A program made the position numbers and the translations under genes. 35,534 nucleotides of DNA. Origin: Longimicrobium sp. GTDB taxonomy: Bacteria; Gemmatimonadota; Gemmatimonadetes; Longimicrobiales; Longimicrobiaceae. Location of the stretch: the NCBI GenBank assembly GCA_036389795.1, contig DASVWD010000224.1, positions 1-35,534 on the forward strand, written 5' to 3'. The notes beneath the pieces are model-generated. The model ran no database searches and was not told where the DNA came from. It saw only the letters and a list, made by a program, of their open reading frames with translations. Of this stretch, positions 1-35,534 are shown piece after piece (the first letter of the stretch is position 1; each line of letters begins with the position of its first letter).

Positions 1-20
1 CTCGCACTTCGCACTCTCCC
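1..20. repeat. Partial heptad repeat at window edge
   Basis: Two to three GCACTTC/GCACTCT heptads. They belong to the same class of seven-base arrays seen between many genes in this window. The element is cut by the window edge. Confidence 0.55.
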
Positions 21-103
21 GCTTGACCCAACCGCCGCCGGGGCTTACGATTCGGGCACCGGCGGTCCGCCGGCTCTCCCACCTACATCCTCCGGAGGTC
101 CCG

Positions 104-553
104 TTGCGCTCCTGGCGAATCCTTTCGCTCGTCCCCGTATTGCTGTTGTCCGCGGCCTGCACCGGGGCCGCCCAGGGCCGCGGCAGCGCGCCCGGTCAGC
201 CGGGCGGCGCGGCGCCCGCCGCCACCGTCGAGCGCTTCATGCGGCTGGTGGCCGAGAAGAACTACGTGCAGATGGGCAACATCTTCGGCACCAGCCAGGG
301 GCCCATCAGCCAGCGGGACCCGCAGCCCGAGGTGCAGCGCCGCATGTACGCCATCGCCAGCATCCTCGAGAACCAGCGCTTCGTGATCCGCGGCGAGCAG
401 CCGATCCCCGGCCGCATCGGCGAGGCGGTGCAGCTCACCGTGCAGGTCACCCAGCGCGGCCAGGCGCGCGACGTCCCCTTCGTGGTGGTCAAGGGCGGCG
501 ACCGCTGGTACGTGGAGCAGATCGACCTGGAGCGGGTCACGCGGACGCAGTAA
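104..553 (+). CDS. Putative lipoprotein, function unknown
   Basis: A 149-residue protein of unknown function. I start it at TTG 104 because GGAGG lies five bases upstream (94-98) and because this start gives a classic export signal: a basic n-region, a hydrophobic stretch (ILSLVPVLLL) and a Cys at residue 19 preceded by SAA, a passable lipobox. A 27-codon upstream extension is open but has no Shine-Dalgarno and spoils the signal. The mature part has a low-complexity Gly/Pro/Ala linker, then about 100 residues with alternating strands ending in a 'GGDRWYVEQIDLERV' stretch, reminiscent of NTF2-like/DUF4878-type lipoproteins. That fold assignment is a guess. It converges on the epimerase gene, with a heptad hairpin between. 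Confidence 0.75.
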   Translation: MRSWRILSLVPVLLLSAACTGAAQGRGSAPGQPGGAAPAATVERFMRLVAEKNYVQMGNIFGTSQGPISQRDPQPEVQRRMYAIASILENQRFVIRGEQPIPGRIGEAVQLTVQVTQRGQARDVPFVVVKGGDRWYVEQIDLERVTRTQ

Positions 554-554
554 C

Positions 555-653
555 GGCAGTGCTAAGTGCTTAGTCCTTAGTGCGTTAGTGGCGGACGGCC
601 GCCTTTTGCACTCCTACCAAGCACTTAGGACTAAGGACTAAGGACTCAGCACT
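555..653. repeat. Heptad-array inverted repeat between convergent genes
   Basis: The left arm (about 556-590) is built from units such as GTGCTTA and GTCCTTA. The right arm (about 620-653) carries their complements (TAAGGAC, TAAGCAC). The arms can pair into an imperfect hairpin about 35 bp long. The element fills the whole gap between the lipoprotein stop and the epimerase stop, so it may act as a bidirectional terminator. That role is inferred. Confidence 0.75.
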
Positions 654-1061
654 TCAGTCCCGGTGCTCGAGGAGCTCGATCAGGACGCCGCCGGTGCTCT
701 TCGGGTGGAGGAAGGCCACCATGTGGCCGGCGGCGCCGGGGCGGGGCTCCTCGTCGATCAGCCGGGCGCCGGCGGCGCGCCAGCGGGCCAGCTCGGCGCG
801 CAGGTCGCCGACGCGGTAGCACAGATGGTGCATCCCCGCCCCGCGCTTCGCGAGGAACTTCGCCACGGCGGAGTCGTCGCGGGTGGGGGCCAGCAGCTCC
901 AGGCGGCCCGGGCCACGGCCGACGAAGACGACTTCGACGCCCTGCTGCTCGACGCGCTCGCGGCCGTACCCCTTCCCACCCGTGATAGATTCGAAGGTGG
1001 GGAGCGACTCGTCCAGCGAGTGCACGGCGATGCCGACGTGGTCCAGCGCCCGCTCGGTCAT
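654..1061 (-). CDS. mce: Methylmalonyl-CoA epimerase
   Basis: A 135-residue vicinal-oxygen-chelate enzyme that interconverts (R)- and (S)-methylmalonyl-CoA, the step before B12-dependent methylmalonyl-CoA mutase in propionate and odd-chain metabolism. The family signature is clear: an N-terminal DHVGIAV block (metal ligand H8), LELLAPT at 54-60, GMHHLCYRV near 76-84, and a C-terminal LIELLEHRD with acidic ligand E129. The length is normal for the family. The ATG start at 1061 has GAGGAG upstream on the minus strand. It is divergent from thioredoxin, sharing a 110-base intergenic region. No mutase gene lies nearby. Confidence 0.93.
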   Translation of the reverse strand: MTERALDHVGIAVHSLDESLPTFESITGGKGYGRERVEQQGVEVVFVGRGPGRLELLAPTRDDSAVAKFLAKRGAGMHHLCYRVGDLRAELARWRAAGARLIDEEPRPGAAGHMVAFLHPKSTGGVLIELLEHRD

Positions 1062-1171
1062 CCGTCTCCTCGGGAAGGCAGTTTGGGAGAGTCTACAGTC
1101 CAGGGTGGCCGGAGGAAGCTAGCCCGCGGCCGCGGGTCCGGCTACCGTTCTTCTAGCAAGGAAGGAACGAG

Positions 1172-1513
1172 ATGGCGGACAGCGACAAGGTGATCACCGT
1201 CACCGACGACAACTTCAAGGAGGTCACCGGCGGCGCGGGGCTGTCGATGATCGACTTCTGGGCCGTGTGGTGCGGCCCCTGCCGGATGATCGCGCCGATC
1301 GTGGAGCAGCTCGCCGACGAGTACGCCGGCAAGATCACGGTCGGCAAGCTCGACGTGGACAGCAACCAGCGCACGGCCTCGCAGTACGGCGTGCGCTCCA
1401 TCCCCACCGTCCTCTTCTTCAAGGACGGCCAGGTGGTGGACCAGGTGATCGGCGCCGTGCCGCGGCCCGCCCTGGAGAGCAAGATCAAGCAGCACCTGAA
1501 CGGCGCGGCCTGA
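1172..1513 (+). CDS. trxA: Thioredoxin
   Basis: A 113-residue thioredoxin, a cytosolic disulfide reductase recycled by thioredoxin reductase. The active site WCGPC is at residues 33-37 and the cis-proline loop (RSIPTV, P78) is intact. DFWAVWCGPC and the KLDVDSN strand match canonical Trx1-type proteins. There is no signal peptide, so it is cytoplasmic. A purine-rich Shine-Dalgarno (AAGGAAGGA) precedes ATG 1172. A strong hairpin follows the stop, so it is probably a single-gene transcript. Confidence 0.95.
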   Translation: MADSDKVITVTDDNFKEVTGGAGLSMIDFWAVWCGPCRMIAPIVEQLADEYAGKITVGKLDVDSNQRTASQYGVRSIPTVLFFKDGQVVDQVIGAVPRPALESKIKQHLNGAA

Positions 1514-1523
1514 AGCCGCTCGC

Positions 1524-1570
1524 GGAGCCGGAGGGGGCCCGGACGGCCTCCTCCGGCTCCCGTGTTTTGC
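1524..1570 (+). terminator. Rho-independent terminator after thioredoxin
   Basis: The arms GGAGCCGGAG (1524-1533) and CTCCGGCTCC (1551-1560) pair perfectly. The stem extends inward by six more pairs, one of them G-T, to about 16 bp. A short T-containing tail (GTGTTTT) follows. Confidence 0.8.
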
Positions 1571-1714
1571 GCGGGATTCCGCGCTCTGCCGGACCGGTCC
1601 GCGTCCGCGCGGCGGGGAAAGCCCGTGGCGGGAAACGTCTTGCGCCGCGGGCACGCTTCGTGTAGCCGGCTTGCGCCAGCGCCGGCGCCGCCCCTCCCAC
1701 CGTCCCACCCGATA

Positions 1715-2692
1715 ATGTACCAGTTCCCGCACGAGGCCGCGTTCCTGCCGCGGACCAAGCTGTGCTACGCCAACCTCCCCGGCATCCTGAGCGACGGCAA
1801 GCGCGACCGGGCCGCGCGCGTCCCCGGCTACGTCTCGATCCAGCTGGGCGAGCGCTGCTACCTGGTGTTCCTGCGCGGCGGCGAGCCCTTCAACGCGGCG
1901 CGGCTGCAGCCCGACTCGCGCGGGCCGGTGGCGCTGGCCGAGGTGCTGCGCGTGGCGGGGACGGAGAGCGAGCGCGGCGAGGGCGGGCAGATCGGCTACT
2001 ACGGCGCGCCCGAGGGGCTGCTGCAGGCCATGCTGGCCACGCTGCTGAACCCGCCGGTGGTGTGGGACGACCCGATCGACACCGCGCGCCCCGACCAGCT
2101 CTTCCCCCACCTGCGCGACCGGCGCTTCACGGGGGTGCTGGAGGTGAGCGACGGGCGGCGCTTCCACTACGTGCGCTTCGAGGACGGCGCCTTCCGCGAG
2201 GGGTGGTTCACCGAGCGCGACCCGGGGGTGCCGCTGGGCGACTTCGTGCGCTCGGTGTTCGAGGCGGCGGGCCCGCGGCTGCGGGCGACCCCCTTCCCCG
2301 CCTGCGAGGAGATGCCGGTGCAGGCGGGTCCGGGCTTCGTGGACCTCTACCGCCGCATCGTGGGCGGGACGCTGCGCGAGCTGTCGCAGGCGATGGGGCG
2401 CGAGACGGCGCTCGGGCTGCTGCGCCGCGGGCAGTCGCTGGCGGCGCTGGAGCACCCGGCGGTGGCGGCCTTCCAGGTGACCGACGAGGGGCGCATCTCG
2501 GGAGACCCGGTCGCGAGCCCCGACGTCCTGACCGCGGGGGTGGCGGCGTGGCTCACCGAGGTGCTGATCGCCGCGTCGGACCACCACGGGGTGGACCCGG
2601 GCGCGGTGATCGAGAAGACGGCGCGCGACAGCCGCTTCGTCCTCTCCGAGGCCGGCTTCTTCCAGCGGCTGCCGTGGGCGCTGGCGCTGTGA
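1715..2692 (+). CDS. DUF4388/PatA-N-like hypothetical protein
   Basis: A 325-residue cytoplasmic protein. I start it at ATG 1715; the frame is open further upstream but covers the thioredoxin terminator. No strong Shine-Dalgarno is visible. Residues from about 130 to 260 contain FTGVLEVSDGRRFHYVRFEDGAFREGWF-type sequence (split here by a family insert) that resembles DUF4388/PATAN domains, which often occur in bacterial signalling proteins. The first 75 residues (LPGILSDGKR, GERCYLVFLRGGEPFNAA) look like a second, diverged copy of the same strand pattern. No catalytic motif is seen. It stands alone between a terminator and a heptad repeat. A role in signalling is inference only. Confidence 0.75.
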   Translation: MYQFPHEAAFLPRTKLCYANLPGILSDGKRDRAARVPGYVSIQLGERCYLVFLRGGEPFNAARLQPDSRGPVALAEVLRVAGTESERGEGGQIGYYGAPEGLLQAMLATLLNPPVVWDDPIDTARPDQLFPHLRDRRFTGVLEVSDGRRFHYVRFEDGAFREGWFTERDPGVPLGDFVRSVFEAAGPRLRATPFPACEEMPVQAGPGFVDLYRRIVGGTLRELSQAMGRETALGLLRRGQSLAALEHPAVAAFQVTDEGRISGDPVASPDVLTAGVAAWLTEVLIAASDHHGVDPGAVIEKTARDSRFVLSEAGFFQRLPWALAL

Positions 2693-2797
2693 AGTGCGTT
2701 AGTGCTTAGTGTTTTAGTCCTTAGTACCCGGTGCCAGCCTCGTCCGCACGCGTCATCTAAAACACTAAGGACTAAGCACTAAGGACTAAGCACTTGA
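2693..2797. repeat. Heptad-array inverted repeat
   Basis: The left arm (2693-2727) and right arm (2757-2795) are complementary arrays of GTGCTTA/GTCCTTA units around a unique 29-base centre. It starts directly after the stop of the DUF4388-like gene and ends 32 bases before rsmI. Confidence 0.75.
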
Positions 2798-2829
2798 TAC
2801 TTCTTCCCCGGACCTGACTGACCCCGCCC

Positions 2830-3672
2830 GTGGCGCTCTTCGTCGTCAGCACCCCGATCGGCAACCTGGGCGACGTCACCCACCGCGCGCTGGAGACGCT
2901 GCGCGCGGCGGACGTGGTGCTGGCCGAGGACACGCGGCGCACCTCCATCCTGCTGCGCCACTTCGGGATCGGCACGCGCCTGGTCTCCGCGCACGAGCAC
3001 AACGAGGCGGCCCGCGCGGCGCTGGTGGTGGAGATGCTGCGCGAGGGGAAGCGGGTGGCGCTCGTCTCCGACGCGGGGACGCCGCTGCTTTCCGACCCCG
3101 GCGCGCGCATCGTCCGCGAGGTCGTGGACGCGGGGTTCGAGGTAGTGCCCATCCCCGGCGCGTCGGCGCTGCTGGCGGCGCTGGTGGGGTCGGGGATCGC
3201 GGCCGACACCTTCACCTTCCTGGGCTTCCCCCCGCGCAAGGGCCCCGAGCGCGCCGAGCTGCTGGAAGAGGTCGCCGCCAGCCCGCGCGCCGCCGTCCTC
3301 TACGAGTCGCCCAACCGCGTGGGGAAGCTGCTGGCGGACCTGGCGGAAGCGTGCGGCCCCTCGCGCCGCGTGGCCGTCGCGCGCGAGCTGACCAAGCTGC
3401 ACGAGGAGTTCTTCCGCGGCACGCTGGCCGAGGGCGCCGAGCGCTTCGGCGCGGGCGAGGTGCTGGGCGAGATCGTCGTGGTAGTCGAGGGGCGATCCAA
3501 AGACGTCCAGGCCGAGGGCGAGGTGGACGCGCTCGCCGCCGAGTCGCTGGCGAAGGCGCTCCTGGCGCAGGGCCAGTCCCCCAGCGCCGTGGCCAGGGAG
3601 CTGCGCCGCCGCCTCGGCATCTCCCGCAACGACGCCTACCGCATCGCCCAGGAGGCTGCGGAAGCCACGTAG
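2830..3672 (+). CDS. rsmI: 16S rRNA (cytidine(1402)-2'-O)-methyltransferase RsmI
   Basis: A 280-residue tetrapyrrole-methylase-fold enzyme that 2'-O-methylates C1402 in the decoding centre of 16S rRNA using SAM. Family blocks are intact and in order: VVSTPIGNLGDVT near the N-terminus, AEDTRRTSILL, SAHEHNE, LVSDAGTPLLSDPGARIV, PIPGASALLAAL, FLGFPPRKG, YESPNRVGKLL and ARELTKLHEEFFRG. The length is typical. The start is GTG 2830, which puts the conserved N-terminal strand at residue 3; no Shine-Dalgarno is visible. The C-terminal 50 residues are the usual helical extension. It is probably monocistronic, since a heptad repeat lies upstream and a hairpin follows. Confidence 0.95.
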   Translation: MALFVVSTPIGNLGDVTHRALETLRAADVVLAEDTRRTSILLRHFGIGTRLVSAHEHNEAARAALVVEMLREGKRVALVSDAGTPLLSDPGARIVREVVDAGFEVVPIPGASALLAALVGSGIAADTFTFLGFPPRKGPERAELLEEVAASPRAAVLYESPNRVGKLLADLAEACGPSRRVAVARELTKLHEEFFRGTLAEGAERFGAGEVLGEIVVVVEGRSKDVQAEGEVDALAAESLAKALLAQGQSPSAVARELRRRLGISRNDAYRIAQEAAEAT

Positions 3673-3692
3673 GGTCGAGGCCTGCCTCGACC
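3673..3692. terminator. Small perfect hairpin after rsmI
   Basis: GGTCGAGGC (3673-3681) and GCCTCGACC (3684-3692) pair perfectly around a two-base centre, one base after the rsmI stop. There is no T-tract. The words around it (GTAGGG-TCGAGGC, GCCTCGACC) recur in altered form near 24722-24752, so it may be a remnant of a dispersed element. Confidence 0.5.
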
Positions 3693-3814
3693 GTGCCGAC
3701 CCCGCACCGATCCTGGCCCGATACCCGGAAGCTCGCCCCACAGCCTTACGCGGTTCGCGAGGCTTCCTGCAGTTGTTGCCGCGGATTCATCCGCCCTGGG
3801 CCGGGAGCCAGTCC

Positions 3815-4507
3815 ATGTCCGCCGACCTCCGCCCTCCCGCCGCCGTGCGGGCCGACTTCGACCGCATCGCGCTCGCGACCGAGCGGGCGCGCGGGGCGGA
3901 CTTCGAGGACGACCTCTACCACGACGTCCTCCTCCGCCACGTCCCGCGGCCGTGCGGCGCCGCGCTCGAGGTCGGCTGCGGGGCGGGCGGCGTCACGCGG
4001 CGGCTGGCGGAGCGCGCGGATTCCGTCCTGGGCGTCGACCTCTCGCCGGAGATGATCCGCATCGCCCGCGAGCGCTCGGCCGGGCTCGGCAACGTCGAGT
4101 TCCGCGTGGCCGACTGGCTGGCGTGGGAGGCGCCGGCGGAGGCGTTCGACTGCGTGGCCTCCATCGCCACGCTCCACCATCTCCCGGTGGCCGACGCCGT
4201 GCGGAAGATGAAGCGCGCGCTCCGTCCCGGCGGCACGCTCCTCCTCCTCGACCTGCTCCACCGCCCCGGTGTCCGCGGCCTCCCGGCGAACGTGCTGGCG
4301 GCGCTCGTAAGAAGGATGCGGCGGGTCCGGCGCGGCAGGCTGCTCCTCCCCGCCGAGCTGCGCGCCGCGTGGAACGCGCACGGCCGCGGCGAGACGTACC
4401 CGCGGATGGCGGAGGTGCGCGCCCTCTGCGCCGCGGAACTGCCCGGCGCCGACGTCCGGGAGCACTTGGTCTGGCGCTGGTCCGCCGTCTGGCGCAAGCC
4501 TGCGTGA
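3815..4507 (+). CDS. Class I SAM-dependent methyltransferase
   Basis: A 230-residue Rossmann-fold methyltransferase of the Methyltransf_11/25 type; the substrate cannot be told. Motif I LEVGCGAGG is at residues 51-59, followed by the acidic ribose-binding D75 (VLGVDLSPEM). A motif near FDCVASIATLHHLP and the post-motif LRPGGTLLLLDLL complete the SAM-binding core. I use ATG 3815 because CCGGGAG lies eight bases upstream; a TTG start 42 bases earlier is possible but overlaps a repeated intergenic word. The last 70 residues are Arg-rich. It could act on a small molecule or quinone-like substrate, but nothing nearby identifies it. Confidence 0.88.
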   Translation: MSADLRPPAAVRADFDRIALATERARGADFEDDLYHDVLLRHVPRPCGAALEVGCGAGGVTRRLAERADSVLGVDLSPEMIRIARERSAGLGNVEFRVADWLAWEAPAEAFDCVASIATLHHLPVADAVRKMKRALRPGGTLLLLDLLHRPGVRGLPANVLAALVRRMRRVRRGRLLLPAELRAAWNAHGRGETYPRMAEVRALCAAELPGADVREHLVWRWSAVWRKPA

Positions 4508-4511
4508 CGAT

Positions 4512-4579
4512 CTCGGCTGGATCACCCCGCGCGATGCGATCCCGAGGGAGCGGTAGCGACCCGGGGGATTCCAGCCGAG
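4512..4579. repeat. Intergenic imperfect hairpin element
   Basis: CTCGGCTGGA (4512-4521) pairs with TCCAGCCGAG (4570-4579). After an internal loop, CCCC pairs with GGGG. It lies just after the methyltransferase stop and may terminate transcription. No coding potential is seen between here and 4739. Confidence 0.5.
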
Positions 4580-4738
4580 GCCGCTGGTGGGTTGCTCCCG
4601 CGCACGAATGCCCGCCGACACGATCCGAATCCCCACGGTCTTCGTGACGACCCTGTGCTTCCTTGCGGGATCTCTACCCCGCGAAGATCTTCCGACCGCC
4701 CGCCGCGCCCCATCCACGATCCTTCGAGACCACGTCCG

Positions 4739-6552
4739 ATGCCGAACCCCGTCGCCGCGCCCGACACCGTCCCCGCCTCCGCCAGCGCGGGGGCGAGGAC
4801 GCGCGCGCGGCGGTCGACGCGCTGAACGAGCGGGCGTACGAGCTGCGCTACGCCGACGCGGCCGAGGCGGTGCGGCTGGCCGGCGAGTCGCGTGCGGCGG
4901 CCGAGGCCGCCGGGTACGCGCGGGGCGTCGCCTGCGCCCTGCGCGCCTCCGGAGTGGCCCGCTGCCTCCGCTTCGAGCTCGACGCCGCCACCGCCGACCT
5001 GGAGGAGGCGCGGCGGCTGTTCGCGGAAGCCGGCGACGAGCGGGGGCGGGCCTCGGCGCTCAACTGGCTGGGCAACACCGCCTGGCGCCAGGCCGACTAC
5101 CCGGCGGCGCTGCGCCTCCACCTCGAGGCGCTCCAGGCGCAGCGCGCGGCGGGCGACCGCGCCGGCGAGTCCGACTCGCTCAACTTCATCGGCAACGTCC
5201 ACTACCACATCGGTGAGTACGCGCGCGCCCTGGAGCACTACCAGCAGTCCGCGCGCATCAAGGAGGAGATCGGCGACCTGCGCGGGCTGTCGCAGTGCGT
5301 CAACAACGTGGGCAACATCCACGCGCAGCTCGGCGACTACCGCCAGGCGCTGGAGTTCCACCGGCGCGCGCTGGAGCTCAAGCGGGGCGCCGCGGACCGG
5401 CAGGGCGAAGCCGTCTCGCTGGTGAACGTGGGCTCCGGCCACGAGGCGCTGGGCGAGTACGACCAGGCGCTCGAGTTCTACCACGCCGCGCTCGACCGGG
5501 CCCGCGAAGTGGGCGACCGCTTCGTGGAGGCCGACGCCCTGCGCGACCTCGGCGACGTGCACCGCAAGCTGGACGACCCGCGGCGGGCGCTGGAGTGCTA
5601 CCGGGCCGCGCTGGAGGTGGCGCGCGGCGCGGGGGCGCGGATGGTGGAGGCCGAGGTGCTGATCGGGATCGGCCGCACCCTCACCGGCACGGGTGACGGA
5701 GCGCAGGCCATCGAGTCGCTGCGCGAGGCGCTCGCGGCCGCGGAGGAGATGCGGTCGCGGCGCCTGATCTACGAGGCCCACCGCGCGCTCTCGGAGGCGC
5801 ACGAGGCGCGCGGCGAGCTGGCCGAGGCGCTCCGGCACTTCAAGGCGTTCCACGAGGCCGAGGAGGCGGTCTTCAGCGCCGAGTCGGAAAAGCGCATCCA
5901 GGGGATCCTGGCCGCGGCCGAGATCGAGCGCACCCAGCGCGAGGCCGAGCTGCTGCGCGGCAAGAACGAAGAGCTCACCGGGGCCAACCGCGCGCTCGCG
6001 TCCGCCAACGAGGAGAAGGCGCGCCTCCTGGCGCAGCTGCGCGAGCAGGCCGGGGAGCTGGACCGCCTCTCGCGCGTTGACGCGCTCACCGGACTCTTCA
6101 ACCGACGCCACGTCGACGAGCGGCTCGCGTTGGAGTGGGAGCGGGCCCGCCGGTTCGGCCGCGACCTCACCGTGGCGCTGGCCGACCTGGACCACTTCAA
6201 GCAGGTCAACGACCGCTTCGGCCACGCCGCGGGCGACGCGGTGCTGCGCGAGGTGGGCCGCATCTTCCGCGAGGGCACGCGCCACGTGGACGTGGTGGGC
6301 CGCTACGGCGGCGAGGAGCTCGTCCTGCTGCTGGTGGAGACGCCGCCCGAGAAGGCCGCCGGCTGCTGCGAGAAGCTCCGCACCGCCGTCGAGTTGCACG
6401 ACTGGACGGCGATCCACCCCGAGCTAGGTGTGACCGTCAGCATGGGCTTGGCGGGCAACCACGCGGTGGAATCGCCCGAAGCGCTGGTCGCCGCGGCGGA
6501 CGCGCGGCTTTACGAGGCGAAGCGCGGCGGACGGAACCGGATCTGCTGCTGA
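4739..6552 (+). CDS. TPR-GGDEF diguanylate cyclase (apparent frameshift near start)
   Basis: A cytoplasmic signalling protein of about 600 residues: N-terminal tetratricopeptide repeats (recurring LGDY..AL.. and ALE.Y..AL motifs), a coiled-coil linker (about 5880-6070) and a C-terminal GGDEF domain. The signature is GGEEL (codons from 6307), active-type, with an upstream RHVD that fits the RxxD inhibitory site for c-di-GMP. It should make c-di-GMP from two GTP under control of a TPR-bound partner. ATG 4739 opens a frame with every third base G or C and an N-terminus like the downstream paralog's, but this frame stops at about 4825. The TPR frame is one base out of register. One extra G in the GGGGG run at 4789-4793 would join them. 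Without this, the start would be a non-ATG codon such as TTG 4663, in a stretch with poor codon usage. Confidence 0.85.
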
Positions 6553-6601
6553 AGGCGCTCCTTCATACGAGGGTTCGGGCTGCTCTCCATCGAGTGATTC
6601 G

Positions 6602-6625
6602 GTGTTCCGCGCGTGAGCGGAACAC
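6602..6625. promoter_or_regulatory. Perfect hairpin / possible operator between the paralogs
   Basis: GTGTTCCGC (6602-6610) and GCGGAACAC (6617-6625) form a perfect nine-base dyad with a six-base centre, 43 bases before the ATG of the second TPR-GGDEF gene. It could be an operator or a weak terminator. No T-tract follows. Confidence 0.4.
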
Positions 6626-6667
6626 AGCGTGTCCCTTCATTCATTCCGTGACCATCCTGAATCGACA

Positions 6668-8443
6668 ATGAATCCCACAGTCGACTCCGAGGCGGGAGCC
6701 GAGGGCCTCACGGAGCATCCTGATCCACGCACGGCCGTCGACGAGCTCGCGCGGCGAGCGTGGAACGCCCGCTTCACCAAAGCACAGGAAGGTGTCAGGC
6801 TGGCCGAGCAGGCCCTCGCACTGGCCAAGCGGGAAGGCTACTGGAGCGGCGTCGGGTACGCGCTGCTCAGTCGGGGCACCTGCCGCACCCTGTTGCTGGA
6901 GCACGGCGGCGCGCTCGCCGACCTCGAAGAAGCAGCCCGCATCTTCGAGGAAACCGGCGACCTCAGTGGGAAGGCAAGCGCGCTGAGCCGGATCGGTGAC
7001 GTGCGCGTCCGCCTCTCCGAAAGCCTGGCCGCCCTGCCGCCGCTGCTCGAGGCGCTGCGGCTGCAGCGGGAGGCCGAAGATCGCCAGGGCGAGTCCATCA
7101 CGCTCAATTTCCTGGGCAATCTATATTTCGGGCTCGACGAGTTCGCCCAGGCCCTGGAGTACTACCACCAGAGCCTTTCGATGAAGGAGGAACTGGGCGA
7201 CGAGCAGGGCGTCTCCAGGTGTCTGAACAACATCGGCAACATCCACGCTCGCCGGGGCGAATACGGCGAAGCGACGGCGTACTACCAGCGGGCACTGGCC
7301 CTTCAGCGCGAGTTGGGAGATCTCCATCTCGAGGGGATCTTGCTGACCAACATCGGCGCGACCTGGGACGCGCAGGGCCATTACGACCGGGCGCTGGATT
7401 GCTACCGGACCGCGCTCGACGATGCGCGCCGGAACGGAGAGCGGCGCACCGAGTGTGATGCGCTGTGCAACCTCGGTGACTCCTTCCGCAAGCAGGGCGA
7501 CCTGCCGCAGGCGCTCGCATACCTGGGCAAGGCCCTGGAAGCCAGCCACTCCACCGGGCTGAAGCTGGAGGAGACCGATGCGCTCCTCCGCCTGGGGCAG
7601 ACGTTCGCCGCGGCCGGAGACGACGAGCGTGCCCGCGAGCACCTGTTCCGCGCGCTCGAGCTGGCGAGGCAGATCCAGGCCCGCGCGCCCGAGTCCGAAG
7701 TGGAGCGCGAGTTATCGGAACTCCATGAGCGGCGTGGCGACGCCGCGGCGGCGCTGGAGCACTTCAAGCGCCACCGCGAGGTCCAGGACGAGATCTCCAG
7801 CATCCAGTCCGAGAGGCGCATCCAGAGCATCCTGGTGCGGGCCGAGGTGGAGCGGACGCAGCGCGAAGCCAGGATTCTGCGCGAGAGCAACGAGGAGAAG
7901 ACGCGCCTGCTGGAACAACTCCGCGAGCAGGCCGAAGAGCTGGACCGCCTCTCGCGCGTTGACGCGCTCACCGGCCTCTTCAACCGCCGCCACGTAGACG
8001 AGCGGCTCGCGCTGGAGTGGGAGCGTGCCCGCCGCTTCGGCCACGACCTCACCGTGGCGCTGGCCGACCTGGACCACTTCAAGCAGGTCAACGACCGCTT
8101 CGGCCACGCCGCGGGCGACGCGGTGCTGCGCGAGGTGGGCCGCATCTTCCGTGAGGGCACGCGCCACGTGGACGTGGTGGGCCGCTACGGCGGCGAGGAG
8201 CTCGTCCTGCTGCTGGTGGAGACCCCGCCCGACAGGGCCGCCGGCTGCTGCGAGAAGCTCCGCGCCGCCGTCGAAGCGCACGACTGGTCCGCGATCCACC
8301 CCGATCTGCGCGTGACCGTCAGCATGGGGCTGGCGGGAAACCATGACGCCGACTCACCCGAAGCGCAGATCGCCGCGGCGGACGCGCGGCTGTACGAGGC
8401 GAAGCGCGAGGGGCGGAACCGCGTCTCGGGCGTGTCAGCTTAA
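6668..8443 (+). CDS. TPR-GGDEF diguanylate cyclase (tandem paralog)
   Basis: A 591-residue paralog of the preceding gene with the same architecture: TPR repeats to about residue 370, a coiled-coil linker (near 7800-7940) and a GGDEF domain with GGEEL at residues 508-512 and the RHVD inhibitory-site motif just before it. It is predicted to synthesise c-di-GMP in the cytosol; no membrane segment is seen. ATG 6668 is chosen over GTG 6629 because the upstream codons are not GC3-biased. The GGDEF-encoding DNA is nearly identical to the first copy, including one run of about 107 bases, while the TPR half is much more diverged and uses more A/T-ending codons. This is consistent with gene conversion. 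Its TAA overlaps the stop of the convergent antitoxin-like gene. Confidence 0.92.
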   Translation: MNPTVDSEAGAEGLTEHPDPRTAVDELARRAWNARFTKAQEGVRLAEQALALAKREGYWSGVGYALLSRGTCRTLLLEHGGALADLEEAARIFEETGDLSGKASALSRIGDVRVRLSESLAALPPLLEALRLQREAEDRQGESITLNFLGNLYFGLDEFAQALEYYHQSLSMKEELGDEQGVSRCLNNIGNIHARRGEYGEATAYYQRALALQRELGDLHLEGILLTNIGATWDAQGHYDRALDCYRTALDDARRNGERRTECDALCNLGDSFRKQGDLPQALAYLGKALEASHSTGLKLEETDALLRLGQTFAAAGDDERAREHLFRALELARQIQARAPESEVERELSELHERRGDAAAALEHFKRHREVQDEISSIQSERRIQSILVRAEVERTQREARILRESNEEKTRLLEQLREQAEELDRLSRVDALTGLFNRRHVDERLALEWERARRFGHDLTVALADLDHFKQVNDRFGHAAGDAVLREVGRIFREGTRHVDVVGRYGGEELVLLLVETPPDRAAGCCEKLRAAVEAHDWSAIHPDLRVTVSMGLAGNHDADSPEAQIAAADARLYEAKREGRNRVSGVSA

Positions 8444-8640
8444 AGGTTGGCAGGGGTTGGTCGGAGATGATCCTCGCGCGTCCGCTCTGCACGCGCCGCT
8501 CGGATCTCCGACTCGATCTCTTCGCTGCTGAGCGTGCCGGTTCCGGTTTGGCGGGCGCGCTTCCGGATACGCGAGACGGCACGTCGCGCGCGCACTTGCC
8601 GGATGAACCGCTCCAGCTCGCGGATGCTGATAGATTTCAT
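8440..8640 (-). CDS. Small antitoxin-like protein, no toxin partner seen
   Basis: A 66-residue, very basic protein. It begins MKSISIRELERFIRQVRARR and has a SSEEIESEIRAARAER segment near its C-terminus, the kind of 'EEI.AEIRAAR' tail found in small VapB/Phd-like antitoxins. The ATG at 8640 has AGGAG seven bases upstream, a convincing start. The stop overlaps the stop of the convergent GGDEF gene (shared TTAA at 8440-8443), so no toxin can follow in the same operon and none is recognisable next to it. It could instead be a small DNA-binding protein. The antitoxin call rests on motif resemblance only. Confidence 0.6.
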   Translation of the reverse strand: MKSISIRELERFIRQVRARRAVSRIRKRARQTGTGTLSSEEIESEIRAARAERTREDHLRPTPANL

Positions 8641-8718
8641 GACCAAGCTCCTGTAGCAGGATCATGCGACGATCCATGCTGCGACACAAGCGACGCAAAT
8701 GAGTGGGATTGCAGTTCG

Positions 8719-8955
8719 GTGAAAGACAAGGCCATCTTCCAGGACGAGCGCGGGCGCGGGTGGCTCGTGGAGGTGATGTACGGGCACCCGGCGCCCACCG
8801 AGCGCGGGATCTACGCAGCGCGCTTCCGCTGCCCCGAAGACCCGGACGAGCCCGTACGCGTCGGCTTCGTGGAGATCGACGCCGTGGCGGGCGACGACGA
8901 GGAACTGCTCCGCGAGGCGCTGGCGATGTCCGACCCGGCGCGCGAGATCGGCTGA
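8719..8955 (+). CDS. Small hypothetical protein
   Basis: A 78-residue acidic protein of unknown function. The GTG start at 8719 is chosen because strongly GC3-biased coding begins there; the frame further upstream is antisense to the antitoxin-like gene. The sequence contains GRGWLVEVMYGHPAPTERGI and a RVGFVEIDAV stretch, suggesting a small beta-rich fold. No motif, signal or membrane segment is seen. It is divergent from the antitoxin-like gene (78 bases between starts), so the two could share a regulatory region, but it does not resemble a known toxin. Confidence 0.55.
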   Translation: MKDKAIFQDERGRGWLVEVMYGHPAPTERGIYAARFRCPEDPDEPVRVGFVEIDAVAGDDEELLREALAMSDPAREIG

Positions 8956-8960
8956 GCCGC

Positions 8961-9010
8961 GCACCGGGCACTGGGCACTGGGCACTTCGCACTTCGCACT
9001 TCGCACTCAG
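8961..9010. repeat. Heptad array (GCACTGG/GCACTTC units)
   Basis: Tandem seven-base units: ACTGGGC twice, then ACTTCGC three times, ending ACTCAG. On the other strand these read GTGCCCA and GTGCGAA. It sits between the small hypothetical and the helicase gene and has no second arm. Confidence 0.7.
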
Positions 9011-9070
9011 ACGATCGGCGCACGCCCCGACCCGTAGGCGCGCGCCGCGTTTCGTTGTAGCTTACAGCGC

Positions 9071-11626
9071 ATGAAGGCGCCCCCCTCTCCCCGGTCCGCC
9101 GTCGACCTCTTCCTGGCCCCCGCCGCCGCCGAGCGCATCCGCCGCGAGATCCAGCGCGCGCGCGGCAACGAGGTGTGCTTCGTCTGCCGGGTGGCCGAGG
9201 ACGGCACGGTCGACGAGCCGCGCGCGCTGGCCCGCGGGCACGCCTCGGCCGTGCTGGCGCTGATCAGGGACCGCGAGCACGCCGGCGGGCTGCTGGTGCA
9301 CAACCACCCCTCGGGCGTGCTGGAGCCCTCCGAGGCCGACTTCGCCGTGGCGCAGCGGCTGTGGGAGCAGGGGCTGGGCTTCGCCATCACCGACAACGAC
9401 GCGGCCGAGCTGTACGTGGTGGTCGAGCCGCCCGACGAGGAGCGGGTCGAGCCGATCGACCTGGACTCGTTCGACGCCGACCTGGGCCCCGGCGGCCCCC
9501 TGGCGCTCCGCCACCCCCGCTACGAGGACCGCCCCCAGCAGCGCGAGCTGGCGCGGATGATCGGCGGGCTCTTCAACGAGGGCGGCGTGGGCGTGGCCGA
9601 GGCGGGGACGGGGACGGGGAAGTCGGTGGCCTACCTGCTGCCCGCCATCCGCTGGGCGCTCATGAACCGCGAGCGCACCGTCGTCTCCACCAACACCATC
9701 AACCTGCAGGAGCAGCTGGTCGACAAGGACCTGCCGCTGCTGCGCCGCGCCCTCGGCGAGCCGTTCAAGTACGCGCTGGTGAAGGGGCGCGCCAACTACG
9801 TCTCCATCCGCCGCGCGCTGCAGGCCAAGGCCGGCGCCGCCTCGCTCTTCGACACGGCGAGGCAGGCGGAGCTCAAGGGGATCGTCGACTGGATCCAGAC
9901 GACGAAGGACGGCTCGCTCTCGGACCTCTCCTTCCGCCCCTCGGGCGAGGTGTGGGACGAGGTGGCCTCGGAGACCGACGTGTGCCTGCGGATGAAGTGC
10001 CCGCACTTCGAGGAGTGCTTCTACCAGCGCGCCCGGCGCGAGGCTTCGGCGGCCGACGTGCTGGTGGTCAACCACCACCTCCTCTTCTCGGACCTGGCGG
10101 TGCGCCGGGCGCTGGGGAACTACACCGCCCCCGCCGTGCTCCCGCAGTACCGCCGCCTGATCCTGGACGAGGCGCACAACCTGGAGGAGGCCGCCACCAG
10201 CCACCTGGGCGCGCGCGTGTCCCGCCGCGGGCTCTTCCGGACGCTGCGCCGGCTGGAGAACCGCGGCAAGGGGCTGATCCCCACCTTCGCGGGGGCGCTC
10301 AGGGCGGTGCGCAACGACCTGATCGCGCGCAGCGCCCTGGACGTGATCGACGAGCGCATCCTCCCCGCGCTCGACCGCTCGCGCGAGCGCGCCGGGAGCG
10401 TCTTCAGCTTCCTGAACGACGTCTTCAGCGAGCGCGAGGAGACGATCCGGCTGGAGGACAGTTTCTCGGCGCACCCGGTGTGGCCGCTGGGGCTGGACGA
10501 CGCGCTCACCGGGTTGCTGGACAACCTGGCCGGGCTGCTGGAGGGGATGGAGCTCCTGCGCGAGCGGGTGACGGTGGACGAGGAGCTCAAGCGCCACCTG
10601 GAGCCGCAGCTGGTGGAGCTACGCGGCGGCGCCAACCGCGTGCAGGCCGCCTCCGACGCGCTGCGTAACGCCCTGCGCCCGGGCCCCGACGACCTGCAGC
10701 TGGTGCGCTGGATGGAGCGCCAGGCCGAGCGCGCCGACCGCGAGGCGAACCTGACGCTGAACGCGGCCCCGCTCGACCTCTCGGCCGTGCTGCGCGAGTC
10801 GCTCTTCGAGCAGGTGCCCACCGTCGTCCTCACCTCGGCCACGCTGGCCACGCAGGGGAACTTCCGCTTCATCCGCCAGCGGCTGGGGCTCTCCAGCGCC
10901 TTCGCCGAGGAGACGCGGGTGGAGGAGGCGATCTACCCCTCGCCGTTCGACTTCGGGCGCCAGTCGCTGCTGGCGGTGCCGCTGGACCTGCCGCTGCCGG
11001 CCGGCGAGCACGACCCGCGGCACGACGAGGCCACGGTGCGCGCCACCATCGAGCACGCGAAGATCAGCGACGGCGGCCTGTTCGTGCTCTTCACCAGCTA
11101 CCGGGCGCTGCGGCACGTGGCCGCGGAGCTGCGCCGGCGCGGGGCGGACCGCGACTGGCCGCTCTTCGTGCACGGCGAGGCGCCCCGGGCGCAGCTGGTG
11201 GCCCGCTTCGCCGCGTCGGGGCGGGGGATCCTGCTGGGGACCACGAGCTTCTGGGAGGGGGTGGACGTCCCCGGGCAGCCGCTGCGGGGGCTGGTGATCC
11301 CCAAGCTGCCGTTCAAGGTGCCCACCGAGCCGGTGACGGCGGCGCGCATCGAGGCGATCGAGGCGGCGGGGGGCAACTCGTTCCTCTCGTACATGCTCCC
11401 GCACGCGGCGATCCGGCTCAAGCAGGGCTTCGGCCGGCTGATCCGCTCGCGCGACGACCACGGGGCGGTGCTGATCCTGGACGGGAGGATCGTCCGCAAG
11501 AGCTACGGGCGCTATTTTCTCGACTCGCTCCCCCCCGCCCCGCTGGTGAAGGGCCCCTGGCGGGTGGTGAAGGACGCGATGCTGCGCTTCTACGGCGAGT
11601 GGTCGGGCCAGCGCGCGGCGGGGTGA
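9071..11626 (+). CDS. DinG-family helicase with N-terminal JAB/RadC-like domain
   Basis: An 851-residue fusion. Residues 1-120 form a RadC/JAB-like domain with a complete JAMM signature: E34, then H77-N-H79-PSG, S87 and D90. From about 145 it is an XPD/DinG-type SF2 helicase: Walker A GTGTGKS (K184), DEAH 366-369 and a C-terminal motif VI-like QGFGRLIRSRDD with LILDGRI. The helicase part should unwind DNA 5' to 3', acting on R-loops or recombination intermediates. Three Cys of the Fe-S cluster region remain (C305, C310, C316), but the position usually held by the first Cys after KGR-NY is Ser (S245). The ATG follows TAGCTT by seven bases, suggesting a leaderless transcript. What the JAB domain does here is unknown. 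Confidence 0.88.
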   Translation: MKAPPSPRSAVDLFLAPAAAERIRREIQRARGNEVCFVCRVAEDGTVDEPRALARGHASAVLALIRDREHAGGLLVHNHPSGVLEPSEADFAVAQRLWEQGLGFAITDNDAAELYVVVEPPDEERVEPIDLDSFDADLGPGGPLALRHPRYEDRPQQRELARMIGGLFNEGGVGVAEAGTGTGKSVAYLLPAIRWALMNRERTVVSTNTINLQEQLVDKDLPLLRRALGEPFKYALVKGRANYVSIRRALQAKAGAASLFDTARQAELKGIVDWIQTTKDGSLSDLSFRPSGEVWDEVASETDVCLRMKCPHFEECFYQRARREASAADVLVVNHHLLFSDLAVRRALGNYTAPAVLPQYRRLILDEAHNLEEAATSHLGARVSRRGLFRTLRRLENRGKGLIPTFAGALRAVRNDLIARSALDVIDERILPALDRSRERAGSVFSFLNDVFSEREETIRLEDSFSAHPVWPLGLDDALTGLLDNLAGLLEGMELLRERVTVDEELKRHLEPQLVELRGGANRVQAASDALRNALRPGPDDLQLVRWMERQAERADREANLTLNAAPLDLSAVLRESLFEQVPTVVLTSATLATQGNFRFIRQRLGLSSAFAEETRVEEAIYPSPFDFGRQSLLAVPLDLPLPAGEHDPRHDEATVRATIEHAKISDGGLFVLFTSYRALRHVAAELRRRGADRDWPLFVHGEAPRAQLVARFAASGRGILLGTTSFWEGVDVPGQPLRGLVIPKLPFKVPTEPVTAARIEAIEAAGGNSFLSYMLPHAAIRLKQGFGRLIRSRDDHGAVLILDGRIVRKSYGRYFLDSLPPAPLVKGPWRVVKDAMLRFYGEWSGQRAAG

Positions 11627-11669
11627 GCGCGCACAAATCGCGGGTTGTGGGGTAAGCGCGTCGCCGCGG

Positions 11670-11694
11670 GACCGGCCGGGACTTCCGGCCGGTC
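11670..11694 (+). terminator. Hairpin after helicase gene
   Basis: A perfect ten-base stem, GACCGGCCGG (11670-11679) with CCGGCCGGTC (11685-11694), and a five-base loop. There is only a weak T-rich tail. Confidence 0.65.
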
Positions 11695-11727
11695 CGCTTC
11701 GTACCGAGATCTCGACCGTCCGTAGCC

Positions 11728-12351
11728 GTGGATCTGCCCCGTCCCTCCAAGATCGTCTGCGTCGGCAGGAACTACGTGGAGCACGCGCGCGAGCTGGGGA
11801 ACGAGGTCCCCGAGCGCCCGCTCCTCTTCCTGAAGCCGCCCTCGGCGCTGCTGGCGGGCGGCGAGCCGATCGTCCTGCCGCCCGAGTCGAGCCGCGTGGA
11901 GCACGAGGGGGAGATCGCGGTGGTGATCGGCCGCCGCGCCCGCCGCGTGAGCGCCGAAGAGGCGTGGGACCACGTCGCCGGGATCGCGCCGCTCAACGAC
12001 GTCACCGCGCGCGACCTGCAGAAGACGGACGGCCAGTGGACGCGGGCGAAGGGCTTCGACACCTTCTGCCCGCTCGGAACGATGGTCCCGCTGGACGGGA
12101 TCGACCGCGACGCGCTGGAGGTGGTCTGCCGGGTGAACGGCGAGGAGCGCCAGCGCGGCCGCGTGTCGGAGATGACGTTCCCGGTCCCCGCGCTCATCGC
12201 GTACATCTCGGGGATCATGACGCTGGAGCCGGGGGACGTGATCGCCACGGGGACGCCGGCCGGCGTCGGCCCGCTCCGGGACGGCGACGTCGTCGAGGTC
12301 GAGATCCCCGGCGTCGGCACGATCCGCAACCCGGTGCGCTCGGCGGGATGA
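11728..12351 (+). CDS. Fumarylacetoacetate hydrolase family protein
   Basis: A 207-residue FAH-superfamily enzyme of the short type (acylpyruvase or 2-hydroxyhepta-2,4-diene-1,7-dioate isomerase-like). These are Mg-dependent hydrolases, decarboxylases or isomerases acting on beta-dicarbonyl acids. The fold motifs are clear: [12 protein letters not shown] at the start, [10 protein letters not shown], metal ligands E60 and E62 in [13 protein letters not shown]91 in [22 protein letters not shown], and [13 protein letters not shown] near the end. GTG 11728 is the only start that keeps the conserved N-terminus. The length fits oxaloacetate tautomerase/acylpyruvase FAHD1 homologues. The substrate is not determinable; the neighbours give no pathway. 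Confidence 0.9.
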
Positions 12352-12352
12352 G

Positions 12353-12369
12353 GAGCGGCGCAGCCGCTC
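12353..12369 (+). terminator. Short hairpin after FAH gene
   Basis: GAGCGGC (12353-12359) and GCCGCTC (12363-12369) form a seven-base stem with a three-base loop, one base after the stop. It abuts the 148-bp dispersed repeat. Confidence 0.5.
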
Positions 12370-12516
12370 CCGCGTGAGGGATGCGCGCCCGGAGGGCCGG
12401 GACGGCGCCGCCACACGGGGTATCGTGGCGGCGCTGGCCCGGCGCGGTTGGGCACAGTCGTATCGTGCCCTACCGCGCGCGCAGCCCGGCCCGGAGCGCA
12501 GCGGAGGGACACGCCC
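12369..12516. repeat. 148-bp dispersed structured repeat, copy 1
   Basis: About 97% identical to 24851-24997. The ends GCGTG and CACGC can pair to close the element. Inside are a GC-rich stem (arms at about 12405-12414 and 12425-12434), a GGGCAC/GTGCCC hairpin and other GC-rich arms. In the main stem one G-C pair is C-G in the other copy. The element lies between the FAH gene and lspA and is not coding in a way shared by both copies, since they differ by a one-base indel. Confidence 0.85.
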
Positions 12517-12522
12517 GGAACC

Positions 12523-12604
12523 GCAGTGCGTTAGTCCTTAGTGTTTTAGTCCCTGGCACTAAGCACTAAAACACTAAGGACTAAGCACTTCGCACTTCGC
12601 ACTC
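12523..12604. repeat. Heptad-array inverted repeat
   Basis: GTCCTTA/GTGTTTTA units on the left and their complements (TAAAACAC, TAAGGAC, TAAGCAC) on the right form a compact hairpin with almost no loop. It ends in GCACTTC heptads. It lies 28 bases before lspA. Confidence 0.75.
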
Positions 12605-12631
12605 GAGGGGGACCCCCTGCACTACGCAAAA

Positions 12632-13123
12632 ATGAACCGGCGTCGCCCCCTGGCCGTGGCGCTCGTCGCCGTGGTGGCCGCGGACTGGATCACCAAGTTC
12701 CTGGTGCAGAACCACTTCCACATCGGCAGCCTGCACCCGGTGGTGGACGGCTGGGTGTGGCTGGCGCACCGCCGCAACCCCTGCGTGGCCTTCTCGTTCT
12801 GCCCCCCCGCGCCCGCCGGCTGGGAGCTGGTGGTGCTCCTGCTGGCCAGCCTGGCCGGCATCGCCGTGGCGGGGACGATCCTGGCCAAAACGCGCGACGC
12901 CGCCACCCGCGTGGCCGCCGGCCTGGTGATCGCCGGGGCGGTGGGGAACCTGGGCGACCGCCTGATGAACGGCGCGGTGACCGACTTCATCGTGATCCGC
13001 TTCTTCCCGTACGTGTTCAACGTGGCCGACGTGGCGATCACCGCGGGGGCGATCCTGCTGGCGCTGCGCATGTTCTTCGAGGAGCCGCACGGCGGCTCCG
13101 CCTCCACCCCGGCGCCCTCATGA
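12632..13123 (+). CDS. lspA: Lipoprotein signal peptidase (signal peptidase II)
   Basis: A 163-residue inner-membrane aspartyl protease that removes signal peptides from prolipoproteins after lipidation. The family blocks are present: DWITK (18-22), RNPCVAFSF (49-56, in place of the usual N-x-GxAFS), GNLGDR (105-110), VTDF with D118, and FNVADVAI with D133; the last two Asp are the catalytic pair. Four transmembrane segments fit the hydrophobic profile. The Cys in NPCVAFS is a small departure from the usual Gly. Its TGA overlaps the ATG of the aminotransferase (ATGA at 13120), so the two genes are translationally coupled although unrelated in function. Predicted lipoproteins elsewhere in this window are expected substrates. 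Confidence 0.94.
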   Translation: MNRRRPLAVALVAVVAADWITKFLVQNHFHIGSLHPVVDGWVWLAHRRNPCVAFSFCPPAPAGWELVVLLLASLAGIAVAGTILAKTRDAATRVAAGLVIAGAVGNLGDRLMNGAVTDFIVIRFFPYVFNVADVAITAGAILLALRMFFEEPHGGSASTPAPS

Positions 13124-14322
13124 CCGCGACGACCGTGACGCCGACCGTGATGCCGACCGCGATGCCGACGCCGAACCGCCGCATCCAGGCGCTGCCCCCG
13201 TACCCGCTCACCGACGTCCCCGGCATCAAGCGCGACCTGCGCGCGCGAGGCGTCGACGTGATCGACCTGGGCGCGGGCGACGCCGACCTGGCCCCCCCGC
13301 CCGCGGTGGTCGCCGCGCTGCAGCAGGCCGCCTGCGACCCGGCCAACTCGCGCTACCCCTTCCAGCTGGGCCTGGTGGAGTTCCGCGAAGAGATCGCGCG
13401 CTGGATGGGGACGCGCTTCGGCGTGGAGGTGGACCCCATGCGCGAGCTGGGGCTCCTGATCGGCTCCAAGGAGGGGATCTACCACCTCCCCTTCGCCTTC
13501 CTGGAGCCCGGCGACGCGGCCATCGTCCCCGACCCCGGCTACGCGGCGTACCTGGGCGGCACCGTGCTGGCCGGCGGCGTGCCGCACCTAGTGCCGCTGC
13601 GCCCCGAGCACGACTTCCTCGTTCCCCTCGACGAGCTGCCGGCTGACGTGGTGCGCCGCGCGCGCATCCTCTACCTCAACTACCCGAACAACCCCACCGC
13701 GGCGTGCGCCCCGCGCGAGTACCTGGAGCGGGCCGTGGCCTGGTGCCGCGAGCACGGGGTGATCCTGGCGTACGACAACGCCTACTCCGAGCTCGCCTTC
13801 GACGGCTACCGCCCGCCGTCGATCCTGGAGATCCCCGGCGCGCGCGAGGTGGCGGTCGAGTTCCACTCGCTCTCCAAGACGTACAACATGACCGGGTGGC
13901 GGATCGGCTGGGCGGTGGGCAGCCCCGACCTGGTCTCGGCCGTGGTGAGGGTGAAGACCTTCTGCGACACGGGCGTGCCGCTCGCCATCCAGCACGCGGG
14001 GGTGGCGGCGCTGCGCTCGCACGCCGACTGGGTGCCGCAGAACGTGGCCACCTTCCAGCGCCGCCGCGACGCCGCCTGGCAGGCGCTCACCGACGCCGGC
14101 ATCGACCTCCCCAGGCCCGCCGCCAGCATGTACCTGTGGGTGCCGCTCCCGGAGGGCGTGGAGAGCGAGCCGTGGGCGCGGCGGCTACTGCTGGAGCAGG
14201 GCGTGGCCGTGCTCCCCGGGAAGAGCCTCGGGGCGGGCGGCGAGGGCTTCTTCCGCATCGCGCTCACCTGCTCGGAGGACCGCCTCCGCCAGGCCGCCGC
14301 CCGCATCGCGCACATGCTCTGA
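13120..14322 (+). CDS. PLP-dependent class I/II aminotransferase (DapL-like)
   Basis: A 400-residue fold-type I aminotransferase. The pyridoxal lysine is K253 in SLSKTYNMTGWRIGW. Other signatures are YPFQLGLVEFREEIARW, the IPDPGY-type block (PDPGYAAY), LNYPNNPTAA and AYDNAYSELAFDG. The sequence best fits the LL-diaminopimelate/aspartate group, which makes LL-DAP from tetrahydrodipicolinate. A broader aspartate or aromatic aminotransferase role cannot be excluded. The start overlaps the lspA stop (ATGA). The first 18 residues are a Thr/Pro/Met low-complexity repeat encoded by imperfect 12-base repeats; internal ATGs at 13150 and 13162 are alternative starts. Confidence 0.9.
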   Translation: MTATTVTPTVMPTAMPTPNRRIQALPPYPLTDVPGIKRDLRARGVDVIDLGAGDADLAPPPAVVAALQQAACDPANSRYPFQLGLVEFREEIARWMGTRFGVEVDPMRELGLLIGSKEGIYHLPFAFLEPGDAAIVPDPGYAAYLGGTVLAGGVPHLVPLRPEHDFLVPLDELPADVVRRARILYLNYPNNPTAACAPREYLERAVAWCREHGVILAYDNAYSELAFDGYRPPSILEIPGAREVAVEFHSLSKTYNMTGWRIGWAVGSPDLVSAVVRVKTFCDTGVPLAIQHAGVAALRSHADWVPQNVATFQRRRDAAWQALTDAGIDLPRPAASMYLWVPLPEGVESEPWARRLLLEQGVAVLPGKSLGAGGEGFFRIALTCSEDRLRQAAARIAHML

Positions 14323-14376
14323 CCCGCTTCGGGCGCGCTCGTACGAGTGCCTGAAGACACTCGCTGGAACCACGGA

Positions 14377-14401
14377 AAGCCTCGCAAACCCCGCGAGGCT
14401 T
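14377..14401. terminator. Hairpin AAGCCTCGC/GCGAGGCTT
   Basis: A perfect nine-base stem with a seven-base loop (AAACCCC), 55 bases after the aminotransferase stop. A degenerate copy with the same flanking words lies at 35370-35392. Confidence 0.6.
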
Positions 14402-14455
14402 CAACCGTGCACCCCACTTCGTGCCGCGCCTGGTTTCGTTGCGCGAAGCGCCGAA

Positions 14456-14484
14456 GTCCCTCCCCTGAAGTTCGGGGGAGGGAC
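14456..14484. terminator. Hairpin GTCCCTCCCC/GGGGAGGGAC
   Basis: A perfect ten-base stem with a loop containing GAAGTTC. A related hairpin with loop AACTTC is at 24668-24693. The remainder of the 306-base gap 14323-14628 holds nothing else recognisable. Confidence 0.6.
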
Positions 14485-14628
14485 AGGCGCCTCGAGCGCC
14501 AGGGCGGGGGCCGTCCGCCCCCGCGCCGACGCTCGTCCTTCGCTCCGCATCCTCCCGCCACATCTCCGGCTCATTAAGCCGCAGCGCCTTCCGGAACCGA
14601 ACCTGCGGGGGCGAGTAGAAACGACCCT

Positions 14629-15642
14629 ATGACGCCCGCCACGCTGACCGCGCCCGCAGCTCCCGAGGCTCCGCCGCCCGAGGCGAAGCTCCGCGTGGCC
14701 GTATCCGTCATCGTCCCCCGCGCCCCGCTCACCCGCTCGCCTCGCCGCGACCCCACCGGCCGCCCCACCCGCAACGCGCTGCTCGCCTCCGTCGCGCTGC
14801 ACCTGCTGCTGGCGCTGGCGTTCCTGCTGGCGCCCGCGCGCCGGGAGCGCACCGACCCCGCGCTGCAGCCGCGGACGCTGGAGCTGGTGCAGTACCTGGA
14901 CGTCGGCGAGTGGCCGGAGAGCGCGGGCGAGGGAGCGGCCGCGCCGGCGTCGGCTCCGGGCGCCGCGGCGGCGGAGCAGGCGGTCTCGGCCGCGGCGGTG
15001 GACTCGGCCGTGGCGCGCGTCGGCAGCGTGCCGCGCTTCCCCGACCGCGTGCCCAGCGGCATCCCCGCCGCGCCGGCCGCGCCGTCGGGAGGCGCGGCTC
15101 GCCCGGGCGCCGCCGCCCCGGGAGCGGGCGGGGGCGCGGGGGGCGAGATCGGGAACAACCCGGCGGGCGGGCGGCTGGGGCCCGGCTACCGCGACGGGCG
15201 GCTGATCGTGCGCCCCGAGGCGGTCCCCGAGCGCGAGCTGACCGAGCACGAGCGCTACATGCGCGACCTGGCGGGACGAATCCAGACGTACAACGACAGC
15301 GTGGCCGACGAGGGCGAGCGGATGCGGCGGGCGCGCAACTGGACCACGAAGGACAAGAACGGCCGCGAGTGGGGGATCGCCGAGGGCGGCTACCCGGTGA
15401 TCGCCGGTCGCCGCATCCCCGTCCCCATCGCCCCGCCGATCCACGTGGACCGCGACACCGAGAACCGCGAGCGCGCCCAGGCCCGCCAGCGCGACGAGAT
15501 CCAGCGCCAGGCCGAGGCCGGCGACCGCGACCGCAACTTCCGCGAGCGCACCCGCGCCATCCGCGAGCGCCGCGACCGCGAGCGCCAGAAGGAGCGCGAG
15601 CAGAGCGGCCAGGGCGAGCGCCCACCGGAGTCGAAGCCGTAA
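14629..15642 (+). CDS. Single-pass membrane protein, TonB-like N-terminus, unknown function
   Basis: A 337-residue protein. Residues 1-48 are a Pro/Ala/Arg-rich cytoplasmic tail; 50-70 (ALLASVALHLLLALAFLLAPA) is one transmembrane helix. A long Ala/Gly/Pro-rich periplasmic stretch follows, then a charged region. The topology resembles TonB or other energy transducers, but there is no TonB C-terminal domain. The C-terminal 80 residues are almost entirely Arg, Glu, Asp and Gln and should form a single charged helix or coiled coil. A middle segment (ERYMRDLAGRIQTYNDSVADEG, split by family usage) is the only complex part. The ATG has no clear Shine-Dalgarno. A strong terminator follows. Function is unknown. 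Confidence 0.72.
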   Translation: MTPATLTAPAAPEAPPPEAKLRVAVSVIVPRAPLTRSPRRDPTGRPTRNALLASVALHLLLALAFLLAPARRERTDPALQPRTLELVQYLDVGEWPESAGEGAAAPASAPGAAAAEQAVSAAAVDSAVARVGSVPRFPDRVPSGIPAAPAAPSGGAARPGAAAPGAGGGAGGEIGNNPAGGRLGPGYRDGRLIVRPEAVPERELTEHERYMRDLAGRIQTYNDSVADEGERMRRARNWTTKDKNGREWGIAEGGYPVIAGRRIPVPIAPPIHVDRDTENRERAQARQRDEIQRQAEAGDRDRNFRERTRAIRERRDRERQKEREQSGQGERPPESKP

Positions 15643-15664
15643 ACCGGCGTCGATCCGCCCTCCA

Positions 15665-15697
15665 CGAAGCGCGCGGGCTCCCAACCCGCGCGCTTCG
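15665..15697 (+). terminator. Terminator hairpin after TonB-like gene
   Basis: A perfect 13-base stem, CGAAGCGCGCGGG (15665-15677) with CCCGCGCGCTTCG (15685-15697), and a seven-base loop. The rest of the 324-base gap up to 15966 holds a word (GTTGTTGCCGCGG...ATTCATCCGCC) that also occurs at about 3773-3795, and the promoter of the next gene. Confidence 0.75.
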
Positions 15698-15899
15698 CAT
15701 GCGAACGCCGCTGTCCGCGCCGAACCCGATCTCCACACCGCCCCAGCCTGCGCAGGCAGGCTTCTCGCCGTTGTTGCCGCGGAGCCGCGGATTCATCCGC
15801 CCCGGCTCCCTGCACCCACGCATCCTCCTCCACAACGCTCTCATTGAGATAATTTTCTGGCCACCCGGTCATTTCCAGCGCCGAGGGGCGGCCCGCGAC

Positions 15900-15928
15900 T
15901 TGCACCCCCGGACCTCCCTCGTTAATTC
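15900..15928 (+). promoter_or_regulatory. Sigma70-like promoter for BON-domain gene
   Basis: TTGCAC (15900-15905), a 17-base spacer and TAATTC (15923-15928), about 38 bases before the ATG. It is the most AT-rich point of this intergenic region. Confidence 0.6.
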
Positions 15929-15966
15929 AACGGGACGTTCGATTTACCACGTCCGGAGGAGGGACG

Positions 15967-16866
15967 ATGCGGGGGTCTTCGCGGAGGGAGGAGGACGGCG
16001 GGCGGGGCGGGCAGGCGCTCGTCTTCGCGCTGGGCGCGGTGGGCGGCGTGGCGCTGGGGATGCTGCTGTCGGGGCGCGCCGAGGCGCACCCCGAGGTGCG
16101 CGAGATGGGCGCCCGCCTGCGGGAGCGCGCGCGCGGCGTGGCCAGGAGCCTGCGCCCCGCGCGCCTGCGCCGCGAGCTGCGCGAGCAGCTCGACCTCACC
16201 CGCCTGGAAGACGCCGTGCTCGACGCGTTCCTGCGCGACGAGATCCTCTCCGAGCGCGCCATCGACGTGGGCGCCATCAGCCGCGGCATCATTGAGCTCT
16301 CGGGCTCGGTGCGCACGGGCGACGAGGCCGAGCGCGCGGTGCGGCTGGCGCAGCGCGTGGAGGGCGTGGAGACCGTGGTGAGCCGGATGGACGTGGAAGA
16401 GGGCTCCCGCCGCCGGCGGGGGGCCGACGACGCCGAATCCGCGGAAGGAGGCAGGATGGCAGGAGAGTGGACGGGCCGCCAGGTAGGGATGGGCCGGCGC
16501 CGCCAGGGGCACGAGACCGAGCCCGGCCGCGCCGACGACTCGCAGCACCTGCGCGAGACCTCGCTGGAGCAGTCCGACCGGGCGCAGTTCGAGGACGAGG
16601 ACCTGGCGCACTCGCACCCGGTGATGTCCGCGCGCGCCGGGCCCGAGCCGGCGGACACGCGCTACCGCGAGGACGAGCTGGACCACCAGGACCCGTACGG
16701 CAAGCACGCCGTCCCGGTGGCCGAGCAGCCCCAGGCGATGAACTCGGACGCCCGCGTGGGCGAGGGGCTGAAGCCCGGCACCGAGCTGCTGCTCGAGGCC
16801 GCCGACGTGCCGGTGAAGCCCCACGGCGAGCGCCCCCGCCGCGACGCCGACGGCGACGAGCGGTAG
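15967..16866 (+). CDS. BON-domain membrane-anchored protein
   Basis: A 299-residue protein. Residues 17-35 form a glycine-rich transmembrane helix (YtxH-like start), followed by an Arg-rich helical segment. A BON domain at about 80-143 (LEDAVLDAFLRDEIL, IIELSGSVRTGDEAERAVRLAQ, VEGVETVVSRMDV) follows; BON domains are thought to contact phospholipids or support envelope integrity under stress. After residue 145 the protein is hydrophilic and probably disordered. The start is well supported by GGAGGAGGG at 15955-15963. A sigma70-like promoter and a strong terminator make it a single-gene unit. A stress or envelope role is inferred from the domain only. Confidence 0.85.
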   Translation: MRGSSRREEDGGRGGQALVFALGAVGGVALGMLLSGRAEAHPEVREMGARLRERARGVARSLRPARLRRELREQLDLTRLEDAVLDAFLRDEILSERAIDVGAISRGIIELSGSVRTGDEAERAVRLAQRVEGVETVVSRMDVEEGSRRRRGADDAESAEGGRMAGEWTGRQVGMGRRRQGHETEPGRADDSQHLRETSLEQSDRAQFEDEDLAHSHPVMSARAGPEPADTRYREDELDHQDPYGKHAVPVAEQPQAMNSDARVGEGLKPGTELLLEAADVPVKPHGERPRRDADGDER

Positions 16867-16892
16867 CCGGTCTTCGCTTCGATCGACATGTG

Positions 16893-16926
16893 GAAGCCCC
16901 TCCTCCCGGCGCGGAGGAGGGGCTTC
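16893..16926 (+). terminator. Terminator after BON-domain gene
   Basis: A perfect 14-base stem, GAAGCCCCTCCTCC (16893-16906) with GGAGGAGGGGCTTC (16913-16926), and a six-base loop; CGCTTTC follows. Confidence 0.85.
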
Positions 16927-16972
16927 CGCTTTCGGTGGAACCAGGACGGGGCCGGCGGACGCCGGCCGCGAG

Positions 16973-17000
16973 TTGCATCGGGGGGCGGCTCGCGTAGATT
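16973..17000 (+). promoter_or_regulatory. Promoter for yqeY
   Basis: TTGCAT (16973-16978), a 16-base spacer and TAGATT (16995-17000), 38 bases before the ATG. TAGATT is also used before the HEPN cassette. Confidence 0.5.
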
Positions 17001-17038
17001 CCGCCGCCTCCGAACGTGACCGAAGCCCGGGGACGACG

Positions 17039-17479
17039 ATGGCGGAATCGCTGAAGGACACCGTCCGCAACGACCTGAACGCGGCGCGCCGCGAGCGCGA
17101 CAAGCTGCGCACCACGCTGCTCACCACCTTCCTGGCCGAGATCCGCAACAAGGAGATCGAGGTGGGCCACGAGCTGGGCGACGAGGAGGTGCACGGCGTG
17201 GCCACCACCGCCATCAAGCGCCGCCGCGAGGCCGCCGAGCAGATGCGCGCCGGCGGGCGCGAGGAGCTGGCCGCGAAGGAGGAGCAGGAAGCCGCGCTCC
17301 TGCAGCCCTACCTCCCGCCGCAGCTGAGCGAAGCCGAGGTGCGCGCCCTGGTGCGCGAGGCGGTGGCCGGCGGCGCGAAGGACGTGGGCGGCGTGATGAA
17401 GCAGGTGATGCCGAAGGCGAAGGGGAAGTTTGACGGGAAGGAGCTCAACCGCATCGTCCGCGAGGAGCTGGGCGGCTGA
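17039..17479 (+). CDS. GatB/YqeY domain-containing protein
   Basis: A 146-residue YqeY family protein. The family shares the tRNA-binding tail domain of GatB, the amidotransferase subunit that corrects Glu-tRNA(Gln) and Asp-tRNA(Asn), and is thought to bind tRNA; the stand-alone role is not established. Typical blocks are LKDTVRNDLNAARRERDK, RLRTTLLTTF-like LRTTLLTTFLAEIRNKEIE, EAALLQPYLPPQLSEAE, and the C-terminal GKFDGKELNRIVREEL. ATG 17039 restores the normal N-terminus (MAESLKD) and has a GGGGA upstream; the upstream open frame covers the promoter. The length is standard. It is flanked by strong terminators, so monocistronic. Confidence 0.92.
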   Translation: MAESLKDTVRNDLNAARRERDKLRTTLLTTFLAEIRNKEIEVGHELGDEEVHGVATTAIKRRREAAEQMRAGGREELAAKEEQEAALLQPYLPPQLSEAEVRALVREAVAGGAKDVGGVMKQVMPKAKGKFDGKELNRIVREELGG

Positions 17480-17498
17480 TCGGCTGCGGGATCGAACG

Positions 17499-17541
17499 CG
17501 GCGCCCGCGGGTCGGCAGGACCCGCGGGCGCCGTTTGCTTT
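17499..17541 (+). terminator. Strong terminator after yqeY
   Basis: A perfect 15-base stem, CGGCGCCCGCGGGTC (17499-17513) with GACCCGCGGGCGCCG (17519-17533), and a five-base loop; TTTGCTTT follows. The T-tract doubles as the -35 region of the next promoter. Confidence 0.9.
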
Positions 17542-17563
17542 GTCCACTTCGCCGGGTTAGATT
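17535..17563 (+). promoter_or_regulatory. Promoter for the HEPN cassette
   Basis: TTGCTT (17535-17540), a 17-base spacer and TAGATT (17558-17563). A leader of about 50 bases would precede ATG 17620. It overlaps the tail of the yqeY terminator. Confidence 0.45.
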
Positions 17564-17619
17564 GGTTAACGCCTTTACGTTCCGATGCTCACCCTCGTTG
17601 TGCAACCCGCTCCCAATCG

Positions 17620-18198
17620 ATGCCCTCCATCGCCCTGCAGGTCTGGCAATCCCGTGGCCGGCAGGCGCTGGACGAGGTGGAGGCGGCGCACGCGGCGGTC
17701 GGAGGCGCCGGGCGCGGCAGGCGCTACGCCACGCAGCAGATCAACCAGGCGTACGTGGTGCTGCTGTGCTCCCAGTTCCAGAAGTTCTGCCGGGACCTGC
17801 ACACGGAGGGCGTCGACCACCTGACCAGCCAACCGGCGTTCATGCCTTTGGCCATGCTGCTGAACACGTCCATCATCGTGGGACGGAAGTTGAGCGTCGG
17901 GAATGCGAGCCCCGGAAACATCGGGGCTGACTTCGCGCGGTTCGGATTCAGATTCTGGGATGAAGTCCTTCGTCGTGATCGCCGTAACGGCGGACGTCAG
18001 GCGAAGCTGGATGAGCTGGTCCGCTGGCGCAACGCAATCGCTCACCAGGACTTCACGAGTCCAATGCTCGCCGGGCGGGAAACTCTGAGGCTTTCCGAAG
18101 TGCGTGCGTGGCGCTCGGTGTGCGAGAGCCTGGCCGTGGAATTCGACCGCGTGCTGGGATTATATTTGCTGTCGATCACGGGAGTGCGCCCATGGTAG
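17620..18198 (+). CDS. HEPN-like domain protein, possible RNase toxin
   Basis: A 192-residue, mostly helical protein of no assigned family. A WRNAIAHQDF segment gives R137-N-x3-H142, the Rx4-6H motif of HEPN domains, many of which are metal-independent RNases in toxin-antitoxin, abortive-infection and CRISPR effectors. The helical regions before it (QQINQAYVVLLCSQFQKFCRDLH; NTSIIVGRKLS) fit the four-helix HEPN core. It ends with TAG at 18198; the next gene's Shine-Dalgarno (AGGAGG, 18197-18202) overlaps that stop, so the genes are coupled. Codon third positions are less GC-biased than in the neighbours, suggesting transfer. HEPN membership is likely; RNase activity is inferred. It could instead be a non-catalytic HEPN protein. 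Confidence 0.75.
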   Translation: MPSIALQVWQSRGRQALDEVEAAHAAVGGAGRGRRYATQQINQAYVVLLCSQFQKFCRDLHTEGVDHLTSQPAFMPLAMLLNTSIIVGRKLSVGNASPGNIGADFARFGFRFWDEVLRRDRRNGGRQAKLDELVRWRNAIAHQDFTSPMLAGRETLRLSEVRAWRSVCESLAVEFDRVLGLYLLSITGVRPW

Positions 18199-18206
18199 GA
18201 GGTCAC

Positions 18207-18431
18207 ATGGCTACCAAGAAGGGGATGCCTCGTCCTGGGGACGAGATCAAGGTAGGTGATCGGGTCCACTATCGTACGCCTTACGCTGCCTTCGACGCTG
18301 TGGTCATCGAAGACCGCGGCTACATCGGCGTCAACGGCCGGCGCATCCTCGGGATCCTCACGCAGGACGACCTCGAGGAAGCGCGCGTCGAAATGGAGGT
18401 TCCCGCGGAGCACCTTACGGTCGTGGGTTAA
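18207..18431 (+). CDS. Small SH3-like hypothetical, first of two paralogs, possible antitoxin
   Basis: A 74-residue protein. ATG 18207 is set by AGGAGG five bases upstream, overlapping the HEPN stop. The centre reads KVGDRVHYRTP, then AVVIEDRGYIGVNGRR and an acidic helix TQDDLEEARVEME. The Gly/Asp-rich strand pattern suggests a small beta-barrel (SH3/KOW-like) followed by an acidic tail. It shares more than half its residues with the next gene's product. Its place directly behind a HEPN gene, and the acidic tail against a basic HEPN protein, suggest a partner or antitoxin role. No known family was recognised. Confidence 0.72.
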   Translation: MATKKGMPRPGDEIKVGDRVHYRTPYAAFDAVVIEDRGYIGVNGRRILGILTQDDLEEARVEMEVPAEHLTVVG

Positions 18432-18438
18432 ACCGTCC

Positions 18439-18666
18439 ATGACTCCGAGGAAGAACGGACATTGTCCGACGTACAGGATCAACGTGGGAGACCGGGTCTT
18501 CTGGCCCACGCCTCCGTGGGGCGGGTTCAAGGCCGAGGTGATCGAGGATCGCGGTCACATCGGCGTGAATGGCCGCCGCTTGCTGCAGATTCGCACCCTC
18601 GACGAGTACGAGGAGGCGCGCATCGACATGGCGGTTCCGGAAGAGGAGCTCGAGCTCCTCGACTGA
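18439..18666 (+). CDS. Small SH3-like hypothetical, second paralog
   Basis: A 75-residue paralog of the preceding protein. The shared core is VGDRV, TP, VIEDRG-IGVNGRR, then EEAR and VPEEELELL. The extra N-terminus has a Cys and basic residues (MTPRKNGHCPTY). ATG 18439 lies seven bases after the previous stop without a visible Shine-Dalgarno, so translation probably depends on coupling. The conserved IEDRGxIGVNGRR loop is likely functional, as it is nearly invariant while the flanks differ. A strong terminator follows, closing the three-gene cassette. Confidence 0.72.
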   Translation: MTPRKNGHCPTYRINVGDRVFWPTPPWGGFKAEVIEDRGHIGVNGRRLLQIRTLDEYEEARIDMAVPEEELELLD

Positions 18667-18690
18667 GGTCGATCCGACCCTGGAGGCAAG

Positions 18691-18723
18691 TCAGGCCGTC
18701 ACCGGCGCGCGGTGACGGCCTGA
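18691..18723 (+). terminator. Terminator closing the HEPN cassette
   Basis: A perfect 13-base stem, TCAGGCCGTCACC (18691-18703) with GGTGACGGCCTGA (18711-18723), and a seven-base loop; CGTTTG follows. It also serves the convergent membrane-protein gene. Confidence 0.85.
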
Positions 18724-18749
18724 TCGTTTGCGGCGGCGAGTCGCGCGGG

Positions 18750-19088
18750 TCAGCCGAAGGCGGCGAGGAGGTCGTCGACCTTGTCGAGGACGGGCTCGCG
18801 GTTCTCGGTGGCGTGCTCGTAGCGGCGGATGCGCAGGAGCGTGGACTCGTCCAGGTCGGCGTCGTCGAGCCAGGCCACCAGGGTGTCGCGGTCCATCCCG
18901 TCGTAGCCCAGCACCGGCTCTTCCATCTCCTCCGCGTCGACCTCCAGGAGGCGGTCCTCGCCGCCCTCGTCCCACTCGCCGCCGCCGGGGAGCGCCGGCT
19001 GCAGCCACCGCTCGTTGGCGAAGTCGCGGAAGGCCAGCGCGATCGCTCCCACCGCCGCCGCCCCCACCAGCACCTTGAGGAATCTCAT
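18750..19088 (-). CDS. Small membrane-anchored acidic protein, unknown
   Basis: A 112-residue protein. The start at ATG 19088 gives a short basic N-terminus and one transmembrane helix (residues 4-20, FLKVLVGAAAVGAIALAF). A very acidic segment (about 35-65) and a helical C-terminus (DRDTLVAWLDDADLDESTLLRIRRYE, read in two parts) follow. A 15-codon upstream extension is open but lacks codon bias, and a GGGGGCGG purine run supports 19088. The family was not recognised. It converges on the HEPN cassette terminator and has no operon partner. Confidence 0.65.
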   Translation of the reverse strand: MRFLKVLVGAAAVGAIALAFRDFANERWLQPALPGGGEWDEGGEDRLLEVDAEEMEEPVLGYDGMDRDTLVAWLDDADLDESTLLRIRRYEHATENREPVLDKVDDLLAAFG

Positions 19089-19177
19089 CGCCGCCCCCGG
19101 TCCGTCCTCGGTTGTGATATGTGGTCGCTTCACCCCCTCCCGCCGCGCAAATCGCCGGCCAGTGCGCTCTAACCCGC

Positions 19178-19299
19178 CAGTGCTGAGTGCTGAGTGCTGA
19201 GTCCTGAGTGCAAGTGCTTAGTGTTTAGTCCTTAGTCCTTAGTCCTTAGCACTTAGCACTTAGCACTCAGGACTAAAGCACTAAGGACTAACGCACTCC
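19178..19299. repeat. Long heptad-array inverted repeat
   Basis: The array begins GTGCTGA three times and GTCCTGA, continues with GTGTTTA and GTCCTTA units, then turns into complements (AGCACTT, AGGACTA). At about 120 bases it is the longest heptad element here. It ends five bases before the stop of the DtxR-family gene. Confidence 0.8.
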
Positions 19300-19303
19300 G
19301 GCC

Positions 19304-19993
19304 TCAGTTCGCCTGCGCGTCGGACAGCGGCCCCGGGTCGGCGTCAGGGCGCACGCGGATGCGCTGGGCCAGCGAGTGCGAGATCACCTGCGGCTCGCCG
19401 TTGACCGAGAGCGAGATCGGGCCCTCGAACGGCGACTTCTTGATCACCTCCACCTCGGCGCCGGGATAGAGGTTCATGGAGCCCAGGTAGCGCAGCTGCT
19501 CGGGCTCTTCGACCTCCACCTCCAGCACCCGCCGCGGCTGCCCCGGCTCCAGGTCGCCGAGCGCGGGGTACTGCCGCCGGTCCACCTCGCCGGTGGCGGT
19601 GGGGATGGCGGCGCCGTGCGGGTCGCGCTCGGGCTCGCCCATGAGCCGGGCCAGGCGCTCGATCAGCTCGTCGCTGGAGGCGTGCTCCAGGCGCTCGGCC
19701 TCGTCGTGCACGCGGTCCCACTCGTAGCCCAGCTTCTCCACCAGGAACAGCTCCAGCACCCGGTGCCGGCGGATGATCCTGAGCGCCGCCAGCTCGCCGG
19801 CCGCGGTGAGGCGCACGCCGTAGTAGGGCTCGTGGCGCAGCAGGTTCTGCTCGGCCAGGCGCTTGATCATGGCGGTGACGGCGGCCGAGGTGAGCCCCAG
19901 CCGCTCGGCGATGCGCGAGGTGGAGACGGGCGACTCCTGCTGCTGGAGCGTCCAGACGGCCTTCAGGTAGTCTTCGACGACGGGCGTGTACAT
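19304..19993 (-). CDS. DtxR/MntR-family metal-dependent regulator
   Basis: A 229-residue DtxR-family repressor. An N-terminal winged helix (about 1-65: VEDYLKAVWTL, VSTSRIAERLGLTSAAVTAMIKRLAEQNLL) is followed by a dimerisation and metal domain with HRVLELFLVEKLGYEWDRVHDEAERLEHASSDEL (written across the family blocks), and a C-terminal SH3-like FeoA domain (PGAEVEVIKKSPFEGPISLSV). The E-x-x-E-H ligand set (in AERLEHA) lacks the Cys of iron-type DtxR and looks like manganese-type MntR. It is expected to repress metal uptake or activate efflux when Mn or Fe is bound. ATG 19993 starts at the usual MYTPVVEDYL. No transporter lies beside it; it is divergent from a histidine kinase. Confidence 0.92.
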   Translation of the reverse strand: MYTPVVEDYLKAVWTLQQQESPVSTSRIAERLGLTSAAVTAMIKRLAEQNLLRHEPYYGVRLTAAGELAALRIIRRHRVLELFLVEKLGYEWDRVHDEAERLEHASSDELIERLARLMGEPERDPHGAAIPTATGEVDRRQYPALGDLEPGQPRRVLEVEVEEPEQLRYLGSMNLYPGAEVEVIKKSPFEGPISLSVNGEPQVISHSLAQRIRVRPDADPGPLSDAQAN

Positions 19994-20051
19994 GGGGCGG
20001 CCTCTCTGGGGCTCTGCGGGCGTCTCGTGCGTCACGCGGGGGATGGGTCCA

Positions 20052-20080
20052 ACTCTCGGGGCGCGCGGGGCGCGTGTCAA
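20052..20080 (-). promoter_or_regulatory. Possible promoter for DtxR-family gene
   Basis: On the minus strand, perfect TTGACA (complement of 20075-20080), a 17-base spacer and GAGAGT (20052-20057). The -10 is weak. A TTGCGC-17-CATGTT pair for the divergent kinase lies at 20126-20154. Confidence 0.4.
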
Positions 20081-20230
20081 GCGCGGTGTGCCGCGGCGGC
20101 GCGGGGGACCGGGCGGCCAATTCCCTTGCGCGCCGGCTCCCGGCCCGGCATGTTGCCGTTCACCCCCCGCCGCGGCCCGGCGCGCCGGCCGCTCTTCGTT
20201 CCGACCCGACCCGACGGCTCCCGACCCGCG

Positions 20231-21847
20231 ATGGGCCCCGATCCCGCCGAGATCCTCCGCGACCCCGCGCGCCTGGCCGCGCTGGCCGAGACCGGGCTCC
20301 CCGACTCGCCGCCGGAGGAGGCGTTCGACCGGCTGACGCGCCTGGCCGTGCGGCTGCTGGGGGCGCGGGTGTCGACGCTGTCGCTGGTGGACGGCGAGCG
20401 GCAGTTCTTCAAGAGCGCCGCGGGGCTCCCCCCGGAGCTCGCCGGGACGCGCCAGACGCCGCTCAGCCACTCGCTCTGCGCGCACGTGGTGCGGGCCGGC
20501 TCGCCGGTGGTGATCCCCGACGCCACGCGCGACGACCGGGTGCGGCACAACCCGATGGTGACCGGGCACGGGGTGCGCGCCTACGCGGGGGTGCCGGTGG
20601 CCACCCGCGACGGGCACGTGCTGGGGAGCTTCTGCGTGATCGACGTGCGGCCGCGCGACTGGGGCGAGGCCGAGCTGGCGGCGCTCGCCGACCTGGCGGC
20701 GATCGCCACGGACGAGGTGGAGGCGCGCCGCGCGCAGCTGCTCAGGGAGCGGGCCGCGCGGGTGGTGCGCGAGGCCGAGGCGTGGTTCCGCTCGCTGGTG
20801 GAGCAGTCGATCGCGGGGATCTACGTGTACGGGGAGGGCGGCTTCCGCTACGTGAACCCCCGCTTCGCGCAGATCTTCGGGAGGGTGCCGGCCGACTTCG
20901 CCGACCCCGGCGTCATCGAGCGCATCGTCCACCCCGAAGACCTGCCGCGGGTGCGCGAGAACATCCGGCTGCGCTTCTCGGGCGAGATCCCCACCATCCG
21001 CTACGCGCTCAGGGGCCTGCGCTCCGACGGCGAGGTGATCTACCTGGAGGTGCACGGAAGCCGCGCCGAGCTGGAGGGCCGCCCGGTGCTGATCGGGGTG
21101 ATGATCGACGTGACCGAGCGGGTGCGGGCCGAGCAGGAGCGCGTGGCCGCCGAGGCGTCGCGCGACCGCTTCTACGCCATGGTGAGCCACGAGCTGCGCA
21201 CGCCGATCAGCACCATCATGCTCTACAACGACCTGCTGCTCTCGGGCGTGTACGACCCCGTGACCGAGGCGCAGCGCGAGGCGGTGGAGCGCTCGCAGGG
21301 CTCTGCCCGGCACCTGCTGGAGCTGATCAACGACCTGCTCGACCTCTCCAAGCTGGAGGCGGGGCGGATGGACGCCCGCACCGAGGAGGTGGAGGTGGCG
21401 TCGCTGGTGGACGCGGTGCACGCGGACCTCCTGCCGATGGCGCGCGAGCACGGCTGCGAGCTGGTGCTGGAGGTGCGCGAGCGGCCGCTGCCGGTGCTGG
21501 GCGACGCGCGCCGCATCCGGCAGATCCTGCTCAACCTGCTGTCGAACGCCATCAAGTTCGGCTCGGGGCGCCCGATCGAGGTGCGCTGCGGCTCCGACGG
21601 CGCCGGGGTGTCGATCGAGGTGAGCGACCACGGCCCCGGGATCGCGCCGGGCGACCTGCCGCGCATCTGGGAGGACTTCGTGCAGCTGGGCGACGGGGAG
21701 GGGCGCGGCACCGGGCTGGGGCTGCCGATCGCCCGCCGGCTGGCGGAGCTGCTGGGCGGCAGGCTGGAGGTGTTCTCCACGCCGGGCGCGGGGAGCACGT
21801 TCCGCTTCTTCCTCCCCCACGTCTCGTCGCTGGCCGTGGGAAACTGA
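20231..21847 (+). CDS. GAF-PAS sensor histidine kinase
   Basis: A 538-residue soluble hybrid-free histidine kinase. A GAF domain (about 20-165; DPARLAALAETGLPD, LVDGERQFFKSAAGL, LGSFCVID) is followed by a PAS domain (about 185-300; AWFRSLVEQSIAGIYVY, VHPEDLPRV, IDVTERVRAEQ). HisKA has phospho-acceptor H320 in MVSHELRTP. The HATPase_c boxes are N (LLNLLSNAIKFG), G1 (SDHGPGIAPGD), F (WEDFVQL) and G2 (GTGLGLPIARRLAE). It autophosphorylates on a cytosolic cue and passes phosphate to an unlinked response regulator; none is present here. ATG 20231 gives the usual start of this GAF subfamily; ATG 20150 is an in-frame alternative. Confidence 0.92.
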   Translation: MGPDPAEILRDPARLAALAETGLPDSPPEEAFDRLTRLAVRLLGARVSTLSLVDGERQFFKSAAGLPPELAGTRQTPLSHSLCAHVVRAGSPVVIPDATRDDRVRHNPMVTGHGVRAYAGVPVATRDGHVLGSFCVIDVRPRDWGEAELAALADLAAIATDEVEARRAQLLRERAARVVREAEAWFRSLVEQSIAGIYVYGEGGFRYVNPRFAQIFGRVPADFADPGVIERIVHPEDLPRVRENIRLRFSGEIPTIRYALRGLRSDGEVIYLEVHGSRAELEGRPVLIGVMIDVTERVRAEQERVAAEASRDRFYAMVSHELRTPISTIMLYNDLLLSGVYDPVTEAQREAVERSQGSARHLLELINDLLDLSKLEAGRMDARTEEVEVASLVDAVHADLLPMAREHGCELVLEVRERPLPVLGDARRIRQILLNLLSNAIKFGSGRPIEVRCGSDGAGVSIEVSDHGPGIAPGDLPRIWEDFVQLGDGEGRGTGLGLPIARRLAELLGGRLEVFSTPGAGSTFRFFLPHVSSLAVGN

Positions 21848-21857
21848 AACGGCTGGT

Positions 21858-21930
21858 CTCTCACAGAGGACTCGGAGAGCTTCTTCCGATCCGCTGTTCC
21901 TCCGTGTCCTCTGTGCCCTCTGTGAGGTTC
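21858..21930. repeat. Inverted repeat with nine-base array
   Basis: CTCACAGAGG near 21858 pairs with CCTCTGTGAG near 21920. The right side is a tandem nine-base array: CCTCCGTGT, CCTCTGTGC, CCTCTGTGA. It follows the kinase stop. Confidence 0.65.
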
Positions 21931-21946
21931 AGGCAGTTTCCAGAAA

Positions 21947-22018
21947 TCTCACGCAGAGGAGCAGAGTCAGGAGAGAACGGCGAAACACCCTCTGCTGACT
22001 CTGCTCCTCTGCGTGAGA
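21947..22018. repeat. Perfect 23-base-stem hairpin
   Basis: The arms 21947-21969 and 21996-22018 are exact reverse complements (TCTCACGCAGAGGAGCAGAG... on the left) around a 26-base loop. With the preceding inverted repeat it fills most of the 376-base gap between the kinase and mutS2. The remainder (22019-22223) has no gene; it holds an AT-richer stretch (about 22090-22120) and TTCGCC-17-TACTTT (22159-22187), a weak candidate promoter for mutS2. Confidence 0.85.
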
Positions 22019-22223
22019 CATTCAGGATCTCGATCTCCCGACAAAGCCCGACGAACCGATACGACGGCTCCCGGTCTCCTCTTTCCGCTCTCCTGTATTC
22101 GGCTTATATTCGGTTAAAGGCGAGCGCGGTGGATGGGATTCCGCCGCGCTGCGTGCGCTTCGCCGGGCGGGCTCGCGGAGTTACTTTAGAGGCCGAGCCG
22201 GACCCCGCACGCAGCACGACCGG

Positions 22224-24614
22224 ATGAATCCCCACGCCCTGGCAGTCCTGGAGTACCGCGACGCGCTCGACCTGGTCGCCCGCCACGCCTCGTCGGCGCT
22301 GGGGGCCGAGGCGGTGCGCGCCCTGGAGCCGTCGGCCGACCCGGGCTGGATCGAGCCCGAGCTGACCCGCGTCGAGGAGATGCGCGCCTTCCTGGGCGGC
22401 GACTCCGGGTGGGCGCTCCCCGCCATCCCCGACGTGCGCGAGCCCCTGCGCAGGCTGCGCGTGGAGGGGAGCGTGCTCGACGCGCCGCAGCTGCGCGCCA
22501 TCGCCACGCTGCTGGCCTCGTCGCGCGCCACGCGCCGCGCCTTCGCCGGCGAGGCGGAAGCCGCGCCGCTCCTGGCGCTGCTCACCGGCGGGCTGCTGGA
22601 GGCGGAGAAGGAGGAGGCGGCGATCGGCCGCGCGGTCGACGAGGCCGGGGCGGTGCGCGACGACGCCTCGCCCGCGCTCCACAAGCTGCGGCGGGAGATC
22701 AAGGGGGCGCGCGCCCGGCTGGTGGAGCGGCTGGCGGCGTACATGCAGACCCTGCCGGCGCACTACCAGGTGCCCGACGCCTCGGTGACGGTGCGCGAGG
22801 GGCGCTACGTGATCCCCGTGCGGCGCGAGGGGCGCGGCGAGGTGGGCGGGATCGTCCACGACGAGTCGGCCACGGGGGCCACGCTCTTCGTGGAGCCGCC
22901 GCTGGCGGTGGAGCTGATGAACCGCCTGCGCGAGCTGGAGGCCGAGGAGGCGCGCGAGGTCCTGCGCATCCTGCGCGAGCTCACCGGCCGGCTCCGCCCC
23001 CTGCAACCCGAGCTGGTGGCCTCGCTGGAGGCGCTGGTGGCGCTCGACTCGGTGTACGCGCGCGCCCGCTACGCCCTGCGCGTGGACGGCCGCCGGCCGG
23101 CGCTCCTGCCGCCGGGGACGGAGGAGTACGAGGTGGTGCACGGGCGCCACCCGCTCCTGCTGGCGAAGTCGAGGGACGTGGTGCCGTTCGACCTGCGCAT
23201 GGACCCGGGCGAGCGCACGCTGCTGATCTCGGGCCCCAACACGGGCGGCAAGACGGTGCTGCTCAAGGCGATCGGGCTGATCTCGCTGCTGGCGCAGAGC
23301 GGCGTGGTCCCGCCGGTGGAGGTGGGGACGCGGCTCCCCGTCTTCCGCGCCGTGTTCGCCGACATCGGCGACGAGCAGTCGATCGAGGCGTCGCTCTCCA
23401 CCTTCAGCGCGCACCTGAAGAACCTGGGCGAGGCGCTGGAGGGGGCCGACTGGGAGTCGCTGGTGCTCACCGACGAGGCGGGGAGCGGCACCGATCCCGT
23501 CGAGGGCGGAGCGCTGGCGGCGGCGGTGCTGGTGGAGCTCACGCGGCGCTCCTGCTTCACGGTGGCCACCACGCACCTGGGACAGCTCAAGCTGCTGGCC
23601 ACGCGGGAGCGGGGGATCGTGAACGCGTCGCTCCAGTTCGACGCCGAGCGGCTGCAGCCCACCTACCGCCTGGTGAAGGGCGTCCCCGGGCGCTCGTACG
23701 GCCTGGCCATCGCCCGGCGGCTGGGGCTGCCGCAGGGGGTGCTGGACACGGCGGAGGCGGCGCTCCCGCAGGGCGAGCGCGACGTCGCGCGGCTGCTGCT
23801 GGAGCTGGAGGCCAAGGAGCAGCGCCTGGACGAGCAGACCGCGCGCGCCGACCGGCTCCTGGCCGAGACGGAAGCGCTGCGCGAGGAGCTCGAGGAGCGC
23901 GAGCGCTCGCTGGTGGTGCGCGAGAAGGACGCGGAGCGCCGGGCGCGGCAGCAGGCGCGCGACCTCCTCCTCCAGTCGCGCGCCGAGGTGGAGCAGGCGA
24001 TCCAGGAGCTGCGCGCGGCGGCCGAGCAGGCCAGCCTGGACGAGGCGGCGAAGGCGGCGCGGCGGCGGGTGGAGGAGGCGGCCCGGCGGCAGAAGGAGAA
24101 GGCGCCCGCGGAGCGGCGGCAGCCGCCGGGGAAGCCGGCGGAGCGCAGGCCCGAGAAGGCGGCGGCCGAGCTGGCGCCGGGCCTCCGGGTGCGGATCGAG
24201 TCGCTGGGGCGCACGGGGACGGTGGTGGAGCTGCGCGACGGGAAGGCGATGGTGGAGGCGGGCTCCATGCGCCTGTGGCTCCCGCGCGAGGACCTGACGG
24301 TGCTCCCGCCGGGCGACCAGAAGGCGGAGCGGCAGAGGCCGGCGGGCGGCTGGTTCGTGCACGACGTGGATGCGCGCCCCGAGGTGGACCTGCGCGGGAT
24401 GCGGGTGGACGAGGTGGAGACGGTGCTGGGGCGCGCCATCGACGACGCGATCCTGGCGGGGCTGCCGAGCTTCCGCATCATCCACGGCAAGGGGACGGGG
24501 GCGCTCCGGGCCCACGTGCGCGAGCTGCTGGAGCGCGACCGCCGCATCCGCGTGCAGCGGCCGGGGGAGATGTACGAGGGGGGGACGGGGGTGACGGTGA
24601 TCGAGTTCGCGTGA
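22224..24614 (+). CDS. mutS2: MutS2-family ATPase with Smr domain (MutS2/RqcU)
   Basis: A 796-residue MutS2. The N-terminal core and clamp domains (about 1-310) are followed by an ABC-type ATPase with Walker A GPNTGGKT (337-344), ADIGDEQSIEASLSTFSAHL and the Walker B region VLTDEAGSGTDP. An H-loop (TTHLGQLK), a coiled-coil segment (about 520-640), a KOW-like domain and a C-terminal Smr nuclease domain from residue 720 (EVDLRGM, HGKGTGALR) complete it. MutS2 lacks the mismatch-recognition domain. Known roles are suppression of homologous recombination and, in Bacillus, rescue of collided ribosomes. The Smr LDxR-type loop reads VDLRG and HGKGTG is intact, so nuclease activity is plausible. Typical length; ATG start with no clear Shine-Dalgarno. 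Confidence 0.95.
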   Translation: MNPHALAVLEYRDALDLVARHASSALGAEAVRALEPSADPGWIEPELTRVEEMRAFLGGDSGWALPAIPDVREPLRRLRVEGSVLDAPQLRAIATLLASSRATRRAFAGEAEAAPLLALLTGGLLEAEKEEAAIGRAVDEAGAVRDDASPALHKLRREIKGARARLVERLAAYMQTLPAHYQVPDASVTVREGRYVIPVRREGRGEVGGIVHDESATGATLFVEPPLAVELMNRLRELEAEEAREVLRILRELTGRLRPLQPELVASLEALVALDSVYARARYALRVDGRRPALLPPGTEEYEVVHGRHPLLLAKSRDVVPFDLRMDPGERTLLISGPNTGGKTVLLKAIGLISLLAQSGVVPPVEVGTRLPVFRAVFADIGDEQSIEASLSTFSAHLKNLGEALEGADWESLVLTDEAGSGTDPVEGGALAAAVLVELTRRSCFTVATTHLGQLKLLATRERGIVNASLQFDAERLQPTYRLVKGVPGRSYGLAIARRLGLPQGVLDTAEAALPQGERDVARLLLELEAKEQRLDEQTARADRLLAETEALREELEERERSLVVREKDAERRARQQARDLLLQSRAEVEQAIQELRAAAEQASLDEAAKAARRRVEEAARRQKEKAPAERRQPPGKPAERRPEKAAAELAPGLRVRIESLGRTGTVVELRDGKAMVEAGSMRLWLPREDLTVLPPGDQKAERQRPAGGWFVHDVDARPEVDLRGMRVDEVETVLGRAIDDAILAGLPSFRIIHGKGTGALRAHVRELLERDRRIRVQRPGEMYEGGTGVTVIEFA

Positions 24615-24648
24615 GGGCGGGTGCGGCGCAGCCGCGGGGGGCCCTCAC
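24611..24648 (+). terminator. Stacked hairpin overlapping the mutS2 stop
   Basis: GTGAGGGC (24611-24618) pairs with GCCCTCAC (24641-24648), enclosing an inner GCGGC/GCCGC hairpin (24623-24635). The outer stem includes the stop codon. Confidence 0.55.
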
Positions 24649-24667
24649 CCGCCGCCTTGGAGCGGCA

Positions 24668-24693
24668 ACCCTCTCCCAACTTCGGGAGAGGGT
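24668..24693. terminator. Hairpin ACCCTCTCCC/GGGAGAGGGT
   Basis: A perfect ten-base stem with loop AACTTC, related to the hairpin at 14456-14484. Confidence 0.6.
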
Positions 24694-24721
24694 GAACTTG
24701 ACGGGCGGAGCAGGACAGGCG

Positions 24722-24831
24722 TCCGTAGGGGCGAAGCCTGCCTCGACCGGCGGATGCCAGCCCATGCGCGGGGGGCGGCCACCTGTGCCGAGGGCTACCT
24801 GTCTTCGGACTCGCAGGTTCGCCCCTACGGA
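24722..24831. repeat. 110-bp element bounded by 14-base inverted repeats
   Basis: TCCGTAGGGGCGAA (24722-24735) and TTCGCCCCTACGGA (24818-24831) are exact reverse complements. The interior carries GCCTGCCTCGACCG, also present after rsmI (about 3680-3693). No ORF is seen. It has the form of a small MITE-like or structured repeat and is followed 19 bases later by the second 148-bp repeat. Confidence 0.75.
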
Positions 24832-24850
24832 ACTCATCGCCGCGACAGAA

Positions 24851-24997
24851 CCCGCGTGAGGGATGCGCGCCCGGAGGGCCGGGACGCCGCCGCCACAGGG
24901 GTATCGTGGCGGCGGTGGCCCGGCGCGGTTGGGCACAGTCGTACCGTGCCCTACCGCGCGCGCAGCCCGGCCCGGAGCGCAGCGGAGGGACACGCCC
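24851..24997. repeat. 148-bp dispersed structured repeat, copy 2
   Basis: Same orientation as 12369-12516, with three substitutions in the stem and loop region, one loop substitution and a one-base deletion. Two of the substitutions are a paired change that preserves the stem. It completes the 501-base gap between mutS2 and dnaG, which is composed almost wholly of repeats. Confidence 0.85.
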
Positions 24998-25002
24998 AAA
25001 CG

Positions 25003-25041
25003 GCAGTGCGGAAGTGCGTGAGTGCGAAAGTGCGAAAGTCC
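25003..25041. repeat. Heptad array (GTGCGAA units)
   Basis: Tandem AAGTGCG/AGTGCGA-type units in one orientation only, directly after the 148-bp repeat. Confidence 0.65.
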
Positions 25042-25084
25042 TGGATCGGTGTGGATTCGATGAGGTGAGATGAAGGCGATGGCT

Positions 25085-25112
25085 GTCCCCTGTTCCCTGT
25101 GCCCTGTCCCCT
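25085..25112. repeat. Heptad array abutting dnaG (GTCCCCT units)
   Basis: Four exact heptads in a row: GTCCCCT, GTTCCCT, GTGCCCT, GTCCCCT. The array ends three bases before the dnaG ATG, so it would occupy the ribosome-binding region of the mRNA. Confidence 0.8.
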
Positions 25113-25115
25113 AGC

Positions 25116-26996
25116 ATGCCGATCCCGGACCACCTGGTCGAGGAGATCCGCGCGCGGGCGGACCTCGTGGAGATCGTCTCGGAGCACACGCGGCTCAAGC
25201 GCTCCGGGCGGACCTTCCGGGGCCCTTGCCCGCTGCACGGGGGCGAGGGGCCCAACTTCTCGGTGGACCCCGCCAAGGGCTTCTACAAGTGCTTCGTCTG
25301 CGGGGAGGGCGGCACCGCCTACACCTTCCTGATGAAGCACCTGGGGATGACCTACCCCGAGGCGATCCGCGCGGTGGCCGCCCGCGTCGGGATCGCCGTC
25401 CCCGACGAGCGCGAGGAGCGGCGCGAGGAGGACCCCAACCGCCCCCTCTACGAGGTCAACGCCTTCGCCCGCGACTGGTTCCGCCGGCAGCTCTGGGAGG
25501 GCGACGGCGGGAAGGAGGCGCGCGCCTACCTGGAGCGGCGCGGGATCAGCCGCGAGGCGGCGGAGCGCTTCGGGCTGGGATGGGCGCCCGAGGAGTGGAC
25601 GGCGTTCGGCGACGCGGCCCGCAAGCACGGCATCCGCAACGAGATGCTGCTGGACCTGGGGCTGCTCAAGCAGTCGAAGTCGGGGAGGGAGCCGTACGAC
25701 GTGTTCCGCGGCCGGGTGATCTTCCCGATCGAGGACCTGGGCGGGCGGGTGCTGGCCTTCGGCGGGCGCATCCTGGGGACTGCCGAGGAGCACGTGCCGA
25801 AGTACCTCAACTCGCCCGAGACGCCGATCTACCACAAGGGGAGCGTGCTCTACGGGCTGGGGTGGGCCAAGGGCGCCATCCGCAAGGAGGAAACGGCGCT
25901 CGTCGTGGAAGGCTACATGGACTACGTCTCCCTGGCCTCGCACGGCGTCGAGAACGCGGTGGCGCCGCTGGGGACGGCGATGACGGAGGAGCAGGCGGCG
26001 CTGATCGCGCGCTACGCCCGGCGCGCCATCCTCCTCTACGACAGCGACAAGGCGGGGCTCAAGGCCACCTTCCGCTCGGGCGACGCGCTGCTGGCGGTGG
26101 GGGTGGAGGTGCTGGTGGCCACGCTCCCCGACGGCGAGGACCCCGACTCGCTGGTGCGGGCGAAGGGGGCGGCGGCGCTCCGGAAGTACCTGGACGACGC
26201 GGTGGACGTGCTGGAGCGCAAGATCCAGATCCTGGAGCGCAAGGACTACTTCTCCTCGATCCGCGGCACCCGCCAGGCGATCGACGCGCTGCTCCCCACG
26301 GTGCGCGCCGCGAGCGACGAGGTGCTGCGCGGCGTGTACGTGGGCCGCATCGCCGAGAAGACGGGGGTGGCGCGCGAGACGCTGGAGCGCGAGGTGGCCG
26401 CGGCCCCCGCGCCGGGGCCGGGCGCGCGCGGCGGGCCCGCCTCGGCCGAGGAGCGGCGCCAGCGGGTGGAGGGGCGCCGCGCGCAGGAGGCGCGCGACGC
26501 CACGCGGGCGCAGGAGAACCCGGAGCGCATCCTGCTGCTCCTGCTCTTCCGCGACGAGGCGTGGGTGGAGCGCGCGGGCGCCGAGCTGTCGCCGGGCGAC
26601 TTCCGCCACCCGGCGTACCAGCGGATCTTCGCGGGGCTGGTGGAGGCCGAGGGGCGGCGCGACGCCGACGGCGAGTGGCTGCGGGTGTTCGCGCCCGACG
26701 TGCTCCCGCTGGTGGAGGAGCTGCGCGGCGACCCCGAGGCGGCCACGCTGAACCCGGCCGACCAGTTCTTCTGGGGAAGCCTGCAGCTGATCCGCGCCCG
26801 CTCGATCCAGGCGCGCCTGGCCGAGATCGAGCGCGAGCTGCACCTGGCGGCGCCCGAGCAGCAGCTCTCGCTCTTCCGCGAGAAGAAGGTGCTCACCGAC
26901 CAGTTGCGCGGCTCCAGCGGCTACCTGCGCAAGGCCGGCCTGCCGCGCCCGATGGTGCTCACCGACCGGCCGCTGCGGGAGTACGGAAGTGCGTGA
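25116..26996 (+). CDS. dnaG: DNA primase
   Basis: A 626-residue replicative primase that lays RNA primers for lagging-strand synthesis with DnaB helicase. An N-terminal CHC2 zinc finger (C38, H41, C59, C62) is followed by the catalytic core with SRGRVIFPI-type FRGRVIFPIEDL, GGRILG and PKYLNSPET. The Toprim domain has E265 (VVEGYMDYVSL) and the metal Asp pair D309/D311 (LLYDSDKAG). The C-terminal 200 residues form the less conserved DnaB-interacting helical domain, with an Ala/Pro/Arg linker near 430-460. ATG 25116 gives the standard PIPDHLVEEIRARADLVEIV start (20 residues). No Shine-Dalgarno; a heptad array lies where one would be expected. It is not followed by rpoD here. Confidence 0.96.
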   Translation: MPIPDHLVEEIRARADLVEIVSEHTRLKRSGRTFRGPCPLHGGEGPNFSVDPAKGFYKCFVCGEGGTAYTFLMKHLGMTYPEAIRAVAARVGIAVPDEREERREEDPNRPLYEVNAFARDWFRRQLWEGDGGKEARAYLERRGISREAAERFGLGWAPEEWTAFGDAARKHGIRNEMLLDLGLLKQSKSGREPYDVFRGRVIFPIEDLGGRVLAFGGRILGTAEEHVPKYLNSPETPIYHKGSVLYGLGWAKGAIRKEETALVVEGYMDYVSLASHGVENAVAPLGTAMTEEQAALIARYARRAILLYDSDKAGLKATFRSGDALLAVGVEVLVATLPDGEDPDSLVRAKGAAALRKYLDDAVDVLERKIQILERKDYFSSIRGTRQAIDALLPTVRAASDEVLRGVYVGRIAEKTGVARETLEREVAAAPAPGPGARGGPASAEERRQRVEGRRAQEARDATRAQENPERILLLLLFRDEAWVERAGAELSPGDFRHPAYQRIFAGLVEAEGRRDADGEWLRVFAPDVLPLVEELRGDPEAATLNPADQFFWGSLQLIRARSIQARLAEIERELHLAAPEQQLSLFREKKVLTDQLRGSSGYLRKAGLPRPMVLTDRPLREYGSA

Positions 26997-26997
26997 C

Positions 26998-27096
26998 GGA
27001 ACTGCAGGGGACAGGGAACAGGGTACAGGGGACAGCCGGCAACTGCGGAGCGAAGTGGCTGGCTGTCCCCTGTTCCCTGTCCCCTGTTCCCTGTCG
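26998..27096. repeat. Heptad-array inverted repeat (CAGGGGA/GTCCCCT)
   Basis: The left arm (27005-27035) is CAGGGGA, CAGGGAA, CAGGGTA, CAGGGGA. The right arm (27065-27095) is GTCCCCT, GTTCCCT, GTCCCCT, GTTCCCT. The two can pair into a hairpin about 30 bp long. It separates the convergent dnaG and peptidase genes and ends at the peptidase stop. Confidence 0.8.
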
Positions 27097-27098
27097 TT

Positions 27099-29597
27099 TC
27101 AGGGTCCCAGCAGGATCGCGTTCACCAGCAGCGGCTGGGTGCTGCGCCAGAAGAGGCGGAAGAGCGGGTCGTCGGCGAAGAGCACCACGCTCCCCTGCCC
27201 CATCCGCTTGGTCACCAGCCAGGCCCCCTGCCCCAGGTTGCGCAGGTTCTCGGGCGAGATCACGCCGGAGATGCGCGACAGGTCGCGCGGGAAGTAGGCC
27301 ACCGACTCCACTCCTTCCGCCGGCTCGAAGATCCGGTTCCCCTGGTGCAGCACGAAGGTCCTCTCCGGCGCGGCGTCGAGCCCCGCCCCGAAGGCCAGCG
27401 GGTGCGCGGGGTCCAGCGTCACCGGGACGATGGTGCCCGGCACCTCCTGCCGCCACTCCTGCTTCTCGCGCTCCTCGCGGCCGGCCAGGAAGCGGTCGCG
27501 CGAGCTGTCCCGCGGGGACTCGCGCGTCTTCACCTCGGCCAGCGCCGCCACGGCCGCGGCGCCGCCCCCCACCGCCACCAGCCGCCCGCCCTTCTGGATC
27601 CAGCCCTTGAGCGCCTCGTCGGCCCCGCGCAACGCGCGCGGGCTGGCGTCGGGGAGGACGATCACGTCGTACTCCGACAGGTCCACGCTCGCCAGGTCGG
27701 AGCCCTGCACCACGTCGAGCCTGAGCCCCAGCTCGCGCTCCAGGTAGAACCACATCGACCCGAACGAGGTGGCGGAGACGCCGTCGCCCGAGACCAGGGC
27801 CACGCGCGGGGCCTTCACCGGGAGCACGTTCTCGCTCCCCAGGTCGATCCCGTTCTCGCTGAGCCCCGTGGCCGCGACCGCCGCGAAGGGGCCGAGCCCG
27901 GCCCGCGTGGCGCGCGCCTGCAGCGAGTCGTTGCCGCGCGCGGGGATGAACCAGGTCCCCGCCGGGAAGCGCCGCCCGCCGAAGGTGGAGGGCTTCACCA
28001 GCACCCGCGCCCGCCCGCCGGCCTCCATGAAGCGCAGCACCGCGGCGGAGGCGCCCTCGCCCGGCGCCACCAGGTAGCCGTACCCCGGGGCGGGCGCGGG
28101 GCGCTCGGCCGGCCCGTTCGGCGCGGCGACGCTCGTCCACCCGCTCCCCGTGCCCGGCGCCACCCGGTAGGCGGCCACGCCGTACGCGTAGGGGAGGCTC
28201 CAGGCGCTCACGTCGTACGAGTAGTCGGCCTTCAGCTGCGTCTCCTGCTGCAGCAGCGTAATCGCCAGGCGGCCGAGCGGCTGCCGGGCGCGCACGCGGT
28301 AGGTGCCCGCGGGGAACTGGCCGCGCGCCGGGAAGCCCGCGTACGCGGTGGCCCGCGCCGTGAAGCCGGACTGGGCGCGCTCCACCTCGACGCCCTGCCG
28401 GCGGAGGTGCGCCACCAGCGCCTCCACCCGCGAGGGGTCTTCGCCGGGGACCAGGAGGAAGTCCTGCTCGCCGTCGCCGGCGGTGCGCGCGGCCTCGGCG
28501 TAGTCCAGCAGGAGCCGCGTCTTCCCCTCCGCGGCGGTGCGCAGCGTGGCCTGGCCGCTGGTGCGGTGGTGCTCGGCGCGGTCGTGCAGCGTGAGCGTGT
28601 CGCCGTCCTCGCGCGCCACCGCCTGCCCCGCGGCGCCGTGGCCCGCCTGCTCGTACGTCATCCCCACCGCGCCGGTGAGGCTGGGCCAGCTGTCGCCGTA
28701 GCCGGGGTAGAAGAGGTCGAACGCCTCGGCGGTGTAGTAGGCCCACCCGTGCTGGTCGAACGCGCGCGCGTTGGCCTGGCCGAAGCGCTTCCCCCACTCC
28801 AGGATGTGCTCGGGGTAGATCGGGTTGATCGGCGCCGTGGCGGGGAAGAAGAAGTACGAGCTGTTGAAGAACATCTCGTGGAAGTCCACGTGCACCTGCG
28901 GGTTCCACCGCCACCAGGTGGCCAGCCGCGCCCGGGTCTCCTCCTGCGTGGCCCAGCTCCAGTCGCGGTTCAGGTCGAACAGGTAGTGGTTGAAGCGCCC
29001 GCCCGGCCACGGCTCGCGGTGCTCGCGCGACTGCGGGTCGGGGTCGGGGACGGCGCCGCGCACCGAGCGGTACCAGTTGACGTAGCGGTCGCGCCCGTCG
29101 GGGTTGGTGACGGGGTCGATGATCACCACGAGCGAGTCGAGCGCGCCGCGCACCTCGGGGGCGTCGCGGGCCAGGTCCCAGGCGGTCCACAGGGCCGCCT
29201 CGCTGGAGGAGCTCTCGTTGCCATGCACGCCGTAGCTGAAGTAGACCACCGCCGGGTTGGCGGCGGCGATCTGCCGGGCGCGCTCGGGGCCGGCGCCGCG
29301 GGCCAGCTCGGCGTTGGCGGCCAGGATCTGGTCCAGCCGCCGCAGGTTCCCGGGGGTGGCGACCACCAGCTGGAAGAGCTCGCGCCCCTCGTAGGTCTCG
29401 CCGTACGGCCGGTACTCCACCCGGTCGCTGGCGGCGTCGAGCGCCTTCGCGTACTGCTGCACGCCCGCGTACGGGGTGAAGCGCTCGCCCAGCTCGTAGC
29501 CGAGCACCTGGGCCGGCGAGGGCGGCGCCTGCTGGGCGGCGAGCGGCGCCGCGGCGAGGGTGGCGAGCAGCGCGAGGCTGCGGGTGCTGCGCGTCAT
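27099..29597 (-). CDS. Secreted M14-family zinc carboxypeptidase-like protein
   Basis: An 832-residue exported protein. Residues 1-22 are a Sec signal peptide (two Arg, hydrophobic ALLATLAAAPLAA). The M14 peptidase domain follows, with HxxE zinc ligands H125/E128 (VHGNESS), substrate-binding NPDGRDR and LNRDW, a further zinc His in VHVDFHEM (H240) and a likely catalytic Glu in TYEQ. The C-terminal 400 residues carry Rossmann-like or DJ-1/GATase-like strands (VALVSGDG, YDVIVLPDAS, GGRLVAVGGGAAAV), as in other large M14 proteins. It is probably periplasmic or secreted, degrading peptides for nutrition. The substrate is unknown. It is divergent from a lipoprotein gene with back-to-back promoters. 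Confidence 0.92.
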   Translation of the reverse strand: MTRSTRSLALLATLAAAPLAAQQAPPSPAQVLGYELGERFTPYAGVQQYAKALDAASDRVEYRPYGETYEGRELFQLVVATPGNLRRLDQILAANAELARGAGPERARQIAAANPAVVYFSYGVHGNESSSSEAALWTAWDLARDAPEVRGALDSLVVIIDPVTNPDGRDRYVNWYRSVRGAVPDPDPQSREHREPWPGGRFNHYLFDLNRDWSWATQEETRARLATWWRWNPQVHVDFHEMFFNSSYFFFPATAPINPIYPEHILEWGKRFGQANARAFDQHGWAYYTAEAFDLFYPGYGDSWPSLTGAVGMTYEQAGHGAAGQAVAREDGDTLTLHDRAEHHRTSGQATLRTAAEGKTRLLLDYAEAARTAGDGEQDFLLVPGEDPSRVEALVAHLRRQGVEVERAQSGFTARATAYAGFPARGQFPAGTYRVRARQPLGRLAITLLQQETQLKADYSYDVSAWSLPYAYGVAAYRVAPGTGSGWTSVAAPNGPAERPAPAPGYGYLVAPGEGASAAVLRFMEAGGRARVLVKPSTFGGRRFPAGTWFIPARGNDSLQARATRAGLGPFAAVAATGLSENGIDLGSENVLPVKAPRVALVSGDGVSATSFGSMWFYLERELGLRLDVVQGSDLASVDLSEYDVIVLPDASPRALRGADEALKGWIQKGGRLVAVGGGAAAVAALAEVKTRESPRDSSRDRFLAGREEREKQEWRQEVPGTIVPVTLDPAHPLAFGAGLDAAPERTFVLHQGNRIFEPAEGVESVAYFPRDLSRISGVISPENLRNLGQGAWLVTKRMGQGSVVLFADDPLFRLFWRSTQPLLVNAILLGP

Positions 29598-29645
29598 CGG
29601 TTGCGTTGCCGGAGTTGGGGTGCGGGCCCGCGGGTGGGCCGTCCG

Positions 29646-29674
29646 AAGCTAGGGGGCGGCGGCGCGGGGCGCAA
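29646..29674 (-). promoter_or_regulatory. Promoter for M14 peptidase gene
   Basis: On the minus strand TTGCGC (complement of 29669-29674), a 17-base spacer and TAGCTT (29646-29651), about 48 bases before the start codon. Confidence 0.5.
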
Positions 29675-29683
29675 CGCGGCGCC

Positions 29684-29712
29684 TTGACAGCACTTCGCCC
29701 CGCCGGTAGCCT
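29684..29712 (+). promoter_or_regulatory. Promoter for lipoprotein gene
   Basis: Perfect TTGACA (29684-29689), a 17-base spacer and TAGCCT (29707-29712), about 87 bases before ATG 29799. Its -35 lies ten bases from the -35 of the divergent peptidase promoter. Confidence 0.6.
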
Positions 29713-29798
29713 GCGACGCCCGGCCCGGCGGAAGCGGGAACCGCGGCGCGGGCGGCGGTGTTTACCCGGTCATGCGTAATTCGTTTTCGGGAAAGAAG

Positions 29799-30416
29799 AT
29801 GCGAATCACCGCACTCCCCGCCCTCGCGGCGCTGGCGCTCGCCGTTGCCGCGTGCGGCGGGCGCGACGCGGCGGCGGCGATCCCGCGCGCGCGCTTCGTC
29901 GCCGCGAACGTGGCGCTGCGCACGGTGCCCGACACCGCCGGCGACGCCGCCGCGCTCCGCCAGGCGGCGCTCAAGCAGCACCGGGTGACGGAGAAGGACC
30001 TCACCCGCTTCGTGGCCGCGCACCGGCGCGACGCGGAGTTCATGGCCGAGGTGTGGAAGGAGATCGCGCGCGAGGTGGAGAAGGTGCACGACGCGCGCTC
30101 CCGCCCCGCCGCCGGCCGCCCCGGCGCGCCGCCGGTAGCCACGATGCCGACGCCGCCCGTACCCGCGCCCGGCCAGCCGACACGTCCGACGATGATGCCG
30201 ACCCCGCCGCCGGGGGTTCCTCCAAGCGCGGGCCGGCCACCGGTGCCGGCGACGAAGCCCCCACGGCTCATCCGCCCCGACACCACGCGGCCCCCGACGC
30301 AGCTTCCGCCGCCGCGGGAGCCGCGCGACGCGCGTCCCTGGCAGCCGGTTCCGGGCGACTCCGTGCGCGTCATCCGTCCCACGCCGCCACCGCCGGCCCC
30401 TCCGCCGGAGGGGTAG
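29799..30416 (+). CDS. Putative lipoprotein with proline-rich tail
   Basis: A 205-residue protein. ATG 29799 is preferred to ATG 29772 because the nine codons between them mostly lack the GC3 bias. Residues 1-19 (MRITALPALAALALAVAAC) form a lipoprotein signal with lipidated C19. A helical domain of about 75 residues (FVAANVALRTVPDTAGDAA, LKQHRVTEKDLTRFV, EIAREVEKVHDAR) recalls DUF4296-like lipoproteins. From about residue 95 the chain is Pro/Arg-rich (MPTPP, PPPPAPPPEG) and probably extended, which could reach through the periplasm or peptidoglycan. A terminator shared with the convergent DUF3667 gene follows. Confidence 0.75.
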   Translation: MRITALPALAALALAVAACGGRDAAAAIPRARFVAANVALRTVPDTAGDAAALRQAALKQHRVTEKDLTRFVAAHRRDAEFMAEVWKEIAREVEKVHDARSRPAAGRPGAPPVATMPTPPVPAPGQPTRPTMMPTPPPGVPPSAGRPPVPATKPPRLIRPDTTRPPTQLPPPREPRDARPWQPVPGDSVRVIRPTPPPPAPPPEG

Positions 30417-30438
30417 GCCGGCTCGGCCTGGAAGGCGA

Positions 30439-30464
30439 AGAGCCCCGGCACGCGCCGGGGCTCT
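30439..30464. terminator. Bidirectional terminator hairpin
   Basis: A perfect 11-base stem, AGAGCCCCGGC (30439-30449) with GCCGGGGCTCT (30454-30464), and a four-base loop, between convergent genes. Confidence 0.8.
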
Positions 30465-30484
30465 CGTCGTTCATCGAGCTTCGC

Positions 30485-31366
30485 TCAAAAGTACAGCAGC
30501 GCCACGACGGCGGCCCCGAGCGCGAGCATCCCCGTGACCATCTGCGCGACGGACAGTCCCATGGTGAGGAAGAAGGTACGGACCGCCGTCCCCAGCCGCG
30601 GCCCGTCGTACACGCGGCGCAGCGCGAGGTAGAGGTAGCCGCACACCCATGCGAACGCGAGCAGCCCGAGCGGGATCACCGCGGCCTGTCCCAGCCCCAC
30701 GGCACCGTACTGGATCGGGAGAAACAGGATCCCCACCACATAGTTGAACGCGGCGAAGTGGGTCGCGAACACCAGCTGCTCGGTGAACCACCGCTTGCGG
30801 CGCACGTACGCGAGCTGCAGGAACGCCGCGAAGATGAAGGGAGTGAGCACCGCGAACCACGTGACCAGCCCTCTGGTGCGGTCGGTCAGCTCCTCCCTGG
30901 CCTCGGCGGGCGTGATGTGCCGCGCCTGCGCGAGGGCGTTCTGCACCGCGTCCATCGTCCTCTCGAGGAAGTCCGAGGTTCCGTTCCCCGCCTGGGCGCC
31001 CGGGGCCGGCTCAAGGAGCGAGGCCAGGATCAGCGTGACCGCGAAGACCACCAGGTACAGCCGCAGCGGGCTCATGTACGGCCGCCGCCGCCCGCGCAGG
31101 TACTCCAGCGTCAGCTCGCCCGGCCGCGTCACCAGCAGGCGCACCGTGCGCAGCACCTTCGAGTCGAGCGTGAGCTCGTCCGCCACCTCGCGGAAGAAGC
31201 GGCGGAGCGAGCGGTCCTCGACCGCCGGGTTCCCCTCGCCGCAGGCGTGGCAGAAGGCGCCGGCGAGCGCGGTGCCGCACGAGGGGCAGGCGGTGGCGGC
31301 GGGCGCGGCGGAGACCGCGGATTCGGCCGGGGAGGCGGCGCCGAGGGGGACGGAGATCGTGCTCAT
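30485..31366 (-). CDS. DUF3667 domain membrane protein
   Basis: A 293-residue protein. Near the N-terminus is a zinc ribbon with C27-x2-C30 and C39-x2-C42 (CPSCGTALAGAFCHACGEG), then the DUF3667 signature (RSLRRFFREVADELTLDSK, LRTVRLLVTRPGELTLEYLRGRR read in parts, YMSPLRLYL). About five transmembrane helices follow. The family is common in Bacteroidota and Gemmatimonadota and its function is not established. ATG 31366 lies just ahead of the zinc ribbon; an upstream extension of 24 codons is open but lacks support. It forms its own transcription unit facing the lipoprotein gene. Confidence 0.87.
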   Translation of the reverse strand: MSTISVPLGAASPAESAVSAAPAATACPSCGTALAGAFCHACGEGNPAVEDRSLRRFFREVADELTLDSKVLRTVRLLVTRPGELTLEYLRGRRRPYMSPLRLYLVVFAVTLILASLLEPAPGAQAGNGTSDFLERTMDAVQNALAQARHITPAEAREELTDRTRGLVTWFAVLTPFIFAAFLQLAYVRRKRWFTEQLVFATHFAAFNYVVGILFLPIQYGAVGLGQAAVIPLGLLAFAWVCGYLYLALRRVYDGPRLGTAVRTFFLTMGLSVAQMVTGMLALGAAVVALLYF

Positions 31367-31486
31367 GCCCGACCGTCCTTCCAGAGAGGTAAAACAGGTG
31401 GCGGGGCCACCCCGCAATCTGCCGCGCAGCGACACCACCGTCCAGCGTTTCGTTCGTGAGGATGCCGGTTACCGACTCGACCTCGA

Positions 31487-31819
31487 CGCTGTCATCCTGA
31501 AGGAGCCGCCGCGCAGACTTTCCATCGCCCGGACGCCGGACGGCGACTGAAGGAGGTGCGGACCGGGCTCGCACGTCACCCCGACCCTCACCCGGTCCCG
31601 ACCCGCAGATCCTTCGGGCGCGGCAAGCTCTTGTGCAGACGCGAGTTCAGCTCCCGCGCCCTCAGAGACTATTGAGGAACCGCTCCTTTGGTGCTTCAGC
31701 ACGCGAAATCAATCTCAAATCCGCGGCTGATTCCCTCTGCGGAGGCTCTGTAGACCACCCAGTAGGACCTCCGAGTACGCCAAAGTGACGTTTCTCAAAA
31801 GTCTCTCAGGATGACAGCG
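31487..31819. repeat. 333-bp element with 14-base terminal inverted repeats
   Basis: CGCTGTCATCCTGA (31487-31500) and TCAGGATGACAGCG (31806-31819) are exact reverse complements. The interior is lower in GC than the surroundings (about 31660-31800) and has no supported ORF. The TCATCCTGA and AGATCCTTCGG words inside resemble dispersed intergenic repeats of other bacteria. The rest of the 648-base gap 31367-32014 holds no gene that I can support. Confidence 0.6.
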
Positions 31820-32014
31820 TTGGGGTCAGCGGCCGAAGCACCCTGCAGAAGTCACGGGAGCGTCCTTTCCGACAAAGAGGCGCCCCAGTTTGTCCCGTCT
31901 GCGACGAAGTGGGACCCGGGACGTCGCGCGGCGGAACGCATGTTGCCCGCCTTTTTCCGCCCTCACCCCAGTGCGGGTCGGCTGGACCCGCCGCACACGA
32001 ACCCGGAGGAAGAC

Positions 32015-32230
32015 ATGGGCACGATGTTCACGAAGGTCCGGAACGGGCTGCTGGCAGCGTCGATGATGGCGGCGCTCGGCTTCGGCGCGGTGCAGGCGTT
32101 CGCCAGCCCGGCGGAGGCGCAGAGGGACCCGACGTGCAGCCCGGGGCAGTGCAACAAGCAGTGCCAGGCGCAGTTCGGCCCGTTCGCCCACGGCTTCTGC
32201 GAGATGGGCGTCTGCAACTGCGCCGTCTGA
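32015..32230 (+). CDS. Secreted six-cysteine peptide with defensin-like (CS-alpha-beta) spacing
   Basis: A 71-residue precursor. ATG 32015 has GGAGGA at 32004-32009. Residues 1-30 or 1-35 are a Sec signal (K/R n-region, hydrophobic LLAASMMAALGFGAV, cleavage at AFA or AEA). The mature peptide of about 36-41 residues has six Cys: C41, C46, C50, C62, C67, C69. The pattern C-x4-C-x3-C-x11-C-x4-C-x1-C has the C-x3-C and C-x-C pairs of the CS-alpha-beta fold. G60-F61-C62-x4-C67 meets the gamma-core rule of defensins. Predicted disulfides are 1-4, 2-5 and 3-6. It may be an antimicrobial or a signalling peptide; alternatively a metal-binding Cys-rich exported protein. No immunity or export gene is adjacent. 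A strong terminator follows. Confidence 0.8.
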   Translation: MGTMFTKVRNGLLAASMMAALGFGAVQAFASPAEAQRDPTCSPGQCNKQCQAQFGPFAHGFCEMGVCNCAV

Positions 32231-32251
32231 CCGCGGGTCCCGGGAACGGAA

Positions 32252-32298
32252 GACGGGGCGCCTCCTGCGAGAAGGAGGCGCCCCGTCTCCGTTTTCTT
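32252..32298 (+). terminator. Strong terminator after six-Cys peptide gene
   Basis: A perfect 15-base stem, GACGGGGCGCCTCCT (32252-32266) with AGGAGGCGCCCCGTC (32273-32287), and a six-base loop; TCCGTTTTCTT follows. It lies between convergent genes. Confidence 0.9.
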
Positions 32299-32314
32299 CG
32301 TCGATCCGACCGCT

Positions 32315-33226
32315 CTACGGGGGAGGGGCGTCACCCTCCCGCTCGGCCAAGTCGCCCCAGCGGAGCTTGCGGCGCAGCGTGGAGAAGAAGGTCTGGCCGG
32401 GGAAGCGCACCAGGCACACCGGGCGCTCCGCGCGCTGGACCACCACCTTCTGCCCCGGCACCAGCCGCTCGTGCTCCTGCCCGTCGATGGTGAGGATCAG
32501 CTCCTCGCTGGGCGAGAGCACCTCCAGCGTGAGCACCTCGCCCGCCGGGAGCACCAGCGGGCGCACCCCCAGCGTGTGCGGGCAGATCGGCGTGGCCACG
32601 ATGCAGTCCACCGAGGGCGAGACGATCGGCCCGCCCGCCGAGAGCGAGTAGGCGGTGGACCCCGTGGGCGTGGAGAGGATGATCCCGTCGGCGCTGTAGG
32701 TGCCCACCTCCTCGCCCGAGGCCGAGACCGCCAGGCGGATCACCCGCGCCGCGCCGCCCTTGTGCAGCACCGCGTCGTTGAGCGCCACGTAGGTGCCGCA
32801 CCCGCGGCCGTCCTCGCCCTCCGCCCGCACCGCCAGCGCCATCCGCTCGTCGAGCGCGAAGTCGCCCTCGAGCCACCGCTCCAGCGCCGCCTCCAGCTCG
32901 GCCGGCGCGGCGGAGGTCAGGAACCCCAGGTGCCCCAAGTTGATCCCCAGCACCGGCACGGAGTGCAGCGCCACCAGGCGCGCCCCGCGCAGGAGCGTCC
33001 CGTCGCCGCCCAGGGTGAGCAGCAGGTCCAGCCCGGGGCAGATCTCGGGGGTGAGCGGGCGGGCGCCGGGGACCAGATCGAGCAGCGCCTCCTCGTAGAA
33101 CAGCTCGGCCCCCTCCCGCCCGGCCAGGTCGGCCAGACGGGCGAGGGCGGCCGCGAAGGTGGCGTAGCGCGGGTGGCCCACGACGCCGATGCGCCGCGGC
33201 CCCCCGCCGGGCTCAGGCGGTCTCAA
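32315..33226 (-). CDS. nadK: NAD kinase
   Basis: A 303-residue NAD kinase that makes NADP from NAD and ATP. Motifs are GGDGT (73-77, catalytic D75), NLGHLGFLTSA, the NDAVLHKG loop and STPTGSTAYSLSAGGPIVSP. The C-terminal beta-domain reads TIDGQEHERLVPGQKVVV. The TTG start at 33226 overlaps the end of dxs by 14 bases, so the genes form one transcript with probable translational coupling. No separate Shine-Dalgarno is evident. The pairing makes sense, since the isoprenoid pathway begun by Dxs consumes NADPH at the next step (Dxr). Confidence 0.94.
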   Translation of the reverse strand: MRPPEPGGGPRRIGVVGHPRYATFAAALARLADLAGREGAELFYEEALLDLVPGARPLTPEICPGLDLLLTLGGDGTLLRGARLVALHSVPVLGINLGHLGFLTSAAPAELEAALERWLEGDFALDERMALAVRAEGEDGRGCGTYVALNDAVLHKGGAARVIRLAVSASGEEVGTYSADGIILSTPTGSTAYSLSAGGPIVSPSVDCIVATPICPHTLGVRPLVLPAGEVLTLEVLSPSEELILTIDGQEHERLVPGQKVVVQRAERPVCLVRFPGQTFFSTLRRKLRWGDLAEREGDAPPP

Positions 33227-35150
33227 GCAGCTTCCGGAGCGGCTTGCCCAGGAGCTCGCGCGCCCGCGCCGCGATGCCGTCGGAGGTGAGCCCCAGCTCC
33301 GCCAGCAGCTCGCCGCGCTCGCCGTGCTCCACGAAGGCGTCGGGGAGCCCCAGCGAGGCGCCGCGCACCCCCGGCCAGCGCCCCGCCACGTACGCGCGCA
33401 CGTAGCTGCCGAAGCCGTTCACCACCGTCCCCTCCTCCACCGTCAGCAGGTGCGAGTGGTGCGGGAAGAGCCGCTCCAGCGTGCGCTCGTCCAGCGGCTT
33501 CACGAAGCGGGCGTTCACCACCGTGGCACTGACCCCCTCGCGCTGGAGCGCCTCGGCCGCCGCGAGCGCCGGCTGCACCATCGTCCCCACCGCCAGGATC
33601 GCCACGTCCTTCCCCTGCCGGAGCGTCTCCCACGTCCCGTACTCCACCGCGGGCACTTCCGCCACGGGCTTCGGCAGCGCCGGCACCGCGTCGCGGGGGA
33701 TGCGGATCGAGAACGGCCCCCGGCCCCACTCGATCCCCAGCCGCAGGAGCCCGATCAGCTCGTCGGCGTCCTTCGGCGCCGCGACGGTCATCCCCGGCAC
33801 CGCCAGCATGTAGGCGATGTCGAGCCCGCCGTGGTGCGTCTGCCCGTCGTCGCCCGCGATCCCGCCGCGGTCCATCACGAAGAGCACCGGCAGATCCTGG
33901 ATCGCCACGTCGTGCACGATCGAGTCGTAGGCGCGCTGCAGGAAGGTGGAGTAGATGGCCACCACCGGCTTGATCCCCTGCGTGGCCAGCCCCGCCGCGA
34001 AGGTGACGGCGTGCGCCTCGGCGATGCCGACGTCGAAGAAGCGCCCGGGGTACGCCTTCTCGAAGATGTCGGTGCTGGTGCCGGTGGCCATCGCCGCGGT
34101 GATCGCCACCACGTCGGGATATTCGGCCGCGAGCGCCGTGAGCGCCTGCCCGAAGACGTTCTGCCAGCGCGGGAGCCCGCCGGACGAGGGCTTGAGCGGC
34201 GCGCCCGTGACCTTGTCGAAGCCGCCCTGCGCGTGCCACTTCACCTGGTCGGCCTCGGCGGGGGCGAAGCCCTTCCCCTTCGTCGTCAGGACGTGGACGA
34301 GCCGCGGCCCCTTCATCTGCCGCACGCCGGCGAAGGTCTCCACCAGCTGGTCCACGTCGTGCCCGTCCACCGGCCCCACGTAGCGGAAGCCCAGCTCCTC
34401 GAAGAGCATCCCGGGGACGAACATCCCCTTCATCGCGTCGTCGGCGCGCATGGCGAAGTGCTCCACCATCTCGCCCAGCGTGCCGAGGCGCGGCATGGCG
34501 TGGATCACCCGCTTCACCTCCTCGCGCACGCGGTTGTAGAGCGGCGAGGTGCGCACGTCGGTGAGCCGCTTGTGGATCCCCAGGTACTTGTGCAGCGCCC
34601 CCACGTTGGGGGAGATCGACATCTCGTTGTCGTTGAGGACGACGATCAGGTCGCGGTCGGTGTGGCCGGCGTTGTTGAGCGCCTCGTACGGCAGCCCGCA
34701 CGTCATCGACCCGTCGCCGATCACGGCGATCACCTCGAAGTCCTCCCCGCGCAGGTCGCGCGCGGCGGCCACGCCCACGGCGGCCGAGATGGAGGTGCCG
34801 GCGTGCCCGGCGCCGAAGACGTCGTACTCGCTCTCGTCGCGGCGCAGGAAGCCCGAGAGGCCGCCCTTCTTGCGGATGGTGTCCATCCGGTCGTTGCGGC
34901 CGGTGAGGATCTTGTGCGGGTACGCCTGGTGGCCCACGTCCCAGATGAGCTGGTCGCGCGGGGTGTCGAACACCCGGTGCAGCGCCACGGCCAGCTCGAC
35001 GGTCCCCAGGTTGGAGCCGAAGTGGGCGCCCTTGTGCCGCGAGACCACGTCGATGATGCGGTCGCGCACCTCGTCGCAGAGCTGCCGCAGCTCGCCCTCG
35101 GGGAGCGCGCGGACGTCCGCGGGGGACCGGACCTTCTCGAGTAGCGCCAC
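33213..35150 (-). CDS. dxs: 1-deoxy-D-xylulose-5-phosphate synthase
   Basis: A 645-residue thiamine-diphosphate enzyme that condenses pyruvate and glyceraldehyde 3-phosphate to DXP, the first step of the MEP isoprenoid pathway and a precursor route for thiamine. The domain order is normal: TPP/Mg site (VIGDGSMTCG, EALNNAG, LNDNEMSIS), HGAHFGSNLGTVEL-type KGAHFGSNLGTVELAVAL, the pyrimidine domain (FDVGIAEAHAVTFAAGLA, VMDRGGIAGDDGQTHHG) and the transketolase C-domain. The GTG start at 35150 has AGGAAGGA six bases upstream on the minus strand. A sigma70-like promoter about 130 bases upstream gives a leader with no riboswitch that I can recognise. Confidence 0.97.
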   Translation of the reverse strand: MALLEKVRSPADVRALPEGELRQLCDEVRDRIIDVVSRHKGAHFGSNLGTVELAVALHRVFDTPRDQLIWDVGHQAYPHKILTGRNDRMDTIRKKGGLSGFLRRDESEYDVFGAGHAGTSISAAVGVAAARDLRGEDFEVIAVIGDGSMTCGLPYEALNNAGHTDRDLIVVLNDNEMSISPNVGALHKYLGIHKRLTDVRTSPLYNRVREEVKRVIHAMPRLGTLGEMVEHFAMRADDAMKGMFVPGMLFEELGFRYVGPVDGHDVDQLVETFAGVRQMKGPRLVHVLTTKGKGFAPAEADQVKWHAQGGFDKVTGAPLKPSSGGLPRWQNVFGQALTALAAEYPDVVAITAAMATGTSTDIFEKAYPGRFFDVGIAEAHAVTFAAGLATQGIKPVVAIYSTFLQRAYDSIVHDVAIQDLPVLFVMDRGGIAGDDGQTHHGGLDIAYMLAVPGMTVAAPKDADELIGLLRLGIEWGRGPFSIRIPRDAVPALPKPVAEVPAVEYGTWETLRQGKDVAILAVGTMVQPALAAAEALQREGVSATVVNARFVKPLDERTLERLFPHHSHLLTVEEGTVVNGFGSYVRAYVAGRWPGVRGASLGLPDAFVEHGERGELLAELGLTSDGIAARARELLGKPLRKLLETA

Positions 35151-35283
35151 TTGGGTTCCTTCCTGTGGTGACGAATCCGGCGCCTACCCGCGCCGTAAGC
35201 GGTGCCAATCTATGAGGATGAGCCGCGTTCGTCCAATCTGTGCCCTGCCTGGACAGCTCCAGCCGCAAGCCGCGGTCCACTTT

Positions 35284-35312
35284 ACGATACAAAGCGAAAG
35301 CGCGCGGGTCAA
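35284..35312 (-). promoter_or_regulatory. Promoter for the dxs-nadK operon
   Basis: On the minus strand TTGACC (complement of 35307-35312), a 17-base spacer and TATCGT (35284-35289). It is a good sigma70-like match and would give a leader of roughly 127 bases before GTG 35150. Confidence 0.65.
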
Positions 35313-35534
35313 CACGCGCGGGGGTGCCGGGGGTTTGCGGGCGCGTGAACCCGCGGCAACCACCGCAGAAAGCCTCACAACCCGCAAGGCTTCAACCCAA
35401 ATCCTGCAATCCACACTGAGGCGGTGCCCTGCGACGCTCCTCGCTCGGTCGTGCGGTGCTCTGGTCCGCGTTCGGGACGATTTGAGCGTCGCTGGGGCGC
35501 CTCGGAGCGGGTTTCGGCCTGCTGATCCACGTTT
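35313..35534. other. Intergenic region with short inverted repeats
   Basis: No supported gene. AAGCCT/AGGCTT (35370-35392) is a degenerate copy of the hairpin at 14377-14401. GCGACGCTC (35431-35439) and GAGCGTCGC (35484-35492) are an exact nine-base inverted repeat. The region runs off the window. Confidence 0.5.

What the first reader, a model, noticed from the sequence alone, without database searches (positions are those of the whole stretch)
32015..32230. Bacterial secreted peptide with complete CS-alpha-beta (defensin-type) cysteine pattern
Seen: signal peptide plus six Cys spaced x4-x3-x11-x4-x1, with C-x3-C, C-x-C and a GxC...C gamma-core. Known: this is the defensin/scorpion-toxin framework, and defensin-like peptides have been proposed in a few bacteria such as myxobacteria. 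Inference: this is a bacterial defensin-like antimicrobial or signalling peptide. It has a strong Shine-Dalgarno and terminator, so it is a genuine expressed unit.
Basis: partly seen in the sequence, partly recalled or inferred. Interest (0 to 1): 0.8.

Follow-up and report, generated by a model that had tools for sequence, protein, structure and literature searches.

The report
Expanded bacterial defensin-fold peptide family
This bacterium carries about 27 copies of a small exported peptide that shares one export tag and the defensin/scorpion-toxin fold but differs greatly in the rest of its sequence, a pattern best known from venom peptides and apparently undescribed in this bacterial phylum.

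Summary
ORF 32015-32230 (+) encodes a 71-aa precursor with a signal peptide (predicted cleavage AFA|SP) and the frame C-x4-C-x3-C-x11-C-x4-C-x-C, with GxC. It has a strong Shine-Dalgarno and a strong terminator.

This is one member of a lineage-specific family. About 27 loci lie in the same genome, and relatives occur in 11 of 21 genomes of its taxonomic family; nothing convincing was found elsewhere in the phylum. The leader (ALGFGAxQALA) is conserved. The mature part keeps little besides the cysteines and one glycine. A 9-copy tandem array sits between two genes that are direct neighbours in three relatives.

The CS-alpha-beta fold is well supported: AlphaFold core pLDDT about 90 or more (helix plus beta-hairpin), and profile and structure searches return scorpion K-channel toxins and defensins. 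dN/dS is 0.3-0.7 in the leader and 1.0-1.4 in the mature part.

Function is not shown. The peptides are not cationic (mean net charge -0.3), and no exporter or immunity gene was recognised beside them. My best guess is a diversifying arsenal of exported antagonistic peptides; signalling is the main rival. Verdict: a new variant of a known kind.

The parts
32005..32011 (+). Shine-Dalgarno GGAGGAA, 5 nt (from GGAGG) before the ATG
   Evidence: read from sequence; nearly all family members have a GGAGG-like site at the same place
32015..32230 (+). precursor gene, 71 aa, stand-alone unit between a divergent DUF3667 gene and a convergent NAD kinase gene
32015..32104 (+). signal peptide / conserved family leader, residues 1-30, ending LGFGAVQAFA|
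   Evidence: leader conserved in 64 collected homologues; 61 end in Ala and 3 in Gly at the same position
32105..32227 (+). mature 41-aa CS-alpha-beta peptide, net charge -1
32135..32221 (+). cysteine scaffold C41-x4-C46-x3-C50-x11-C62-x4-C67-x-C69 with conserved Gly60 (GxC)
   Evidence: Cys2-6 invariant, Cys1 and Gly at least 90% in 47 homologues
32141..32176 (+). predicted alpha-helix (residues 43-54) carrying Cys2 and Cys3
   Evidence: AlphaFold2 model
32189..32224 (+). predicted beta-hairpin (residues 59-63 and 66-70) carrying Cys4, Cys5 and Cys6
   Evidence: AlphaFold2 model
32251..32288 (+). intrinsic terminator hairpin (possibly bidirectional, shared with the NAD kinase gene)

Best explanation
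The gene encodes one member of a large, lineage-specific family of exported, disulfide-stabilised CS-alpha-beta (cis-defensin-fold) peptides in a Gemmatimonadota family (probably Longimicrobiaceae). A shared Sec-type leader carries each precursor across the inner membrane. Signal peptidase cuts at AxA, and VKOR/DsbA-type enzymes oxidise the cysteines to give a helix pinned to a beta-hairpin. The family grows by tandem duplication and dispersal. The leader and scaffold are kept while the exposed loops change fast, so each genome holds its own set of binding surfaces. The most likely use is a diversifying arsenal aimed at extracellular or cell-surface targets of competitors or predators (antagonism). 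Shown by computation: export-type leader, scaffold, predicted fold, paralogue expansion, array at an otherwise empty site, faster change in the mature part. Inferred: cleavage, oxidation, release beyond the outer membrane, target and antagonistic role. My confidence is about 0.9 for the fold and export, and about 0.4-0.45 for the antagonistic role.
For: 27 matches in the own genome with the single protein and 28 with the profile, 24 in G379 and 14 in G311. One of the 28 is a contig-end duplicate of another, so about 27 loci. The leader is specific: all hits with E below 0.1 to a synthetic consensus leader in the own genome are at family loci. Profile of 47 mature peptides against PDB: top hits are CS-alpha-beta (alpha-KTx 19.1 1q2k E 2.5e-6, nasonin-1 2koz, cobatoxin 1pjv, insect defensins), and the first two share the family's commonest spacing 4-3-9-4-1. 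AlphaFold2: H13-24, E29-33, E36-40, mean pLDDT 83.4, 23 residues at 90 or above. All 50 listed VIA rows are CS-alpha-beta peptides (scorpion toxins; plant, insect and fungal defensins); best 1r1g Z 4.7, rmsd 1.2, 31 aligned. The eight-Cys branch gives the same fold. Leader dN/dS 0.32 (0.27-0.39) against mature non-Cys 1.00 (0.82-1.31) at equal dS in 16 disjoint pairs. A 9-copy array lies between FKBP and amidohydrolase genes that are neighbours in G032, G180 and G399. VKOR and DsbA-like thioredoxin families present in all five genomes tested. Precedent: actifensin/AMSIN, bacterial CS-alpha-beta peptides with antibacterial activity and positively selected sites (PMC6989792, PMC8819291).
Against: Net charge near zero or negative, unlike most antimicrobial defensins. 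No ABC exporter, protease or immunity gene was recognised beside the window gene or within the array, unlike actifensin operons (compare); only part of the neighbourhood was annotated by family search. [quoted passage not shown] Several same-genus genomes have none. dN/dS around 1 may also reflect relaxed constraint on loops and is approximate at these divergences (pairwise NG86; selecting pairs by low pS biases it upward). Foldseek E-values are weak (best 0.25), as expected for a 41-residue chain.
Confidence: 0.5

Rival explanations
1. Signalling or kin-recognition peptides: each strain releases its own set of scaffolded peptides that are read by cognate receptors, so that diversity itself is the message.
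For: Hypervariable mature part on a constant leader and scaffold; neutral charge; no toxin-type operon seen; patchy presence within a genus.
Against: No receptor gene linked to the window gene or array was recognised. A nine-copy array of different peptides at one locus is unusual for a pheromone (inference).
Confidence: 0.22
2. Anti-eukaryote peptides: ion-channel or membrane ligands against grazing protists, nematodes or fungi, working like scorpion alpha-KTx.
For: The commonest spacing 4-3-9-4-1 is identical to BmBKTx1 (alpha-KTx 19.1) and nasonin-1, the best PDB hits; the top structural neighbours are K-channel blockers.
Against: The window peptide and most relatives lack the basic character of K-channel blockers (net charge -5 to +3, mean -0.3; role of charge from established knowledge). 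Fold similarity does not show target.
Confidence: 0.12
3. Periplasmic or envelope inhibitors or binders (for example protease inhibitors) that never leave the cell.
For: The leader is Sec-type and no outer-membrane exporter was recognised nearby; some CS-alpha-beta proteins are enzyme inhibitors (established knowledge).
Against: Does not readily explain about 27 diversifying copies and the fast-changing loops.
Confidence: 0.12
4. A decaying, relaxed gene family with no current strong function.
For: Mature dN/dS near 1; one copy with an internal TGA and one truncated frame; absence from some close genomes.
Against: Cys and Gly positions are almost invariant across 47 members, the leader is constrained, and ribosome-binding sites are kept in nearly all.
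Confidence: 0.06

Closest known systems
Actifensin / actinomycesin (AMSIN), NCBIfam NF038042 actinodefensin (Actinomyces)
   Same: Bacterial CS-alpha-beta peptides, clustered copies, divergent mature parts, positively selected sites (PMC6989792, PMC8819291). 11 of 30 family members match NF038042, best E 9.3e-5.
   Different: Actifensins are thought to be exported by a linked ABC system with a GA-type leader, at most seven copies were reported in one genome, and the published frame has a longer first loop (x5-12). Here the leader is Sec/AxA type, no ABC genes were recognised beside it, there are about 27 loci, the first loop is usually x4, and the charge is near zero.
Bacterial cis-defensin classes I-V, especially class II (xanthusin-1, Myxococcota), PMC11561630
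   Same: Secreted, matches the class regular expression (57 of 65 here), GxC gamma-core; the 10-residue tail before Cys1 resembles class II (9-13 residues).
   Different: Those 74 peptides come from Proteobacteria, Acidobacteria and Actinobacteria; the text names no Gemmatimonadota. No large paralogue family with an invariant leader was seen in the passages read. Sequences were not compared directly.
Scorpion alpha-KTx 19.1 (BmBKTx1) and nasonin-1
   Same: Same cysteine spacing as the family's commonest frame, same predicted fold.
   Different: Animal peptides; the window peptide itself has an 11-residue third loop and is slightly acidic.
Conotoxin-type venom gene families (from established knowledge)
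   Same: Works like: constrained leader, kept cysteine scaffold, fast-changing mature peptide, many paralogues.
   Different: Bacterial, one basic scaffold, no venom gland; only an analogy of evolutionary mode.

Membership tests
CS-alpha-beta (cis-defensin / scorpion-toxin-like) superfamily | Cysteine frame CxxxC ... C ... CxC with GxC | tested here: met
CS-alpha-beta (cis-defensin / scorpion-toxin-like) superfamily | Helix followed by a beta-hairpin, with the CxxxC pair in the helix and CxC in the last strand | tested here: met
   Predicted only; eight-Cys branch
CS-alpha-beta (cis-defensin / scorpion-toxin-like) superfamily | Sequence-profile similarity to solved members | tested here: met
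   Profile search (best E 2.5e-6). The window sequence alone finds nothing and no Pfam cut-off was shown to be passed
CS-alpha-beta (cis-defensin / scorpion-toxin-like) superfamily | Disulfides C1-C4, C2-C5, C3-C6 actually formed | not testable with these tools
   Model coordinates were not readable and no experiment is possible; oxidative machinery is present
Bacterial defensins, classes I-V (PMC11561630) | Regular expression CX(2,18)CX3CX(2,12)CX(4,17)CXC, 30-130 aa | tested here: met
   (window peptide); 57 of 65 family members
Bacterial defensins, classes I-V (PMC11561630) | Signal peptide, no other membrane segment (Phobius) | tested here: inconclusive
   Phobius not available; the n-, h- and c-regions and AxA site are read directly and conserved
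Bacterial defensins, classes I-V (PMC11561630) | Assignment to one class by homology | not tested
Actinodefensin / actifensin | Linked ABC transporter and processing genes | tested here: not met
   Flanks of the window gene are DUF3667 and NAD kinase; array flanks include FKBP, NYN and amidohydrolase
Actinodefensin / actifensin | Match to NF038042 above its cut-off | tested here: inconclusive
   11 of 30 members match, best E 9.3e-5, but the window peptide does not match and the cut-off was not printed for members
Cationic antimicrobial defensin | Net positive charge | tested here: not met
   Window mature peptide -1; 64 members mean -0.3, range -5 to +3
Cationic antimicrobial defensin | Antimicrobial activity | not testable with these tools
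   needs peptide synthesis and assay

The most novel reading that the evidence does not exclude
A venom-like evolutionary system in a free-living bacterium: one export leader and one disulfide scaffold serve as a platform for a large, lineage-specific, positively diversifying repertoire of exported ligands that are neither cationic antimicrobials nor actifensin-type bacteriocins and have new targets (competitor surface proteins or eukaryotic predators).
Probability: 0.3. Interest if true: 0.82.

Novelty: new variant of a known kind. Interest (0 to 1): 0.64.

Why it matters
Bacterial CS-alpha-beta peptides bear on the proposed prokaryotic origin of defensins and are sought as antibiotic leads. 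The surveys read here place them in Actinobacteria, Myxococcota/Proteobacteria and Acidobacteria, with at most seven copies reported in a genome. A Gemmatimonadota family with about 27 loci in one genome, a fixed leader, fast-changing loops and near-neutral charge would add a phylum, a new expansion mode and a natural set of variants of one scaffold. It also makes testable whether bacterial defensin-fold peptides diversify against moving targets.

Tried and rejected
Chance cysteine pattern: rejected (paralogues). Cytoplasmic zinc-ribbon or metallothionein-like peptide: unlikely given the uniform AxA leader and the CS-alpha-beta spacing; metal binding was not tested. Mobile-element origin: no match in plasmids, phages or IMG/VR. 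Rfam: only a sub-threshold match of the terminator hairpin to traJ-II, taken as chance. Inspection of upstream regions showed ribosome-binding sites but no shared promoter motif by eye. The single weak profile hit outside the family (G084, partial, in a 503-aa frame) was not followed. Papers: no Gemmatimonadota defensin was found by search; the bacterial survey cited as Dash et al. was not found in the library, so its species list could not be checked.

Full report
OBSERVATION. The ORF at 32015-32230 (+) is as described: 71 aa, a hydrophobic leader ending LGFGAVQAFA|SP, then six cysteines spaced x4-x3-x11-x4-x1 with G-F-C before Cys4. GGAGG lies 5 nt before the first ATG, and a very stable terminator hairpin follows. 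The gene stands alone between a divergent DUF3667 gene and a convergent NAD kinase gene. The motif is not chance: the strict form occurs in 0 of 300 Markov windows, and the gene has many homologues.

A PARALOGUE FAMILY. A six-frame search of the window's own genome (7.5 Mb, 285 contigs) with this one protein gives 27 places down to E about 1; a 30-row profile gives 28. One of these is a contig-end duplicate: contigs C30 and C184 share an exact 141-bp end overlap. So about 27 loci remain, one of them with an internal stop. Counts are lower bounds, because only 150 candidates per genome are scored. Other genomes of the same genus have 24, 14, 9, 5, 3 and 2 matches, and three have none. In the wider family 11 of 21 genomes have matches. 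In 395 genomes drawn from the phylum, nothing convincing appears outside this taxonomic family. The named genomes with the closest dxs gene are Gemmatimonadetes MAGs at 56-58% identity, so the phylum is Gemmatimonadota; Longimicrobiaceae is my inference from genome size, composition and background knowledge, and was not tested. No relatives were found on plasmids, phages or viral contigs.

ANATOMY. Sixty-four homologues were collected. The leader is shared (consensus ...VAAALGFGAAQALA|xP); 61 of 64 end in Ala at the same position and the other 3 in Gly. A consensus leader used alone as a query found only family loci with E below 0.1 in the own genome. In 47 mature peptides Cys2-Cys6 are invariant and Cys1 and the GxC glycine are at least 90% conserved; mean column identity is only 30%. 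The commonest frame is 4-3-9-4-1 (16 of 64). Fifty-one have six Cys, ten have eight, three have fewer. Net charge averages -0.3 (range -5 to +3); the window peptide is -1.

FOLD. A profile of the mature part searched against PDB sequences returns CS-alpha-beta peptides at the top: alpha-KTx 19.1 (E 2.5e-6), nasonin-1, cobatoxin 1, sapecin, insect defensin A. The first two share the 4-3-9-4-1 spacing. AlphaFold2 on the window peptide gives a helix (mature residues 13-24) and a two-stranded hairpin (29-33, 36-40) with pLDDT about 90 or more in the core. That puts Cys2 and Cys3 in the helix, Cys4 in strand 1, and Cys5 and Cys6 in strand 2, the defining topology. VIA-align rows are all scorpion toxins and defensins (best Z 4.7, rmsd 1.2 over 31 residues); absolute Z and Foldseek E-values are modest, as expected for so short a chain. 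The eight-Cys branch is predicted with the same fold. Disulfide pairing itself was not tested. Single members match Pfam Defensin_2, Toxin_2 and Gamma-thionin, and NCBIfam actinodefensin, only weakly.

EVOLUTION. Across 2016 pairs mean identity is 0.49 in the leader and 0.25 in the non-Cys mature part. In 16 disjoint pairs chosen by leader identity, leader dN/dS is 0.32 (0.27-0.39) and mature dN/dS 1.00 (0.82-1.31), with equal dS (0.49 and 0.53). Choosing by leader identity depresses leader dN, so the test was repeated with pairs chosen by low synonymous difference: leader 0.57-0.74, mature 1.01-1.40; that choice inflates both ratios. The robust statement is that the mature part changes its amino acids about two to three times faster than the leader at similar synonymous divergence, while keeping its cysteines. 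Positive selection is suggested, not proven.

ARRAY AND EMPTY SITE. Nine copies stand head to tail on contig C30 (11788-14247), next to a divergent FKBP-type isomerase gene and an NYN-domain gene; five copies stand at the same FKBP/NYN neighbourhood in each of G311 and G379. Joining C30 to C184 through the 141-bp overlap places an amidohydrolase gene on the far side. In G032, G180 and G399 the FKBP and amidohydrolase genes are direct neighbours (about 200-310 bp apart), with no peptide gene detected between them. So the array was gained or lost at a fixed site. The join rests on a contig-end overlap inside a repeat family and is likely rather than certain. No exporter, receptor or immunity gene was recognised inside the array or beside the window gene.

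HOW IT PROBABLY WORKS. Sec export, signal-peptidase cleavage at AxA, and oxidation by VKOR/DsbA-type proteins (present in all five genomes tested) would give compact peptides in the periplasm. How they cross the outer membrane is unknown. The pattern of constant leader, constant scaffold, fast-changing surface, tandem birth and patchy distribution is what one expects for molecules that meet variable targets outside the cell; antagonism is my first choice (about 0.4-0.45), recognition/signalling the second. The near-neutral charge and the lack of recognised immunity genes argue against a classical membrane-acting bacteriocin.

COMPARISON. Known bacterial CS-alpha-beta peptides are actifensins/AMSIN (operons with ABC transporters, at most seven copies reported in a genome, antibacterial; PMC6989792, PMC8819291) and five classes mostly from Myxococcota and other Proteobacteria (PMC11561630; xanthusin-1 of class II folds as CS-alpha-beta but showed no antimicrobial activity). 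Neither survey's text names Gemmatimonadota. An earlier survey cited by them (Dash et al.) could not be read, so a prior listing of some of these sequences cannot be excluded. I rate this a new variant of a known kind.

Noticed in passing
window 4663-6552 and 6629-8443: Two adjacent genes encode TPR-rich, GGDEF-like proteins whose C-terminal halves are near-identical (300 nt at 95%, starts 6006 and 7888): a recent tandem duplication or gene conversion.
   Followed up: no
window 616-656, 2757-2797, 12566-12606, 19230-19284: Interspersed intergenic repeats built of a heptamer-like unit (CTAAGNA / ACTAAGG), in both orientations; the same kind of repeat follows the last array copy in L049 (G311).
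   Followed up: partly
window 12356-12516 and 24838-24997: A roughly 160-bp intergenic element present twice, 98% identical over 100 nt and 88% over the adjoining 64 nt; possible mobile or structured repeat.
   Followed up: no
L038 (G000:C98:22181-22692): Two neighbouring family members, one an eight-Cys variant and one with an internal TGA and a truncated frame: gene birth and decay within the family.
   Followed up: partly
L054 and L065 (G379:C15, G311:C38): A conserved two-gene pair: an eight-Cys member followed by a member with only four Cys, conserved between two genomes at about 72% identity; the four-Cys form may be a distinct functional type.
   Followed up: no
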